A stretch of 64,000 nucleotides of DNA from Bacteroidota bacterium (GTDB lineage Bacteria; Bacteroidota; Bacteroidia; Cytophagales; Cyclobacteriaceae): contig JACOSO010000059.1 in the NCBI GenBank assembly GCA_016178785.1, positions 1-64,000 of the forward strand. The letters run 5' to 3'. This document shows, one piece after another, positions 1 to 64,000 of this stretch. Below the pieces are notes generated by a model. It was given only the letters and a program-made list of their open reading frames with translations. It made no database searches and had not been told where the DNA came from. The position numbers and the translations under genes were made by a program. Positions within the stretch are counted from its first letter, which is position 1. Every line of letters begins with the position of its first letter.

Positions 1-3000
1 ATTACGGTACAGAGCGGGTTGGTTCCCGCAGGCGGAAATGCAGTGTCAGGAGCAGGCAAGCCCTCGACCGCGATCAAGAATGATAAGTTTACGAACCAGA
101 CGAATGGCTCGTTGACAGTGACGTATAATGTTACCCCGGTGACAGGCGGCTGCCAGGGCGATGCGCTGGATGTGGTGTTGACGATCAACCCCGAGCCGGT
201 GCTGAGCACGACCCTGAATGCCACGGTGTGCAGCGGAGTAGTGAGCGGGATAGTGTTGAACACGAACGGGACGAGCATAGGAGCTACGAGCTATACGCTG
301 AACAGTATTACGCCAAGCATAGCGTTCAATGGCAGCACATGGAAAGCAGCTGTGGGCAATGCGGTACTGGGCAGCACAGCCTCGACCAACTATATCGCCA
401 GTGATGTGTACACGAACCAGACGAACACCGCATTGACAGTGACCTACAACATCACCCCATCCACCGGAGGCTGCGTGGGCGATCCGTACGATGTGGTGCT
501 TACAGTGAAGCCTCTGCCTTCATTCAGTATTACCAATAACACGTCATCAATTTGCAGCGGATCGACAACGGATATAACATTGACTACACCAACAGCTAAT
601 GCAGTTGTTACACTTACGTCAGTAAATTATGGTGGAGCTACCGGTGGTACGCAAGTAAATGGAAATACGTATACAACCGGTCAGAAAATAGCTGAAGCAT
701 TGACTAATCCGGGCAATACGCCACTGACAATTTCATACACGTTTAGCGTAGCAGCGAGTGGGTGTAGTAATCCGGCTACTCAGTCAACAAATGTTACGTT
801 GAAGGCGACCCCGGTTATTACAAATACAGCAACGCAGTTGCAAACTACGATCTGCAGTACAACGGCATTAAGCTTTACCCCAACAAGTACAATTGGAGGT
901 ACGACTTATAGTTGGACAAGTAGCATCAGCGGACCGATTAACGGTGCAAGTGTAACTACAGGGCCAAGTACATTAATGCCTATAGCTGATAGTCCGGTGA
1001 ACACAGGCAATGTTACGGGAACAGTGACGTATACTATCACTCCGATTTTCAATGGATGCAATGGCACGCCTGTCAATTACGTGGTGACCGTGAATCCGGT
1101 TCCAACAGTAGCTGCAAGCGGACAAGCGATTTGTAGTGGTGGTACTACAAGTGTAGCAATCACAAATCCTAATAGTGTTAGCGGAACTTCATTTAGCTGG
1201 ATAATCCAAAGCAGCAGCAATGTAACCGGAGCAAGTGCAGGAAGTGGTGCTACAATTAATCAGGTATTGACAAGCACCGATGGAATCACTAGTGGAAATG
1301 TGGTTTATAAAATTACGCCTTCCGCCAATGGATGTTCCGGGTCGTTCATTACTATCACCGTCACGGTTAACCCAGTACCTATTATTACGAACACGGCTCC
1401 CCAACTTCAGACCACCATTTGCAGCGGTGCTGCATTGAACTTCACACCGACAAGCACTATTGGAAGTACGACTTATTCATGGACGAGTACTGTGGTTGGG
1501 TCCATCACTGGAACGACAGCTAGTGGAAATGGGCCAATCACTGATTCGCCTGTTAATACGGCCAACACTGCCGGCACCGTAACTTATCATATCACACCCA
1601 CGGTTGGGTCATGCAACGGAGCAATTAAAGACTACACCGTTACCGTGCAGCCAGTACCCTCTGCCAACGGCACCAACGTGACTATTTGTACGGGGTCAAA
1701 CGCTGTTATTACAATTGATCCGTCACCTAAGAATGTTACAGGTACAACTTTTAGTTGGATTGTTATACCCACTTCAAATGTGATTGGAGCTGTAGCCGAC
1801 AATGGATCTACAATTAATCAAACATTAACGCTTAACAATTCTGTGGTTGGGTCAGTCACCTATCGAATAACTCCCACGGCAAATGGATGTAATGGCCCAA
1901 CCAAAGATGTTGTTGCTACAGTAAACCCAGTGGCCACAGTTGATGCCGGTGTCGATTACGCGGTTTGTGAGCCTTCAACAGTAGCCTTATCAGGAACAAT
2001 CGGAGGAGCAGCCACTTCTGCTACCTGGCAAATCGTAACGGGCAATGGCTCCATTTCATCCAGCAGTGTAAGTGGAACCATCGTTACAGCAACTTATACC
2101 GTGAGCGCTTCTGATATTGCGACTACAGCTGTATTCAAATTAGTAACCGATGATCCTGATTTAGGTGGCCCATGTGTAGCTGTTTCTGACTTACTGAATG
2201 TTGCGATCAATCGGGCTCCAACTGTTTCTGTTCCTGCAAATTATACAGTGTGTGAGCCTTCCTCAATTTCACTATCTGGAACTATAGGTGGAAGCGCAAC
2301 CACAGGTTTGTGGAGTATAGTTTCGGGTAATGGTACACTATCTGCAACCAATGTTTCAGGGAGTACTGTAACAGCAAACTACGGTGTTGTACCAAGCGAT
2401 ATTGCAACCTCCGTAACGTTCAGGCTCACTACCAATGATCCGGACGGAACAGGCCCATGTATCCAAGTGTATTCAGACATTACGATTACTATCAACCGAC
2501 AGGCTCAGGTTTTCGCTCCCGCTAATCTTGCTTTATGCAGAGATACTCCGGGTATCGCACTTGGCGGAAGCATCGGAGGATCAACATCAACAACGCTATG
2601 GACAGGGGGCACCGGAATTTTCTCGAATAGTTCAGATCCCAACTCAGCATATAATTTTAGCGCCTCCGAAAAACCCAGCGATCAGACGGGTATCCCGGTT
2701 AATGTTTTATTAACACTTACGGCTCTCGATCCTGACGGTGCCGGTCCTTGTACCTCAATTAGTACACAGACGAACGTAAGAATCAATCCGCTCCCGGTAG
2801 TGGTATTTAGTGGCTTCCCTGCAGGAAACCCGCCTCAAATGGCTGAAAATAACTCCCCCATAACTTTGACAGGAAATCAGATTGGTGGACTCTTCACTAT
2901 TAAACCAGATTCAGCCAATATTGGTAGCACTTCTGCTAACCCAGTTGATAAGGTAACTTTTGATCCAAGTGCAGCCGCATTGGGTGAGGATACGGTGAGA

Positions 3001-5640
3001 TATACTTACACCAACGCCAATGGATGCACAAACAGTACAAGACAGCGAGTGATCATCAATCCGGTAACCAACATCAACTACACTGTTCAGACGGGTTATC
3101 TTAATCCAAATTTGACATGGGAAATCTGCGCGGAGCAAAATAATCCGTCTTTGAATAATCCGGCTCCTTCGTTGATAAAATTGATTGGTAGTCCTCCTGC
3201 ATCACAAGGGCGGTCACCCGAGACCAATTTTAGCGCATCGGTAGGCTCGGGGAGCTCGGCAAATAAGATGAACATTATCCACAGCGGCCTCGATTACTAT
3301 ATTGAAACCAAAGGCCTGCCAGCCGACACTTTTGTAATAGCTTACACCTACAGAAATCAATATGATGCGATCACTACAGTGCGACATCCGATTATTGTTC
3401 ATGCCGCACCAAGGGCAAACATCAGCATAACCAACAATTGCATCGCTAGTGCCATCAATTTCGATGATGCTACGCCAGTCAATCCTGTAGAGCCGGTGGT
3501 TAGTTGGAGATGGGACTTTGGAGATGGTGCTCAGTCAAGTACAAAAACAACTTCTCATATTTACACTCTCCCGAATATTTACAATGTCACGCTTCAGGTG
3601 ACAACTTCTTTCGGTTGTTCTGACACTACTTTAGTCAAGGTAAGAGTGGGAGCTGTTCCGCTGCCAAAGTTCAAAGCGTCATCTATTTGCAATAATGACA
3701 GCACTCGATTTACAGACCTTACAACCAACCCGAATAACGTTAGTCGAATTACAAAATTCATTTGGGATTTTGGTGACGGCAAGATTTTGTCTGGTGATAG
3801 CGCCACATTCGGAACCTCTTGGAATAAGGGAAATGTGCCAGTATTGCCTAATCCCGACAGCATATCAGGCACATATAAGAATCCGTTCCATAAATACAGA
3901 AAGTTTAGCACCTACACTGTAAAGCAAACTGTGCTCACGAATGATGGATGCAATAACTCTTATCAAAAAACTATTTTTATCCTTCCCTATAGCTCGATTA
4001 GCCCTAAACCATCCAATTCATACACCCAAGATTTTGAATCGGCTAATCACGGTTGGATAGCGGAGTCATTGGGACAGCCATTAGATAGCAGTTGGGTTTG
4101 GACGGTTCCAAATGGAAAGTATATTAATGCTGGAACAAAATCATGGTGGACCGGCCTAAATGGTTTGAATAGTGCGAAGGGCGGAACCTACAATCCGTTG
4201 GAATCTTCAACTGTGAATGGACCTTGTTTTAATTTGACCAATTTAAACCGACCCATGATCGCTTTAGATTATTGGGTTAACACTCCTAAATCCAATAATG
4301 ATGGAGCCGTGCTGCAATATTCTACCGATGGCGGAAGCTCGTGGGTAAATATTGGTGTGCCCTTGCAAGGAAGAAACTGGTACTCTCCCTCTTTAATTGT
4401 ATCCAACCCTGGAAATCAACCGGTAGGATTAGGCCCATATGGATGGTCTGGTCCAAATCAGAAGAAATGGTTGCGCGGTAGCTTTGGGCTTGATAGCATT
4501 CCAAAGTCGAAGAGGAAGCAGGTGCGTATTCGAATAGCATTTGCCGGAGATGTCGCTAAAAATATTGACGACACCTATAGTGGTTTTGCATTTGATAACG
4601 TGTTTGTTGGTGAGAAGACCAAAAATGTTTTGATCGAACATTTCACGAATGCAAATGTTGCGATCAGTTTGGATGGCGATAATTATTTGAATGGCTTGTA
4701 CGATAAGCAGGTCCTTTTCAGAAAAGACAGTTCTGATTTTTATGATCTCCAGTACCACGTAAGTTTTCCTACCCCTGACGCATTTGATCAAGGCGGAGGC
4801 AACGATCCCTCAGCCAGGGCATTGTTCTATGGAATTCAGCAAGCGCCTTATTCGGTAATGGATGGAATTCAAAAAGGCAAGTTTCAACTTGGGGTTCCCA
4901 GACAAATTACTTTGGTAGATATTGACAGTATGGCTCTAAAACTTCCATTGCTGTCTATTGCGAACATTGATACAACTTCCCAAAACGCTTACACCAATCA
5001 CACGATTAGTCTTAAATTAAACCTTGTTGCTGATGCTGTCATCTCAGGCCCGCTGATGGCGCAAGTGGCTCTCGTTGAAGATCCTGTTGTCATAGCATCC
5101 GGAGCCAATGCAGGCACTTATCACAACATTGTTCGCAAATTGCTCTTGGGAAGTGAAGGAGTGAAGACTGTAACGCTCAACAAAGGTGATGCCTTTACGT
5201 TTGCAAAGTCAGATATTGAAATCGATGCCCCAATAGCAAACTCCACCAACCTTCATTTAGTCGCATTTGTCCAGGATTTTGCTACCAAAGAAATTTTGCA
5301 AAGCTTTAGGATGCAGCTCAAAAATAAGAAGGGTAAACTCATCACGGCAATTGATGATCCTTCGCAAAATATAACAGCTCTTGAAGGCGTTAAACTTTAT
5401 CCGAATCCGGCCAATGGAAAATTCAGCTTTGGATTGCCAGGCGATTTCCCTTCAAACTGTGTTTGGAAAATTTCTGATCAACGAGGAGTAGATATTATAT
5501 CCGGAGATTTTTCTGACGCTGTGAATGGAGTCAAGACCGTAGATGTATCTACTATTTCCAATGGTGTTTACTTTGTAGCCATTGGATCTTCCGCAAGTAA
5601 ACTGATTTACAGAAAACTGGTCGTGCTCAATTCCAATTAA
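1..5640 (+). CDS. Giant T9SS-exported Ig/PKD-repeat surface protein (5' partial)
   Basis: The reading frame is open from base 1, so the gene starts upstream of the window; the TTG at 19 is not a convincing start. About 1,879 codons are visible. Positions 1-525 hold a roughly 107-residue repeat (period 321 bp, seen from the repeated ACGAACCAGACGAA at 91 and 412). Positions 525-1930 carry alternating Ig-like repeats with paired cysteines (motif TTxSW ... NGCNG). Three further repeats at about 1940-2800 each carry a C(E/R) ... SGxIGG signature. Two PKD domains with WDFGDG follow (about 3410-3650 and 3660-4000), then a MAM/lectin-like beta domain starting DFESANHGW (4033-4620), then an Omp28-like thioredoxin-fold segment (4621-5320). 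The C-terminus (from about 5390, LYPNPANGKF ... NGVYFV ... RKLVV) is a type A T9SS sorting domain, so the protein should cross the outer membrane by T9SS and be anchored or released. The binding target is unknown. Its stop overlaps the convergent kinase gene by four bases. Confidence 0.88.
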   Translation: MTVQSGLVPAGGNAVSGAGKPSTAIKNDKFTNQTNGSLTVTYNVTPVTGGCQGDALDVVLTINPEPVLSTTLNATVCSGVVSGIVLNTNGTSIGATSYTLNSITPSIAFNGSTWKAAVGNAVLGSTASTNYIASDVYTNQTNTALTVTYNITPSTGGCVGDPYDVVLTVKPLPSFSITNNTSSICSGSTTDITLTTPTANAVVTLTSVNYGGATGGTQVNGNTYTTGQKIAEALTNPGNTPLTISYTFSVAASGCSNPATQSTNVTLKATPVITNTATQLQTTICSTTALSFTPTSTIGGTTYSWTSSISGPINGASVTTGPSTLMPIADSPVNTGNVTGTVTYTITPIFNGCNGTPVNYVVTVNPVPTVAASGQAICSGGTTSVAITNPNSVSGTSFSWIIQSSSNVTGASAGSGATINQVLTSTDGITSGNVVYKITPSANGCSGSFITITVTVNPVPIITNTAPQLQTTICSGAALNFTPTSTIGSTTYSWTSTVVGSITGTTASGNGPITDSPVNTANTAGTVTYHITPTVGSCNGAIKDYTVTVQPVPSANGTNVTICTGSNAVITIDPSPKNVTGTTFSWIVIPTSNVIGAVADNGSTINQTLTLNNSVVGSVTYRITPTANGCNGPTKDVVATVNPVATVDAGVDYAVCEPSTVALSGTIGGAATSATWQIVTGNGSISSSSVSGTIVTATYTVSASDIATTAVFKLVTDDPDLGGPCVAVSDLLNVAINRAPTVSVPANYTVCEPSSISLSGTIGGSATTGLWSIVSGNGTLSATNVSGSTVTANYGVVPSDIATSVTFRLTTNDPDGTGPCIQVYSDITITINRQAQVFAPANLALCRDTPGIALGGSIGGSTSTTLWTGGTGIFSNSSDPNSAYNFSASEKPSDQTGIPVNVLLTLTALDPDGAGPCTSISTQTNVRINPLPVVVFSGFPAGNPPQMAENNSPITLTGNQIGGLFTIKPDSANIGSTSANPVDKVTFDPSAAALGEDTVRYTYTNANGCTNSTRQRVIINPVTNINYTVQTGYLNPNLTWEICAEQNNPSLNNPAPSLIKLIGSPPASQGRSPETNFSASVGSGSSANKMNIIHSGLDYYIETKGLPADTFVIAYTYRNQYDAITTVRHPIIVHAAPRANISITNNCIASAINFDDATPVNPVEPVVSWRWDFGDGAQSSTKTTSHIYTLPNIYNVTLQVTTSFGCSDTTLVKVRVGAVPLPKFKASSICNNDSTRFTDLTTNPNNVSRITKFIWDFGDGKILSGDSATFGTSWNKGNVPVLPNPDSISGTYKNPFHKYRKFSTYTVKQTVLTNDGCNNSYQKTIFILPYSSISPKPSNSYTQDFESANHGWIAESLGQPLDSSWVWTVPNGKYINAGTKSWWTGLNGLNSAKGGTYNPLESSTVNGPCFNLTNLNRPMIALDYWVNTPKSNNDGAVLQYSTDGGSSWVNIGVPLQGRNWYSPSLIVSNPGNQPVGLGPYGWSGPNQKKWLRGSFGLDSIPKSKRKQVRIRIAFAGDVAKNIDDTYSGFAFDNVFVGEKTKNVLIEHFTNANVAISLDGDNYLNGLYDKQVLFRKDSSDFYDLQYHVSFPTPDAFDQGGGNDPSARALFYGIQQAPYSVMDGIQKGKFQLGVPRQITLVDIDSMALKLPLLSIANIDTTSQNAYTNHTISLKLNLVADAVISGPLMAQVALVEDPVVIASGANAGTYHNIVRKLLLGSEGVKTVTLNKGDAFTFAKSDIEIDAPIANSTNLHLVAFVQDFATKEILQSFRMQLKNKKGKLITAIDDPSQNITALEGVKLYPNPANGKFSFGLPGDFPSNCVWKISDQRGVDIISGDFSDAVNGVKTVDVSTISNGVYFVAIGSSASKLIYRKLVVLNSN

Positions 5641-7541
5641 GCAAGTTCTCGCAATTCGATAAGGGCTTTACTTAGCTTTTCGCATAGCTCTTTAGAATGA
5701 GCCTTAATCAGGGCTGAATTTTTTCCCTGCTTTGCCAAATCTTCGAGGATTAAGGCTTGTTCTTTTGCCGCGTGAAGCCCCATGAGCGTAAGTGAAGGTT
5801 TCAGTTTGTGGACTGCTCTCGCCAGGGCGATCCATTCTGCGGTTTCAGTATATGATTTGATTTCTCCAATGCTTTTTGGAATCGATTTTAAAAAAGCGGC
5901 CAGCATTTCATCAATGAATTTCTGGTTGTTATCCGACATTTTTTGCAAGTAGGCAAGGTCAATATTTTGCAAAGCGCCATCGCCCTGTTTCTTTTTCTTC
6001 TTCGATGAACCGTTTCTCTTAAAATTCGTGAGCTTGTTGTAAAGATCTTCTGGCGTAAAAGGTTTGGGCAGGCAGTCATTCATTCCATACGAAAGACATT
6101 GTTCTGTGGCTGCCCTTGTGGCATTGGCAGTTAGCGCAATGATTGGTAAATTCTTTTTACTTGAATCAAGGGCTCTAATTGCCTTGGTGGCTTCAAATCC
6201 ATCCATCACCGGCATTTGAATATCCATTAATACAACATCATAGTCTTCATTTTTTATTTTTTCAAGAGCTACATACCCATTTTCAGCGGTGTCTATTTTG
6301 CAATCCCATATTTTCAGAATGCTGCTCGCATAAAGTCGGTTTACATCGTTATCTTCTACCAGAAGCACAGACAAATCTTTTAACGTTTTTTTCAATAGGG
6401 GAGAGTCTTTTGCAAGATGCCCCTTAATGTTGGCGCGACTTCCTAATTCATAGGGAATTGTAAAGCTAAAAGTGGAGCCAAAACCTTCATCGCTTTTTAC
6501 TTGTATCGTTCCATTCTGAAGTTCTACCAATTGCTTAACTATAGTCAAACCCAGTCCTGTGCCACCGTATTTTCTGGTAACGCTTGCATCTGCCTGACTG
6601 AAACTTTCGAAAATGGTCTTTAGCTTATCTTTAGGGATACCAATGCCCGTATCCCGTACTTCAAACTCAAGCAGGTATTTTTTTACTTCCTTTTTCTTAA
6701 CAGTACAGTTAACTGCAATGTATCCGTGATTGGTAAACTTGATCGCGTTGTTTATCAAGTTCAATAAAATTTGATTTAACCGAACGGGGTCGCCAATGAA
6801 AATTTTGTTGGCATCTTCATGCAGGTGATAGCGCAAGTCAATTTTCTTTTCGGAAGCTTGAAACAAAAATGTGTTGATAAGGGAATTAAACAAATCGTTC
6901 ATATTAAAACCGATCTGCTCCAATTTCAATTTGCCTGACTCAATTGAAGCCAAGTCAAGAATATCGTTGATTATTACTTTTAAATTGTCGGCAGCACTTT
7001 GAATCGCGTGAAGATAGGCGGCTTGTTCATTTATATTTGGATTTTGATTCAGCAATGAAACAAGGCCTGCAATTCCATTGATAGGAGTGCGGATCTCATG
7101 GCTAATGTTGGCGAGAAATAATTCTTTCGCTTTTTGCGCCCGTAGTAACTCTTCAGCATCTTTTTTTCGTTGAGCGATGTCGCGGCAATCCAGGATAAGA
7201 CCTTGTATTTTTTCTGCCTGAAAAAGGTTGATGGAATTGAATTCGAGATACTTGTACGAATGATCCTTGCACAAAAATTGAAACTCTACCGATTCATTGA
7301 ATCTTTTTTTTGTACTAACATGATATGCCTTCTGAAATGAAGGGAGAGTGGAGGGTAAAATGTAGCTGAAAAAATTTTTGCCTACTAAACTATTTGAACC
7401 ATATCCCAATGTTTCTTTCACGGAGTTATTATGATAGAGGATTTCTCCATCATAATCAACAATAAAAATGATGTCTGAACCATCTTCAACAACGGCTTTA
7501 AAAAAACCTCCACGCTTTACATAGTTTTTTAGCTCGCTCAT
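5637..7541 (-). CDS. Hybrid sensor histidine kinase (PAS-HisKA-HATPase-REC-HPt)
   Basis: This is a 634-residue soluble phosphorelay kinase. An N-terminal PAS domain (about 20-125) is followed by the dimerisation/phosphoacceptor box ANISHEIRTPING with His148. The ATPase domain shows NAIKFT, DTGIGIP and GGTGLGL (about 250-365). A receiver domain with Asp440 (LMDIQMP) and Lys493 follows, then a C-terminal HPt domain with His578 (VHKLKPS). The full His-Asp-His chain is therefore encoded in one chain and would normally hand phosphate to a separate receiver. No transmembrane segment is visible, so the signal is probably cytoplasmic. It lies 2 bp downstream of the NtrC-type regulator gene on the same strand, which is the obvious partner. 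The HPt motif has Pro where family members usually have Gly (HKLKG), so transfer efficiency is uncertain. The ligand sensed by PAS cannot be inferred. Confidence 0.93.
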   Translation of the reverse strand: MSELKNYVKRGGFFKAVVEDGSDIIFIVDYDGEILYHNNSVKETLGYGSNSLVGKNFFSYILPSTLPSFQKAYHVSTKKRFNESVEFQFLCKDHSYKYLEFNSINLFQAEKIQGLILDCRDIAQRKKDAEELLRAQKAKELFLANISHEIRTPINGIAGLVSLLNQNPNINEQAAYLHAIQSAADNLKVIINDILDLASIESGKLKLEQIGFNMNDLFNSLINTFLFQASEKKIDLRYHLHEDANKIFIGDPVRLNQILLNLINNAIKFTNHGYIAVNCTVKKKEVKKYLLEFEVRDTGIGIPKDKLKTIFESFSQADASVTRKYGGTGLGLTIVKQLVELQNGTIQVKSDEGFGSTFSFTIPYELGSRANIKGHLAKDSPLLKKTLKDLSVLLVEDNDVNRLYASSILKIWDCKIDTAENGYVALEKIKNEDYDVVLMDIQMPVMDGFEATKAIRALDSSKKNLPIIALTANATRAATEQCLSYGMNDCLPKPFTPEDLYNKLTNFKRNGSSKKKKKQGDGALQNIDLAYLQKMSDNNQKFIDEMLAAFLKSIPKSIGEIKSYTETAEWIALARAVHKLKPSLTLMGLHAAKEQALILEDLAKQGKNSALIKAHSKELCEKLSKALIELRELA

Positions 7542-7543
7542 GA

Positions 7544-8905
7544 TCAGATGCCTGCTTGCTCCATTTCCTTAAGGTAACGATAGATCGAGGATTTGCCGAT
7601 GTCGAGTCTGCGTGCCACATCAAGCACATTGTTGTCGTATTTATTCAGGTAATTGCGGATGATGCGGTAATTGTATTCCTGCAAAGTCATCTCACGAAGC
7701 AACATGGCCTCCTCGCCAGCCGCACTATTAAAGTTAATGTTATCACTTTTTATCTCGCTGTCATCGGTCATGACAGCAGCTAACTCAACTATTGATTTTA
7801 ATTCACGCACATTGCCAGGAAAAGGATGTGTCAATAATTTGTTTTGTGCTTCGGCTGAAATTTTCAGCTTAGGCAGTTGATTTTCTTTGCTGAATTGATC
7901 AAGAAAAAACCGCGCCAATAAAATGATGTCTTGCCCGCGATCGCGCAAGGGGGGAAGTTGAATGGGCAAGCCGAGTAACCGATAATATAAATCCTCCCTG
8001 AATTTTCCGGCCTTCGTTTCTTCAATTAAATTTTTGTGAGTAGCGACAATCACACGCACATCGAGTTTAATCAATTGATTACCCCCAATGCGTGTGATCT
8101 CTTTTTCCTGTAGTACTCGCAAAAGTTTCGATTGGAGATTCAAATCCATTTCACCGATCTCATCAAGGAAAATGGTGCCGCCTTCGGCTTCTTCAAACTT
8201 TCCAATTCTTCGGTTGGTCGCACCTGTGAAGGCTCCTTTCTCATGCCCAAACAACTCGCTCTCGATCAGATCTCGGGGAATGGCTGCGATGTTTACGGCA
8301 ATGAATGCCTTGCTTTTTCTTTTTGAATTGTAGTGAACTGCTTTGGCTACCAACTCTTTTCCTGTTCCTGTTTCTCCGGTAATCGAAACGGTGATTTGCG
8401 TTTTTACCGCTTTCTCCAGCAAACCAAAAACATTTTTGATGGCAGGGCTATTGCCTACAATGCTTTTTTCAAATTCATACTTCGCAGAAATCTCTTCTTT
8501 CAATCGATCGATCTCACGTATCAGGGATGACTTATTTCGTGCATTTTTTATCGCATTTAAAATTCGATCTTTGGCTTCTTCATCTTTAGTGATGTAATCA
8601 AACGCACCAAGTTTTAGTAATTCTACGGCCGTTCCGATTTTTTCTTGCGCTGAAATAATGATTACGCTGATGTCGGGATCAAATTCGCGAATGGCTCGCA
8701 ATACTTTTTCACCGGCCATATCAGGCAAAGAATAGTCCAGGGTAATTACCGCGGGTCTCTTGTGAAGTTTTTCGATCAAACCTTTGCCCGTAGTAAAAAA
8801 TTCAGTCTCAAAGTCCGGATCAAGACTGAGTACATATTGCAAAAACTTGGTATAGGTAGGGTCGTCTTCAACAACGAAAATTTTTACAGGCTCTTTTTCG
8901 TACAT
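7544..8905 (-). CDS. NtrC-family sigma-54-dependent response regulator
   Basis: This 453-residue protein has a receiver domain with phosphoacceptor Asp57 (TLDYSLPD) and Lys107. A central AAA+ domain shows Walker A GETGTGKE (177-184), the sigma-54 contact loop GAFTGA (224-229) and Walker B FLDEIGE. A C-terminal Fis-type helix-turn-helix follows (NNVLDVARRLDIGKSSIYRYL). It should activate sigma-54 promoters when phosphorylated, opening promoter complexes by ATP hydrolysis. ATG 8905 leaves about 95 bp to the divergent gene at 9001, enough for two promoters. The kinase gene begins 2 bp after its stop, so the pair is one operon. I could not identify a convincing -24/-12 target promoter in the window, so its regulon is unknown. 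Confidence 0.95.
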   Translation of the reverse strand: MYEKEPVKIFVVEDDPTYTKFLQYVLSLDPDFETEFFTTGKGLIEKLHKRPAVITLDYSLPDMAGEKVLRAIREFDPDISVIIISAQEKIGTAVELLKLGAFDYITKDEEAKDRILNAIKNARNKSSLIREIDRLKEEISAKYEFEKSIVGNSPAIKNVFGLLEKAVKTQITVSITGETGTGKELVAKAVHYNSKRKSKAFIAVNIAAIPRDLIESELFGHEKGAFTGATNRRIGKFEEAEGGTIFLDEIGEMDLNLQSKLLRVLQEKEITRIGGNQLIKLDVRVIVATHKNLIEETKAGKFREDLYYRLLGLPIQLPPLRDRGQDIILLARFFLDQFSKENQLPKLKISAEAQNKLLTHPFPGNVRELKSIVELAAVMTDDSEIKSDNINFNSAAGEEAMLLREMTLQEYNYRIIRNYLNKYDNNVLDVARRLDIGKSSIYRYLKEMEQAGI

Positions 8906-9000
8906 AGGCAGGTTTAATAATAAATGCGGTAAGATTTACTGCTTAAAGTTTTAAAATTTACGGTAAATAATTGACTTTTACAGAGTATAAATTTAAACGT

Positions 9001-9468
9001 ATGGTTCCACAACTTGACCGTCTTTCGACCGATGAACAGGAATTCATGCACAAAGCTCCTATCCTCGTTTGTATCCTCATTGCCGGAGCGGATGGCAATA
9101 TTGATCGCGATGAAATTAGAGAGGCAATTTCCCAGGCCAAAAAAAAGCAGCGTAACTCAAGTGCCGGGTTGATGGAACTTTACCGTGAGATAGGAGAGGA
9201 TTTTGAAGACAAACTGAAAGTGTTAGAACAAAGCTATCCTGTGGAGGTAACTCAGCGCAACCCGATGATCGTGGAAGAATTAGCTCTTCTGAATCAATTG
9301 CTTCCTAAAATCGAACAGAACTTTTCGATTCAATTTTATCAAAGCATCTGCGACCTTGCCTTGAAAGTGGCTAAATCCTCAGGTGGATGGTTTGGAATGA
9401 AATCAATCGGGGAAGCGGAAGCCAAGTATGTGAAGCTACCCATGATCAAAGACCCATCGGCCAGCTGA
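9001..9468 (+). CDS. TerB-like helical protein
   Basis: This is a small protein of 155 residues from ATG 9001; a TTG at 8971 would add ten residues (MTFTEYKFKR). The stretch ILIAGADGNIDRDEIREAI resembles the TerB/DUF533 alpha-helical fold, in which a conserved A-DG-(I/V)...E segment opens the helix bundle. This assignment rests on that motif only. The function of such proteins is unclear beyond links to tellurite resistance and stress operons. The stop codon shares one base with the rhomboid start (TGATG at 9466), implying translational coupling and joint production with the membrane protease. The gene is divergent from the sigma-54 regulator. I chose the ATG because ATG starts dominate here and because it leaves room for divergent promoters. 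Confidence 0.72.
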   Translation: MVPQLDRLSTDEQEFMHKAPILVCILIAGADGNIDRDEIREAISQAKKKQRNSSAGLMELYREIGEDFEDKLKVLEQSYPVEVTQRNPMIVEELALLNQLLPKIEQNFSIQFYQSICDLALKVAKSSGGWFGMKSIGEAEAKYVKLPMIKDPSAS

Positions 9469-10040
9469 TGGCCAACGAAAATCAAATTTTTGGAAGCTCG
9501 GTCGTGCCTTTCCGGCTCGTATTCATCATGTGGCTTTCGTTCAGTATAGAATTTTTTTACAACATCGACTTAGGTTTCCTTGGAATTTTCCCCCGCACTT
9601 TTCACGGTTTGCTCGGAATTTTTTTTGCACCGATGGTTCATGGGAGTCTTGGTCACCTCATTTCGAATACATTTCCGTTGCTCTTCCTGGGAACACTTTT
9701 GTATTTTTTTTATGACCGCATTGGAGGGACAGTTTTCTTTAATTGCTATTTTATCACCAACGCTTTAGTGTGGCTGTTCAGCCCTCGTTTGTCTTATCAC
9801 ATAGGTGCCAGCGGATTAATTTATGGAATAGGAGCATTTCTGATTCTATTCGGTCTTCTGCGACAGGATTTTTTATCCCTTATCATTTCATTGGTTATTA
9901 TTTTGATCTACGGCAGCGCCTTTTTGTATGGTGTATTTCCCAGCGATCCGCGTATTTCCTGGGAGGCGCATTTGTTTGGGGCTTTGACAGGTGCGGCAAC
10001 TGCATTTACTTTGGAGAGAAATAAAAAACGCGTACGCTGA
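9468..10040 (+). CDS. Rhomboid-family intramembrane serine protease
   Basis: This 190-residue membrane protein has about six hydrophobic segments. It carries the rhomboid signature HGSLGHLISN (HxxxxHxxxN) in TM2, the catalytic serine motif GASGLIYG and the catalytic histidine in EAHLFGALTG. Family knowledge says such enzymes cleave transmembrane helices within the membrane. The substrate is not evident. An open frame extends 5' to 9387 inside the preceding gene, but the ATG at 9468 overlaps the upstream stop as TGATG and begins MANENQIFGSS, just ahead of TM1, so it is taken as the start. The stop overlaps the holA start in the same TGATG fashion. The catalytic Ser, His and oxyanion residues are all present, so it is probably active. 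Confidence 0.9.
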   Translation: MANENQIFGSSVVPFRLVFIMWLSFSIEFFYNIDLGFLGIFPRTFHGLLGIFFAPMVHGSLGHLISNTFPLLFLGTLLYFFYDRIGGTVFFNCYFITNALVWLFSPRLSYHIGASGLIYGIGAFLILFGLLRQDFLSLIISLVIILIYGSAFLYGVFPSDPRISWEAHLFGALTGAATAFTLERNKKRVR

Positions 10041-11062
10041 TGGATAGCTCTGCTAAAAAGATTTTGGATAAGCTAAAGACCAAGAAATTCGACCCGGTCT
10101 ATTTGCTGCAAGGCGAGGAGACTTATTACATTGATTTGATCTCAAACTACATTGAAGAACATGCGCTAAGTGAACCGGAAAAAGGGTTCAATCAGGTGAT
10201 TGTTTATGGGAAGGATGCGTCTATGGCCACTATCCTCACGCATGCCAGGCGCTTTCCGATGATGGCCGAACGGCAAGTGGTGATTGTGCGCGAAGCCCAG
10301 GACATTCCTGATCTCAATAAAGAAACTGGTTCAAAATTATTGCTCGATTATTTATCGAAACCTTCGCCCACCACGGTGCTTGTTCTCTGTCATAAGCATA
10401 AGACGTTGGATAAGCGGAGGGAGCTTGGCAAGAAAGCGGAACAATTATCTGTCTCTGCAACTTTTAAAAAGCCGTACGACAATCAACTGAGTGAATTTGT
10501 CCTTTCGTATGTGAAAGAAAAAAAATATTCAATCGAAGACAGTGCAGCCCAGGTGCTGGCTGAATATGTGGGCAATGATTTGAATCGATTAACAAATGAA
10601 GTCGATAAAATTTTAATTTCTCACGATGCAAAAGATACGATCACAACTACTGAAGTAATGGCCAAAGTAGGTATTAGTCGCGAGTATAATATTTTTGAAT
10701 TGCAGAAAGCCTTGATCAACAAAGATTGGATGCAGGCCGCAAAGATTTCAAATTACTTTGAGGCCAATCCGAAGAAGAATCCGGTCATACCGATCGTAGC
10801 GTTTTTGTATTCCTTTTTCAGTAAAGTGCTAGCTGCACATAGTGTGAGCGATCGTACTTCGCAAGGATTGACTTCCGCGTTAAAGATCAGTCCGTATGCC
10901 TCTAAAGATTACCTTGCCGCTTTGCAGCGTTACCCGCAACCAAAGGCACTTGAAATTATTTCGTTGCTTCGTCAAGCCGATCTTAAACTGAAAGGTGTGA
11001 ATTCGGGAAGTGAAGATGAAGGGCAAATTTTGAAGGAGCTGGTCTTTCGGTTGATGGTGTGA
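10040..11062 (+). CDS. holA: DNA polymerase III subunit delta
   Basis: This 340-residue protein is the usual length for HolA. The N-terminus (KFDPVYLLQGEETYYIDLIS) matches the delta-subunit start, in which a degenerate P-loop-like region precedes the beta-clamp-binding domain. The middle segment NDLNRLTNEVDKI is typical, and a C-terminal helical collar domain follows. Delta opens the DnaN ring during clamp loading; the clamp gene itself also lies in this window at 60480. The ATG shares a base with the rhomboid stop, so expression is tied to the two upstream genes even though the functions look unrelated. It converges on the cupin gene with a 22 bp gap. Confidence 0.93.
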   Translation: MDSSAKKILDKLKTKKFDPVYLLQGEETYYIDLISNYIEEHALSEPEKGFNQVIVYGKDASMATILTHARRFPMMAERQVVIVREAQDIPDLNKETGSKLLLDYLSKPSPTTVLVLCHKHKTLDKRRELGKKAEQLSVSATFKKPYDNQLSEFVLSYVKEKKYSIEDSAAQVLAEYVGNDLNRLTNEVDKILISHDAKDTITTTEVMAKVGISREYNIFELQKALINKDWMQAAKISNYFEANPKKNPVIPIVAFLYSFFSKVLAAHSVSDRTSQGLTSALKISPYASKDYLAALQRYPQPKALEIISLLRQADLKLKGVNSGSEDEGQILKELVFRLMV

Positions 11063-11084
11063 ACGAATGAACAATTGGTCGGAT

Positions 11085-11441
11085 TTAAGGGGTAGCCATT
11101 TGCGGTTTCAAAAAGTCGCCATCAATGATCAAAAGCTTAACCCCGTCACGAGAAATTGATCGGTGAGAGCTCAGTTCATCAGAGACGATATAACTCATCC
11201 CTTTAGAGAGCATAAATTTTTCTCCATTTTGGAATTCACTTTCAAATTCTCCTTCAAGACAATACACAATGTGCCCCTTTTTGCACCAGTGATCCGCAAG
11301 ATAATTCGCTGAATATTCGACCAGACGAATTCGTAATCCGTCCAAAAGAATGGTTTGCCAAAAGGAGGTGCCTGTTTCGCCCTTGTGTTCGGCCTTTTCA
11401 ACAGATGACCAGTCAATCGTTTGGAAGGGAATGGTATGCAT
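11085..11441 (-). CDS. Small cupin-fold protein (DHCW-type)
   Basis: This is a 118-residue single-domain cupin. The segment ADHWCKKGHIVYCLEGE matches the DHCW-motif cupin family: a DHW-C sequence, then a beta strand and the GE turn of cupin motif 1. Motif 2 is represented by LSSHRSISRDGVKLLII. His residues in DHW, GHIV and SHRS could bind a metal, but the full 3-His-1-Glu set is not certain. Function is unknown; small cupins often act as sugar isomerases or as sensors or storage proteins. It lies 15 bp downstream of lpxD on the same strand and is probably co-transcribed with it. Confidence 0.8.
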   Translation of the reverse strand: MHTIPFQTIDWSSVEKAEHKGETGTSFWQTILLDGLRIRLVEYSANYLADHWCKKGHIVYCLEGEFESEFQNGEKFMLSKGMSYIVSDELSSHRSISRDGVKLLIIDGDFLKPQMATP

Positions 11442-11456
11442 CAGAATTAGGAAAGG

Positions 11457-12533
11457 TTATTCGTCACCTTCCACTTCGTGCCTCTCAGTGATGCTGTTCA
11501 ACTCTTTCACTTTTTTTTCGAGCTCCCGAAGGCGGTCATTGAGGTCGGGTAGCCTTTTGAAAACGGCATAAGCTTTAAAATATTCCTTCACATCGAAGGC
11601 CGGACTCCCAATGATACGTTGTCCTTCTTCCTTGATAGACTTACCGATGCCTGCCTGCGCGCCAATACCAGTGTTGTTCGCGATAACCAAATGACCGGCA
11701 ATCCCCACCTGTCCACCGATCATATTGTTCTCACCCACTTTGGAAGAACCCGAGATTCCTGACTGGGCTGCGATCACCGTATTTTTTCCGATCTCAACGT
11801 TATGCGCTACCTGAATGAGATTGTCGAGCTTCACCCCTTGACGAATAATGGTAGAGTCGCCAAACAATGTTGCACAATCGATGACCGTATTCGCACCAAT
11901 CGCTACGTTGTCTTCAATGATCACATTACCAAGCTGTGGAATTGTTTTGTATGAGCCGTCCTCTTGCGGAGCAAACCCAAAACCATCACTGCCAATGACG
12001 GTTCCGGAATGGATCACACAGTTACTACCGATCTTTGTATCGGCATACAATTTTACATTTGGGTGAAGAATGGTATTGTTGCCAATCACAACGTTATCGC
12101 CAACAAACACGTGAGGGTATATTTTTACGTTGTCGCCAATTTTTACTTTGCTGCCTATGTAAGAGAACGCCCCGCGGTAAATATTTTTTCCAACCGATGA
12201 ATCTTTGCCAATGAAACTTGGTTCTTCAATTCCGCTTTTTTGAAAACTAATGGCACGATGGTATTCTTCAAGCAGCAAAGTAAAGCTGCTATAGGCATCG
12301 TCCACCAAAATGAGCGTGGCGCTGATCTCTTTTCTAGCCTGAAAATCTTTTTTTACGATCACCGCGCTGGCCTGCGTGGTATAGATGAACTGTTCATATT
12401 TCGGATTGGCAAGAAAAGCGATCTGCCCTTTTTTTGCGTCCTGAATTTTGCCGAGCATGTTGATCTTCTCATTGCCATTGCCTTGCACCTCGCCCCTCAA
12501 CATTGCGGCTATTTGATTGACAGTGAATTCCAT
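11457..12533 (-). CDS. lpxD: UDP-3-O-acylglucosamine N-acyltransferase
   Basis: This 358-residue enzyme performs the third step of lipid A synthesis, adding the N-linked hydroxyacyl chain from acyl-ACP. The N-terminal uridine-binding domain (1-105) precedes a left-handed beta helix with many hexapeptide repeats (IGDNVKIYPHVFVGDNVVIG). The catalytic histidine lies in LIQVAHNVEIGKNTVIAA. The C-terminal helix (DLNDRLRELEKKVKELNS) is expected for LpxD trimers. In many Bacteroidota lpxD is followed by lpxC/fabZ; here it is followed by a cupin instead, and the HD gene lies upstream on the same strand. The 78 bp upstream spacer consists of a heptad-period repeat. Confidence 0.96.
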   Translation of the reverse strand: MEFTVNQIAAMLRGEVQGNGNEKINMLGKIQDAKKGQIAFLANPKYEQFIYTTQASAVIVKKDFQARKEISATLILVDDAYSSFTLLLEEYHRAISFQKSGIEEPSFIGKDSSVGKNIYRGAFSYIGSKVKIGDNVKIYPHVFVGDNVVIGNNTILHPNVKLYADTKIGSNCVIHSGTVIGSDGFGFAPQEDGSYKTIPQLGNVIIEDNVAIGANTVIDCATLFGDSTIIRQGVKLDNLIQVAHNVEIGKNTVIAAQSGISGSSKVGENNMIGGQVGIAGHLVIANNTGIGAQAGIGKSIKEEGQRIIGSPAFDVKEYFKAYAVFKRLPDLNDRLRELEKKVKELNSITERHEVEGDE

Positions 12534-12535
12534 TT

Positions 12536-12617
12536 CTTTGGGTCTTGGATCCTGGGACCTAGTTTAGTCTCAGAGGTAAATCCCTAAGACCCAATGCCTA
12601 AGACCCAATGCCTAATC
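12536..12617. repeat. Heptad-period quasi-tandem array with inverted arms
   Basis: The spacer between the lpxD start and the HD gene stop can be parsed almost entirely into 7-nt units. The right part is an exact 14-bp tandem (CCTAAGACCCAATG, at 12583 and 12597) ending in CCTAATC. The left part (TTGGGTCTT at 12538) is the reverse complement of AAGACCCAA on the right, so the transcript could fold into a hairpin. The last few bases of the array run into the 3' end of the HD gene. Arrays of the same period but other words occur at 18620, 25321, 55370 and 60409. Confidence 0.7.
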
Positions 12618-13847
12618 TTGCAAAGATAGGTTTTTAGGCCAGCATAAATAGTTTTTTTTCACGATTTTACTCATCGCCTGAATGGTAGGAAGATCACTTG
12701 CTTGAGCAATGTCGAGCAGTTTCCCGTTTTTCATCAAGATGTTTATCGACTCCCCTCCCGAAACATACGCCTCATTACTGACCGCACCATGCGAAAAATA
12801 ATAGGATGCTTCCTTTTGCAAAACCCCATACTCACGTTGGATAATTTGCCTCACTTTTTCCGCCTCCGTTTTCTTGATCGGTGATTGAGTTAATTGAATT
12901 TGAAATATTTCTCGACACAAAATCTTTTCGCAGAGATCACTCAGTATTGAATCCGAATGATTTCGCCAAAGTTTAATCGCTCCCCACAAGTCATTGTCAT
13001 CCAATCGACCAAAAACCTCAATCGCATCGGGTTGATGAGCTAGTTCATTTGCTGAATACTTTCCCTTGAGAAAAAACAAAAGGGAATCACTCGCTGGAAT
13101 TTTTTCTCCAGCGCTCGCCAAATACTGAGCGCGCTTCACAATGTTTACCATCATTCGTTCGGCACTCACTGCGGTTTTGTGCAGGTACACTTGCCAGTAC
13201 ATCAGCCTTCGCGCATGCAAAAAACTTTCAATGCTGAAGATGCCTTTCTCCTCAACCACCAAATGATCTTCATGTACGTTGAGCATTGCAATGATCCGAT
13301 CAACGCCAACGGTGCCCTCCATTACTCCGGTGAAGAAGCTATCGCGATTGAGGTAATCCAACCGATCGATGTCAAGTTGACTGCTCACCAGTTGATGAAA
13401 GAATTTTCTGTTATAACTATTGCGGAAAATTTTTAATGCAAGCTCCAATTCGCCATTGAAATTTTTGTTGAGCAATTTCATGAACAAATACGATATACTT
13501 TCATGCTTGATGCCAGGTAACAGTGTTTCTTCGAGCGAATGCGAAAGTGGTCCGTGGCCGATATCGTGAAGAAGGATTGCAATTTGTGCAGCCTCGAATT
13601 CTTCCTTGCTGATTTTTATTTTTTTCTTTTGAAGGCTTTCGAGCGCGCGCCCCATCAGGTGCATTGCGCCCAAGGCATGGTGAAAACGCGAGTGAACTGC
13701 GCCAGGGTAAACAAAATCGCTTACCCCTAATTGCTTGATAAATCGCAATCGCTGAAAAAAAGGATGCGAGATTAAATCAAAGATCAATGCACTTGGGATC
13801 GAAACAAATCCATAGAGCGGGTCGTTGATGATTTTATTTTTGTTCAA
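12612..13847 (-). CDS. HD-domain phosphohydrolase (dGTPase-like)
   Basis: This is a 411-residue HD-superfamily metal-dependent phosphohydrolase. Motifs are RFHHALGAMHLM (first His), LLHDIGHGPLSHSLE (the HD pair) and LDIDRLDYLNRD (later Asp), the pattern of the SamHD1/dGTPase-like branch. A nucleotide or phosphate ester is the likely substrate; the specific one cannot be read from sequence. The start is a TTG at 13847 (reads NKNKIINDPLYGF), decided by an in-frame TAA five codons upstream and the absence of any ATG before the conserved region. Proteins of this length and N-terminus are common in Bacteroidota. It is divergent from porX, with 255 bp between them. Confidence 0.88.
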   Translation of the reverse strand: MNKNKIINDPLYGFVSIPSALIFDLISHPFFQRLRFIKQLGVSDFVYPGAVHSRFHHALGAMHLMGRALESLQKKKIKISKEEFEAAQIAILLHDIGHGPLSHSLEETLLPGIKHESISYLFMKLLNKNFNGELELALKIFRNSYNRKFFHQLVSSQLDIDRLDYLNRDSFFTGVMEGTVGVDRIIAMLNVHEDHLVVEEKGIFSIESFLHARRLMYWQVYLHKTAVSAERMMVNIVKRAQYLASAGEKIPASDSLLFFLKGKYSANELAHQPDAIEVFGRLDDNDLWGAIKLWRNHSDSILSDLCEKILCREIFQIQLTQSPIKKTEAEKVRQIIQREYGVLQKEASYYFSHGAVSNEAYVSGGESINILMKNGKLLDIAQASDLPTIQAMSKIVKKNYLCWPKNLSLQD

Positions 13848-13917
13848 GCGTAGCCAGGATTATTCAGTAACAAAATTTTTGCTTCCCCTTCAACTTTATT
13901 TCTTTTTCCAAGATAAA

Positions 13918-14015
13918 TGATTGACATGATTTTCATGATTAAGTAAAATCTCTTTTTTGCCTTACCACCAAATAGAATTTGGGTTGGCAAAATCATAGGA
14001 ATCATTAAAATCAGG
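13918..14015. repeat. Nonamer-period inverted array upstream of porX
   Basis: Two arms of three 9-nt units each are visible. The left arm (13918-13944) is TGATT plus four variable bases, three times. The right arm (13989-14015) carries AATCA in each of three units, for example AAAATCATA. TGATT and AATCA are reverse complements, so the arms can pair with a 44-nt loop. It lies between the divergent HD gene and porX. It has the same style as the heptad arrays but a period of nine. Confidence 0.55.
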
Positions 14016-14102
14016 TCTGAGGATCGGAGTGGTGCATTTTTTTTATACAGAAACAGATGATAATGAGTAATCAAGGTCGTAACTTAGACTTTTTAACTGC
14101 GA

Positions 14103-15662
14103 ATGCAAAGGTACACGATTCTCTGGGCTGACGATGAGATCGATTTGCTCAAGCCCCACATTCTTTTTTTACAACAACGCGGCTACGACATCACCCCCGT
14201 AAACAACGGGGCTGAAGCCGTTGAGCTCAGTGACTCCAAGCATTTTGATGTCGTTTTTCTTGATGAGCACATGCCCGGCATGAGCGGACTTGAGGCACTA
14301 AGTCTGATAAAGAATAGCAAGCCGAACCTTCCGGTGGTAATGATCACTAAGAACGAGGAGGAACGTATTATGGAAGAAGCGATTGGAGCTAAGATTGAAG
14401 ACTATTTGATCAAGCCTATCAATCCCAGCCAGATCTTGCTGTCGGTAAAAAAGATTTTGGATAACAAGCGACTTGTTATTGAAAAAACAAACCTGAACTA
14501 TCAGCAAGAGTTTGGGAAGATCAGCATGGCGCTGCTGGATAACATGAACCATGAGCAGTGGGCAGATATTTATAAGAAGCTTGTGTTTTGGGAATTGCAA
14601 ATGGATGAAGCCGACAACGGTGACATGGCCGAAGTGCTCGAAAGTCAGAAGGTGGATGCGAACACCAACTTTTGCCGTTTTATCAGAAAAAATTACGAAA
14701 GCTGGCTCAACAACCCGAATGTGGAAAGGCCTATGCTTTCACACCAATTGATGAAAAAAGTGGTGTTTCCTGAATTAGCTAGTCACACTAGTACATTTCT
14801 GTTTGTGATCGATAACCTTCGATACGATCAATGGAAAGTTTTGGAGCCGATTATAGCTGAATTTTTTAATGTCGATAGGGAAGAAACTTATTATTCTATT
14901 CTTCCGACTACAACGGCCTACGCGCGCAACGCAATTTTCTCAGGGATGCTGCCATCTGAAATGGAAAAGACTTATCCTGACCTTTGGATTGGTGAAGATA
15001 TTGACGAAGGAAAAAATAATTTTGAAGAAGAGTTTCTTGCCAAACAATTGAAGAGAAATAATCTCAACATCAAATTCTCCTACCACAAGATCAAACAACT
15101 GGAAGAAGGTCGCGATTTGGCAGATTCTGTAAACAATCTTTTTGGAAACAAACTGAATGTGATCGTTTACAATTTTGTGGATATGCTTTCACACGCGCGA
15201 ACCGACATGGCGATGATCCGCGAACTTGCTCCAGACGAGGCAGCTTATCGGTCGATTACAAAGTCATGGTTCATACATTCACCATTGCTCGAAATCCTGA
15301 AAAAAGTGGCTGAAAAGAAAGTGAAAGTGATCATCACCACCGACCACGGCACCATTCGCGTAAAGCGGGCTTTCAAAATTGTGGGCGATAAAAGCGTAAA
15401 TACAAACCTTCGCTACAAACAAGGAAAAAATCTCGGCTATGAGGGCGACAAAGTGATGGAAGCACCTAAGCCTGAAAGGTTCTTTTTGCCTAAGCAAAAT
15501 GTGTCAACTACTTATGTGTTTGCGATTGAAGATCAATTCTTCGCTTATCCGAACAACTATAATTACTATGTTAATTTTTATAAAGACACGTTCCAGCACG
15601 GTGGTGTGAGTCTGGAAGAAATGATTATCCCTGTAATTTCGCTAACTTCGAAGAATGCCTGA
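14103..15662 (+). CDS. porX: PorX-type response regulator with PglZ phosphatase-fold domain
   Basis: This 519-residue protein has a CheY-like receiver at the N-terminus (acidic ADDE at 9-12, phosphoacceptor Asp54 in FLDEHMPG, Lys104). A helical linker precedes a PglZ/alkaline-phosphatase-fold output domain. The output domain shows metal-site motifs DNLRYDQW, PTTTAYARNAIFSG (candidate Thr nucleophile) and TTDHGTIRV. PorX is the known two-component regulator of the Bacteroidota type IX secretion system; the family output domain is a zinc phosphodiesterase acting on nucleotides. Its kinase PorY is not in this window. The T9SS cargo gene at 1-5640 shows that the organism uses this pathway. It overlaps tsaE by 8 bp and heads an operon with tsaE and ald. 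Confidence 0.95.
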   Translation: MQRYTILWADDEIDLLKPHILFLQQRGYDITPVNNGAEAVELSDSKHFDVVFLDEHMPGMSGLEALSLIKNSKPNLPVVMITKNEEERIMEEAIGAKIEDYLIKPINPSQILLSVKKILDNKRLVIEKTNLNYQQEFGKISMALLDNMNHEQWADIYKKLVFWELQMDEADNGDMAEVLESQKVDANTNFCRFIRKNYESWLNNPNVERPMLSHQLMKKVVFPELASHTSTFLFVIDNLRYDQWKVLEPIIAEFFNVDREETYYSILPTTTAYARNAIFSGMLPSEMEKTYPDLWIGEDIDEGKNNFEEEFLAKQLKRNNLNIKFSYHKIKQLEEGRDLADSVNNLFGNKLNVIVYNFVDMLSHARTDMAMIRELAPDEAAYRSITKSWFIHSPLLEILKKVAEKKVKVIITTDHGTIRVKRAFKIVGDKSVNTNLRYKQGKNLGYEGDKVMEAPKPERFFLPKQNVSTTYVFAIEDQFFAYPNNYNYYVNFYKDTFQHGGVSLEEMIIPVISLTSKNA

Positions 15663-16098
15663 ACTCGTTTCCACAGATGAAAAGATTTCTTATTCGCTTG
15701 AGCAGATTCATGAAGCGGCAAGGAAATTATTGAATGCGGGAAAGGGCACAAATGTGTGGGCGTTGCACGGACCAATGGGTTCAGGAAAAACAACGCTAAC
15801 CAAAACTTTGTTGATAGAACTTGGCTCGCATGAAACGGTCGCAAGCCCCACTTTTTCGATTGTTAATGAATATAGAAGCAGTGAGAATGAACCGGTTTAT
15901 CATTTCGATTTTTACCGGATCAAAAATGAAATGGAGGCTTATGACATTGGCACAGATGAGTATTTTGATTCCGGCCACTTGTGTTTGGTGGAATGGCCTG
16001 AAAAAATCCCTTCGTTGCTACCCGTGCAACATTTTGAAATCCACATCGAAATTGTAGACGAACAATCCCGTTTAATCCATTACCGAAAACATGCCTGA
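15655..16098 (+). CDS. tsaE: tRNA threonylcarbamoyladenosine synthesis ATPase TsaE
   Basis: This 147-residue P-loop ATPase has Walker A GPMGSGKTT and the family motif SPTFSIVNEY. TsaE works with TsaB and TsaD to make t6A at position 37 of ANN-decoding tRNAs; its ATPase cycle resets the TsaBD complex. HFDFYRI and the downstream acidic segment are typical of the family. The start overlaps the porX stop and the stop overlaps the ald start. Both overlaps are the identical 8-mer ATGCCTGA, so all three genes are probably translationally coupled. tsaB and tsaD are not in the window. Confidence 0.95.
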   Translation: MPELVSTDEKISYSLEQIHEAARKLLNAGKGTNVWALHGPMGSGKTTLTKTLLIELGSHETVASPTFSIVNEYRSSENEPVYHFDFYRIKNEMEAYDIGTDEYFDSGHLCLVEWPEKIPSLLPVQHFEIHIEIVDEQSRLIHYRKHA

Positions 16099-17314
16099 GA
16101 AAAAAAGTACCGGATTTGAAGCCCTGGCAAAAACGAGTCTATCTCCGCAAGAGCAATTGGTAAAAGTGAAGAAAGGAAAGAATTCTTTTTTCATTGGCCT
16201 TCCTAAAGAAATTGCCCTTCAGGAAAATCGAATCAGTCTTACCCCCGATGCTGTTGCCCTTTTAGTAAATAACGGACATGAAGTTTGGGTGGAGAGCAAT
16301 GCAGGTGCTGGAAGCAAATTTACCGACCGTGCTTACAGCGAAGGGGGCGCGAAAATTGTTTACTCACCCCAAGAAGTTTACAAAGCAGATGTCATTTTGA
16401 AAATTGAGCCCCCCACAATTGAGGAATTAGAGTACTTCAAACCGGGACAGACATTAATCTCGGCCGTTCAAATGGGTTACCTGAGCGAAGAACGAGTGCA
16501 AGCTTTGCTTCGCAAAAAAGTTACCGCCCTTGCCTATGAATTTATCGAGGACAAAGTGGGAGGTATGCCGATTGTAAGGGCCATGAGTGAGATTGCTGGT
16601 AGCACTGTGATGCTCATTGCAGCAGAATATTTGAGCACTGCAAAAAACGGAAGAGGAATTATTTTAGGAGGGATAACGGGAGTGCCACCAACGAAGGTGG
16701 TTATTGTTGGTGCAGGCACCGTTGCGGAATATGCTGCACGTGCCGCCCTCAGCTTAGGAGCAGAAATACAAGTGTTCGATAATCATTTGTATAAGTTACG
16801 CAGGATCAAACATACACTTGGTCATCAGTTTTATACTTCAACTATCGACACTGTTACGCTCAGCGAAAGTTTGAGAACCGCAGATGTGGTAATCGGTGCG
16901 TTGCGTGCTGAGAAGGGTCGGGCTCGTCATGTAGTGAGCGAAGAGATGGTGAAGGAAATGAAGCCGGATTCCCTCATCATCGATTTGAGTATTGACCAGG
17001 GCGGGTGCATAGCAACATCTGAAATTACGTCACTTGCCAACCCCATCTATAGAAAATTTGATGTGATCCACTATTGCGTACCGAATGTGGCCTCGCGGGT
17101 AGCAAATACAGCCACCACCGCATTGAGCAATATTTTTACGCCTACAATCTTACGAGCAGCAGAAGAGGGTGGAGTGGAGGAAATGATCTTTGCGCACAAA
17201 TGGTTCATGAAAGGAGTTTATGCTTACAAAGGCAGCCTCACGAACGAATCGGTTGCCCGTAAGTTTAAGATGAAGTACAAAAATATTGAGTTGTTGCTGG
17301 CAGTGAGGGTTTAG
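16091..17314 (+). CDS. ald: Alanine dehydrogenase
   Basis: This 407-residue NAD-dependent enzyme interconverts alanine with pyruvate and ammonia. The catalytic N-terminal domain contains IGLPKEIALQENRISLTPDA (Lys and Arg of the active site) and the Rossmann domain contains VVIVGAGTVAEYAARAA. The segment EPPTIEELEYFKPGQTL is characteristic of the alanine dehydrogenase/transhydrogenase family. It is somewhat longer than the usual 370 residues because of an N-terminal extension of about 35 residues (EKKSTGFEALAKTSLSPQEQ). It is the last gene of the porX operon. Its TAG stop overlaps the valS TAA stop on the other strand by four bases. Confidence 0.93.
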   Translation: MPEKKSTGFEALAKTSLSPQEQLVKVKKGKNSFFIGLPKEIALQENRISLTPDAVALLVNNGHEVWVESNAGAGSKFTDRAYSEGGAKIVYSPQEVYKADVILKIEPPTIEELEYFKPGQTLISAVQMGYLSEERVQALLRKKVTALAYEFIEDKVGGMPIVRAMSEIAGSTVMLIAAEYLSTAKNGRGIILGGITGVPPTKVVIVGAGTVAEYAARAALSLGAEIQVFDNHLYKLRRIKHTLGHQFYTSTIDTVTLSESLRTADVVIGALRAEKGRARHVVSEEMVKEMKPDSLIIDLSIDQGGCIATSEITSLANPIYRKFDVIHYCVPNVASRVANTATTALSNIFTPTILRAAEEGGVEEMIFAHKWFMKGVYAYKGSLTNESVARKFKMKYKNIELLLAVRV

Positions 17315-19968
17315 TGTAAGCCAATCAATCGTTCCTCCAATGACCTAATCTTCGTCTCCGCATCAGTTTTCTTTTTCTGTTCGAGTTCGATTACCTGAGG
17401 AGGAGCACCAGCTACAAATTTCTCGTTGGAAAGTTTTTTCATTACTGAAGAGAGGAAACCTTTGTTATACTCGAGCTCTTTTAAGATTTCTTCTTTCTCT
17501 TTTGCTGTATCTACCTTTCCCGCGAGCGGAATATAAAACTCGTGTGTGCCAACCATAAACGAAGTGGCGTTAGAGATTTTTTCAGCCACAGAGTCAATCG
17601 ATTTTAGGTTTGATAGTTTTTTTATTGCCGAAGCAAATCGGTCAATTTCTTTAGCCACGCCATTCACACTTAGTGCTAAACTCTCTTTAGGTGAAAGCCC
17701 TTTGGAGTTGCGTACGTTACGCACCTGAGTTACAACTTCGAATGCAACTTCACTCTGAGAAATTATTTTCTCATCAAATAATTTAGCTTTTGGCCATTCG
17801 GAAATAATAATACAATCTTCTTGTTTCTTCTCATTCAACTCATGCCACAACTCTTCCGTGATAAAAGGCATAAACGGATGCAACAATTTTAAAATTGATT
17901 CAAAGAAAGAAACCGTCTTCTGATAAGAAACTTCATCGATCGGTTTTCCAAATTCAGGTTTTACAATCTCCAGGTACCATGAGCAGAAATCGTCCCACAC
18001 TAACTTATAAAGCAAGTGCAGGGCATCTGACATTCTGTATTTTGTGAAGTGATCTTCCAGCTCATGAATGGATTGGTTCAACTTTGACTCGAACCACTCG
18101 ATGGCAACTTTGTTTTCTTCAGGTTGTGCGTGTTTCGAAACTTCCCATCCTTTCACAAGACGAAACGCATTCCAGATTTTGTTCGCAAAATTTCTTCCTT
18201 GTTCGCAGAGCTTTTCGTCAAATAGTAAATCATTTCCTGCAGGTGAACTGAAGAGCATTCCTGTGCGCACACCATCTGCTCCGTAGTTTTTGATCAGCTC
18301 GAGCGAATCAGGCGAATTGCCAAGTGACTTCGACATTTTTCTACCAAGTTTGTCACGAACAACACCGGTGAGATAAACATCTTCGAAAGGCTTTTCATCC
18401 ATGTATTCGTAACCTGCAATGATCATGCGTGCTACCCAAAAGAAAAGGATTTCAGGTGCAGTTACCAGAACCTTGGTTGGATAGAAGAATTTAAGATCAG
18501 CGTTTTGAGAGGCATTGATCTTTCCGTTTTCAAAATATTTCTCGTTAAAGCCTTTAAATACTTCTATTGGCCACAACCAGCTTGATGCCCAAGTATCGAG
18601 TACATCTGAGTCTTGAGTCAACTTTGAACTTTTAACTTTGAACTTTGAATAATAAAGTTTCTTTGCTTCTTCCTCATTTTCAGCAACCACATAATTCCCT
18701 GCTTCGTCATACCAAGCCGGAATGCGATGTCCCCACCACAACTGCCTGGAGATACACCAGTCGCGTACATTTTCCATCCAGTGACGATAGGTGTTCTTGA
18801 ATTTAGGAGGATACAATTTGATCTCGTCATTCTCTACAGCATCTTTAGCGCGAACAGAAATCTCTTTCATCTTCACAAACCACTGCAATGATAGTTTCGG
18901 CTCGACAACAGAGTTCGTCCTTTCACTTCGCCCGATTCGTGTAACGAATTCTTCTTCTTTAACCAAATGTCCGGCCTCTCTCAAATCTCTTACCATTTCC
19001 TTACGAACGGCAAATCGATCCTTCCCAACAAATTTTGGGAGCTCACATTTTTCGTTTAGCGTTCCGTCATCGTTGATTGTGTCAATAACAGGAAGCTTAT
19101 GTCGAAGGCCGATTTCATAGTCGTTCACATCATGAGCTGGCGTTACTTTCAAGCAACCTGTACCAAAAGTTTTATCTACGTAGTCATCAGCGATCACTGG
19201 GATCTCACGTAGAATAAAGGGCACCAGTACTTTTTTACCTATCAAGTTTTTGTAGCGCTCATCTGAAGGATTCACTGCAATGGCCACATCACCCATGATC
19301 GTTTCAGGTCGTTGAGTGGCGATAGTGATCCACTCTTCAGTGTCTTTCATTTTATAGCGAACCGAATAAAGCACTGAACGCTCACCTTCTTCTTTATACA
19401 AAACTTCTTCATTCGAAAGAGCCGTCTTCGCTTCGCAATCCCAGTTGATCATGCGCAGTCCCCGGTAGATATAGCCCTTGTTGTAGAGATCAACAAAAAC
19501 TTTGATCACGGCCTTGTAGTAATCAGGATCCATGGTGAAGTGCGTGCGTTCCCAATCGCAAGAGGCCCCCAGTTTTTTTAGTTGATCGAGGATGATACCG
19601 CCATACTTTTCTTTCCACTCCCACGCATATTTTAAAAACTCATCACGTGAAAGTGAAGATTTCTTGATCCCCTTTTCCCTAAGCATAGCTACCACGCGAG
19701 CTTCTGTCGCAATCGAAGCGTGATCGGTGCCTGGTACCCAACAGGCTTTTTTGCCTTCCATACGTGCTTTGCGGATGAGTACATCTTGAATAGTGTTATT
19801 GAGCATGTGCCCCATGTGCAACACACCTGTAACATTAGGAGGAGGAATGACTATGCTATAAGGTTCTTTATCTGCGGACGGCTCAGCATGGAAAAAACCT
19901 TGCTCCATCCAGTATTGATACCATTTGTTTTCCGTTTCGGCCGGGTTGTATTTAGTTGAGAGCGCCAT
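17311..19968 (-). CDS. valS: Valyl-tRNA synthetase with heptad-repeat insertion
   Basis: This 885-residue class I synthetase charges tRNA-Val. Present are the HIGH-type motif NVTGVLHMGHMLNN, the CP1 editing domain (GTGCLKVTPAHDVNDYEIG), the DVLDTWASSWLWP motif, KMSKSLGN, an anticodon-binding domain and a C-terminal coiled-coil arm (KEKEEILKELEYNKGF). Within it, residues YYSKFKVKSSKLTQDSD, immediately before DVLDTW, are encoded by four copies of an AACTTTN heptad (18620-18647 on the plus strand). The frame is intact and all catalytic motifs remain, so the enzyme should be functional. A TATTTTTG box lies about 30 bp upstream, but no good -33 element was found. Confidence 0.97.
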   Translation of the reverse strand: MALSTKYNPAETENKWYQYWMEQGFFHAEPSADKEPYSIVIPPPNVTGVLHMGHMLNNTIQDVLIRKARMEGKKACWVPGTDHASIATEARVVAMLREKGIKKSSLSRDEFLKYAWEWKEKYGGIILDQLKKLGASCDWERTHFTMDPDYYKAVIKVFVDLYNKGYIYRGLRMINWDCEAKTALSNEEVLYKEEGERSVLYSVRYKMKDTEEWITIATQRPETIMGDVAIAVNPSDERYKNLIGKKVLVPFILREIPVIADDYVDKTFGTGCLKVTPAHDVNDYEIGLRHKLPVIDTINDDGTLNEKCELPKFVGKDRFAVRKEMVRDLREAGHLVKEEEFVTRIGRSERTNSVVEPKLSLQWFVKMKEISVRAKDAVENDEIKLYPPKFKNTYRHWMENVRDWCISRQLWWGHRIPAWYDEAGNYVVAENEEEAKKLYYSKFKVKSSKLTQDSDVLDTWASSWLWPIEVFKGFNEKYFENGKINASQNADLKFFYPTKVLVTAPEILFFWVARMIIAGYEYMDEKPFEDVYLTGVVRDKLGRKMSKSLGNSPDSLELIKNYGADGVRTGMLFSSPAGNDLLFDEKLCEQGRNFANKIWNAFRLVKGWEVSKHAQPEENKVAIEWFESKLNQSIHELEDHFTKYRMSDALHLLYKLVWDDFCSWYLEIVKPEFGKPIDEVSYQKTVSFFESILKLLHPFMPFITEELWHELNEKKQEDCIIISEWPKAKLFDEKIISQSEVAFEVVTQVRNVRNSKGLSPKESLALSVNGVAKEIDRFASAIKKLSNLKSIDSVAEKISNATSFMVGTHEFYIPLAGKVDTAKEKEEILKELEYNKGFLSSVMKKLSNEKFVAGAPPQVIELEQKKKTDAETKIRSLEERLIGLH
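18620..18649. repeat. AACTTTN heptad tandem repeat inside valS
   Basis: There are four consecutive heptads on the plus strand: AACTTTG, AACTTTT, AACTTTG and AACTTTG, followed by AA. The array is 28 bp, not a multiple of three, yet the valS frame is kept. It encodes a lysine- and serine-rich loop just N-terminal to a conserved synthetase motif. The period matches that of intergenic arrays elsewhere in the window. Confidence 0.85.
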
Positions 19969-20120
19969 GGACTTGAAGAATAACTCTGATTAAGTCGGCA
20001 AAAATAGAAAATGCCCGCGACTTAGCGATAAAAAAAAAGTCACTTAGTAAGAGCGACTGTTCGATAATTTTTACGCTGGCACGCAGAAATATACTGTGCC
20101 TGCGTTTTTACAGTTATGTA

Positions 20121-20735
20121 TTACTTTTCTGTGTAGCTGAAAACGGTTGACCCAATAACCGCACCAGCGAGCGGAGCAACAATGTAAAGCCATACTTTAG
20201 AAAGGGAGCTGTTGCCACCCACCAGTGTATCAATTAAGCAAGGACCAAAACCTACAGCGGGATTGAAAGCACCGCCAGAGATTCCTCCACCGGCAAAGGC
20301 TGCAGCCAAAACCGTGAAGCCTATTGCGAGGCCAAAATAATTGTTACCCGATGTTGCTTTTGATACAGCCACGTTCAGCACCACAGACACCAATGCAAAT
20401 GTGAAAATGATTTCTATTAAGAGTGCAGCTATTGTCGAAGATGACGGATTTGGACTAGGAGCAAATGTATTTCCTGTGATGACATAAGCAATCAATGCAG
20501 CTGCGATGCTTCCAACAATTTGGAAGACCATATACATCCCTGCATCTTTTGTGTCGATTTTCTTTTGGAGCAATATCGCAAGTGTGACTGCGGGGTTGTA
20601 GTGTGCACCTGATACATGCCCGCCCATATAGATCATCACCATCAGCACACTGCCGATAGCTAAGGGGTTTCCCGTAAGCCCGATAACAAGCACGAGAAAA
20701 AAAGTGCCAATCAATTCGACAAGATATTTTTTCAT
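20121..20735 (-). CDS. MIP-family aquaporin with non-canonical selectivity filter
   Basis: This 204-residue channel has six transmembrane helices and two half-helices carrying NPA boxes: GAHYNPAVTLA in the first half and GAFNPAVGFGP in the second. In typical aquaporins and glycerol channels the second box reads NPAR, and the Arg forms part of the aromatic/arginine filter. Here that position is Val, so selectivity may differ from AqpZ or GlpF. It is shorter than most bacterial members (about 230) owing to tight loops. It stands alone, with 152 bp to valS downstream, and the methyltransferase gene ends 74 bp upstream of its start. The substrate (water, gas, a small neutral solute) cannot be decided from sequence. 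Confidence 0.9.
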   Translation of the reverse strand: MKKYLVELIGTFFLVLVIGLTGNPLAIGSVLMVMIYMGGHVSGAHYNPAVTLAILLQKKIDTKDAGMYMVFQIVGSIAAALIAYVITGNTFAPSPNPSSSTIAALLIEIIFTFALVSVVLNVAVSKATSGNNYFGLAIGFTVLAAAFAGGGISGGAFNPAVGFGPCLIDTLVGGNSSLSKVWLYIVAPLAGAVIGSTVFSYTEK

Positions 20736-20809
20736 GATGAAATGGTTTAAAATTTTTGGAGTCTCAAATATAAAGTCAGAAGGCAGAGTTGCAACGACTT
20801 ATTGGAAAT

Positions 20810-21520
20810 TTAAGTTTTCCATATTACTACTTCCCATCGAAATGCCCAGCGCCAACTCACTGAATAATTTCTTATCCCTGCCTGGCTGAGGATTCCTTCA
20901 ATTTCCTTTCTTGAAAAACCCCTTAACACAGAAAGGGGAGCATCAAATTTTACCATCGCAGATTTTGAGAAAAGTTTTGTCAAAAGTTTAATCGAGTAGT
21001 AAGCGAGAGGATGGCGATGAAGATCGTTAATTACTATTCCAATTCTACTTAGCGCATAAAGTTTCTTTATGATTTCAGCCAATTGCGCAGAGGTGAAATG
21101 GTGAAAGAATAAGGTGGCAGTAGCTACATCACATGTTTTCGATTCAAATTCTTTAGAGAAGATGTTGATCGTTTCAAAATTGATGTTGGCAAAATCTCGA
21201 GTATTGTTCTTCGCATATTCGATGATATTGGGATTAGCGTCAACTCCAATGAGATTTATGGGGGTTTTTCTTTTTGAAAATTCCTTAGACAGAAGAATAA
21301 GCATATCGCCACCACCGCAACCCAGATCAATGACCTCGAGAGAGGAGGAAATTTTTTTTTGAAGCAATGAATTGATTCCGTTAACTGTAATCTGATTGCC
21401 ACCTAATTTTCGATTGATGAATTCAAGCTCGCGCAATGTCTGATCAACCACTTCACCTTTGCAATTCAGATCGTCCATGATTTCAATTGCATTTGACCGT
21501 TCTGAAAAAATAGATTTCAT
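20810..21520 (-). CDS. Class I SAM-dependent methyltransferase
   Basis: This 236-residue protein has motif I VIDLGCGGGDMLIL, the acidic end of strand 2 in IGVDANPN, and DVATATLFFHHF in the substrate region. Its start overlaps the type III polyketide synthase stop by ATGA, so the two are translationally coupled. The C-terminal region (VLRGFSRKEIEGILSQAGI) is typical of small-molecule methyltransferases acting on phenols, quinones or polyketides. From context I infer that it methylates the aromatic product of the neighbouring polyketide synthase, in the manner of SrsB in Streptomyces. The exact position (O or C) cannot be predicted. Confidence 0.88.
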   Translation of the reverse strand: MKSIFSERSNAIEIMDDLNCKGEVVDQTLRELEFINRKLGGNQITVNGINSLLQKKISSSLEVIDLGCGGGDMLILLSKEFSKRKTPINLIGVDANPNIIEYAKNNTRDFANINFETINIFSKEFESKTCDVATATLFFHHFTSAQLAEIIKKLYALSRIGIVINDLHRHPLAYYSIKLLTKLFSKSAMVKFDAPLSVLRGFSRKEIEGILSQAGIRNYSVSWRWAFRWEVVIWKT

Positions 21521-22608
21521 GCTACATGAACTTGTAGGAGCACGCTTTCTAAGGTAAGCCCAGGGCCAAACGCCATGCCCATCATATATTCTTTGTTGTT
21601 TTGAGCGGAGAGGCCTGCAAGTATTTCTTTGAGTACAAAAATCACCGTGGGCGATGACATGTTTCCATATTCGCGAAGGACTTTAGTTGACGCAGTTAGC
21701 TTTCCGTCTTTGAGGTTTAATTCTTTCCCCACAGTTTCGAGAATTTTTTTTCCCCCGGGATGAATGGCGAAGTGATGTACCTGGTCTAAATCGATTTTCT
21801 TTTTTTGAGTCAGTGAAGCCAGCAACTTGTGAATTCCTTCTTGCAGGATTTGCGGAACATATGAAGAGAGCTTCATTTCAAAACCAAGATCGCCAATGCT
21901 CCAGGCCATGTGCTGCTCTTCACTGGTAACGATGTCGCTGTGAAAACCTTCGAGTGAATAATTAATTCCATCCTTAGGCCTTGACTCAACTAGCATTGCT
22001 GCTGATCCATCGGCAAACAAGGCATTAGCCAAAATGTTGTTTTCCGTAAAATCTTTTTGAAAATGTATGCTGCACAGCTCAGTACAAACGATAAGAACTT
22101 TTGCGCTGACGTTTGCCTTACAAATAGAATCGGCAACTTTCAGCGCATTGATTGCGGCATAACAGCCCATGAAGTTGATGCATATTCGTTCGGTTGATGT
22201 AGAAAGAGAAAGCGCGCGCACAATATCTATATCAAGGCCGGGAGCATACATGCCGGTGCAGCTTACTGTGATCAAATGAGTTACCTGCCTGATTTCCGCA
22301 TCGTCAATGCTTTTTTTTATAGCGTTCAAACTTAACGTGCATGCGTACTCGCGATAGACTTGCATCCGCTTGGCGGTGGATGGAAAGGGTTCAAGGCCTT
22401 TTGTGTTCGGATAAAATGTGAAATCATTTTCTTTCCCGTAATCATTTAAAACTGAATACCTTGTGTTTATTGCACTTGCCCTAAAAACAGCGTGCATTTT
22501 TCTTCGCTCTGTCTCGTCAAGAATAATTCGCTCCATGAACTTAGCAATTGCGGTTTGCTCGAATCTATTTTCTGGAACTGCTGTGCCGATGGAAGTGATG
22601 AATGACAT
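21517..22608 (-). CDS. Type III polyketide synthase (chalcone synthase-like)
   Basis: This 363-residue thiolase-fold enzyme keeps the catalytic triad. The nucleophile is Cys149 (NFMGCYAAINAL), with His283 (FAIHPGGKKIL) and Asn316 (YGNMSSPTVIFVL). The last motif and overall length distinguish type III synthases from FabH. The family condenses a starter acyl-CoA or acyl thioester with malonyl-CoA and cyclises the chain to resorcinols, pyrones or phloroglucinols. Neighbours are a methyltransferase (ATGA overlap) and, 142 bp upstream on the same strand, an FAD monooxygenase/reductase. This set resembles the srsA-srsB-srsC logic of phenolic lipid synthesis. The starter unit and product are unknown. 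Confidence 0.93.
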   Translation of the reverse strand: MSFITSIGTAVPENRFEQTAIAKFMERIILDETERRKMHAVFRASAINTRYSVLNDYGKENDFTFYPNTKGLEPFPSTAKRMQVYREYACTLSLNAIKKSIDDAEIRQVTHLITVSCTGMYAPGLDIDIVRALSLSTSTERICINFMGCYAAINALKVADSICKANVSAKVLIVCTELCSIHFQKDFTENNILANALFADGSAAMLVESRPKDGINYSLEGFHSDIVTSEEQHMAWSIGDLGFEMKLSSYVPQILQEGIHKLLASLTQKKKIDLDQVHHFAIHPGGKKILETVGKELNLKDGKLTASTKVLREYGNMSSPTVIFVLKEILAGLSAQNNKEYMMGMAFGPGLTLESVLLQVHVA

Positions 22609-22750
22609 GATTAGTCAAGATACAAGATTTGAAATTCCGATTCTAATTTGTTCTCAATTGTCAGGTAAAAGACTTCCTGAAGTATTTCAGCTTACAAATC
22701 GCGGATTTCAAATTCCCAATTTAGCGTGAAGAAATCTGAAATTTGTAATC

Positions 22751-23860
22751 TTAAAAAGGATTTCCGTGAGTGTTCTTCACAATTTGATTCGCGATAAACT
22801 TTGAATGGATGGGAAGGTTCACAGCGATGTTGGATACAAATTCATTCCCAAAAAGTTTTTGGACTTGTCGGCCGAACCACAAGTGACTCGCAAATTCTTT
22901 TTTCCAGATTGCAGTGTATTTTTTTTCCAATTGCCTCCGAGTAATGGAGTTGTTGCAAAAATCAGCAATGAGTTCTGCGGCAAGTTTCGCTGAACGGATG
23001 GCCATCGCCATTCCGTTGCCACAAAGTGGTGTGATCATACCCGCGGCATCGCCCAACATGAGCAAGTGATTGAAAACGGGCTCTTTCGTTTCGAAAGAAA
23101 TTTCGTTGATAGTTTCGGGCTTATCAAAAAGAAAATCGGAGTTTTCGAAAATATCTCTAAGAAGAGGGTTTTTCTTGAGAACTTTTTTTTCAAGGTTTTC
23201 AATACTGCCCGATTGCCTCAGTTTTTCGCGATGGACCAAATAACACAAATTGGTTTTGCTGCCTTCTATGTTGCTGATGCCGCAGTAACCTCCCTCAAAA
23301 TTATGAAGTGCGATGAGGTGGTCAGGGTGATCCGTTTTGATATGATACTTCACTCCAACATAAGGGGAGCGCTTGTTTACAAAATTTCTTTTAAACTCAA
23401 GGTCGAGTTTTGATCGCTTGCCGAAAGCGCAAAGCACAAGATCTGCAGTTAACGTTTTGTTGTTACTCTGAACGTGAAATTCATCTTCATCGAAAAGAAT
23501 GCTCGTAACTTCGTCATTCAATAAAAAATTGACCCCGCTTTTTTTAGCCTCCTCGTAAAGAAAATGATCGAACGAAAAACGACTGATTCCAAAACCCCCG
23601 AGATCAAGAGCGAGCATAGAGCTTTTGCCCGCTGCGGAGCTTAGTTGAAAAGTAGAAATAACTGGAAGTTTAAATTCTTTAGGGAATAAATTCTGCGAAA
23701 GAAGAAACGGAAGTGTTTCATTAGAGATATACTCGCCACAAACACGATGAAAGGGGTAAGTCTTCTTTTCGATTAGCGTTACTTTAATTCCTTTTCGTGC
23801 AAGCAAAATACTGGCTACCAATCCTGCTAATCCGCCACCAACGATGATTATGTTTTTCAT
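22751..23860 (-). CDS. FAD-dependent oxidoreductase (geranylgeranyl-reductase/hydroxylase-like)
   Basis: This 369-residue flavoprotein has an N-terminal dinucleotide fold IIIVGGGLAGLVASILLARKG, a conserved CGEYIS segment after strand 2, and the second FAD motif MLGDAAGMITPLCGNGMAMA. It belongs to the group-A monooxygenase / geranylgeranyl reductase-like class. Its position directly before the type III polyketide synthase suggests oxidation or reduction of the polyketide ring, or of a lipid substrate. This is inference from context, since the sequence alone does not separate hydroxylases from isoprenoid reductases. A 142 bp spacer with weak heptad character separates it from the polyketide synthase gene. 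Confidence 0.87.
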   Translation of the reverse strand: MKNIIIVGGGLAGLVASILLARKGIKVTLIEKKTYPFHRVCGEYISNETLPFLLSQNLFPKEFKLPVISTFQLSSAAGKSSMLALDLGGFGISRFSFDHFLYEEAKKSGVNFLLNDEVTSILFDEDEFHVQSNNKTLTADLVLCAFGKRSKLDLEFKRNFVNKRSPYVGVKYHIKTDHPDHLIALHNFEGGYCGISNIEGSKTNLCYLVHREKLRQSGSIENLEKKVLKKNPLLRDIFENSDFLFDKPETINEISFETKEPVFNHLLMLGDAAGMITPLCGNGMAMAIRSAKLAAELIADFCNNSITRRQLEKKYTAIWKKEFASHLWFGRQVQKLFGNEFVSNIAVNLPIHSKFIANQIVKNTHGNPF

Positions 23861-23881
23861 TTTGGAGGATAAATCGCTGCG

Positions 23882-25246
23882 CTAAGACTTAACGCTCTTC
23901 ACTTTCAGCGTGATGCCCTCAGTGCCGATCACTTCAACAGCTTCTCCTTTCTGAATATATTCTCCTCTTGTAAAAGCATCATACACATTTTCATCGATCA
24001 TCACTTTGCCGCTTGGGCGAAGAACGGTGTGTGCCGTTCCTGTTTTACCGACAAGACTTTTTTCCGTAGAGCGTACACTGTAGCCTTGTGAACTTTCTTG
24101 CGTATCGGTGAGTGCAATTTTCCTGAATGCTTTTGTCTCAGTAAGTTTTGCGCCACCAAAAAATAGAAGTAAAACCCCGCCAGCGAGCCCGCCCACAGCA
24201 GCAAAGGTTGCTTTTATTATATCACCTAGAGGCACGAATTCAAAATTGAAGAAATCATTATTGAGCATGATGAGAATGAGGGAGGTCACGGTGAGCGCGA
24301 TACCCGTAATTCCGGCAACACCAAACCCCGGAATGATAAATATTTCAGCAGCAAGCAAAATGATGCCCACCATCAACGCGATGATTTCCCAATATTCGGC
24401 AAGACCATTGAGGTAATAAGGAACCAAATAGAATACCAGAGCTACGAGCGCAGCGCCAATCGGGAAGACCGCACCTGGTGTTTGGAGTTCAAAATATATC
24501 CCGCCAATGATAATGAGGATCAAAAGCCCGCTGATGAATGGATTGAGAAAAAACGCAATTATTCTTTCTGTAGCTCCAAGTGTGAAATGATCAATCTCAT
24601 AGTTGTCGATTTTATTTCGCTTAAGAATTTCTTCAATAGAATTGACTTTTGCTTCGCAATAATGATACTTGATTGCTTCATTGGTGGTAAGCGTAATTAC
24701 TTTGCCCGCTTGTTTGATACTGTCGACCACCACACGTTCGTCCACCATACCTTCGGCAATGCGAGGATCGCGGTGATTTTCTTCGGCAGTCGATCGCATG
24801 ATTGACCGCATGTATGATTGGTATTTGTCGGGTGCGGCTTTGCCATCGCCTTCTACAACGGTGGCAGCGCCAATGCTCGCACCTGGCGACATATAAATGC
24901 TATCGCACGCAATAGAGATTAAAGCACCGGCTGATGCAGCATCAGAATTAATGAAAACCCAAATCGGCTTTTTGAAATCCATGATCAAGTCGACAATTTC
25001 CTTGGCATCAGTGAGCACGCCTCCGTATGTGTCCATGTCAACAACCACATAATCAGCATTCGTTTTCTCGGCATGTTCGAGTGAAAGTTTCACATAGCGC
25101 AACATGCGTGGGTCAATCTCAGCCTTGATGTCCATTACCATTACTTTCGATTTATCCATCAAAGATTTAGCGGGCGTGGACCTCTGAGCGTACAATCCCA
25201 GAGCAGAAAAAATAAAAACAAAGGCAAAAAGCAGTCTTCGAATCAT
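23882..25246 (-). CDS. NfeD/SppA-type membrane serine protease
   Basis: This protein is about 454 residues from ATG 25246 (a TTG lies 9 bp further up). A signal peptide (MIRRLLFAFVFIFSALGLYAQ) leads into a ClpP-fold periplasmic protease domain. Ser105 lies in SDAASAGALISIACD and Lys141 in APDKYQSYMRS, the Ser-Lys dyad of long-form NfeD proteins. Then come five or six transmembrane helices (about 235-370) and a C-terminal OB-fold domain (GKTGTAHTVLRPSGKV). Known relatives cleave hydrophobic peptides or stomatin-type proteins. Long NfeD genes are often beside SPFH/stomatin genes. Here no SPFH gene is adjacent, although two lie elsewhere in the window. It is divergent from the LysM gene. Confidence 0.93.
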   Translation of the reverse strand: MIRRLLFAFVFIFSALGLYAQRSTPAKSLMDKSKVMVMDIKAEIDPRMLRYVKLSLEHAEKTNADYVVVDMDTYGGVLTDAKEIVDLIMDFKKPIWVFINSDAASAGALISIACDSIYMSPGASIGAATVVEGDGKAAPDKYQSYMRSIMRSTAEENHRDPRIAEGMVDERVVVDSIKQAGKVITLTTNEAIKYHYCEAKVNSIEEILKRNKIDNYEIDHFTLGATERIIAFFLNPFISGLLILIIIGGIYFELQTPGAVFPIGAALVALVFYLVPYYLNGLAEYWEIIALMVGIILLAAEIFIIPGFGVAGITGIALTVTSLILIMLNNDFFNFEFVPLGDIIKATFAAVGGLAGGVLLLFFGGAKLTETKAFRKIALTDTQESSQGYSVRSTEKSLVGKTGTAHTVLRPSGKVMIDENVYDAFTRGEYIQKGEAVEVIGTEGITLKVKSVKS

Positions 25247-25256
25247 CGTTATCAAA

Positions 25257-25289
25257 TTGTATTTTTGTATAAAGATAGCTTACGTTTTG
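25257..25289 (+). promoter_or_regulatory. Candidate Bacteroidota promoter for the LysM gene
   Basis: A TTG (25257) stands 21 nt before TACGTTTT (25281-25288), one mismatch from the TAnnTTTG -7 consensus. It lies immediately upstream of ATG 25305, so the mRNA leader would be very short. An open frame beginning with this same TTG is therefore not taken as the gene start. Confidence 0.4.
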
Positions 25290-25304
25290 CAAATGGATTG
25301 GATC

Positions 25305-26327
25305 ATGAAAAGTTTAAACGGCTTCGGGCTTCAGGCCACAGGCTTCAAGTTGCTTGTGGCTTGTGGTTTGCAGCTTGCAACCATAAATAGTTATGCTTCT
25401 CCACCGGATTCTCTGAGAATGGAGACCATCAACGGAAAGCAATATATCATTCATCAGGTTGATCCGAAGGAAACGTTGTTTTCTATCTCCCGAAGGTATG
25501 GTGTGCCCGTCACTGATCTCGCTCAAGAAAACCCAAGCGCAGGTTCGGGTTTATCTGTTGGGCAGATTTTAAAAGTGCCTTACATTCCAAGAGTAAAACC
25601 AAGAACTGAAAATGGAAATATCGTGCATAAAGTGGCTCCGAAAGAGACGTTATTTTCCCTTTCTAGACAGTACGAGGTTACGTTAGATGACTTGAAGAAA
25701 TGGAATAACCTTACCGATAATGCGCTCAATGTTGGACAGGAAATTATTATTAAAAAGAAATCGACCTCATCAGAAGTTGCTCAGACCTCGGTCTTCAAAG
25801 ATAAATTGCCGGATGCGAAGACTTTGCGCGGGGTACATACCGTTACAGCTAAGGAAACTCTGTTTTCCATTTCAAAGATGTACGGAGCTACTGTGATGCA
25901 ACTGAAAGAATGGAATAAGCTTACGGGTGATGAACTGAAGCCGGGGCAAGTAATTTACGTGTTGCCTCCGGTGAGCACAAACGAAACATATCGATCAAGC
26001 GAATCGAGTCAGGTAGTTTCAAAGCCTGTACAAGAAATAAAGATTTCTGAGTCCGTCATCGGCTCTGACGAAATCCATGAAAAAGGAATGGCCGCTTTAC
26101 TGGAAGGCACAGATGGAAACCGCAAATATTTGGCGCAGCATAGATCAGCAAAGCCCGGCTCTATTATTAAGGTGCGCAACGAGGCTAACAAGCAAGAGGT
26201 TTTTGTGCGGGTGGTAGGCCAACTTGATTCAACGGATGAAACTTTGGTTAAGATTTCTAAATCTGCTTTTGATCGCCTCGGATCAAACGATCAGCGGTTT
26301 GCTGTAGAAGTAATCCGATTTAAATAG
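25305..26327 (+). CDS. LysM-repeat envelope protein with C-terminal double-psi barrel
   Basis: The protein is about 340 residues from ATG 25305 (ATG 25293 is an alternative). A hydrophobic N-terminus ending NSYAS looks like a signal peptide. Three LysM domains follow, each with the KETLFS(I/L)S signature, spaced by about 60-80 residues. They are predicted to bind peptidoglycan glycan strands. After a polar linker, a C-terminal domain (EKGMAALLEG ... SKSAFDRLGS) resembles an RlpA-like double-psi beta barrel. It lies 8 bp upstream of the first OmpA paralogue, so the three genes may act together at the wall/outer membrane interface. The signal-peptide codons consist of a heptad-period repeat (25321-25383), which is unusual for a gene 5' end. 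Confidence 0.88.
   Translation: MKSLNGFGLQATGFKLLVACGLQLATINSYASPPDSLRMETINGKQYIIHQVDPKETLFSISRRYGVPVTDLAQENPSAGSGLSVGQILKVPYIPRVKPRTENGNIVHKVAPKETLFSLSRQYEVTLDDLKKWNNLTDNALNVGQEIIIKKKSTSSEVAQTSVFKDKLPDAKTLRGVHTVTAKETLFSISKMYGATVMQLKEWNKLTGDELKPGQVIYVLPPVSTNETYRSSESSQVVSKPVQEIKISESVIGSDEIHEKGMAALLEGTDGNRKYLAQHRSAKPGSIIKVRNEANKQEVFVRVVGQLDSTDETLVKISKSAFDRLGSNDQRFAVEVIRFK
25321..25383. repeat. Heptad-period array in a signal-peptide coding region
   Basis: Nine successive 7-nt units, most opening with G and carrying GCTTC, GGCTT or GCTTG words (for example GCTTCGG, GCTTCAG, GTGGCTT), cover codons for the LysM protein's N-terminus. The left half (AGGCCACAGGCTT) is an imperfect inverted complement of the right half (AAGTTGCTTGTGGCTT). 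It resembles the intergenic arrays at 12536 and 60409 in period and geometry. Confidence 0.7.
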
Positions 26328-26334
26328 AATACTT

Positions 26335-27435
26335 ATGAAGGCATGGGCACCAATATTCTTTCTTGCCTGTGTTCAGATAGCATTGGCACAAAATCTTGTT
26401 CCCAATCCAAGTTTTGAAAAATACTATGACTGTCCCACTACTTATAATGAACAAGGTTCAAGTAAAAATCTAGCGCCTGGTTGGGTCTCTCCTACATTAG
26501 GTACTCCCGATTTGTTTAATCGCTGTAGTTTCGGCAATTCAGGTGTGCCTCACAATTGGGCTGGTATTGCACAAGCGCACAATGGATTTGGCTACTCAGG
26601 CATCTTTGGCTACAAGGACAACAGCGACTACAGGGAATATCTTCAAGCAAAATTGACTCGTCCTTTGCAAGAGGGAAGAAAGTATAAAGTTGAGTTTTAT
26701 TTTCGGCTTTCGATTTATTCAAAATACAGCATTGATCGGATAGGTGTTTTGCTTTCCGATTCTATGCAACATGTGCCTCACTATAATAGGTGGCAAGTGC
26801 AGCCTTCATTTACGCATGTGATGGATTCGGTCTATAGTAAAAAAACGGGATCGTGGAATCATGTCCTTTTTGAGTACGAAGCAAGGGGAGGCGAACAGTT
26901 TATCAGTATTGGAAATTTCTCAGCGAATGATGAGGTTCAAAAATTTCATTTAAGTTTTTCAAAAGCAGATGAACCACTGCTTAACAAAGCAGCCTATTTT
27001 TATATCGATGACGTTTCTGTTACACGCATTGAAGGTTCAGCTGCTGTGGTGGATTCGGTTGACCTCGCTACCAAGAAAGTAATTAAGCCCAACGAAGTAT
27101 ATATTTTAAAACACATTTACTTTGATTTTGACAGCTATAGTTTGATGCCACTATCAGAGCCCGAGCTAAACATTTTAGTTTCCATCATGAAAAAAAACCC
27201 AAAGTGGAAAGTGGAGTTGAGCGGTCACACCGATGATAAAGGCAATAATTTGTATAATTATAACCTGTCGCTTAATCGGGCAAAAAGTGTAGGATGGTAT
27301 TTGATACAGAGCGGTATAACTCCCAATCGAGTTATCTCTAAAGGGTTCGGTAAACTCAGGCCATTGAGCAAAGCCAAGACTGAAGAAGCCCGCGCAATTA
27401 ATAGAAGAGTTGAAGTGAAGTTTTTAGGGAAATGA
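26335..27435 (+). CDS. OmpA-family protein, copy 1
   Basis: This 366-residue protein has a signal peptide (MKAWAPIFFLACVQIALAQ). An N-terminal beta-sandwich region opens LVPNPSFEKYYDCP and continues with GVPHNWAGIAQAHNGFGYSG; it looks like a galactose-binding or adhesin-type fold. The C-terminal OmpA domain (about 255-366) has IYFDFDSYSLMP, ELSGHTDDKG, LNRAKSV and INRRVEV, the residues that bind diaminopimelate in peptidoglycan. It should tether the outer membrane or a surface structure to the wall. The next gene is a paralogue of identical length, overlapping by ATGA. Confidence 0.92.
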   Translation: MKAWAPIFFLACVQIALAQNLVPNPSFEKYYDCPTTYNEQGSSKNLAPGWVSPTLGTPDLFNRCSFGNSGVPHNWAGIAQAHNGFGYSGIFGYKDNSDYREYLQAKLTRPLQEGRKYKVEFYFRLSIYSKYSIDRIGVLLSDSMQHVPHYNRWQVQPSFTHVMDSVYSKKTGSWNHVLFEYEARGGEQFISIGNFSANDEVQKFHLSFSKADEPLLNKAAYFYIDDVSVTRIEGSAAVVDSVDLATKKVIKPNEVYILKHIYFDFDSYSLMPLSEPELNILVSIMKKNPKWKVELSGHTDDKGNNLYNYNLSLNRAKSVGWYLIQSGITPNRVISKGFGKLRPLSKAKTEEARAINRRVEVKFLGK

Positions 27436-28532
27436 TGAAATTCAAACTTTTGAAATGTCAAGTCATAGTTTGCCTTTGGTTGATTGCTCAATTGGGCTTC
27501 GCGCAGAAAAACTTAGTGCCTAATCCGGGGTTTGAAGATTACGTTAGATGCCCTGTGAGCTTTAGCACTGACCCGCTTCACTTTGGCCCAAATAATTGGA
27601 ATTCCCCTTCGCAGGGCACCCCGGACTATTATAACAAGTGCAGTATTGGCGATATGCATGTGCCCAATAATTGGGCGGGTGTTTCACATGCTCATTCAGG
27701 TATGGGTTATGCCGGAATTTATGCCTGGAGCACAAGTAAAAAAAATTACCGGGAATTTGTACAGTGTAAATTGGCCGAACCACTGAAGACTGGTTTTTTT
27801 TACAAGATTCGATTTTTTTACCGCCTCTCTTCGTATTCAGTTTATGCCATTGATCGTATAGGTTTGGCGTTGTCCAATGCGGAGGTAAAAGTCAGCTACG
27901 ATACGTTGCTTGATATTAAACCTGTTATAAGCGAAATCAAGAATTTAGAGACACTCACTAATGCCTGGCTTTCGGCTTCGGCAAAGATTCAGGCAAAAGG
28001 AGGGGAGCAGTACCTGATCATCGGAAATTTTTCGACTAATGATTCCACTGAAAGCATGAAAATTGACTATCGGGAGGGCAAAAGCCTGATGTTGGGTAGT
28101 AACGCGTATTATTATATTGATGATGTCAGTGTCATGCAGGATGAAATTACAGTTGCTGATAATGAACAATATATTGAAGCACCTAAGCTCAACGAAATTT
28201 ATATTTTGAAGAACATTCATTTTCAGTTTAACAGCTATGAACTTTTACCATCTTCATTTACTGAACTTGATGTTCTCATCTCTATTCTGAAGAAGAACCC
28301 AAATTGGAAAGTTCAACTGAGTGGTCACACAGATGATCAAGGCACGGAGGAGTACAATCTTCTTCTATCGCGAAACCGTGCCAAAAGTGTCGGAGATTAT
28401 TTAATGCAAAAAGGAGTAACCAGTGAACGAATACAAACGCTGGGATTTGGCAAACAAAAACCGATTCACGAAAGTACTGACGAAGCAGCCCGTGCTATCA
28501 ATCGGAGGGTAGAAGCAAAATTCCTCGATTGA
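27432..28532 (+). CDS. OmpA-family protein, copy 2
   Basis: This 366-residue tandem paralogue of the preceding gene has the same order: signal peptide ending LGFAQ, N-terminal LVPNPGFEDYVRCP domain with VPNNWAGVSHAHSGMGYAG, then a C-terminal OmpA domain with IHFQFNSYELLP and QLSGHTDDQG. The two proteins align end to end without large gaps but are clearly diverged, so the duplication is not recent. The 4 bp ATGA overlap makes co-translation likely. Divergence is highest in the middle of the N-terminal domain, which could give the two proteins different ligands at one wall anchor. Confidence 0.92.
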   Translation: MMKFKLLKCQVIVCLWLIAQLGFAQKNLVPNPGFEDYVRCPVSFSTDPLHFGPNNWNSPSQGTPDYYNKCSIGDMHVPNNWAGVSHAHSGMGYAGIYAWSTSKKNYREFVQCKLAEPLKTGFFYKIRFFYRLSSYSVYAIDRIGLALSNAEVKVSYDTLLDIKPVISEIKNLETLTNAWLSASAKIQAKGGEQYLIIGNFSTNDSTESMKIDYREGKSLMLGSNAYYYIDDVSVMQDEITVADNEQYIEAPKLNEIYILKNIHFQFNSYELLPSSFTELDVLISILKKNPNWKVQLSGHTDDQGTEEYNLLLSRNRAKSVGDYLMQKGVTSERIQTLGFGKQKPIHESTDEAARAINRRVEAKFLD

Positions 28533-28536
28533 TCAA

Positions 28537-29322
28537 GTGAAAGCCCCTGAGAAGAATTCCATTGAAGAACTAAAAGATTTCCTTGACGGGAAAGCTTATC
28601 ATTTCAATCAACCGAGTTTTATTGAACTTGATCCGATTTCGATTCCTCACCAATACCAAAAGAGGCAAGATATTGAAGTTGCAGGACTGATTGCAGCAGT
28701 GCTTGCCTGGGGGCAGCGGGTGACAATTATAAATAAGGCAAAGGATTTCCTGAATCGCATGGATGATTCTCCTTATGATTTTTTATTGAATCATAAATCA
28801 GAAGATTTGAAACAATTCAAAAATTATAAACATCGCACGTTTAATGAAACCGATGCACTGTATTTTGTAGAATTCCTTTCACAGTTCTATCAAAAATATG
28901 ATTCGCTTGAAAAAGCATTCGCGATATGCATAACTGATGATCATACCGGCAATGGATTGATTAATTTCCACCGCCTGTTTTTTAGCCTGGAAGATTTTCC
29001 ATTACGAACAAAAAAGCACATCCCAACTCCAGAAAGGAAGTCCGCATGCAAACGAATAAATATGTATTTACGATGGATGGTTCGCCAGGATAACAACGGA
29101 GTTGACTTTGGAATTTGGAAAAACATCTCGCCATCACAACTGATCTGCCCCTGCGATCTTCACGTGGAGCGAGTGGCCAGAAAATTAAAACTTATCAAAC
29201 GAAAGCAAATGGACTGGGAAACTGCACTTGAACTAACCGCTAATCTGAAAAAGCTTGATCCGGCCGATCCAGTGAAGTATGACTTTGCACTTTTTGGATT
29301 GGGTGTGATGGAAAAATTTTGA
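28537..29322 (+). CDS. TIGR02757 family protein
   Basis: This 261-residue protein matches the uncharacterised TIGR02757 family by its motifs YQKRQDIEVAGLIAAVLAWG, KSACKRINMYLRWMVR and DLHVERVARKL. The helical pattern with an LDPADPVKYDFALFGLG C-terminus recalls the HhH-GPD DNA glycosylase fold, a family-level suggestion not proved here. The start is GTG (28537), because no in-frame ATG occurs before conserved sequence. It begins 4 bp after the second OmpA gene and may be the last gene of that transcript. Confidence 0.85.
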   Translation: MKAPEKNSIEELKDFLDGKAYHFNQPSFIELDPISIPHQYQKRQDIEVAGLIAAVLAWGQRVTIINKAKDFLNRMDDSPYDFLLNHKSEDLKQFKNYKHRTFNETDALYFVEFLSQFYQKYDSLEKAFAICITDDHTGNGLINFHRLFFSLEDFPLRTKKHIPTPERKSACKRINMYLRWMVRQDNNGVDFGIWKNISPSQLICPCDLHVERVARKLKLIKRKQMDWETALELTANLKKLDPADPVKYDFALFGLGVMEKF

Positions 29323-29402
29323 AACATGAATTCAATTTTGTGATCAACGGCATTCGGTTATCATAAAATTATTTTACCTTTCTTTTAAATAGAGATACGA
29401 CC

Positions 29403-31109
29403 ATGAACCTAAACACTGAAGCAGAAAATAAAAATACCTTCGATGCAATCGTTGTCGGAACAGGCATAAGTGGTGGCTGGGCAGCCAAGGAATTATCTGA
29501 AAAAGGTCTGAAGACACTTGTACTTGAGCGGGGGCGCAATGTGAAACACCCCGATGATTACCCCACCACAAATAAACATCCGTGGGAGCTAGCCAATGCT
29601 GACCGGCCTACGAGGGAAGATTTGGAAAAGCAAGGGGTTCAAAACAGGACTGGCTATACCGTTAGGCAAAGTTCGAAACATTGGTTTGTCAATGACCTTG
29701 AGCATCCATATACAGAGACTAAACGCTTCGATTGGATGCGTGGCTACCACGTGGGAGGCCGCTCGATTATGTGGGGCAGACAAAGTTATCGTTGGAGTCC
29801 AATGGACTTCGAATCAAATGCAAAAGACGGTTATGGTGTTGACTGGCCTGTTCGCTATGAAGAGATTGCTCCTTGGTATGACTACGTAGAATCTTATGCC
29901 GGCATAAGCGGTCAAGCAGAAAATTATCCATATCTGCCCGATGGCAAATTCCTGCCACCCATGGATTTGAATTGTGTAGAGCTGGAATTGAAGAAGGCAG
30001 TAAAAGAAAAATTTGACCGATTGCTTACCATTGGCCGGGTGGCACATGCAACTGCGCAGTTGCCGCACACGCCATGGCGAGGCACTTGCCAGTTCAGGGA
30101 TTTATGTATTCGTGGTTGTCCGTTTGGTGGGTACTTCAGCAGTAACTCGTGCACCATTCCTGCGGCTGAGAAAACAAACAACATGACTTTGAGACCAAAC
30201 TCAGTAGTTTATGAATTGATTTATGACGAGAAGAAAGGCAAGGCTACAGGCGTAAAAGTACTCGATGCCGAAAGTGGGGAACAGATGGAATTCTACGCTA
30301 AAGTGATTTTTCTGTGTGCATCGACTTTTGGCTCTACTTACATTATGTTGAATTCCATTTCTAATCGTTTTCCGAATGGATTTGGAAATGATAGTGGCGA
30401 ACTTGGCTGCAATGTTATGGATCATCATTTAGGTGCAGGCGCTAGTGGCAGTTTTGATGGGTTTGAAGACAAGTATTATTCTGGTCACCGCCCGAATGGA
30501 TTTTACATTCCACGTTACCAAAATGTGGGCAAAGACAAGCGCGATTACTTGCGTGGGTTTGGCTACCAGGGAGGTGCAGGACGCGGAGGATGGAGTCGTG
30601 CCGTGGCTGAACTTTCAATTGGCGCTGACCTCAAACAGTTAGTTACATCGCCAGGCAAGTGGGGGATGGGCATGACCGGCTTTGGTGAGTTCCTTCCGGT
30701 ACACAGCAACCGCATGACAATCAATAAAAACAAAAAAGACAAGCACGGTCTCAGTGTCATCGATTTTGATGTCGAGTACAAGGAAAATGAATATAAGATG
30801 CGTAAAGATATGGCCAATGATGCAGCTGAAATGCTGGAAGCGGCCGGAGCAAAAAATGTTCATACGTATGATCATGTTGCAGGCCCGGGCATAGGCATTC
30901 ACGAGATGGGTACTGCACGTATGGGAAAAGATCCGAAGACGAGTGTGCTCAATAAGTTCAATCAAGTGCACGCATGCAAAAACGTGTTTGTTACTGACGG
31001 ATCGTTTATGGCATCGTCTGCCTGTCAAAATCCTTCACTCACTTATATGGCTTTTACTGCACGAGCGGTTGATCATGCAGTGAATGAATTGAAGAAACAG
31101 AATTTGTAA
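29403..31109 (+). CDS. GMC-family oxidoreductase, large subunit
   Basis: This 568-residue FAD enzyme has the dinucleotide fold VVGTGISGGWAAKELSEKG near the N-terminus, GGRSIMWGRQSYRW, a cysteine-containing segment GTCQFRDLCIRGCPFGG, and the C-terminal GMC motif (HEMGTARMG ... ASSACQNPSLTYMAF). Relatives oxidise sugars or polyols (gluconate, glucose or sorbitol dehydrogenases). It has no signal peptide of its own. The next gene, 44 bp downstream, encodes a subunit-3-type protein with a twin-arginine leader, so the folded complex is probably exported together. No cytochrome c subunit lies nearby. Confidence 0.92.
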   Translation: MNLNTEAENKNTFDAIVVGTGISGGWAAKELSEKGLKTLVLERGRNVKHPDDYPTTNKHPWELANADRPTREDLEKQGVQNRTGYTVRQSSKHWFVNDLEHPYTETKRFDWMRGYHVGGRSIMWGRQSYRWSPMDFESNAKDGYGVDWPVRYEEIAPWYDYVESYAGISGQAENYPYLPDGKFLPPMDLNCVELELKKAVKEKFDRLLTIGRVAHATAQLPHTPWRGTCQFRDLCIRGCPFGGYFSSNSCTIPAAEKTNNMTLRPNSVVYELIYDEKKGKATGVKVLDAESGEQMEFYAKVIFLCASTFGSTYIMLNSISNRFPNGFGNDSGELGCNVMDHHLGAGASGSFDGFEDKYYSGHRPNGFYIPRYQNVGKDKRDYLRGFGYQGGAGRGGWSRAVAELSIGADLKQLVTSPGKWGMGMTGFGEFLPVHSNRMTINKNKKDKHGLSVIDFDVEYKENEYKMRKDMANDAAEMLEAAGAKNVHTYDHVAGPGIGIHEMGTARMGKDPKTSVLNKFNQVHACKNVFVTDGSFMASSACQNPSLTYMAFTARAVDHAVNELKKQNL

Positions 31110-31118
31110 ACTCGGTCA

Positions 31119-31146
31119 TTTAGATTTTGAATTTTAAAATTTTGAA
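31119..31146. repeat. Short heptad-like AT-rich array between the GMC subunit genes
   Basis: Four AT-rich 7-nt steps (TTTAGAT, TTTGAAT, TTTAAAA, TTTTGAA) fill the gap ahead of ATG 31154 and include the palindrome AATTTTAAAATT. Given the base composition, periodicity here is weaker evidence than at 12536 or 60409. Confidence 0.35.
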
Positions 31147-31153
31147 TCAGCGT

Positions 31154-31744
31154 ATGAAAACATTAATCGATAGAAGAGAAGCCCTTCGCAGAACGGGTAT
31201 GATCATGGGAGCTGCAGTGTCGGCTACAACCATTGCTGCGTTTTTGGAAAGTTGCAAGAATGTTCCGGACCTCAATTACAAGCCTGTTTTCTTCAATGAG
31301 GATCAAGCTCGATTAATCAGCGAGGTGGCTGAGATTATTTTGCCGAAGACGGATACACCCGGGGCAAAGGATGTGGGTGTTCCTAACTTCATCGACATGC
31401 TGATCAACGATTGTTACAAACCGGAAGACCAGAAAAGTTTTGTTGAAGGCTTAACCAAACTGGATGAAGATGCGAAAAAGAGCTACGGAGATAGTTTTAT
31501 TCAACTCAGCGCAGAAAAGCAAAAAGAGTACGTCAAGAAAACGCACGATGAAGCGATTGGTGCAATGAAGAATGATAAGGCTATGCCACGTCCATTTATT
31601 ATAAAACTTAAAGAGCTTACCATGCTCGGTTATTTTACCTCCGAACCAGGCGCAACACAAGTTCTACAGTACAATCAAGTGCCGGGTGCTTATCACGGAT
31701 GCATACCACTGGCCGAAGCTGGAAATGGGAAAACGTGGGCTTGA
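31154..31744 (+). CDS. Gluconate 2-dehydrogenase subunit 3 family protein
   Basis: The protein is about 196 residues from ATG 31154. The leader MKTLIDRREALRRTGMIMGA has the RR motif and hydrophobic stretch of a Tat signal, then FLESCKN, which could also give a lipobox. The mature part (EDQARLISEVAEIILPKTDTPGAKDVGVPNF) is the typical subunit-3 domain. In the known membrane-bound dehydrogenases this subunit carries the Tat signal for the co-folded flavoprotein. The pairing with the GMC gene supports that role. An upstream TTG frame extension to 31127 is rejected because it lies in repeat-like AT-rich sequence. Confidence 0.9.
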   Translation: MKTLIDRREALRRTGMIMGAAVSATTIAAFLESCKNVPDLNYKPVFFNEDQARLISEVAEIILPKTDTPGAKDVGVPNFIDMLINDCYKPEDQKSFVEGLTKLDEDAKKSYGDSFIQLSAEKQKEYVKKTHDEAIGAMKNDKAMPRPFIIKLKELTMLGYFTSEPGATQVLQYNQVPGAYHGCIPLAEAGNGKTWA

Positions 31745-31820
31745 CTTTTCTAAAGATTAACATCTGATAGCATCCAGCACAGACTAAGTATCCTTTCTCA
31801 AATTTAGACGTGAGATTTCG

Positions 31821-32804
31821 CTACTGTTCAAATTTTGCTAAGGCATTTGGATAATCCACTGTTATTTTAAAATATTGAAATGCTGAACCACCCACAGCGC
31901 CAACAATTTTCTTATCCATCCATTGAGACATCCATTCTGTAAAGTTCTTGTCAGGTCGTGATGTAAACCAAACAGGGCCAACTGTATGTCCGCCAATCTT
32001 TATGCTGGGCACTTCAATCATATCCGGCAGGCCGCCATTTTTAATAGGAAATTGATCAGCATGAGTAATAATCCTCCAATCAGAATGTTTCTTTTTCCAT
32101 TTATCCATAATGGAACCAATAATAAATGAAGTGGCTCTTGTCTTATCTGAAGTCTGTAATTGCATTCGGGCTGAATCGGTTAAAAGCACTGTAGCACCTG
32201 TATCGAACAGCATATCCAGTGTATCGCTATCAACAATGATTTGTACCCTTGGGAAATTGATCTCTCTTTTTCCGAACGTATCGACTACAAAACCAAGTTT
32301 TACGACATCGCTGTCAGTAGAAGATCCATGAAATGGCATACCAACAGTTAGTTTTTTTTTTAGGTAATCAAATTCCCAGATTTGATCTTTAAACCAGTGC
32401 TGCCCCAACATTCCTGCTTCAGGCGTTTTGAAATTAAGAAAAGGAGAGCCATGAGGCATAGAAAACATAATTTGTTCTCCATTTATATTGGGTTTTGGAA
32501 ATTTTTCATCATTGCATAAGGAGGTAAACTGTACAATTTTTCCTTTTTGATTGTCAAATTCTCTTTCTTCAGATGGAATGCCATAAGCAGTCAATACACT
32601 ATCAAGTACAAATAAGCCGCCTCCTGTGTCTGTCATAAATACCAGTGTATCATTTTTTGGCCCCAGCATTTTTGCAAAGAACCTTCCGTTGTACAATTGA
32701 CTGGGAATCTGATAAGGCTCATGCTTTATGGTCGAAGCATTTTTAGATTCACGACAACTCAGCAAGCTTGTCAATAAGAATCCTATAAGAAGTAGTTTAT
32801 TCAT
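31821..32804 (-). CDS. Lipoprotein with two retropepsin-like aspartic protease lobes
   Basis: The protein is about 327 residues from ATG 32804. A lipoprotein signal (LLTSLLSC, Cys17) is followed by two similar halves. Lobe 1 has VFMTDTGGG (Asp59) and ends LGQHWFKDQIWEFDYLKKKL. Lobe 2 has MLFDTGATVLL (Asp201) and ends VGGSAFQYFKITVDYP. DTG with flanking hydrophobic residues, and a later G..(W/A)F....(F/V)DY strand, are the marks of pepsin/retropepsin folds. Two such lobes in one chain resemble a bilobal pepsin rather than the usual bacterial single-lobe dimer. The location should be periplasmic or outer-membrane-anchored. I do not recognise the family by name. Confidence 0.75.
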   Translation of the reverse strand: MNKLLLIGFLLTSLLSCRESKNASTIKHEPYQIPSQLYNGRFFAKMLGPKNDTLVFMTDTGGGLFVLDSVLTAYGIPSEEREFDNQKGKIVQFTSLCNDEKFPKPNINGEQIMFSMPHGSPFLNFKTPEAGMLGQHWFKDQIWEFDYLKKKLTVGMPFHGSSTDSDVVKLGFVVDTFGKREINFPRVQIIVDSDTLDMLFDTGATVLLTDSARMQLQTSDKTRATSFIIGSIMDKWKKKHSDWRIITHADQFPIKNGGLPDMIEVPSIKIGGHTVGPVWFTSRPDKNFTEWMSQWMDKKIVGAVGGSAFQYFKITVDYPNALAKFEQ

Positions 32805-33043
32805 AATGCTGCTTGTACGTCTCGTTGTGGGGCCAAGTTTCTTCCTGAAACAAATCAATAACGAATAGCTGATTGTTAAGGACTAATAAGTGTTTCAAAA
32901 TGACAGATAATATCCAATTGCCGGGATAATCTTTACCAAGGCCATTTTTTGTTCATTTTAAGTATGAATAAGAAAATGCCCGATTATATTTGATTTAAAT
33001 ATTAAAACCCCGCCTCCTACTCATCAATCGCACCTTTTGACCT

Positions 33044-34573
33044 ATGCCTGTTCAAGAAAAAAAAACAAAAGCACTTTGGTGGATCATTGCGGCCTCCTCA
33101 GTTGGTACGCTGATTGAATGGTATGACTTTTACATTTTCGGAAGCTTGTCAACCATTTTGGCGCAGCAATTTTTTCCGAAGGGAAACCCTGCTGTTGCAT
33201 TTCTCTTAACGTTGGCCACTTTCGCAGTCGGGTTTGTCGTTCGACCTTTTGGAGCGCTCGTCTTTGGTCGGTTGGGTGATATTGTTGGGCGCAAGTACAC
33301 TTTCTTAGTCACGCTGGTTTTAATGGGCGGGTCAACGTTCCTTATCGGTTTAGTTCCCAACTATGAAACGATCGGTTTGTTTGCACCTCTTATCGTTTTG
33401 CTGTTGCGATTTGTGCAGGGCCTTGCTCTCGGGGGCGAGTACGGTGGGGCCGCCACGTATGTTGCTGAGCATTCGCCTGAAGGTAAGAGAGGATTTTATA
33501 CCAGCTTTATTCAAACCACCGCAACGCTTGGGTTATTTGTTTCACTTGGCGTGATACTCAGTGTTCGCCAGTCCATGGAAGTAGATGCATTCAACTCATG
33601 GGGCTGGCGCATTCCATTTTTGATTTCAGCAATTCTTGTAGCTATCTCAGTTTACATCCGTTTGCGAATGCAAGAGTCTCCTTTGTTTGCCAAAATCAAG
33701 GCCGAAGGGAAAATTTCTAAAAACCCGATTAAAGAAAGTTTCGGAAAAAAAGAAAACCTGAAGTTGGTGTTGCTTGCGCTTTTCGGTGCAGCCGCAGGAC
33801 AGGGAGTTATTTGGTATACAGGTCAGTTTTATGCTTTGTCATTTATTCAAAAAACGTGCAGTATCGAATTTGTGCAGTCGAATTACATCATTGCCACTGC
33901 ATTGTTAATCGGAACTCCATTGTTTGTTTTTTTTGGATGGTGGAGCGATCGGGTTGGTAGAAAATACATCATGATGACGGGAATGATTTTGGGAGTACTG
34001 CTCTATCGACCAATCTATCAGAAAATGTACTCCCTCACTGATGTCAGCAAGAAAACAGAAATAGAGAGCGGGCGCACTATCGAGCGAACAACTTCTTACA
34101 ATCTGGAGGGAGACACCATCGTCATTACTTCGTTGCTGAAGACTTTTCACGACAAGACCGTTCAAGCCGAAGTAAAAAAAAGGGCGGTCAAGAGAGACAA
34201 GTCCGTTGTTGAAGAAATAAAAAAGGAAACGACTTTAACCGGATCAAATTATTGGTGGATGGTCGCCATGATTTCTTTGCAGGTGATTTTCGTTACCATG
34301 GTGTACGGGCCGATCGCAGCATTTTTAGTAGAACTATTCCCGACTAAAATAAGATACACTTCGATGTCACTTCCGTATCATATCGGCAACGGAATTTTCG
34401 GAGGACTTACTCCCTTTATCGCCACAGCCATTTATGAATACAGCAAATCAGAAAGTAACCCAAGTGGAGATCCTATCGCGGGATTGTGGTATCCGATTAT
34501 CGTTGCAGGGATTTGTTTTGCGGTGGGGATGATTTTTCTAAAAAACAAAAGAGCAACTACTCATGAAGAATAG
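33044..34573 (+). CDS. MFS transporter of the metabolite:H+ symporter (MHS) type
   Basis: This 509-residue membrane protein begins with the MHS-type signature SSVGTLIEWYDFYIFGSL. The loop 2-3 motif GRLGDIVGRKYTF follows, then RFVQGLALGGEYGGAATYVAEH and a second half-motif WWSDRVGRKYIM. MHS carriers import dicarboxylates, osmolytes or aromatic acids with protons. The substrate is not inferable. Between helices 8 and 9 lies a polar segment of about 85 residues (from YQKMYSLTDVS to KKETTLTGSNYWW), longer than the usual loop. A perfect TATATTTG -7 box sits at 32985, without a clear -33 TTG. The 3' end forms part of a bidirectional terminator. Confidence 0.92.
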   Translation: MPVQEKKTKALWWIIAASSVGTLIEWYDFYIFGSLSTILAQQFFPKGNPAVAFLLTLATFAVGFVVRPFGALVFGRLGDIVGRKYTFLVTLVLMGGSTFLIGLVPNYETIGLFAPLIVLLLRFVQGLALGGEYGGAATYVAEHSPEGKRGFYTSFIQTTATLGLFVSLGVILSVRQSMEVDAFNSWGWRIPFLISAILVAISVYIRLRMQESPLFAKIKAEGKISKNPIKESFGKKENLKLVLLALFGAAAGQGVIWYTGQFYALSFIQKTCSIEFVQSNYIIATALLIGTPLFVFFGWWSDRVGRKYIMMTGMILGVLLYRPIYQKMYSLTDVSKKTEIESGRTIERTTSYNLEGDTIVITSLLKTFHDKTVQAEVKKRAVKRDKSVVEEIKKETTLTGSNYWWMVAMISLQVIFVTMVYGPIAAFLVELFPTKIRYTSMSLPYHIGNGIFGGLTPFIATAIYEYSKSESNPSGDPIAGLWYPIIVAGICFAVGMIFLKNKRATTHEE

Positions 34574-34592
34574 TCGCTCTCAAACATTTTTT
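34538..34592. terminator. Bidirectional terminator overlapping the MFS stop codon
   Basis: Stem arms AGAGCAACTA (34550) and TAGTCGCTCT (34571) pair with one mismatch around an 11-nt loop; the TAG stop is in the second arm. Downstream on plus is CAAACATTTTTTG, and downstream on minus is TTTGTTTTTTAG, so each convergent gene gets a U-tract. Confidence 0.6.
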
Positions 34593-34602
34593 GTTATAAA
34601 AG

Positions 34603-35811
34603 TTATGGCTTCTTATCTGTAAGCAATTTGACACCAAGAATGCTTTCCAATACAGAAGCGTCTTTGTTGCCTCCGCCTCCGTTCATATAAGTAGTAGGCA
34701 ATACAATTTTAGAAAGAGCTTCGGCTACACCGATCTTCGTATCCTTTTCAAACTGCGCGCGTTCTTGTGGGGTCAAACCGGCAGTAACTAATCTTGCGTT
34801 CGCGTACGATTTTGCATCTGCATCGGTCTTTACTTTTTGAGCCTCCAATAGTGCAGTCTGTGCTTGCAAAGCAGCTACTTCTTTTTCCTGTTGTGCTTGT
34901 GTTATCGCCTGGGCCTTAATTACTTCTTGTTCCCATTTTGCTTTTGCTGCAGCAGCTTTTCCTTGCAGCTCAGTGGTAATTGCATCCTGTTCTGCTTTTT
35001 TAGAATTCGCGATAGCGGTTTGCACTTGCATGTAGGCCTGCTGTTGTACTTTGATTTGATTTTCAACTTCTACATCGTAATCAATAGAGTTCAGCGCAAG
35101 TCCTTGCAGATTGACACCGTAAATTTTTACACTTGAGACTTCCTGTCGCATAGGCATGCCTTTTTCATCTTGCACGATTTTAACTACAGTCACCGTCTTG
35201 TCGGTGTTCATCAGATCATCGTGAACTTTAATATCTTCTTGTCTCGTTCGATAAACCCCATTGATGGATTGATCTTCAATAAACGAAAGCAAATCATTTC
35301 TTTTTTCCGCTGACGATTCTTTCGATGACATCAACGGGCCTGTCATGTAAACCGCTTTCGTCACCACTTGTCGAATCAATTGTTGTTCCACTGCCTCTTG
35401 TGAACCAAAGTCAGTGTGAAGTTTTAGCGTGGCTTTGTCATCGCTGGGCATGTACCAGCGCACAGAGCCAGAAATCTGACCATGACCACCATCATTGAAA
35501 CGGATTTTAATGGATTGATCTTCATTGACAGTGTTTTTTCCTTCATCTTTTTTACTACTAAACCAAAATTGATTCGATTTTTTATAGTGTGTAGCTGTAC
35601 CAAAACCTTGGAACACTGGCCCGGGGGTGGTGTAAATAGATATCTTTCCCGAGAACACACTTTGAATGATCACAATTTCAGAGTTGTCAACATTCTCCAC
35701 CATTTTTCCGGAGAACAGAATAAGAATCAACGCAAGAATTCCGAATCCGATCATCAGAATTTTTCTTGAATTAAGAGGAGGAACAGTCATGTTTTGCAAT
35801 GGGTTTTGCAT
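34603..35811 (-). CDS. SPFH/band-7 domain protein
   Basis: This 402-residue protein has one N-terminal transmembrane segment (ILMIGFGILALILILFSG) and an SPFH domain (from NSEIVIIQSVFSGKISIYTTPG). A long Ala/Lys/Gln/Glu-rich coiled coil follows (about 255-345: AIANSKKAEQDAITTELQGK), then a short tail. SPFH proteins oligomerise into membrane rings or cages around partner complexes. A small membrane protein gene begins the same operon 23 bp upstream. The domain is longer and more diverged than FloA or HflK. It ends at the shared terminator with the convergent MFS gene. Confidence 0.85.
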   Translation of the reverse strand: MQNPLQNMTVPPLNSRKILMIGFGILALILILFSGKMVENVDNSEIVIIQSVFSGKISIYTTPGPVFQGFGTATHYKKSNQFWFSSKKDEGKNTVNEDQSIKIRFNDGGHGQISGSVRWYMPSDDKATLKLHTDFGSQEAVEQQLIRQVVTKAVYMTGPLMSSKESSAEKRNDLLSFIEDQSINGVYRTRQEDIKVHDDLMNTDKTVTVVKIVQDEKGMPMRQEVSSVKIYGVNLQGLALNSIDYDVEVENQIKVQQQAYMQVQTAIANSKKAEQDAITTELQGKAAAAKAKWEQEVIKAQAITQAQQEKEVAALQAQTALLEAQKVKTDADAKSYANARLVTAGLTPQERAQFEKDTKIGVAEALSKIVLPTTYMNGGGGNKDASVLESILGVKLLTDKKP

Positions 35812-35834
35812 ATAGATTAAAGTTTAAGTTTGGT

Positions 35835-36116
35835 TTAATTATTAAAAAGGTTGTCTGACTCTTCTTTGAGTTCTTCAGCAGACTTGAATTTTTTATTCAC
35901 TTCATTTTGAATCGTTTTTACTTCTTTGATTTTCTCTTTGGCCTTAGCCAGTTCTTCCTCAAGAGAGGGCTCCTTTTCAGGTTCAGGCTGGGGAGTTTCA
36001 GCTCTCTTTCGGAAAGATTGAAACAAAGGCTTTCCCGTCAGGAGCGGATAAAAAAACTCAGTGATAGAAAGTAAAACAATAGCCGCAAGTAGTGCGAATT
36101 CGAGTAGAGCCCACAT
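35835..36116 (-). CDS. Small membrane protein with coiled-coil tail
   Basis: This 93-residue protein has one N-terminal hydrophobic helix (MWALLEFALLAAIVLLSITE). A Pro/Glu-rich linker and a charged helix (SLEEELAKAKEKIKEVKTIQ) predicted to form a coiled coil follow. It starts from ATG 36116 and lies 23 bp upstream of the SPFH gene, so a structural partnership is a reasonable inference. I do not recognise a named family. Confidence 0.7.
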   Translation of the reverse strand: MWALLEFALLAAIVLLSITEFFYPLLTGKPLFQSFRKRAETPQPEPEKEPSLEEELAKAKEKIKEVKTIQNEVNKKFKSAEELKEESDNLFNN

Positions 36117-36382
36117 ATAATTATTGGATTTGGTTACGAGATTTGAGACGACAAGAAACGAAATTAGTCCTTTCGATTAAGTGATTGCCGGGTGAATATT
36201 TAGTCCATGGTTATGGCGTTGGAAGCCCTTGTTTTTTGGCCCCTTTGATGCATGTTTATACGGTGAATGGGCAAAAGTAAACGATCTTTTTTCAACATTA
36301 TTTGAGAAGAATTCCTTTTCCTGACTTGCAATTGATTAGAAAATTCAACACTAAAATGTAGTTTGCAATTAAAGAATTTAGA

Positions 36383-38695
36383 GTGGCAAAAAAATCGACA
36401 TGGACCACCATTGGCAAGCGAAAGATTGAACTCTCAAATCTTGGGAAAGTTCTTTTTCCGGATGATGGAATTGTCAAAGCCGAAGTGATTGAATATTATT
36501 TGAAAATAGCGCCCACACTTTTAAATCATGTCAAAGGTCGTGCGCTTACCTTGATTCGCTTTCCTGATGGGGTGGGAGGTGAAATGTTTTATCAAAAGAA
36601 CCGGCCCGAGTGGGCGCCCGATTGGATCGAGTTCGAAACATTGGGCAAAGAGAAAAAAGATTACATCATCGCCACCGAGCCTGCATCGTTAGTGTGGCTC
36701 GCCAATTTGGCCGCACTTGAACTTCACCAACTGCACAGCCGCAAACCGAATTATGAATTTCCGGATTACATGGTGTTTGATCTCGATCCGCCTGAAGGTT
36801 ACGCGTTTTCAAAAATAACGGAACTCGCATTTGAGTTGAAGACTCACGTTGAAAGCTTTGGTTATACTGCCTTTGTAAAAACGACAGGAGGGAAGGGGGT
36901 ACACATTTGTTGCCCGCTCGAAGCGAAGTTTGATTTTCACGCTGTGTTTGAAGCAGCGCAATTGATTGCAACACCATTCGTGGATAAAAATCCGACCACT
37001 ACAACACTTCATATAAAAAAAGAAGCGCGCAAAGGCCGTGTGTTGATTGACATATATCGGATTCGATCTGGTCAGAGCATTGTTTCGCCTTACAGCTTGC
37101 GTGGAAGAACCGGTGCACCAGTTTCTATGCCGTTGACATGGGACGAACTTTCAAAATTGAAGGACCCAAAAGAACACAACATCCTGAATGCAGTAGAAAA
37201 AGTGCTGCGCGATGGCGATGCGTGGGAAGGAATGGACGTGTATGCAATAGAAATTCACACGCAAAGAAAAAAATCAGTAGCGAAAGAGTTGCCTGTAAAC
37301 CAAAAAAGAAAAACACCAGCACAATTAGAATCTTACGAAAAGAAACGCGATTTCAAAAAAACTTCCGAGCCTAAACCTGTCGTAGATATCAGCGGTGGAA
37401 ATAATTTTGTGGTGCATCGGCATCATGCTACCAACTTGCATTATGATTTGCGCCTTGAGCAGGATGGCGTCTTGAAATCCTGGGCGGTGCCGCGTGGATT
37501 ACCCCCGCATCCGGGGGTGAAGCGGTTGGCAGTTCAAACCGAAGATCACCCAATGAAATATCTCACCTTCGATGGGAAAATCCCCAAAGGTCAATATGGT
37601 GGTGGCGACATGTGGATTTATGCGTTGGGAAAATATCAAATCACGAAAGACAAGAAAGACGGATTTTATTTCCGGTTGAGCAGTAAGGAAGTAAATGGAG
37701 AGTACCGGATTTATAGAATCAAACAAAAAGAATTTTTATTAGAGCGGGTAGACGAACCGCAAGTTAACTTTTTGCATCAAGATATTGAACCGATGCTTTC
37801 AGCGAGTGCAGAAAAAATTCCGCCTAGCGATGATTTTATTTATGAAGTAAAATGGGATGGAATCCGAGCGATCGTTGTGTTAGAAGACGGACAGATAAAA
37901 ATCAGCAGCAGAAATAAAAACAACATCACCAAACAGTTTCCCGAACTGCTTGACGCAAAATCGTTTCGAGCCAATTGTGGTGTCTTCGATGCCGAGATTG
38001 TTTGTCTCGATAAATCCGGCAAACCGGAATTTAAAAGAGTGATCAACCGTCTTCAGACTTCAGGCGATTCCAACATTCAAAAGCTGAGCAAAAGCAGTCC
38101 TGCTTACTGCTACATTTTTGATTGTCTTTACCTCGATGGAAGAAGTTTGGTGAACGAGCCACTGCTCAAACGAAGAGAGTGGTTGAAGGACGCTATCCAC
38201 GGAGGCAAAGCCTATCGCATCAGCGACATCGAAGAAGACGGCCAACTGTTGCTCGATGCCGCGCGCACACATGCACTCGAGGGCATCATGGCCAAGCGCA
38301 AAGACAGCAAGTACCTGCCCGGCAAGCGCACGGATGCGTGGGTGAAAATAAAAATCCGCAACACACGCGAGGTTGTGATCATCGGCTACAATCCCGGCAA
38401 GGGCAACCGTGCCAACGCCTTTGGCGGACTGCACATAGCCGAGCGTGAAGGCGACAATTTAATTTACCGCGGCAAAGTTGGCACCGGCTTTGACGATGCC
38501 ACTCTCAAAGAAATTTTTGACGATATCAAAAAACTGAAAGAAATAAAAAAACCCATCCCACAAAAAACACTGGACGACAAAACAAGCAAGTGGGTAGAAC
38601 CCACACTGATTGCCGAAGTCACCTATGCTTCACTCACCCCAGATAAAATTTTTCGAGAACCTGTGTTTGTAAGGATGAGACCGGATTTGAGTTAG
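36383..38695 (+). CDS. ligD: DNA ligase D (POL-PE-LIG)
   Basis: This 770-residue multifunctional enzyme serves non-homologous end joining. The order is polymerase/primase (1-300, catalytic DxD at 133-135 in VFDLDPPEG), 3'-phosphoesterase (about 335-465, HRHHATNLHYDLRLEQDG) and ATP-dependent ligase (480-770, nucleophile Lys490 in KWDGIR, later YLPGKRTDAWVKIK). This is the Mycobacterium-like order; the Pseudomonas enzyme has PE-LIG-POL. The start is GTG with no alternative ATG. No ku gene lies in the window, although many genomes pair the two. The 3' portion (38150-38460) is markedly more GC-rich than the rest, giving long shadow frames. Confidence 0.96.
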   Translation: MAKKSTWTTIGKRKIELSNLGKVLFPDDGIVKAEVIEYYLKIAPTLLNHVKGRALTLIRFPDGVGGEMFYQKNRPEWAPDWIEFETLGKEKKDYIIATEPASLVWLANLAALELHQLHSRKPNYEFPDYMVFDLDPPEGYAFSKITELAFELKTHVESFGYTAFVKTTGGKGVHICCPLEAKFDFHAVFEAAQLIATPFVDKNPTTTTLHIKKEARKGRVLIDIYRIRSGQSIVSPYSLRGRTGAPVSMPLTWDELSKLKDPKEHNILNAVEKVLRDGDAWEGMDVYAIEIHTQRKKSVAKELPVNQKRKTPAQLESYEKKRDFKKTSEPKPVVDISGGNNFVVHRHHATNLHYDLRLEQDGVLKSWAVPRGLPPHPGVKRLAVQTEDHPMKYLTFDGKIPKGQYGGGDMWIYALGKYQITKDKKDGFYFRLSSKEVNGEYRIYRIKQKEFLLERVDEPQVNFLHQDIEPMLSASAEKIPPSDDFIYEVKWDGIRAIVVLEDGQIKISSRNKNNITKQFPELLDAKSFRANCGVFDAEIVCLDKSGKPEFKRVINRLQTSGDSNIQKLSKSSPAYCYIFDCLYLDGRSLVNEPLLKRREWLKDAIHGGKAYRISDIEEDGQLLLDAARTHALEGIMAKRKDSKYLPGKRTDAWVKIKIRNTREVVIIGYNPGKGNRANAFGGLHIAEREGDNLIYRGKVGTGFDDATLKEIFDDIKKLKEIKKPIPQKTLDDKTSKWVEPTLIAEVTYASLTPDKIFREPVFVRMRPDLS

Positions 38696-38759
38696 CCAGA
38701 CAGAATCTGCGATTCTTAGGAGGATGCTTGGATTTAGGGTGATTGAGACAGCTAATCAT

Positions 38760-38789
38760 TTGAGTTAAGGGATCATTTAATTAATTTTG
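38760..38789 (+). promoter_or_regulatory. Bacteroidota-type promoter of the toxin-antitoxin operon
   Basis: A -33 TTG (38760-38762) is followed by a 19-nt spacer and a perfect -7 box TAATTTTG (38782-38789; consensus TAnnTTTG). The antitoxin ATG is at 38796, so transcription would start at or just before the start codon and the mRNA would be nearly leaderless. Confidence 0.65.
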
Positions 38790-38795
38790 CTCTCT

Positions 38796-39005
38796 ATGAA
38801 AGTCCTTCTCGATATCAAAGACAGTAAAGCAGATTTTATTCTTGAGATGCTTAAGGGGTTTCCCTCTTATGTCAAAACAAAGAAGATTACCGAATCTAAG
38901 GCAGATCTATTGATAAATCTTAGAGAAGCTGTTGAGGAAGTAAGGCTGCATAAACAAGGCAAAATCAAATTGAAGACTGCTCAAGAGCTTCTGAATGAGC
39001 TATAA
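38796..39005 (+). CDS. Antitoxin of a type II toxin-antitoxin pair
   Basis: This is a 69-residue acidic/helical protein (MKVLLDIKDSKADFILEMLK) ending KTAQELLNEL. The first strand-helix unit looks like the DNA-binding/dimer part of small Bacteroidota antitoxins; no exact family name is claimed. The start is ATG 38796, three codons after a TTG that is part of the -7 promoter box. Its stop overlaps the toxin gene by 11 bp, the classic arrangement for tight coupling. Confidence 0.72.
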   Translation: MKVLLDIKDSKADFILEMLKGFPSYVKTKKITESKADLLINLREAVEEVRLHKQGKIKLKTAQELLNEL

Positions 39006-39324
39006 AATATTTCCTACACATCGATTTGAGAAGGAAATAAAAAGACTTTCGAAAAAGTATCCTTCACTTCGAAAGGAATATGCTGAGTTAATTTCACTGT
39101 TAGAGCAAGATCCTGAAACTGGGATTTCCATTGGAAACAGATGTTACAAAATCCGAATCGCGATTGCAAGCAAGGGAAGAGGTAAGAGTGTAGGAGCAAG
39201 AGTAATCACATACGTTTACGTATTGACCGAAACGATTTATCTTTTAACCATTTACGATAAATCAGAAAAATCTGATGTTCTTGAAAATGAGTTGCGTGAA
39301 ATGATTTCTGAAATTTCTTTTTAA
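38995..39324 (+). CDS. RelE/ParE-superfamily toxin
   Basis: This 109-residue protein opens YKIFPTHRFEKEIKRLSKKY. It contains CYKIRIAIASKGRGKSVGAR, then a beta-hairpin VITYVYVLTETIYLLTIYDKSEK, the fold order of RelE/ParE-family ribonuclease or gyrase toxins. Basic residues in the middle strand are consistent with RNA binding, but RelE catalytic residues cannot be mapped with certainty. The overlap with the upstream antitoxin and the shared promoter support a functional pair. Confidence 0.82.
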   Translation: MSYKIFPTHRFEKEIKRLSKKYPSLRKEYAELISLLEQDPETGISIGNRCYKIRIAIASKGRGKSVGARVITYVYVLTETIYLLTIYDKSEKSDVLENELREMISEISF

Positions 39325-39330
39325 AGATGC

Positions 39331-40380
39331 ATGACTGACCACTCACTTTATCTCAAAAATCTTTGGTATCTCGCGTTTCATGGTTCATCATTGAAGCAAG
39401 GTAAACTTGTTGGCAAAGAGATCCTTGGAGAAAAAATTGTTTTTGGCCGAGACAAAAATGGAGCCCCTTTCGCTTTGCGCGATAATTGTGCGCATCGCGG
39501 AGTTCCGCTTTCACAAGGATGGTTTAAGAATGATACGATCCAATGTTGCTATCACGGTTGGGAATTTGGTACTGATGGCGTTTGCAAAAATATTCCCGCA
39601 CTTCCGCCAGGAGGGACCGTTGATGTTTCGAAGATTAAGGTCTTTCAATATCCCTGCAAAGAAATCAGCGGAACAGTTTGGGTTTACATTCCTGAAAAGA
39701 AATTGCCGAATGTGGAACCAAAGATCCCCACGCCTGATTTGATTTTGGCCAGCAATAAAAAATTTCTTCATGTAGAGACTGTGACATTGCCCGCAGACAT
39801 CGATCACTCAGTGATTGGGTTGATTGATCCATCTCACGTTACGTTTGTTCATCAATCCTGGTATTGGCGCTCGGCAAAAAAATTAAAACTAAAAGAAAAG
39901 AAATTCGAGCCAACGCCTCTTGGCTTTAAAATGGTGAGACATGCACCATCCAATAATTCCAAAGGCTACGGCATTTTGAAAGGAGGTACTTCAACGGAAA
40001 TCACTTTTGAAATACCTGGCATTCGTACTGAACACATCAAAGTAGGGGAGAAGAATGAAATTATTTCTATAACCATACTTACTCCGCTCAACGAACGTGA
40101 AACTGAGCTCACGCATATCTTTTACAGCTCTCTCGCTATCTCCCGTTGGTTCTGGTGGCCGTTGAAAAGATTGGGTAAACAATTCATTGGGCAAGACCTG
40201 GGCGTATTTAGAAAACTAAGTGAAGGGTTGAAATCAAAACCAACGCTTTCGCTCATAGGCGAACCCGATATGCAAGCACGTTGGTATTATGAGATCAAAC
40301 GCCTGTGGGCCATCTCGCAGCAAAACAATGAGCCGTTCGTCAACCCGGTGAAGCCGCAAGTGCTTCATTGGGTGACTTAA
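39331..40380 (+). CDS. Rieske non-haem iron oxygenase
   Basis: This 349-residue protein has an N-terminal Rieske [2Fe-2S] domain: CAH at Cys53/His55 and CxxH at Cys72/His75 (CAHRGVPLSQG ... QCCYHGW). The C-terminal catalytic domain has the 2-His-1-carboxylate facial triad region (IDPSHVTFVHQSW). Relatives are oxygenase components of aromatic, chlorophyll-precursor or sterol hydroxylases. The reductase and ferredoxin partners are not adjacent, so they must come from elsewhere. It begins 6 bp after the toxin stop. Confidence 0.9.
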   Translation: MTDHSLYLKNLWYLAFHGSSLKQGKLVGKEILGEKIVFGRDKNGAPFALRDNCAHRGVPLSQGWFKNDTIQCCYHGWEFGTDGVCKNIPALPPGGTVDVSKIKVFQYPCKEISGTVWVYIPEKKLPNVEPKIPTPDLILASNKKFLHVETVTLPADIDHSVIGLIDPSHVTFVHQSWYWRSAKKLKLKEKKFEPTPLGFKMVRHAPSNNSKGYGILKGGTSTEITFEIPGIRTEHIKVGEKNEIISITILTPLNERETELTHIFYSSLAISRWFWWPLKRLGKQFIGQDLGVFRKLSEGLKSKPTLSLIGEPDMQARWYYEIKRLWAISQQNNEPFVNPVKPQVLHWVT

Positions 40381-40418
40381 TGTAAATCAGCTCTTATTTT
40401 ATTTGAATTTTTCTTGGT

Positions 40419-40826
40419 TCAGTAAGAATATTCAGGCGCTGAAATCCCGTTGCATCGAAGATAAGTCACGGCTTGCCCTCGATGATGAGTGATGTGGTCA
40501 ATGGTGGACAAGAACCCTAAAACTGTGGCGTTATTAATTTTTATTTTTTCAACAGTCGCCCTCAGTGCATCGTAAGCCCGGTTGATGTAATTGATCACAT
40601 TAGTTTTATCCTTTTCTGTTGCGGGGGGACTCCAATCGGTCTTTATTTTTTTGATGTTGTTGTCGTTCCACCATTCGATGCCATAGGCAATGTGATGAAG
40701 TAATTCTCTGAAACTCCAAACTGTTTCGGTTGGCTTTGAATCGTAGAATTTTGAGGGCATGGCTTCAGCAACGGCTAACGTGTAGTTTCTTGAATTTTCC
40801 AATGTAGTCAGCAATAGATCTTTCAT
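40419..40826 (-). CDS. DinB-family protein
   Basis: This 135-residue four-helix-bundle protein has SFRELLHHIAYGIEWW and IDHITHHRGQAVTYLR, the His residues that form the metal site of the DinB/YfiT family. Some relatives are thiol-dependent transferases (bacillithiol, mycothiol), others have unknown roles. It lies 65 bp downstream of the AraC-type regulator on the same strand and may be its target or co-transcribed with it. Confidence 0.86.
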   Translation of the reverse strand: MKDLLLTTLENSRNYTLAVAEAMPSKFYDSKPTETVWSFRELLHHIAYGIEWWNDNNIKKIKTDWSPPATEKDKTNVINYINRAYDALRATVEKIKINNATVLGFLSTIDHITHHRGQAVTYLRCNGISAPEYSY

Positions 40827-40891
40827 AGCTTTTTTTTTATCAAAAGTATAAGCAAACGTTTTTTTCGACTTAAGGAATCTTGCTCTTTTTT

Positions 40892-41740
40892 CTAAGAAAG
40901 GACTTTTGCAGATCTGAATTTTGCCGGTGGGGAATTGTACTTGTTTCTAAATGCCAAAGTGAAATGCTCAATGCTGTTAAAACCTGAAGAAAAAGCAATG
41001 TCGGCTATGGGTAAGGTCGTATTTCGCAAAAGCAATTCCGAGTTTTTGAGGCGGATGTTCAATAAAAATTGATGTGGTGAATACGAAGTAAAAGTTTTGA
41101 AAATACGGCTGAAATGGAAAGGACTTGCGCAGCAGTATGAAGCAAGCTCCATAAGGGAAATGTCGTTTGTGTAGTTTTGTGTGAGGTATTCCTTCGCCTT
41201 CTCGATCGTGATCAGATGATTTTTCTTCAAGCGTGAGTTGATTCGGTAATCCGGTTTGTAGTCGGTGAGATTGTTTAAAACCGTTTCAACAACCTCGATC
41301 ACCAAATTGTCGATATTCAGTTTGTCGGATTTGCTAATGATCGATCGGAGGATCAGAAAATGAAGGAACTCAATTTCGGGTTTTGTTTTGAGTAATGTGG
41401 AGTGAAGGTCATTATCAAATAAGAACTTTACACCTCCATATTGCTCCATTAGCTCGTTGTAAAAACTGAGCTTAAAATCGAAGATGGTACACTCATCAGG
41501 GACAGCATGTGCGTGCGTAACTGTTCGTTCGTAGTAAGGCTTTGTGACTAAAATGCAACCATTGTACGAATCCAGCGAATGGCGAAATACATTGAAAAGA
41601 AAATTCCCTTTGCGCACGAAACTGATGCAAAAAGACTCACCATATTCCGGCTTTGAAGTGCGGCAATCGGTGCATCGACATTTGAAGTCAAGCACACGAT
41701 AAAAATCCGATTCGTACAGCGTGTGGATGTCGGCCTCCAT
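40892..41740 (-). CDS. AraC-family transcriptional regulator
   Basis: The protein is about 282 residues from ATG 41740; an open frame upstream to 41794 lies in the RNase P RNA and is rejected. The N-terminal ligand domain carries a cysteine cluster CRCTDC (within FKCRCTDCRTS) and another Cys in GESFCISF, suggesting redox or metal sensing. The C-terminal domain has the double helix-turn-helix of the family: NDISLMELASYCCASPFHFS and TLPIADIAFSSGFNSIEHF. The start is only 16 bp past the 3' end of rnpB on the same strand, so its promoter probably lies within rnpB, or it is read through from it. Confidence 0.88.
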   Translation of the reverse strand: MEADIHTLYESDFYRVLDFKCRCTDCRTSKPEYGESFCISFVRKGNFLFNVFRHSLDSYNGCILVTKPYYERTVTHAHAVPDECTIFDFKLSFYNELMEQYGGVKFLFDNDLHSTLLKTKPEIEFLHFLILRSIISKSDKLNIDNLVIEVVETVLNNLTDYKPDYRINSRLKKNHLITIEKAKEYLTQNYTNDISLMELASYCCASPFHFSRIFKTFTSYSPHQFLLNIRLKNSELLLRNTTLPIADIAFSSGFNSIEHFTLAFRNKYNSPPAKFRSAKVLS

Positions 41741-41785
41741 ATTTGAAGAAAAAAATAAAAGCAAACCTGTAAGCCGGGTTCTGTA

Positions 41786-41801
41786 CCCCGACAAGTCGGG
41801 G
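41786..41801. repeat. Palindrome copy 1 in rnpB
   Basis: This is a perfect 16-bp palindrome with core CCCGACAAGTCGGG. In the RNA it forms a hairpin directly before the conserved ACAGAACCCGGCTTA block, a P19-like position. Confidence 0.85.
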
Positions 41802-41997
41802 TGCCTATCATTTATCTAGCCGTACAGTCGCCTGCACGATCGAGCAGCCTACCCAACCACGCCAGCTTGCGCATGCCGCGGGCCGCGGCATCTTTCGAAG
41901 CGTGGCCTATTTGGCCTTTCAACCCGTAAGGCTTGCCATGCTCACATCATCACTGATATGCCGGTGAGCTCTTACCTCACCTTTTCACCTTTTCCCA

Positions 41998-42013
41998 TCC
42001 CGACAAGTCGGGA
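41998..42013. repeat. Palindrome copy 2 in rnpB
   Basis: The 16-bp palindrome TCCCGACAAGTCGGGA has the same 14-bp core as copies 1 and 3 but a T/A outer pair. It falls at the tip of P12 by alignment from memory to E. coli RNase P RNA. Confidence 0.85.
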
Positions 42014-42108
42014 CGAGTAGTTTGTTTTCTGTGGCGCTATCTGTTTTCCTCCTGCGAAGAACCCTTCCCGTTAGGAAGTACGGTGCCCTATGTTGCCCGG
42101 ACTTTCCT

Positions 42109-42124
42109 CCCCGACAAGTCGGGG
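42109..42124. repeat. Palindrome copy 3 in rnpB
   Basis: This 16-bp palindrome is identical to copy 1. It forms the whole P3 hairpin between the 5' P1/P2 strand and the conserved GAGGAAAGTCC block. Confidence 0.85.
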
Positions 42125-42221
42125 CGATAAGCCGGTTTGCTTTGATGCAAAGTTAGTTCTGATAACTATCGGGAAAAACTTATTTATCTTAAATTTGATA
42201 TACCCCAAACTGCACCTCTAT

Positions 42222-43169
42222 ATGAAACTCTCCTTCAGTTTCCTCCTGGTAATACTTTTTGTATTCAACTTTTCATTTGCCAAACCCAAGGCCGACACTG
42301 TAAAAGTCGGTGCATTCATCATCAGCATTCATGATATCAATTTTCATGATAAAGAATATACGGCCCGGTTCTGGCTTTGGTTTACTTATAATTATAATAA
42401 GGAACTGGATTTCTCAAAAGAACTGGATATCCCCAATGCAAAAGACATTGTGATTGATCAAGTCCTCTCTGATACTATCAATGGTAAAATTTGGGTACAA
42501 TTGAAAATGAAGTGTACCATGAAAGAAGATTGGAAGGTGCATGATTTTCCTTTTGATAAACAGCATTTGAAAATCAATATTGAAGACGCAAACCGCGATG
42601 TTACGAGCCTTGTTTTTGTTGCTGATAACGAAGATAGCAGACTTAACCCCAATGAGGGGCTAAGCGGGTGGGTTATGGATAGTTTTAAAGTCGAAGCTAC
42701 GCAAAGTCCGTACGACACACCTTTTGGTGATCCCAGGCCGGAAGTCAAAGGTCAAACGTACTCGGCTATTATTATTTCAATGAATATAGATCGAGAGGCA
42801 CGTGGATTATTTCTTAAAATTTTCCTGGGAATGTACTTTGCATTTCTTATTGCGGTGGTGAGTTTTCTTTCGGAAACCAATGAAGTAGAGTCGCGATTTG
42901 GATTGCCGGTGGGCGGACTTTTTGCTGCCGTGGGTAATAAGTACATTATTGACTCAGTATTACCGGAGTCTTCGCAATTTAGTTTGGTAGATATTCTTCA
43001 CAGCTTAACATTCTTCAGCATATTCGCCATACTGATGACTTCTGCAATTGCATTGAAATTACACAACAACAATAGGATTGATAGAGCTCATCAGATAAAC
43101 ATCACCGGAGCGATTGTGGTGATTTCCGGCTACATTTTAGCTAATATCTACTACATCGTCACGGCTTGA
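42222..43169 (+). CDS. Pentameric ligand-gated ion channel homologue (Cys-loop-like)
   Basis: The protein is about 315 residues from ATG 42222, close to the mature length of the bacterial channel GLIC. A signal peptide (MKLSFSFLLVILFVFNFSFA) is followed by a beta-sandwich extracellular domain containing ARFWLWFTY and the family signature HDFPFDKQHLKINIED. Four helices then follow: about 194-214, 228-247, 256-279 and 293-313. The run from SETNEV through SVLPESSQFSLVD lines up with the M2-M3 region of GLIC (NLPKTPY). The Cys pair of animal receptors is absent, as in other bacterial members. Sequence does not tell the ligand or ion selectivity. An upstream frame extension to 42090 lies in rnpB. 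A TAAATTTG -7 box is at 42190. Confidence 0.8.
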   Translation: MKLSFSFLLVILFVFNFSFAKPKADTVKVGAFIISIHDINFHDKEYTARFWLWFTYNYNKELDFSKELDIPNAKDIVIDQVLSDTINGKIWVQLKMKCTMKEDWKVHDFPFDKQHLKINIEDANRDVTSLVFVADNEDSRLNPNEGLSGWVMDSFKVEATQSPYDTPFGDPRPEVKGQTYSAIIISMNIDREARGLFLKIFLGMYFAFLIAVVSFLSETNEVESRFGLPVGGLFAAVGNKYIIDSVLPESSQFSLVDILHSLTFFSIFAILMTSAIALKLHNNNRIDRAHQINITGAIVVISGYILANIYYIVTA

Positions 43170-45527
43170 TTACTCACTGCGCAAACTTTCTACCGGGTTT
43201 CGTACTGCACTTCTGATCGACTGATAAAATGTAGTAAGGAAAGCAAAGCCTAACGCGAAAAATGTTGAGATAGGAATGTACCACCAGGCTATTTCCGTTT
43301 TATAAGAAAAATGAGTAAGCCAGTTTTGCAGATACCACCAGGCTATAGGTGCTGCAATTGCCATGCTCACGATTATTAAAATAAAATACTCTTTCGTTAG
43401 CAGGGTCATTATGTTTTGAACATTAGCTCCCAAAATTTTTCGGATACCGATCTCCTTGGATCGAACTTCACTGGTAAAAGTAATGAGCCCCAAAAGCCCC
43501 AGGCAGGCTATAAGAATAGCAATAAATGTAAACGCGTTGAATATTTTTGACATTTGCTCTTCTGATTTGAACAATCGATCAAAAGCTTCATCCAGGAAAT
43601 AATAGTCGAAAGGACGATTGCTCTTATATCTTTTGAAAATCGTTTGGATAGATTTCATTTTTTCACCCACATCAATTTTAGACGTCAGCCGGATGTACAT
43701 TGCGCCCGCATATTTTGCAATTACGCCTGAAGTATCTGGTACTATACTTATTGCCATGCCGCCAACAGGACTGTGAAGGGATTCAAAATTGAAATCTTTG
43801 ATAACTCCTGCTATTTCTGATTTGGAGGAACCGAGTTGCAAAGATTTGCCCAAATCTTCCTCGGCCAGTTTCAATTTGGTCAGACCCGATTCATTCACGA
43901 TGATTTTCCCCATCAATTGATCTTCAGCAGGTTTTATTTTCCATTGAATATCAAGCGCTGAAAAGAATTGATCATCTACGTTGATGGTATTGATAAAAAC
44001 ATCTTCGTGGGTAGTTGGTGTTTGTGTAAAGAAAGCCGAAGTGCCTCCGTTGAATAAAGTAAAAGAGGCAGAAGCAACTTTTACAATCCCTGACTGATGC
44101 CTGAGTTCATTTTTAAGAGCAGCATAATGACTCGCTTCATCAGGATCAAGGTTTACTACCAGCACCATTTCTTTTGTAAGACCTAATTTTTGATTTTTCA
44201 TAAAGCTCATCTGCTTTCCGATAACCAACGAGCAAAAGATAAAGCCTATTGAGGCCGCAAATTGAGTTGTTGTGAATCCCTTGCGTATCCAGGCACCATG
44301 CCCATTTCCGCTTACTTTACCTTTGAGTGTGTCAATAGGTTTAAATTTAGAAAGTAACAATGCAGGGTAACTGCCCGATAATAATATGCAAACCAAAAAT
44401 AGAAATGCAATTAGGCTGATAAAAGTTGAACCTCGAATGAAACTAAGATCAATGGTAAGTTGAAGACTCTCCAAAAAGAACGGTAAAAAAAACTCTATCC
44501 ATGCAAAAGCAAGAATGAAAGCGGTTATTGTCATCAGGGTCGACTCAAAAAAGAACTGAGAAGAGAGGTCAATTCGCTTTGCACCAATCACTTTACGAAC
44601 ACCCACCTCCTTCGCCCGGAGGGAAGCGCGGGCAGTAGTGAGGCTCATATAATTGATGAGCGCAAGAGCAAGAATGGTGATCGCAATAGTGAGGAATCCA
44701 TACAAGTAAGTAGCGTTTGAGTTGCTGGCCGACATAACCAAATGCTGATCGACAAGAGGGTTAAGGAAATACTTTTCATCCACTGAAGCACTTGCTACTT
44801 TCTTCATGGTCTCTTCAACTTTGCTTTTGCTCACCTCTCCCTTAAGCAGCAGATAAGTTGAGTAAGCTCCTAAACTTGCCCGCGCATGCAGATATTGATT
44901 TTTTTCTGATTCGATTGTTCCAAGCGTTACAAACGATGCAACAAAATCAAATTGAATACTTGAGTTCGATGGAGGGTCTTTGGCCACACCAACTATTTCA
45001 AAGGATGATTCTTTATTGTAAGTCAAGACTTTTCCGATAGGATCTTGGTTGCCGAAATATTTTTCACTAGCTCGTGCGCTAATAATCAACTTGTTGGGCT
45101 GTGACAATAAATGATAATTGCCTTTGAGCAGAGGGAAAGAAAACACACTAAAAAACGAAGTGTCAGCAAAAATAAATCGGTTTTCAAAAAAAGGTTCACC
45201 GTTTTCGCGCTTAATGATGGCCTGGCCTTCTGCCTTCGTGCGAACGAAATTTTCCACCCCCCCATCATTTTGCAAAACCATTGGGCCGAATTGCGATGAC
45301 ATGGCAGTGACGTTAATTTCCTGACCACCATAATTCATTTTACCGGTAATTTGATAAATGCGATCGGCCTTTGAGTGAAACTCATCAAAACTGAATTCAT
45401 GAAATACAAAGAGGGTAATCAGCAAGCAGGCGGCTACGCCAATTGACAGACCTAAAATGTTAATAAATGAATAGACTCTGTTTTTGTTGATAGAACGGAT
45501 TGCGATCTTAAAATAGTTGAAGAGCAT
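43170..45527 (-). CDS. FtsX/MacB-type ABC permease (minus-strand copy)
   Basis: This is a 785-residue permease. The N-terminus FKIAIRSINKNRVYSFINIL and C-terminus NPVESLRSE are the hallmarks of the Bacteroidota FtsX-like family. Each protein fuses two MacB_PCD periplasmic domains with two FtsX membrane blocks (about eight helices). They resemble MacB or LolC/E-type mechanotransmission permeases, powered by an ATPase encoded elsewhere. None is adjacent. It abuts the channel homologue gene tail to tail with no intervening base. It is closely related to the three tandem copies at 52931-60405. Confidence 0.9.
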   Translation of the reverse strand: MLFNYFKIAIRSINKNRVYSFINILGLSIGVAACLLITLFVFHEFSFDEFHSKADRIYQITGKMNYGGQEINVTAMSSQFGPMVLQNDGGVENFVRTKAEGQAIIKRENGEPFFENRFIFADTSFFSVFSFPLLKGNYHLLSQPNKLIISARASEKYFGNQDPIGKVLTYNKESSFEIVGVAKDPPSNSSIQFDFVASFVTLGTIESEKNQYLHARASLGAYSTYLLLKGEVSKSKVEETMKKVASASVDEKYFLNPLVDQHLVMSASNSNATYLYGFLTIAITILALALINYMSLTTARASLRAKEVGVRKVIGAKRIDLSSQFFFESTLMTITAFILAFAWIEFFLPFFLESLQLTIDLSFIRGSTFISLIAFLFLVCILLSGSYPALLLSKFKPIDTLKGKVSGNGHGAWIRKGFTTTQFAASIGFIFCSLVIGKQMSFMKNQKLGLTKEMVLVVNLDPDEASHYAALKNELRHQSGIVKVASASFTLFNGGTSAFFTQTPTTHEDVFINTINVDDQFFSALDIQWKIKPAEDQLMGKIIVNESGLTKLKLAEEDLGKSLQLGSSKSEIAGVIKDFNFESLHSPVGGMAISIVPDTSGVIAKYAGAMYIRLTSKIDVGEKMKSIQTIFKRYKSNRPFDYYFLDEAFDRLFKSEEQMSKIFNAFTFIAILIACLGLLGLITFTSEVRSKEIGIRKILGANVQNIMTLLTKEYFILIIVSMAIAAPIAWWYLQNWLTHFSYKTEIAWWYIPISTFFALGFAFLTTFYQSIRSAVRNPVESLRSE

Positions 45528-45631
45528 GTCGCAGGTTTAGGTTCTGGAGATTACTCAACAATGATGCCATGCCAAAATCATGTAAATTGTATTGCTGAAA
45601 CTGATATTCAATTTAGGTCAATTTCAAGATC

Positions 45632-45645
45632 GGACGTTAGCGTCC
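45632..45645. repeat. GGACGTTAGCGTCC palindrome
   Basis: A 14-bp imperfect palindrome lies between the KUP stop and the FtsX permease start. Its complement contains CGCTAACGTCC, also found in the longer inverted repeat at 52777-52804. This suggests a second dispersed palindrome family. Confidence 0.5.
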
Positions 45646-45654
45646 CAAGAGCGA

Positions 45655-47685
45655 TCAATTTAAATGGCCGTGATACTTTAGTTCTTTCTCACGTTCGGTC
45701 TCTTCTTTTTCGCGCTTGATGCGGACTTTGGCAGGCGGCCCCACCATGATGGGCACATTCTCGACTTCAATGTTGGCTAACTCAAGGCCATACATTTCTT
45801 CGGTTGAAAGGCTATGCTTTTTGATGTAACGATAACCCTGAATAACTAAGTTATCAAACGTTGAGATTTCACTATCAACGGACGCGAGCGAATGGAGGAT
45901 GATAAATTTGAAATCGGCAGGCATGCTGTGTTTATGCAGCGAATCGTAGTGACTGATCAAATCGATCTCGGATGTTTCAGCTAAGTCGTGAAGGATTTTG
46001 TTGAATAACAAATTCACACGGTGGTCGGCCTTGAATCCTAATTTAATGCGAACAAAAAAACATTTTTTAGGAACGATGGTATCAACAGAATATTTCGAAG
46101 TGTATGGACTGTCAACAGTGTCCACATGTACAAACCAATACACATCAGCTCGCTTTGGTCGTTTCTTAAAAATAGAATATATAATGTTTGAATCGATATA
46201 GCGCTTACTATCGGCCACGGCCATGTAAACCAGATTTGTTGCTTCTTTGGGTATGGAGTTGTCGGCTTGCAAATCTTGAATCAAAGGAACATAATGTTTC
46301 AAGTCAACAAACTCTGTATGACGATCACGCAAGTGGCGCGCCTTCAAAAGAATAAACATCATCGCAAAAAATATTATTGCGATGCTATACGTAAACCAAC
46401 CGCCCTGCTCGAACTTATGGAAGTTGGAAATGAGAAATAAAATCTCCAATGTGAAGAATATAATTCCTATGAATGCCGTGCGCACTCGCGAATGCTTTGC
46501 TGTACTGAAATAGAATACCAGCAACGTAGTGGTCATTAGCATATTAAGAATGATAGCCAAACCATAGGCACCCTCCATTGCTGATGAAACGCGGAAAATC
46601 CAAACCACACCAATTGATCCAATCATTAGAATCCAGTTAATGGCAGGGATGTATATTTGTCCTTTAATCTGACTTGGGTAACGCACCTTTGTACTTGGCC
46701 AAAGTTTAAGTTTCATGGCCTCGTTCACTAGCGTAAATGTGCCTGATATCAACGCCTGACTCGCAATCACGGCCGCCATCGTTGCAACCACAATGCTGAA
46801 AATCAAAAACTGCTCAGGTACAATTGAGTAGAAGGGAATTTGCCCATTAAGCACGGAACCTTGTTTGGTTAGCAACCACGCAGCCTGCCCAAAATAATTT
46901 AAGAGCAAGGCAATCTTCACAAATCCCCAACCTACTCTGATATTTCCTTTGCCGCAATGGCCTAAGTCTGAATACAGTGCCTCAGCCCCGGTTGTACACA
47001 AGAAAACTTCACCCAATAACCAAAAGCCCTCCGGATATTTTGTTAATAAATTCCATGCATAAACCGGATTAATTGCTCGTAGCACATGTAAGTTAGGAAG
47101 CAATTGAACCAGTCCAAGCAACCCAATCATAATGAACCATATCATCATGATTGGTCCAAAAGTTTTGCCAACGACATTGGTGCCGAATTGCTGAAAGAAA
47201 AAAATCAGAACGAGAATTACTATTACAATGGGAACTGTTGGGACATTGGGATAATCGATAGTTAGTCCTTCCACGGCAGCGGAAATACTGAAAGGTGGAG
47301 TTATAAACCCATCGGCAATAAGAGAGGCGCAACCAATGATTGCGGGAAAAATTACCCAGGCGGCTTTGTATCTCCGAACCAATGCGTACAATGCAAAAAT
47401 TCCACCTTCACCTTTGTTATCGGCATTCAATGCAAGATAGATATATTTAAAAGTGGTGATCAGCGTGAGCGTCCAGAAAACGCAGCTCATCCCACCTAAA
47501 ACTAAATCTTCGGTAATCGGCCTATTGCCAACAATCGCTTTGAATACATACAATGGAGATGTACCGATGTCGCCATAAATGATGCCCAACGAAACTAAGA
47601 CACCGGCTGTTGTAAGTTTAATTGTGCGTGAGTCGTGGAAGTTTCCCATAAATACTGAGCGATCATTGGCATTGCCAGTGATCAT
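45655..47685 (-). CDS. kup: KUP-type potassium transporter
   Basis: This 676-residue membrane protein has the family signature GIIYGDIGTSPLYVFKAI at the N-terminus, then GEGGIFALYALVRRY, about twelve helices and a C-terminal cytoplasmic region (from about 480). Kup proteins import K+ with H+. Nearby K+-type pyrophosphatase (50471) and a channel homologue make an ion-homeostasis theme. The start is ATG 47685; a second Met (MGNFHDSRT) 12 codons in is an alternative. Confidence 0.95.
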   Translation of the reverse strand: MITGNANDRSVFMGNFHDSRTIKLTTAGVLVSLGIIYGDIGTSPLYVFKAIVGNRPITEDLVLGGMSCVFWTLTLITTFKYIYLALNADNKGEGGIFALYALVRRYKAAWVIFPAIIGCASLIADGFITPPFSISAAVEGLTIDYPNVPTVPIVIVILVLIFFFQQFGTNVVGKTFGPIMMIWFIMIGLLGLVQLLPNLHVLRAINPVYAWNLLTKYPEGFWLLGEVFLCTTGAEALYSDLGHCGKGNIRVGWGFVKIALLLNYFGQAAWLLTKQGSVLNGQIPFYSIVPEQFLIFSIVVATMAAVIASQALISGTFTLVNEAMKLKLWPSTKVRYPSQIKGQIYIPAINWILMIGSIGVVWIFRVSSAMEGAYGLAIILNMLMTTTLLVFYFSTAKHSRVRTAFIGIIFFTLEILFLISNFHKFEQGGWFTYSIAIIFFAMMFILLKARHLRDRHTEFVDLKHYVPLIQDLQADNSIPKEATNLVYMAVADSKRYIDSNIIYSIFKKRPKRADVYWFVHVDTVDSPYTSKYSVDTIVPKKCFFVRIKLGFKADHRVNLLFNKILHDLAETSEIDLISHYDSLHKHSMPADFKFIILHSLASVDSEISTFDNLVIQGYRYIKKHSLSTEEMYGLELANIEVENVPIMVGPPAKVRIKREKEETEREKELKYHGHLN

Positions 47686-47874
47686 CCGTTAACACATGAA
47701 ATAATAAGTTAATAAAGTGGCGATTGAGGGGCATGTAGGGCCTGTCAGGCAAACGGACGCAAATTTAAGCCAACTCAAAGGATTTTATGCGTATAAAAAA
47801 AAATATTTTAGTAAGCCTTTTCCGGGGGATAAAACCCGTTGTACTTTTACCTATAACACATAATTAACCAATGT

Positions 47875-48618
47875 ATGGCCAAAAACCTATTAACACTCTT
47901 CGTAGTTGTGCTCACTGTTGCCAGTTGCGATAATAAATCAGAGAAATTACAGACCCAAGTCGATTCATTGAAAGCCGAATTACAGACTAACCAAAAATTC
48001 GTTCAGACTTTACAAGATGTAGGTGTGCTGATGGACTCCATCGATGCTAACCGACAATTGCTTCGCGTGAATATGGTTGAAGGCACCACCTATGCCGACT
48101 ATACTTCTCGTATGAAAGACATCAACAACTATGTAAAGGATACACAGAACAAAATCGAGGACCTTGAAAAGACATTGAAGAAATCGAAAGGTACAGCCAA
48201 TGCGTATGCCGCCACGATTAAAAAATTGAAAGCCGATCTTGAAGCCAAGAATCAGGAAATTATCAAGCTGCAAGAATTAGTGTCCAGCTTGGGAAGCGAG
48301 AATCAGAATTTGATCACCACAAACAACTTACAACAAGCCGAGATCAATGATAAAGCCGCTCAGATCGAGTCAAAGAAACAAGAGCTTTCCTTGTTGGAGG
48401 AGAAAATCCAGCAGGTGCAATTGCAAAGCAAGATAAGCGAGGCCGATTCTTATTTTGCACGAGCACAAGCGATTGAAGAAGCGGCCAACCGCACCAAACT
48501 TGCCCCGCGCAAGAAGAAAGAAACTTATAAAGAGGCTATCGAGCTGTATAAGAAATCACTGAGCCTTGGCAAGACCGAAGCTCAATCAAAAATCGATGCG
48601 CTGAGCAAAAAGATTTAA
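47875..48618 (+). CDS. Coiled-coil lipoprotein
   Basis: This 247-residue protein has a lipobox-type leader (LTLFVVVLTVASC). The mature part is nearly all coiled coil (KLQTQVDSLKAELQTNQK onward; KIEDLEKTLKKSK), ending in a short helical tail (KKKETYKEAIELYKKSLSLG). It is likely anchored in the outer membrane or inner membrane outer leaflet as a spacer or scaffold. No named family is recognised. A strong terminator follows at 48642. Confidence 0.75.
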   Translation: MAKNLLTLFVVVLTVASCDNKSEKLQTQVDSLKAELQTNQKFVQTLQDVGVLMDSIDANRQLLRVNMVEGTTYADYTSRMKDINNYVKDTQNKIEDLEKTLKKSKGTANAYAATIKKLKADLEAKNQEIIKLQELVSSLGSENQNLITTNNLQQAEINDKAAQIESKKQELSLLEEKIQQVQLQSKISEADSYFARAQAIEEAANRTKLAPRKKKETYKEAIELYKKSLSLGKTEAQSKIDALSKKI

Positions 48619-48641
48619 CTGATCTAAGTTTATGAATTGAG

Positions 48642-48672
48642 AGCCTCGATAAAAAAATCGAGGCTTTTTTTT
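48642..48672 (+). terminator. Rho-independent terminator after the coiled-coil gene
   Basis: AGCCTCGAT and ATCGAGGCT form a 9-bp stem with a 6-nt A loop, followed by eight Ts. Confidence 0.9.
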
Positions 48673-48690
48673 GACCTTAAAAAGCGACCA

Positions 48691-50331
48691 CTAATCTTTC
48701 TTAACCAATGCCGTTTTTACATAATACATTTTTTCAATGGCAGAAGGATCAAAAAGCTGTGCTTCTTTTAGTTTAGCTTGTAGCCATTTCTCAGTCGGAG
48801 TAATTCTCGTTTTTCCGTTGGTCAAGATTAGTGACAGGTCAAATCCCTTGACACAATTAGTCCAGCGATAAAACACTTTGTTTCGCTCAATGTAATACTC
48901 CAGCGCTGGAATTTGGGTTGTTCTCAAGTATTGATCAAAAACTTTTGAGTAATTCCTTTTAGCTTTCCCTGAAATGTAGTTTTCAATTTGCTGAGTGGTC
49001 ACAGTTTGATGATAAAAGGTTTTGTTTAGCCCTCTCAATATTTCCCTGAACAGTTCGTCATCGTTAATGCTATGACGGATGGTGTGCAACATATTTCCAC
49101 CCTTGGGGTACATATCTCCTGAACCACTCTTGTTTACATTGTAAGCCCCGATAATTGGTTTGTCGTTTCGTATTCCTTTTCGTGTCCCAACCACATATTC
49201 AGTAGCTGCCTCTTTTCCGTAGTAGTACTCGGTGAAAAGACTTTCTGAGTAATTGGTAAAGCTTTCGTGTATCCACATGTCGGCAATGTCTTTGTAGGTG
49301 ATACTGTTGGCAAACCATTCATGCCCCGACTCATGGATGATGATGAAATCCCATTTCAGACCCCAGCCTGTTCCTGAAAGATCTCTTCCCCGGTATCCAT
49401 TTTGGTAACCGTTTCCGTACGTTATCGAACTTTGGTGTTCCATCCCCAGGTAAGGTGTTTCCACCAACTTGTAGCCGTCTTCATAAAACGGATAAGGGCC
49501 AAACCAATATTCAAATGCTTTCAGCATCATTTTGGCTTGTTTGAATTGCACTTTCGCTTTCTCCAGATTGTAGGGAAGTACATAAAAATTCAAGTCAAGA
49601 ATTCCTTTCTCTCCCTGAAGCGTGTCTGCAAAATGAACGTAGTTTGCGATGTTGATATTCACCCCATAGTTGTTGATGGGATTTTGCACAAACCAATGAA
49701 ACGTTTTTGTTCCATCAGAATTTTCTATTGTGCTTCTGAGACGCCCGTTAGAAATATCGGTTAAGTTCTTTGGAACAGTAACACTGATCAACATACTGTC
49801 GGGCTCATCGTACATGTGATCTTTGCAAGGCCACCAGGCACTGGCGCCCAAACCCTGACAAGAAGTTGCGGCAAACGGATTTCCATCTTTATCATTTGTC
49901 CACTGGAAGCCACCTTGCCATGGAGGGTTCTTCGCAACTATTGGGTTGCCGGAGTATTCAATTGAAATAGATTCCTTACTTCCGATTTTCTGCACTTTCT
50001 TGAGTGTGATTAAATACGCGTTTGCGCCCTTCTTAGTGAAGCCCAGACTTTCATCATCTTGGGTGACCTTATCAATGGTAAGTGGTGGCTGAAGATCAAT
50101 CTGCATTTCTTGTCTCGGACTAATGACTTTGTAGTGCACGGCCACCTTGCCCGAAATAAATTTATCCTCTGGTTTTACGTTTACATCCAGGTGGTAGTAG
50201 GTAAGATCCCACCAGGAGCGCTCTGGAGTAATTGAACCCCGTAACGTATCTTCCTTAGTAAAGCGATTGTCTTGAGCGTGGAGTTGGAGACTGACAAAGA
50301 GTGCTGCCGTAAAATAAATGATTTGTTTCAT
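48691..50331 (-). CDS. M1-family zinc aminopeptidase
   Basis: This 546-residue secreted protein has signal MKQIIYFTAALFVSLQLHAQ. The M1 zinc site is HESGH (333-337) with the third ligand Glu356, the HExxH-18-E spacing. GMEH precedes it where most M1 enzymes have GAMEN, a conservative change at the exopeptidase motif. It should cleave N-terminal residues from peptides in the periplasm or outside. It is shorter than classical PepN because the C-terminal domains are missing. It lies downstream of hppA on the same strand, but the hppA terminator separates them. Confidence 0.92.
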   Translation of the reverse strand: MKQIIYFTAALFVSLQLHAQDNRFTKEDTLRGSITPERSWWDLTYYHLDVNVKPEDKFISGKVAVHYKVISPRQEMQIDLQPPLTIDKVTQDDESLGFTKKGANAYLITLKKVQKIGSKESISIEYSGNPIVAKNPPWQGGFQWTNDKDGNPFAATSCQGLGASAWWPCKDHMYDEPDSMLISVTVPKNLTDISNGRLRSTIENSDGTKTFHWFVQNPINNYGVNINIANYVHFADTLQGEKGILDLNFYVLPYNLEKAKVQFKQAKMMLKAFEYWFGPYPFYEDGYKLVETPYLGMEHQSSITYGNGYQNGYRGRDLSGTGWGLKWDFIIIHESGHEWFANSITYKDIADMWIHESFTNYSESLFTEYYYGKEAATEYVVGTRKGIRNDKPIIGAYNVNKSGSGDMYPKGGNMLHTIRHSINDDELFREILRGLNKTFYHQTVTTQQIENYISGKAKRNYSKVFDQYLRTTQIPALEYYIERNKVFYRWTNCVKGFDLSLILTNGKTRITPTEKWLQAKLKEAQLFDPSAIEKMYYVKTALVKKD

Positions 50332-50419
50332 GAGACTTGGTCTTAAGAATTAAAATTAATAAACAAAAGAATATAGTATTGTTAGCAGTTGCGGATTGAA
50401 TTATCCAAGTGGCAAGTGC

Positions 50420-50450
50420 AAAAAAAAGCCTCCCAAAATTTTGAGAGGCC
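50420..50450 (-). terminator. Rho-independent terminator of hppA
   Basis: On the minus strand GCCTCTCAAAA pairs with TTTTGGGAGGC (one G-U), followed by at least eight Ts. Confidence 0.88.
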
Positions 50451-50470
50451 CTTATCAAATAAAATATACC

Positions 50471-52654
50471 TTACTTCTTCTCCACAACCGGAAGGCTAAC
50501 TTTCTCTATTTTCTCAATCTTCAGTTCCGGTTGATCAGCCTTTGCGCTGTGCTTCACAGTAGAAATATGCGGAGCAATGATCAACGCAACAATCGAAGAT
50601 AATTTGATCAAAATATTCATTGAGGGACCTGAAGTATCTTTAAATGGATCGCCAACCGTATCGCCAGTAACAGAGGCTTTGTGAGGCTCTGATTTCTTGA
50701 AATACATTTGGCCGTTAATTTCTACACCTTTTTCAAAAGATTTCTTCGCGTTATCCCACGCACCACCTGCATTGGATTGGAAAATTCCCATCAACACCCC
50801 GGAGACAGTAAGACCAGCCAACATTCCACCCAACACTTCCGGACCGAAAGTGAAACCAACAATCACAGGAGTAAGTAATGCAATAGCGCCAGGGGCAATC
50901 ATTTCGCGAAGCGATGCTTTAGTTGAAATAGCCACACACTTTTCGTATTCAGGCTGAGCTTTGTATTCCATGATGCCCGGAATCTCTCTGAACTGCCTGC
51001 GCACTTCGTTTACCATATCCATTGCTGCACGCCCAACAGCCGCGATAGCAAGAGATGAGAAGATGAAAGGAATCATACCACCAACAAAAAGTCCGGCAAG
51101 AACGGGAGCTTTATAAATGTCGATGGCTGTAATGCCGGATATTCCAACAAATGCTGCAAACAACGCGAGTGAAGTAAGAGCAGCCGAGGCAATTGCAAAT
51201 CCTTTACCGGTAGCAGCTGTAGTGTTACCAACGGCATCCAAATTATCCGTGCGATGGCGAACTTCTTCAGGGAGCTGGCTCATCTCGGCAATACCACCTG
51301 CGTTATCAGCAATAGGGCCGAAAGCATCAATGGCTAATTGCATAGCAGTAGTGGCCATCATTCCTGAGGCGGCAATGGCAACACCGTACAATCCGGCAAA
51401 AGAATAAGAGCCTAAAATTCCGGCAGCCAAAACAAGAATCGGAAGACAGGTTGATTCCATTCCTACAGAAAGCCCACCAATAATATTTGTTGCATGACCG
51501 GTGCCTGATTGTTTAATGATTGATTTCACCGGGCGCTTGCCCATGGAAGTATAATATTCAGTGATCATGCTCATCAATGTACCAACCACCAAACCAATGA
51601 TGATCGCGATAAAGACATCCATCGATGTAAATACAACTCCTCGATGCTCCATATTTGCAGGTAGCAAATAAGTTACGGCAAAGTAAGAGGCAATTGCCGT
51701 CATCACAATTGATGACCAGTTGCCAATATTCAGCGCATTTTGCACGCTGTCAGTTTCATTTTTAATTCTAACAAACCAAGTCGCAACAATCGAGAAAACA
51801 AGTCCAAGACCTGCTGTTACCATTGGTAATAAGATAGGAGAGAGACCGCCAAAGTTATCGGCAGCAGCAATCTCTTGCCCTAACACCATCGTAGCCAGAA
51901 TTGTAGCCACATAAGACCCGAACAAGTCAGCACCCATACCTGCTACATCACCAACATTGTCTCCTACGTTATCGGCAATAGTCGCAGGGTTGCGAACATC
52001 ATCTTCCGGAATTCCAGCTTCTACTTTTCCTACAAGGTCAGCTCCAACATCGGCAGCTTTTGTATAGATGCCACCACCCACACGGGCAAACAATGCAATT
52101 GATTCAGCACCCAATGAAAAACCGGCAAGAACCTCAATGGCTTTGCGCATGTCCAGGCCGGTAATGGCAGCTCCTTCGGGAACAAAATATTTATAAAACA
52201 CGATAAACAATCCACCAAGACCTAATACTGCAAGGCTTGCCACTCCAATACCCATAACCGACCCTCCAGTAAAAGAAACATTCAAGGCCTTCGCTAGTGA
52301 TGTGCGAGCAGCCTGAGTAGTACGCACGTTTGCCTTTGTAGCAATGCGCATACCGATAAATCCTGCAGTACCGGAAAGCATAGCACCAAATAAAAAGGAG
52401 ATGGCTATGATAGGACTTGACTCTTCTATCAGTGTGCCTGACCAGCCTAATAATATGGCAGCGATCAAGGCAAATACTCCGAGAATTCTCCACTCTGCTT
52501 TTAAGAATGCCATAGCCCCACGTGCGATGTAGCCCGCCAGTTCTTGCATTTTTGGCTCACCGGCATCTTGTTTTATAACCCAAGAAGATTTGAATGCAGT
52601 TACGATCAATCCGAGGAGGCCGACCGCAGGAATTAGAAAGAGTACTAGGTTCAC
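50471..52654 (-). CDS. hppA: Membrane-bound pyrophosphatase (K+-dependent type)
   Basis: This 727-residue protein has about sixteen helices. It carries the substrate motif [20 protein letters not shown], then the second acidic block [19 protein letters not shown]. It couples pyrophosphate hydrolysis to H+ and/or Na+ export. The motif [10 protein letters not shown] has Ala at the position where K+-independent enzymes carry Lys, so it belongs to the K+-requiring group. The pumped ion cannot be decided from motifs alone. The start is GTG 52654, because an in-frame TAA lies three codons upstream. A perfect -7 box TAGTTTTG (minus, 52706-52713) lies 51 bp upstream. The C-terminus carries an extra polar tail ([20 protein letters not shown]). 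Confidence 0.96.
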
Positions 52655-52776
52655 AGGAATTTAGTTTAATTAAAAATCGAATTAGCGCTTCGTGAAAAGC
52701 GGCTGCAAAACTAACCAAAATCGGGAAATGGAGAGATTCTATTGTAGAAATTTCCTAGGATAAGGACTGCCCGCCA

Positions 52777-52804
52777 GCGGACGCTTTCGTTCGCTAACGT
52801 CCGC
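52777..52804. repeat. Inverted repeat GCGGACG ... CGTCCGC
   Basis: A 7-bp perfect inverted arm surrounds a 14-nt centre that itself contains TTCGTTCGCTAA. It shares CGCTAACGTCC with the palindrome at 45632. It lies in the divergent spacer between hppA and the first tandem FtsX gene. Confidence 0.5.
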
Positions 52805-52930
52805 AATGGTTTGAAAAAGGCTTATTGTAAGCAGAATTAGACGGATTTTCCAAATGGCATCATCATTGGAAATACGGACACTGGATTATGGATTATAAAG
52901 TCCGGAGACCAATCAAGAAACAAAAATTAC

Positions 52931-55363
52931 ATGCTTCAAAACTATATTAAGATCGCCCTTCGCAACCTCGTCAGAAATAGAGTTTATTCTGCCATTAACA
53001 TTTTAGGACTTGCCCTGGGTGTTGCGTGTTGCCTTTTGCTTTCCCTTTACATTCAGGATGAGGTAAGCTATGATAAGCATCACAACAGAAAGGAAGATAT
53101 CTACCGGATTGTTACTTCTTTTCAAACAGAGATTTCGGGCATCACTGATTTAGGCACAGCTTCTCCTCCCATTGCTATGGCTATGAAGGAAGAAATTCCT
53201 GAAGTGGAAATGGCTGTTCGGGTGCTTAATCCTCCTGATCTTGCACAAAGTCTTTTTCGCTATCGTAATAATCTGTTTTATGAATCTAATGGTTTTATCG
53301 CTGACTCAACACTGTTTGATGTCTTCAATTATGAGTTTAAAGAAGGAAATCCAAAGAAAGCCTTGACCCTAGGCAACACGATTGTTCTTTCTGAGAAGCT
53401 GGCAAAAAAACTTTTTGGTGACGAGCCCGCCCTTGACAAAAATATTTCTTTAAGTCAGGGAGGCACCCCAAGAGAATACAAAGTAACAGGTGTATTCAAA
53501 GACAAATATAAAAGCCATATCAAAGCGAACTTCTTTACTTCGATGATGAGCCAAGGCTGGGGCGAATATGTTCGCGGAGAAGGAGCCAGGCATTGGGCAG
53601 GAAATAATTTTGTGCCCTCGTATTTGAAGTTGGTTCCCAACCACAACAAAACTGAGGTAGAAAAAAAAATGAACCAGGTTTTATTGAAACATGGTGAAGA
53701 GGCTATGAAAGCACTGGGACTTCACAAAACACTTTCGCTGGAACCTGTACAAGATATTTATCTGAAATCGGATGTGGGCGGCAAAAGCCCACGCACCACT
53801 TATTTATATATTGTTGCTTCCATCGCCATTTTCATTTTACTCATCGCCTGCATCAACTTCATGAATTTGTCAACCGCTAAGGCTACCAAGCGTGCGGCAG
53901 AAATTGGCATTCGCAAAACGATGGGCGCTTATCGATCTTCACTTATCCAACAGATTTTAGGAGAAGCCATGTTGATTGTGGTTTTTTCAATCATCATCAG
54001 CATCGTGCTGGTACAATTAACGCTTCCATTTTTTAATCAGCTCACTGACAAAAACATTTCATTTAGCAACGAAAATATTTCATATTTCATTGCTGCGGCT
54101 GCGTCACTGACTTTAATCACAGGATTAGTGGCTGGAAGTTATCCCGCATTTTATCTCTCTTCATTTCAACCGGCACAGGTACTGAAAGGAAAACTGAACC
54201 TCGGAAATTCGGCCGGAAGATTACGCCAGGCTTTAGTCATATTTCAGTTTATGATTGCCATTACTCTGGTGTGTGGTATATTCATCATCACCAATCAGAT
54301 GAAGTACATGCAGGAAAAAAACCTCGGGTTCAACTACAATGCGAAAATTGTATTGCCCTTGCGCACAGATGAGGCTCACCAGAATTATGATGCTTTGAAA
54401 AAAGAAATTCAGAATAATAGCAATGTAAAATCAGTTTCAGGAACAGGCTACATTCCGGGCACCACCATTTGGAACGATATGATGTTTTATACCGATGGCG
54501 GCAACATGGACAAGGCGGTGGATATCAGAAGAAATATAGTCGATGCCGGATACATTGAGTTGCTCGAAATGAAAATGCTTGCAGGCCGCACATTTACTGA
54601 CAATAGGAAAATGGATAGTGAAACAAAGCTGATCTTAAATCGGACTGCTGCATTGAAGCTTGGATTTTCCTCGCCTGAGAAAATGGTTGGTCAGAATCTG
54701 CACTTCGATTGGGAAGGAAAGAAACACGATTTTCAGGTGATTGGTGTAATGGAAGATTTTCATCAGAATTCTTTGCACGAAGAAATCATCCCCACTTTGT
54801 TTGAGTTGGCTGATAGTACAAAGCGTTATGATTATATCGTAGCTTCTGTTTCAACTTCAAATTTTGAACAGACTATTCAATCGATCGAGAAAACATGGAA
54901 GTCGATGATCAACGACACGCCATTTGAATATTCTTTTTTAGATCAAAGCATACAAAAGCAATATGATGAAGATAAAAGAGTGTCGAGCATTATCACCAGC
55001 TTTACGCTTATCGCTATGGTCATTTGCGTTTTAGGACTCTACGGTCTCTCATCATATATGGCTGAAAGAAGATTCAAAGAAATAGGAATCAGGAAAGTAA
55101 TGGGAGCAAGTGTGCAGCAGATTGTAACTATGATGTCGACTGAATTTGTAAAGCTTGTTCTCATCGCTTTTGTTATTGCTGCACCTATTGCGTGGTGGGG
55201 CATGAATAAGTGGCTTGAGAGTTTTGCCTTCCGCATCGAAATCAGTTGGATCGTGTTTGCTCTTGCCGGCTTTGTTGCACTTGCCATTGCATTGCTTACG
55301 GTAAGTTTCGAATCAATCAAATCTGCCATGGGCAATCCGGTGGAGAGTTTGAGGAGTGAATGA
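52931..55363 (+). CDS. FtsX/MacB-type ABC permease, tandem copy 1
   Basis: This is an 810-residue copy. The N-terminus is QNYIKIALRNLVRNRVYSAI, with GLALGVACCLLLSLYIQDE as the first helix, the MacB periplasmic domain (about 65-280), a four-helix FtsX block, a second periplasmic domain and a last block ending NPVESLRSE. GSYPAFYLSSFQPAQVLKGK is the characteristic coupling region after the first block. It is first of three head-to-tail copies. The partner ATPase is not in the window; family members often share one trans-encoded ATPase. Confidence 0.9.
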   Translation: MLQNYIKIALRNLVRNRVYSAINILGLALGVACCLLLSLYIQDEVSYDKHHNRKEDIYRIVTSFQTEISGITDLGTASPPIAMAMKEEIPEVEMAVRVLNPPDLAQSLFRYRNNLFYESNGFIADSTLFDVFNYEFKEGNPKKALTLGNTIVLSEKLAKKLFGDEPALDKNISLSQGGTPREYKVTGVFKDKYKSHIKANFFTSMMSQGWGEYVRGEGARHWAGNNFVPSYLKLVPNHNKTEVEKKMNQVLLKHGEEAMKALGLHKTLSLEPVQDIYLKSDVGGKSPRTTYLYIVASIAIFILLIACINFMNLSTAKATKRAAEIGIRKTMGAYRSSLIQQILGEAMLIVVFSIIISIVLVQLTLPFFNQLTDKNISFSNENISYFIAAAASLTLITGLVAGSYPAFYLSSFQPAQVLKGKLNLGNSAGRLRQALVIFQFMIAITLVCGIFIITNQMKYMQEKNLGFNYNAKIVLPLRTDEAHQNYDALKKEIQNNSNVKSVSGTGYIPGTTIWNDMMFYTDGGNMDKAVDIRRNIVDAGYIELLEMKMLAGRTFTDNRKMDSETKLILNRTAALKLGFSSPEKMVGQNLHFDWEGKKHDFQVIGVMEDFHQNSLHEEIIPTLFELADSTKRYDYIVASVSTSNFEQTIQSIEKTWKSMINDTPFEYSFLDQSIQKQYDEDKRVSSIITSFTLIAMVICVLGLYGLSSYMAERRFKEIGIRKVMGASVQQIVTMMSTEFVKLVLIAFVIAAPIAWWGMNKWLESFAFRIEISWIVFALAGFVALAIALLTVSFESIKSAMGNPVESLRSE

Positions 55364-55369
55364 TCAGGG

Positions 55370-55404
55370 ATTAGGCATTTGGCATTTGGGTTTAGTACTA
55401 GATT
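55370..55404. repeat. Heptad-period array between FtsX copies 1 and 2
   Basis: The units ATTAGGC, ATTTGGC and ATTTGGG are followed by two weaker 7-nt units. The word ATTAGGCATT plus GGG recurs, on the opposite strand, in the array at 12583-12617. A second AT-rich heptad run (TGAATGT, TGAATAT, TTGATTT) is at about 55440. Confidence 0.6.
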
Positions 55405-55479
55405 TTACTGCCAACTGATACTTTTAATCGTACTCCAACTGAATGTTGAATATTTGATTTAAACTTTTGAATTTATTCT

Positions 55480-57909
55480 ATGCTAAAGAACTATTTTAAA
55501 ATTGCACTGCGCACGCTGGTTAAGTTTAAAGCTTATGCAACAATAAACCTTTTGGGCCTTGCGCTAGGCCTCGCTTCGGGGATTTTGATCCTCATTTATG
55601 TGCTTGACGAAATCTCGTACGACAAATTTCATGCGAAGGCCGATCGGATTTACCGTGTTGGTACGGACATGATCGAAATAAAATCCGGTAATGTAAATGG
55701 AAGCATTGAAGCCAACGGCTGGCCAATTGGTATGTTACTTGAGAAAAATTTTCCCGAAGTTGAAAAAGTAGTTTATCTCGCTAATGCTTCTAATCTTCAG
55801 ATTAATCACGGTGGAAAGCGATTTGAAGAACGGATATTTTATGCGGGAAAGGATTTCTTCAATATTTTTTCTTTCCATTTGATTAAGGGCGATCCTTCAT
55901 CGGCCTTGACAAAACCCAACAGCATTGTGCTCACAAAATCAATGGAAAAGAAATATTTCGGCAATGAGGATGCCCTGGGGAAGACGATGACTTTCGCTGA
56001 TACGCTTGTTTTTGAAGTTACCGGTGTAATGAAAGAGGTTCCGCAGCAGTCGCATATGCAATTCAACATGCTCCTCTCATTTAAGACCTATGAATTATTG
56101 AATGACGGCTTTAGCTATGATGACGGCTGGGGAAATCTCAATGTGCGCAATTATGTCTTACTCAAACCTGCCGTTGATAGAGAAAACTTTTTCAAGAAAA
56201 CACGAAATCTATACATGGATCATGTGAAAGAAGAACTGCAAAAATGGGGAATGTACATGTATGTCGCCTATGAGCCGCTCACAGAGATCTATTTGAAAAC
56301 TAAACGAGGAAATGGCATGGGACAGTTGGGTAGTATTGATAGAATTTATATCGTCACAGGAATTGCGGGTTTTGTTATTCTGCTGGCTTGTTTCAATTTT
56401 ATCAACCTTGCTACTGCACGCTCGGTCTATCGGGCCAAAGAAGTTGGACTACGAAAAGTAGTGGGGTCAACCCGGCAGTCGTTGATCCATCAATTTTTAA
56501 GTGAATCATTATTATTGACGTTGCTGTCCTTTGTTATTGCACTGGCATTGATCGGCCTCACGTTGCCTTTGTTCAATCAACTGCTTGGAAAAACATATAG
56601 CCTGATCTCTCTTACTGACCCTTTGGTAATTGTAGGAATTATACTTTTGATTGGCATCGTTGCCTTGCTCTCCGGATATTATCCTGCTGTGGTGATGTCT
56701 TCATTGCGCCCCGCTGAAGTTTTGAAAGGAAGTATGACAACGGGTTCGCGCGGAATTCAGTTGCGCAGAGTTTTAGTAGTGATTCAGTTTGCAATTTCAG
56801 CCGCACTCATCATTTGTACGATGGTTGTAATCAACCAGCTGGAGTACATGCAAAACAGTGATCTTGGATTCAGTGGCAGGCAAGTTTTGGTTTTAGATCT
56901 CGACAAAGTCAGTGATCGTGGAGGTCAGGGGTCTGATGACGGTGTAAGTGCTTTCAAAAACGAACTTAAAGAATTGTCGACAGTGGAGTCCGTAACTTTC
57001 ACAAACGCAGTGCCAGGCAGACCGGGTTGGGTAGGACAGTGGGCATTCCCTGAAGACAAACCCAATGACGGGAGCATTGGTGTTGAGTACATGACAGTAG
57101 ATGAAGATTATCTGAAGACACTTGGACTTACCTTAATTGCAGGCCGTAATTTTGAATTAGACCGACTTTCAGAAATAGCCGATGGGTTAGTAGTAAATGA
57201 AACTTGTGTACAAAAAATGGGATGGGGAAATCCAGAAAATGCGCTCGGAAAGAAAATCGATTCGCCATCAAAACATCCGGCCGGAACTGTAATCGGAGTA
57301 GTGAAAGACTACCACGAGTTTGGGTTACAGAGGCACATATACCCTATGACGATGGATTACAATCCCAAACGCTCCCGTTACTTTGCTATTCGTTTTGAGA
57401 CGAAAGGAACTGCAAATCTGCTCACTAACATCGAAACTCTTTGGAAGAAACATTACAATGGCTATGATTTCAAATACTTTTTCCTGGATAAAAATTTTGC
57501 GCATCAGTATCAAGCAGAACAGCGACTATCAAAAATGTTTCAAGCATTCTCTGTGATTACTATTGTTATTGCTATCGTAGGTTTAATCGGTCTCGTTTCA
57601 TTCATGATTGTAGCTAAGACAAAAGAAATTGGTGTTCGTAAAATTTTAGGGGCAAATGTGTTGAGTATAGCTCACTTGCTTTCAAAAGAATTTTTGTTGT
57701 TGGTGCTAATAGCAAATGTCATTGCTTGCCCAATGGCATGGTACCTGACCAGCCAATGGCTGGAGAAATTTGCCTATCGAGTTACCATCGGGCCGATGAT
57801 TTTTATTGCCACAATCATTACCGGATTATTGATAACGTTGGTGGCTGTAAGTTTTCAAACGATCAAGGCTGCTTTGATGAACCCGGTGAAAAGCTTGAGG
57901 AGCGAATGA
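55480..57909 (+). CDS. FtsX/MacB-type ABC permease, tandem copy 2
   Basis: This is an 809-residue paralogue with the same architecture. The N-terminus is KNYFKIALRTLVKFKAYATI and the end is NPVKSLRSE. The periplasmic domains diverge strongly from copy 1 (for example SKHPAGTVIGVVKDYHEFG in the second domain), suggesting a different cargo or partner. The membrane coupling regions are conserved (GYYPAVVMSSLRPAEVLKGS). It is preceded by a 116 bp repeat-rich spacer with no obvious terminator, so transcription may continue from copy 1. Confidence 0.9.
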   Translation: MLKNYFKIALRTLVKFKAYATINLLGLALGLASGILILIYVLDEISYDKFHAKADRIYRVGTDMIEIKSGNVNGSIEANGWPIGMLLEKNFPEVEKVVYLANASNLQINHGGKRFEERIFYAGKDFFNIFSFHLIKGDPSSALTKPNSIVLTKSMEKKYFGNEDALGKTMTFADTLVFEVTGVMKEVPQQSHMQFNMLLSFKTYELLNDGFSYDDGWGNLNVRNYVLLKPAVDRENFFKKTRNLYMDHVKEELQKWGMYMYVAYEPLTEIYLKTKRGNGMGQLGSIDRIYIVTGIAGFVILLACFNFINLATARSVYRAKEVGLRKVVGSTRQSLIHQFLSESLLLTLLSFVIALALIGLTLPLFNQLLGKTYSLISLTDPLVIVGIILLIGIVALLSGYYPAVVMSSLRPAEVLKGSMTTGSRGIQLRRVLVVIQFAISAALIICTMVVINQLEYMQNSDLGFSGRQVLVLDLDKVSDRGGQGSDDGVSAFKNELKELSTVESVTFTNAVPGRPGWVGQWAFPEDKPNDGSIGVEYMTVDEDYLKTLGLTLIAGRNFELDRLSEIADGLVVNETCVQKMGWGNPENALGKKIDSPSKHPAGTVIGVVKDYHEFGLQRHIYPMTMDYNPKRSRYFAIRFETKGTANLLTNIETLWKKHYNGYDFKYFFLDKNFAHQYQAEQRLSKMFQAFSVITIVIAIVGLIGLVSFMIVAKTKEIGVRKILGANVLSIAHLLSKEFLLLVLIANVIACPMAWYLTSQWLEKFAYRVTIGPMIFIATIITGLLITLVAVSFQTIKAALMNPVKSLRSE

Positions 57910-58002
57910 ATTTCTATGCTTGATACTTGATCCTCGATAGTACCAATCAGAAACCGGAACTTAGTATCCATTATTAATTGAATAAAATCTGGAAATAAAA
58001 AT

Positions 58003-60405
58003 ATGCTTCACCACTACCTCACAACAGCTCTGCGCAATTTTGTACGTAATAAATTTTATACGGCAATCACCGTTGTCGGTTTGGCCTTCGGAATAACTGC
58101 AGTCTTTCTCATTGTTCAGTATTTAAAATCGGAATTGGGTTATGACCGCTTTCACGAAAACGCTGAAAATATTTATCGGATTGCGTGGATCAACACCAAC
58201 CCTCAGACACGCACGCCTCACCCCATGGCCCAGGCGATGGTACAGGATTTTCCCGAAGTGGAAAGTGCTGTGAGCCTTTCCCCACTTTGGGGTCCCGGCT
58301 TGACTCGTCAAGTGTTCTCTGTTCGAAACCCCGAGAAGGACGTGCGCTACGATGAGTCGAATGTGTTGGCTGTTGACAGCACATTCTTTCAGGTATTTTC
58401 TTTCCCTTTGATCAAAGGTGACCCGAAAACCGTGTTGAAAAACCCTCGAGGGGTTCTCATATCCGAATCTACAGCAATAAAATATTTTGGTACTACGGAT
58501 TGCATTGGCAGGCAACTCGAGGCTAACGAAGAAAAGTATTTGGTAGAGGTACTTGGTGTTTTTAAGAACGTACCCCAGGCTTCGCACTTTCATTTTGATT
58601 TCCTGGCATCTTATGTTCGCGAAAAACAATCAGATCCAAACCATCCTTATTATCAGTGGGGCGATTTCGGCCATTATAATTATGTGCGATTGAAGCCCGG
58701 CACTGACGCAAAGCAACTGGAAAGTAAACTTCTGACATGGTCGAGAAAATATATCAATTTCAGTGATGAAGAGTTCCGATGGTTAAATGATCATAAGTAT
58801 GGGTTTCAATTGCAGCCGATTACGAGTATTCATTTACAATCGCATCTCCGATGGGAGTTGGAACCCAACGGCAATATTGCTTACGTCTATTTGATGTCAG
58901 CGGCAGCACTGTTGATACTTATTATTGGTGCAGTGAATTTTATCAATCTGAATATGGCGCAGGCATCAGAACGGGCAAAAGAAATTGGCTTAAGAAAATC
59001 GATGGGTGCATTCAGGCAACAACTCATGTCCCAATTTCTTGGTGAGTCAATCATGGTCACTGCCATCGCCATCATTCTTTCGGTAGTGCTCATTGAAATT
59101 TCCATACCTATGTTTTATGCGATCACGGGTAAAGCTCTTGTCATCAAGCCAGGTTTGTTTGCTCTTGTGATTTTATCATTGGGCCTTATTGTTGCATTGA
59201 TCACGGGCATTTATCCAGCTCTTTATCTGTCAGCGGTCAAACCCGCATTGGTTCTAAAAGATAAAATGATTCAAACCAAGGGTATTGGTATCAGGCGTGC
59301 GTTTATCGTTTTCCAATTTGTCACTTCAATGACATTGATTTCTGCGAGTGCGATCATTTCCCTGCAGCTTGATTTTCTTCAGCATAAAGACCTGGGTTTT
59401 AATTCAGAAGAAGTACTTGTGTTACCTCTTAAAGATCGCTCGATGGGCAGACGAACGGAAGAACTACGCACGGAACTTTTGAAAATCAAAGGAGTAACTG
59501 GAGTCTCGGCTACTTCAAATATTCCGGGAAAATCATTCAACCAAAACCCGATCTATGCTGTTCGAAACCCGCAAGACCGAATAGATGCTTCCGAAGCAAT
59601 GATTGATCCTGACTTTTTGAAAGTAATGGACATCAATATTGTCGATGGGCGTTCTTTTTTGAAAAACAATCCGGCCGATTCTGATGGGTTTATTCTGAAT
59701 GAAACTGCTGTTAGCCAACTTGGCCTTAAAGATCCCATCGGAAAAGAAATCCTTTGGGAGCGCGATGGCCCTGAAGTGAAAGGCCCTGTAATCGGAGTAA
59801 TAAAAGATTTTAATTTTCAATCGCTACATGAGCCTGTGAGGCCTTTGCTTATTCGGATGGAAACAAACTTCAATTTCGCTGTGATCAAAGTAAGTACATC
59901 CGATTTTGAATCGACCATAAAGTCGATTGAGAAGACTTGGAGGAAATTTGATAATCGATTTCGTTTCGAGTTCTCATTTCTCGATTCACAGCTCAACCAA
60001 CTATATGTAGAAGAGCAAAATATGGTGCGCGTGCTGAATATTTTTTCCTTTCTCGGTGTGGTGATTGCAAGTCTTGGTTTATTAGGCATTGCGGCCCTTA
60101 CTTTCCGGCAACGCACCAAAGAGATTAGCGTACGCAAAGTATTAGGTGCTAGCCTGTCAAACCTTGTGGTGTTGTTGGTTAAAGATTTCACAAAACTTGT
60201 CTTGATCGCAATAGTGATAGCCGTTCCGTTGGTATGGTGGGTCATGAGCGGATGGCTCGAGAATTTCTCTTATCGAATTACTGTTAACCCATTGGTATTC
60301 GTAGTGACGGGAATAGGATTGATATTGATTGCCTGGATAACACTAAGTTTCCTGACCATTAAAACAGCTCAGATAAATCCTGCAGAGACGTTGAAGAGTG
60401 AGTGA
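58003..60405 (+). CDS. FtsX/MacB-type ABC permease, tandem copy 3
   Basis: This is the 800-residue third member. The N-terminus is HHYLTTALRNFVRNKFYTAI and the end is NPAETLKSE, the most diverged of the three tails. The coupling segment GIYPALYLSAVKPALVLKDK is present. The first periplasmic domain (about 65-285) is rewritten relative to copies 1 and 2. It converges on dnaN with a 74 bp spacer made of a heptad array with inverted arms. Confidence 0.9.
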   Translation: MLHHYLTTALRNFVRNKFYTAITVVGLAFGITAVFLIVQYLKSELGYDRFHENAENIYRIAWINTNPQTRTPHPMAQAMVQDFPEVESAVSLSPLWGPGLTRQVFSVRNPEKDVRYDESNVLAVDSTFFQVFSFPLIKGDPKTVLKNPRGVLISESTAIKYFGTTDCIGRQLEANEEKYLVEVLGVFKNVPQASHFHFDFLASYVREKQSDPNHPYYQWGDFGHYNYVRLKPGTDAKQLESKLLTWSRKYINFSDEEFRWLNDHKYGFQLQPITSIHLQSHLRWELEPNGNIAYVYLMSAAALLILIIGAVNFINLNMAQASERAKEIGLRKSMGAFRQQLMSQFLGESIMVTAIAIILSVVLIEISIPMFYAITGKALVIKPGLFALVILSLGLIVALITGIYPALYLSAVKPALVLKDKMIQTKGIGIRRAFIVFQFVTSMTLISASAIISLQLDFLQHKDLGFNSEEVLVLPLKDRSMGRRTEELRTELLKIKGVTGVSATSNIPGKSFNQNPIYAVRNPQDRIDASEAMIDPDFLKVMDINIVDGRSFLKNNPADSDGFILNETAVSQLGLKDPIGKEILWERDGPEVKGPVIGVIKDFNFQSLHEPVRPLLIRMETNFNFAVIKVSTSDFESTIKSIEKTWRKFDNRFRFEFSFLDSQLNQLYVEEQNMVRVLNIFSFLGVVIASLGLLGIAALTFRQRTKEISVRKVLGASLSNLVVLLVKDFTKLVLIAIVIAVPLVWWVMSGWLENFSYRITVNPLVFVVTGIGLILIAWITLSFLTIKTAQINPAETLKSE

Positions 60406-60408
60406 CGT

Positions 60409-60478
60409 GATTCAAGATTCAATATTCAAAATTTACGACCCTCAATGTTGAATATTGAATTTTAAGTCTTGAATTCGA
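60409..60478. repeat. Heptad-period inverted array between FtsX copy 3 and dnaN
   Basis: The spacer resolves into ten 7-nt steps starting with two exact GATTCAA units. The right arm (AATATTG, AGTCTTG) complements the left (GATTCAA, TATTCAA), so each convergent transcript can end in a hairpin. Both stop codons touch the array. Confidence 0.7.
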
Positions 60479-60479
60479 T

Positions 60480-61604
60480 TTATGCGTACTGGTTCAGCAT
60501 CACAGGCATCACCAGCATCAAAATATCTTCGCCCTTTTCTTTTTCAGCTGGGAAGATCACACCCGCTTTGTTAGCAGCAGACATATTCAGTTTGATTTGA
60601 TCTGTATCGAGATTGCTGAGCATCTCAATTAAGAAACGTGCATTGAACCCAATCTCTATGTCCTCGCCTTCGTGCTCACAAGAAAGTCTTTCATTGGCTT
60701 CGTTAGAGAAGTCCAAATCTTCTGCAGAAACTTGAAGTTCACTACCCGTAATTTTCAAACGAACTTGATGTGTTGTCTTATTTGCATAGATCGAAATCCT
60801 TTTCAAAGAGCCCAACAACTCAGTGCGACTGATGGTCATTTTGATTGGATTAGTAGTTGGGATCACGTTTTCATAATCAGGAAAACGCTCATCGATCAAG
60901 CGGCAGATCATGCGGATATTCCCAAACTTGAAGAATGCATTGCTCATGTTGAAATCGATGCTCACATCTGCATTTTCAGTAGGCAAAGTTGCTTTCAATA
61001 AATTCAGAGCTTTGCGTGGGATGATGATGGTGTTTCCGTTATCTGATTTAATGTCTGTTCTTCGATAGCGAACCAAACGATGTCCATCCGTGGCAACGAA
61101 AGTTGTATTCTTGTCACCAAGATTTACATACACCCCTGTCATGGCAGGGCGAAGTTCATCGCTGCTGGTAGCAAAAATGGTGTTGTTAATCGCACGCGCT
61201 AAAACTTCGGTAGAAATATTAGCTGAGAAATCGTTCGACACTGAAGGAACTTTTGGGAAGTCGGTCGCATTTTCGCCAGCCAGCTTGTAACGGCCATTGT
61301 CAGAACTGATCTCGATACTGTAAGTTGATTCGTCAATAGAAAAAGTTACAGGCTGATCAGGAAGGTTTTTCAGTGTTTCCAATAAAATCTTAGCTGGCAC
61401 TGCAATATTTCCTTTCTCCTTCGATTCGATGTTGATCTCGGTGATCATCGAAGTCTGAAGATCTGAGGCAGTAACAGTGAGTTTGCTTTTATCTATTTCA
61501 AAAAGAAAATTTTCAAGGATGGGAACAACGGGGTTTGTAGTGATTACGCCATTGATGTGCGAGAGTTGTTTCAGCAAGTAGCTGGAGTTAACAATAAACT
61601 TCAT
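60480..61604 (-). CDS. dnaN: DNA polymerase III sliding clamp (beta subunit)
   Basis: This 374-residue protein has the three-fold clamp architecture. The N-terminus is MKFIVNSSYLLKQLSHINGV. ATDGHRLVRYRR is in the second domain, and the C-terminal DDEI-type tail (LMLVMPVMLNQYA) forms the peptide-binding pocket. It tethers polymerase III and repair enzymes to DNA. It stands apart from dnaA and recF, which is common in Bacteroidota. A good promoter is at 61635-61668. Confidence 0.97.
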   Translation of the reverse strand: MKFIVNSSYLLKQLSHINGVITTNPVVPILENFLFEIDKSKLTVTASDLQTSMITEINIESKEKGNIAVPAKILLETLKNLPDQPVTFSIDESTYSIEISSDNGRYKLAGENATDFPKVPSVSNDFSANISTEVLARAINNTIFATSSDELRPAMTGVYVNLGDKNTTFVATDGHRLVRYRRTDIKSDNGNTIIIPRKALNLLKATLPTENADVSIDFNMSNAFFKFGNIRMICRLIDERFPDYENVIPTTNPIKMTISRTELLGSLKRISIYANKTTHQVRLKITGSELQVSAEDLDFSNEANERLSCEHEGEDIEIGFNARFLIEMLSNLDTDQIKLNMSAANKAGVIFPAEKEKGEDILMLVMPVMLNQYA

Positions 61605-61634
61605 GAATTCTGAATTAGTGGTTTAAACGGGCGA

Positions 61635-61668
61635 CAAAGTTAAAAAGAAATGCTAATCAGAAAAACAA
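61635..61668 (-). promoter_or_regulatory. Bacteroidota-type promoter of dnaN
   Basis: On the minus strand a TTG (61668-61666) precedes TAACTTTG (61642-61635), a perfect TAnnTTTG -7 box, with a 23-nt spacer. The dnaN ATG is 30 nt further downstream. Confidence 0.55.
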
Positions 61669-61689
61669 TCCACAATTTCCAAAAGGGGC

Positions 61690-61719
61690 AAAAAAAGGCC
61701 CAATCGAGGATTAGGCCTT
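61690..61719 (-). terminator. Rho-independent terminator downstream of the secreted-protein gene
   Basis: On the minus strand AAGGCCTAATC pairs with GATTGGGCCTT (11 bp, one G-U) around CTC, then seven Ts. It closes the SPFH-lipoprotein operon just before the dnaN promoter. Confidence 0.88.
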
Positions 61720-61739
61720 GATTACTCATCAAAAGATCA

Positions 61740-62618
61740 TTATTTCTTATTAGCAGCAAAACTTTGCGGCTTGATCAGAAAAGTCAGGGTATGGTATTTC
61801 GTAAGCCAGCGGGTTCTGTAAGAGACAATGAGCCTTGTCTTATCAAAGAAATTCACGTGAAATTTAGTCGTGCTTATGTCCGGTAATTTTAAGTGAACAA
61901 AAATATTGCCCTCCTCAATACTATACTTTGAGATTCTAAAATCTTTCGGAATAACTTCTCTCCAGGCAAGTCTGTATCTCCAGTTCCCTATTAATTTCAT
62001 GTGATTGACTAAACTAAAAACAGGATTTTGGAGAATCATCTCGCGAAAGGAAACGGAGTCAGGAAGCTGAGACGTGTAAATCCGTGCAATTGTTTGAGTA
62101 TAGGTGCGGGTATATGGATGACTAACGTATGCCGAGTTTCTAGCATTATAGTTAACCGGTGTTGATACATACCCTGTGCTAGCGACTTGCCTTGATTCAT
62201 TGATGTGCACAATATTGCCTCCCATCATAGCTGTCGCCATTTTGAGCGAGTTTTTGCCTGTTTCTGATAGTGTGTTTCCAATATACATGATGTCGTCAAT
62301 CTTGTAAACACCTTGAATATCTTGCGGCCGTTCCACAATCCTAACGTTAGCCCATTCTTCAGGAAAAGCAACCAGTGGAACATTTAGTAGGGGGCTTTGC
62401 TCAACTTTGCCATTGCCAAAACAGATTTTGATAAGATCAACCTTATTGATTTTATGCAAGACATCGTCATCAGCCATTTTGTAGGTGACTAAATCAGGCG
62501 CCACTTCTGTCACTTTCCCGACTATTCGTTGGTTTACTAAAACCAAAGTATCAAGAGATTGCGTCCTTGCTAAATGAGAAAAGGCTATTGCGGAGATTAA
62601 AACGATTGATCTTAACAT
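61740..62618 (-). CDS. Secreted protein of unknown function
   Basis: The protein is about 292 residues from ATG 62618 (TTG 62627 would add three). Signal peptide MLRSIVLISAIAFSHLARTQS is followed by a small beta-rich opening (TLVLVNQRIVGKVTEVAPDL) of the kind found at the start of many Bacteroidota periplasmic proteins. The rest is without recognisable motif; the C-terminal third is basic and hydrophobic. It lies 20 bp after the prohibitin-like lipoprotein on the same strand, so a shared envelope role is likely. Confidence 0.7.
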   Translation of the reverse strand: MLRSIVLISAIAFSHLARTQSLDTLVLVNQRIVGKVTEVAPDLVTYKMADDDVLHKINKVDLIKICFGNGKVEQSPLLNVPLVAFPEEWANVRIVERPQDIQGVYKIDDIMYIGNTLSETGKNSLKMATAMMGGNIVHINESRQVASTGYVSTPVNYNARNSAYVSHPYTRTYTQTIARIYTSQLPDSVSFREMILQNPVFSLVNHMKLIGNWRYRLAWREVIPKDFRISKYSIEEGNIFVHLKLPDISTTKFHVNFFDKTRLIVSYRTRWLTKYHTLTFLIKPQSFAANKK

Positions 62619-62638
62619 ACTCTTCAAATATAAAGTGT

Positions 62639-63580
62639 TTACTTGAGCTGATTCAAATTAATGAACGGAGTATTCTGCCCTGAGATCTGTGGAAGTTTGC
62701 CGTCCCAGCGGTCGATCTGTCGATATTGGATCAAATCTTTGCTCACCGACTTGGCGAGTTTTATGTTTGCTTCCGCTTGGGCATTCGCGTTTAATCGGGT
62801 TGCCTCAGCATCGGCTTCTGCTTTAATTTTAATTGCATTCGCATTTGCCTTGGCTTCGATCACCTGACTTTCAGCAATTGCCCTTGCTTCAATCACTCTG
62901 CTCTCAGCCTCGCCTTTTGACTTTGCGATTTTTTTGTTGGCTTCGGCTTCAATGGTTTTAACTTCATTTTGAGATTGCAGCGCACGTTGGTTTGCTTCCA
63001 ACTTTGCATTGATGGCTGTTTCAATGGAAGAAGGCAAATGCAATTCGCCTATGGTGTAAATACGCTCGATTATAATTCCATATCGTTTAGTCTGCTTCGA
63101 CACCATGCTATCCACTTTCAGTAATAAATCTCTTTTATGAACTCCGTAGATCGATTCAATCGGCATGTGCGAGGCAGTAGTGTTGAGCGCATCGCGTACC
63201 ATGTTTCGCAAAAATATGTTCGTGATTTCATCAATTCCCCTTCTATATTTTTGGAAGATCACGGGTATGCTATCTTCTACTAAGGAATAACTGATCCCAA
63301 ATTCTCCACTGACATCAAGACCTTCTTTGCTTTGAAAGTTAATCGCCTTATCGTTGTCCCATACATAGTTTTGTTGAAAAACAGGAAAAGTGAAAATCTT
63401 ACGAAAAGGCCCGATGAGATACAAGCCAACGCCAAGTTGTTTCTCCTGAACACCTTTTTTATTGCCGGTATTGAAAACTTCTATTCCGCGATAACCAGCC
63501 GGAACAGCTCTAATACTACACGATGATAAAATTGCACACGCACCAATGGTAAGTGCAATAGAAATTAATTGCTTTTTCAT
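62639..63580 (-). CDS. Prohibitin/SPFH-domain lipoprotein
   Basis: This 313-residue protein has a lipoprotein leader (TIGACAILSSCS, lipobox Cys21). The prohibitin-type SPFH domain (GYRGIEVFNTGNKKGVQEK onward; DVSGEFGISYSL) is followed by an Ala/Glu/Lys-rich coiled coil (EAEANKKIAKSKGEAESRV) that drives ring assembly. A lipid anchor in place of the usual transmembrane helix would put the ring on the periplasmic face, which is unusual for this family. It is cotranscribed with the secreted protein downstream. Confidence 0.87.
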   Translation of the reverse strand: MKKQLISIALTIGACAILSSCSIRAVPAGYRGIEVFNTGNKKGVQEKQLGVGLYLIGPFRKIFTFPVFQQNYVWDNDKAINFQSKEGLDVSGEFGISYSLVEDSIPVIFQKYRRGIDEITNIFLRNMVRDALNTTASHMPIESIYGVHKRDLLLKVDSMVSKQTKRYGIIIERIYTIGELHLPSSIETAINAKLEANQRALQSQNEVKTIEAEANKKIAKSKGEAESRVIEARAIAESQVIEAKANANAIKIKAEADAEATRLNANAQAEANIKLAKSVSKDLIQYRQIDRWDGKLPQISGQNTPFINLNQLK

Positions 63581-63667
63581 AAATGGGTTGGTTAAAATTG
63601 AGTGATGATTAAAAACAAAAAAATGCCAGCAGAAGATTGACTACTGACAAGAAGAATGGAAGAAAAA

Positions 63668-63979
63668 TCAGATTCTCAGGCTCCTGATTTGCAGATAAAA
63701 TGGAGTCGAGGATTTGCTGACTACCGAATTTTGCGGAATTGTTTCAGCTAAGCTTCGCTCTTGCCATGCAAAAGACGGCAAGCTGATTGTGCATACGACT
63801 TGAAACTCTGGCTCAGGAAAATCATCTTCAATATCATCTGCAGCTAAAGCCGCGATATGATATTCAATAGATTTGTTTTGAATGGATGTTGATGGATCAA
63901 AAGAATTGGTGAAGCTCAATGACAACGCTACAACTAGCAGCGAAGTAACAATTAAAGTTAGGTTTTTAAATGGCTTCAC
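63668..63979 (-). CDS. Small secreted protein (start uncertain)
   Basis: About 103 residues are visible from a GTG at 63979. The frame stays open to the window edge, so the true start may lie outside. A hydrophobic leader (NLTLIVTSLLVVALSLSFTN) is followed by an acidic segment (AADDIEDDFPEPEFQ) and a Ser-rich C-terminus. No family is recognised. It lies 87 bp upstream of the prohibitin-like lipoprotein on the same strand. Confidence 0.5.
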   Translation of the reverse strand: MKPFKNLTLIVTSLLVVALSLSFTNSFDPSTSIQNKSIEYHIAALAADDIEDDFPEPEFQVVCTISLPSFAWQERSLAETIPQNSVVSKSSTPFYLQIRSLRI

Positions 63980-64000
63980 AAAATGAACAGCTTCTAACCT

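Follow-up and report, generated by a model that had tools for sequence, protein, structure and literature searches.

The agqABCD cluster of the actinomycete Actinoplanes missouriensis is described as producing alkyl-O-dihydrogeranyl-methoxyhydroquinones (Awakawa 2011, as described in PMC10896814, PMC7692728, PMC4044012). In these descriptions, alkylresorcinols from a type III polyketide synthase (PKS) are subsequently prenylated and hydroxylated, with a membrane-bound prenyltransferase O-prenylating the polyketide. The hidABC genes for hierridin in cyanobacteria and an operon in planctomycetes combine a methyltransferase, an FAD oxidoreductase and a PKS, and the synthases are described as yielding long-chain alkylresorcinols (PMC10896814, PMC8086630). 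Among 96 PKS genes of planctomycetes, 58 are reported to belong to an operon encoding these three activities, and planctomycete synthases that were expressed gave pentadecyl- and heptadecylresorcinols (PMC10896814). The available text of these reports names no UbiA partner, save for a prenyltransferase in one cyanobacterial cluster (PMC8086630). In Azotobacter vinelandii, ArsB is described as receiving acyl chains from the fatty acid synthase ArsA (PMC6274091). The srsABC genes of Streptomyces griseus likewise encode a PKS, a methyltransferase and a flavoprotein.

A PKS, a flavoprotein and a methyltransferase on one strand

The window is the whole stretch of 64,000 nucleotides that was analyzed, derived from a Bacteroidota bacterium of the family Cyclobacteriaceae. 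The features under study are as follows.

22751..23860, minus strand: FAD-dependent flavoprotein of 369 aa, family FAD_binding_3; probable ring hydroxylase
21517..22608, minus strand: type III PKS of 363 aa, families PF00195/PF02797; predicted alkylresorcinol synthase
22162..22164, minus strand: codon of catalytic Cys149
22072..22074, minus strand: codon of Cys179, aligned with the PKS18 tunnel residue Cys205
21901..21903, minus strand: codon of Trp236, which aligns with the Trp of PKS11 at the position of ArsB Trp281 and is linked to resorcinol cyclization
21760..21762, minus strand: codon of catalytic His283
21661..21663, minus strand: codon of catalytic Asn316
20810..21520, minus strand: class I SAM methyltransferase of 236 aa, Methyltransf_25/31 above cut-off
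21517..21520, minus strand: ATGA overlap of the PKS stop and the methyltransferase start

The family matches of all three proteins are far above chance. The PKS scored 94.6 bits with Chal_sti_synt_N and 92.4 bits with Chal_sti_synt_C against a cut-off of 27, the flavoprotein 56.8 bits with FAD_binding_3 (cut-off 22), and the methyltransferase 51 bits with Methyltransf_25 (cut-off 27) as well as 136.9 bits with PRK06202, which is under the cut-off of 243 for that profile. In a profile search the PKS C-terminal family had a single match in the genome. Coordinates and profile scores thus agree with the sequence-only reading, which had proposed a one-strand trio of these activities with an ATGA overlap between the last two genes. 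That reading had also noted the lack of a neighboring ligase or acyl carrier gene, and none was recognized by eye among open reading frames of at least 80 aa at 16000-29000 and of at least 130 aa elsewhere. Unlike the Ars system of A. vinelandii, no gene for an ArsA-type fatty acid synthase was recognized near the trio. The three genes lie on one strand as a set like that of the hidABC and planctomycete operons, a likeness drawn from the genes alone, but the order is flavoprotein-PKS-methyltransferase versus methyltransferase-FAD oxidoreductase-PKS.

Residues of the PKS were compared in the window and all 109 fetched loci (L003-L111), giving 110 rows of which 106 are distinct. The catalytic Cys and His are present in 110/110 rows and the Asn in 109/110, the remaining row having a gap at that site, and the proposed Cys149-His283-Asn316 numbering of an intact triad is correct. 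Both W236, which matches the diagnostic Trp281 position of ArsB, and C179, the equivalent of PKS18 Cys205, occur in every one of the 110 synthases, in support of the earlier view that the gene set is of the phenolic lipid type. A Trp at the ArsB position is described as favoring resorcinol over pyrone formation (PMC6274091, PMC5916927). PKS18 and Ectocarpus PKS1 have Leu at this position in the alignment. The same Trp also aligns in the bps-type and Rhizobium rows and so is not exclusive to resorcinol makers. Characterized relatives of the bps-type synthase are described as making pyrones. Pyrone formation is also described for R. etli RePKS and for PKS11, the latter with the same Trp (PMC6274091). 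An AlphaFold model of the PKS, built from an alignment of 42 of 74 eligible named loci plus the window, had a pLDDT of 91.3 and its Foldseek matches are type III PKSs. From its residues, the window PKS is predicted to be an alkylresorcinol synthase.

A UbiA prenyltransferase accompanies the PKS

The sequence-only reading viewed the locus as a compact cluster. This description misses the partner most tightly tied to the synthase, a UbiA prenyltransferase, which in the window's genome is located on another contig (C80:109217-110104). The protein scored 70.9 bits with Pfam UbiA against a cut-off of 34.2. In 31 aligned rows, comprising 27 of 57 named UbiA proteins, that of the window's genome and three further sequences, the Asp-rich motif residues N54, D58, D60 and D187 are invariant and D192 is present in at least 90%.

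A divergent UbiA gene lies upstream of the PKS in 64 of 80 related named loci. Among 148 genomes of the family, which overlap with the 80 named loci (four shared synthases were seen), 114 have both PKS and UbiA, three have the PKS only, none has UbiA only and 31 have neither. When one genome per genus was retained, which is the only way in which kinship was handled in these counts, the corresponding values were 65, 1, 0 and 18 (n = 84). In 98 of the 114 genomes no more than 400 bases separate UbiA from the PKS, and in 95 the two genes diverge. The two genes also co-occur when unlinked: in the 16 genomes in which they are not adjacent, UbiA is >50 kb away on the same contig in nine and on a separate contig in seven, the window's genome among the latter. 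The PKS without UbiA was found in G032, G103 and G119, the last of which is 60% complete. G094 and G143 are cases of joint absence of both genes within genera. The flavoprotein accompanies the PKS in 115/148 genomes and the methyltransferase in 104/148. All four genes are present in the window's genome, and 101/148 genomes have the full set; at the cut-offs used, the methyltransferase is missing in 13 PKS genomes and the flavoprotein in two.

The pairing was assessed further as a prediction. UbiA was absent from the stretch read at 16 named loci, of which 13 were tested and three (L074, L082 and L092) were left out. UbiA was found elsewhere in the genome in 12/13, or 11/12 independently of the 148 genomes as L051 is identical to G017. 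In the exception, a gamma MAG, the PKS is present and UbiA was not found in the genome. Moreover, in a phylum sample of 345 genomes, all 23 with UbiA (E<=1e-40) also possess the PKS (E<=1e-88), and 14 of these belong to families other than that of the window. Judged by titles and the beginnings of abstracts, no papers on a PKS/UbiA pair in Bacteroidota were recognized.

Two neighbors were considered as pathway components and served as controls for the co-occurrence. The aquaporin gene beside the trio was found in only 3/148 genomes (E<=1e-25) and was rejected as a component. The lipoprotein gene c4 beside UbiA has a close orthologue (E<=1e-70) in 19/148 genomes. As these include two that are devoid of the module, G094 and G075, the gene is regarded as context.

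Function of the flavoprotein

The flavoprotein was modeled by AlphaFold from an alignment of 37 of 50 eligible named loci plus the window (pLDDT 90.5). The nearest folds to the model are halogenases and hydroxylases, with the halogenases PltA (Z 36.9) and ChlB4 (Z 36.8) ranked above 3-hydroxybenzoate 6-hydroxylase (Z 33.9). The structure searches confirm the predicted folds, but do not decide between a hydroxylase, a halogenase and a reductase. The DG motif of flavoproteins contains an Asp. This residue is missing in 38/38 of the flavoproteins, which mostly have Phe or Tyr instead. Hydroxylation by this protein is uncertain because of the absence of the Asp and because the nearest folds include halogenases.

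It is possible, if unlikely, that the flavoprotein is a prenyl-chain reductase of geranylgeranyl reductase type or a halogenase instead of a ring hydroxylase, either of which would be compatible with the remainder of a four-enzyme pathway. The best NCBIfam match, TIGR02032, is a geranylgeranyl reductase subfamily, although the score of 111.7 bits is below the cut-off of 158.8, and the fold ranking is in keeping with a halogenase. The agq products are described as bearing a dihydrogeranyl group (PMC7692728), also in favor of this alternative. However, flavoproteins with 43-49% identity to that of the window occur in FAD-MT-PKS clusters of four genomes (G168, G229, G225 and G004) in which this UbiA was not found at the cut-offs used. 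Relatives of the flavoprotein and methyltransferase thus pair with a different PKS in genomes without this UbiA, which indicates that the two enzymes probably act on the polyketide. The halogenase motif is WxWxIP. The window flavoprotein reads GYCGIS at this position, which argues against a halogenase.

Relation to trios without UbiA and to srs

It is rather unlikely that the trio is a cassette of the hierridin or planctomycete type that makes a methylated, hydroxylated alkylresorcinol, with UbiA belonging to a separate pathway kept in the same lineages by chance. The planctomycete operons and the alkylresorcinols from their synthases favor this interpretation, as do trios from outside the present clade in Deinococcus, Psychrobacter, Roseomonas and Paludisphaera, around which the sequence read contained no UbiA. 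Such trios, again judged by the sequence read around them, are probably present in the f23 genomes as well. With 35.9% identity to the window PKS, the synthase of Paludisphaera is placed outside the window's clade on a long branch (2.17). Against a separate pathway, UbiA is both divergent and adjacent in 95/114 genomes, never occurs without the PKS in the 148, and was retained elsewhere in the genome in 12 of the 13 tested cases in which the stretch read lacked it.

The locus had also been termed srs-like, which holds for the three activities but not for the methyltransferase family or PKS clade, both assessed with proxies that stand in for SrsA-C, namely L165, a Streptomyces trio arranged like srs, and L166, a gene pair of bps type. 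Orthology with SrsA, SrsB and SrsC, leading to alkylresorcinol-derived quinones, is highly improbable: despite the identical trio of activities and the resorcinol-type Trp that the window PKS shares with PKS11 and the synthase of the Streptomyces proxy, strict membership is rejected via these proxies by an ICMT-family methyltransferase in L165 (PF04140, 98.1 bits; that of L166 is annotated as ICMT) versus class I in the window, and by a 100/98 branch that separates the window PKS from the synthases of L165, L166 and Mycobacterium tuberculosis PKS11 in the phylogeny. The Steely1, Rhizobium, Paludisphaera and Sphingobium rows form long branches in this tree.

Origin of the window PKS and proposed pathway

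In a congener the PKS-methyltransferase pair adjoins UbiA. The window PKS does not group with two same-genus copies in a second tree, and its own branch is long (1.08) with an unsettled fork above it. Simple relocation of a native PKS is disfavored by this separation, and replacement perhaps fits better than a move. The trio would then have replaced or displaced a native PKS-methyltransferase pair adjoining UbiA as in the congener. The 611 bases between UbiA and c4 in the window's genome contain no significant PKS or methyltransferase remnants (best tblastn E 0.051).

Overall, the trio and UbiA probably constitute a conserved four-enzyme pathway of Bacteroidota, three members of which are in the window, for a putative prenylated, methylated and ring-oxidized alkylresorcinol lipid. 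The PKS would load a fatty acyl thioester, add three malonyl units and form a 5-alkylresorcinol, or resorcylic acid, by aldol condensation. Ring hydroxylation by the flavoprotein may produce a hydroquinone-type core, the class I methyltransferase may transfer a methyl group to carbon or oxygen, and UbiA would attach a prenyl chain in the membrane. Likewise putative are the substrates of the enzymes, the sequence in which they act, the length of the prenyl chain, attachment at C or O, and a role of the product as a membrane phenolic lipid or quinone. The best reading is that the module resembles agqABCD in gene content, as known from descriptions of that actinomycete cluster, but is widespread in Bacteroidota. 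The module has a class I methyltransferase, which may set it apart from agqABCD, and its genes are sometimes dispersed.

A more far-reaching proposal, doubtful as a whole and offered tentatively, is that in many Cytophagales and Sphingobacteriales and some other Bacteroidota an undescribed prenylated alkyl-hydroquinone or quinone made by this module would be a regular constituent of the membrane and, in addition to menaquinone, a second redox-active lipid. Under this proposal the window's genome would have kept its native UbiA but exchanged its native PKS-methyltransferase-flavoprotein trio for a foreign one. Genome-mining tools would be expected to rate a locus of this kind an orphan type III PKS. 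With the UbiA partner, a prenylated membrane lipid takes the place of a simple resorcinol as the expected product. That 114 of the 148 genomes in a single family have both PKS and UbiA resembles core metabolism more than an accessory antibiotic, and a lipid so far overlooked may be produced by many bacteria of the group.

A four-enzyme module that includes a UbiA-family prenyltransferase

The sequence-only reading had described a compact three-gene cluster, and the trio itself was confirmed.

20810-23860, minus strand: genes for an FAD flavoprotein, a type III polyketide synthase (PKS) and a class I methyltransferase

All three genes are present on the minus strand, the PKS and methyltransferase genes overlap by ATGA as claimed, and Cys149, His283 and Asn316 of the PKS match the triad that had been judged intact. 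The flavoprotein and PKS genes are separated by 142 bases, and a single operon for the three genes is plausible from the sequence. The PKS C-terminal family has one match in the genome (4.47 Mb, 100 contigs), and the base composition of the trio is unremarkable. The AlphaFold model of the PKS (pLDDT 91.3) produced type III PKSs as structural matches. The compact-cluster reading is revised: the trio belongs to a four-enzyme module, with UbiA as the other member, that is widespread and in some genomes dispersed.

Eighty named loci with relatives of the PKS, the best 80 of 162, were retrieved and their neighbors clustered, several loci being truncated by contig ends. The methyltransferase family was found at 67 of these 80 loci, the UbiA-family prenyltransferase at 64 and the flavoprotein family at 52. 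UbiA lies upstream of the PKS gene on the opposite strand at all 64 loci that possess it; the interval holds one gene (YceI-like family, c20) at six of the 64, and at six the called starts touch or overlap. The protein from one example locus scored 68.6 bits with Pfam UbiA vs. a cut-off of 34.2. No UbiA gene was found near the window trio. The genome has three UbiA-family matches in all, with the orthologue located at C80:109217-110104 and 69% identical to UbiA of locus L067. An AMP-binding ligase-like gene (L116:5502-7154) is convergent with this UbiA gene and is possibly an acyl activator or a chance neighbor.

Sixteen named loci showed no UbiA in the stretch read, and the whole genomes of 13 of them were searched for it. 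As predicted, UbiA is elsewhere in the genome (E<=1e-67) for 12 of the 13, one of which (L051) is genome G017 of the family survey; the sole exception was a gammaproteobacterial MAG, in which the whole-genome search found UbiA absent.

Co-occurrence of the four proteins

Each protein was used in turn to search one set of 148 genomes from the window's family, with cut-offs of E<=1e-30 for UbiA and the flavoprotein and E<=1e-20 for the methyltransferase. PKS was counted absent from 18 genomes that gave no match at all and from 13 whose only matches were weak FabH-like or divergent ones. PKS and the flavoprotein were each detected in 117 genomes, UbiA in 114 and the methyltransferase in 106. All four proteins were present together in 101 genomes and none in 29; two further genomes (G004, G131) have the flavoprotein, the methyltransferase and a divergent PKS.

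Co-occurrence of PKS with the other proteins
UbiA, 148 genomes: both 114, PKS only 3, UbiA only 0, neither 31
UbiA, one genome per genus (n=84): both 65, PKS only 1, UbiA only 0, neither 18
Flavoprotein, 148 genomes: both 115, PKS only 2, flavoprotein only 2, neither 29
Methyltransferase, 148 genomes: both 104, PKS only 13, methyltransferase only 2, neither 29

Among the 114 genomes with both UbiA and PKS, the genes are <400 bases apart in 98 and divergent in 95. They are apart in 16, comprising nine with >50 kb between them on the same contig and seven, including the genome under study, with the genes on different contigs. As controls, the aquaporin neighbor in the window occurs in 3 of the 148 genomes, and the lipoprotein beside UbiA is also present in genomes without the module.

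In a phylum sample of 345 genomes, partly overlapping the 148, UbiA was detected (E<=1e-40) in 23, all of which also have PKS (E<=1e-88) and 14 of which fall outside the window's family. This count excludes 28 more UbiA matches (26-35% identity, all in group f23) because they are possible paralogues. The converse did not hold: 154 of the 345 genomes have some PKS match (E<=1e-25), many without a strong UbiA match, and many of these PKS matches are in f23 at ~40% identity or near 30% elsewhere.

Origin of the trio

In congener G137, a single contig (C87) carries UbiA, PKS, methyltransferase and lipoprotein c4 genes in that order. UbiA and c4 are separated by 611 bases on C80 of the genome under study, and no significant PKS or methyltransferase remnant was found in this gap. 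In the PKS tree, congeners G017 and G137 form part of a 99/98 clade, with the window PKS outside. These comparisons leave two explanations: replacement of the native PKS-methyltransferase pair by a foreign trio, or relocation of the native copy followed by rapid divergence. Replacement is moderately favored.

Window-clade synthases of a Psychrobacter plasmid (L143), a MAG named Tatlockia (L092) and a gammaproteobacterial MAG (L098) are nested among those of Bacteroidota in the tree, and were likely acquired by horizontal transfer. The flavoprotein and methyltransferase genes adjoining the L143 and L092 synthases show only 25-32% identity.

Predicted chemistry

The closest folds to the flavoprotein model (pLDDT 90.5) are those of halogenases, with Z reaching 36.9, and of phenol hydroxylases, with Z reaching 33.9. 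The protein scored below the cut-off for the geranylgeranyl reductase family. At loci L154, L155, L156 and L161, flavoproteins (43-49% identity) and methyltransferases (37-43%) accompany another synthase, which is PKS11-like and has Phe at the position of Trp-236 (W236) in the window PKS, and no UbiA orthologue matched in these genomes at the cut-offs used. The aromatic polyketide, rather than a prenyl chain, is therefore the more likely substrate of both the flavoprotein and the methyltransferase. The four loci (L154:6828-12199, L155, L156, L161:9257-14900) belong to presumed Flavobacteriaceae-like genomes and to G004 of the window's family. The L154 trio is followed by FabA-like dehydratase, ketosynthase, ACP and PPTase genes, making this type of locus a different, ACP-linked cluster; the other three loci have ORFs of broadly similar sizes.

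W236 aligns with a Trp of PKS11. The equivalent ArsB Trp281, at which a change to Gly switches production from resorcinol to pyrone (PMC6274091), is described as retained in FtpA, SrsA, PKS10 and PKS11 (PMC5916927). Leu occupies this position in the alkylpyrone synthase PKS18 and in Ectocarpus PKS1. W236 favors, but does not prove, a resorcinol product, because PKS11 itself and R. etli RePKS are described as pyrone makers (PMC6274091) and one Rhizobium row and a bps-type row of the alignment share the Trp. Cys-179 (C179) aligns with the PKS18 tunnel residue Cys205, and both W236 and C179 are present in 110 of 110 rows (106 distinct; window plus loci L003-L111).

The trio gene set is already known, being shared with a planctomycete operon and cyanobacterial hidABC. 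In planctomycetes, 58 of 96 PKS genes are reported in methyltransferase-oxidoreductase-PKS operons, expressed synthases yield resorcinols with pentadecyl and heptadecyl chains, and one methyl group, probably on carbon, is gained when the other two Gimesia genes are co-expressed (PMC10896814). One cluster related to hidABC also has a prenyltransferase (PMC8086630), the agq system of Actinoplanes combines PKS with prenylation (PMC10896814, PMC7692728, PMC4044012), and a UbiA gene is noted near a Micromonospora PKS locus (PMC7587189). Deinococcus plasmids (L144, L145) carry PKS-methyltransferase-flavoprotein trios whose synthases are close to those of groups f21 and f23 in the tree. The srs/bps architecture differs in pairing PKS with an ICMT-type methyltransferase, as in Streptomyces (L165) and Lysinibacillus (L166) plasmids. 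The product of the four-enzyme module is probably a prenylated alkylresorcinol-type lipid.
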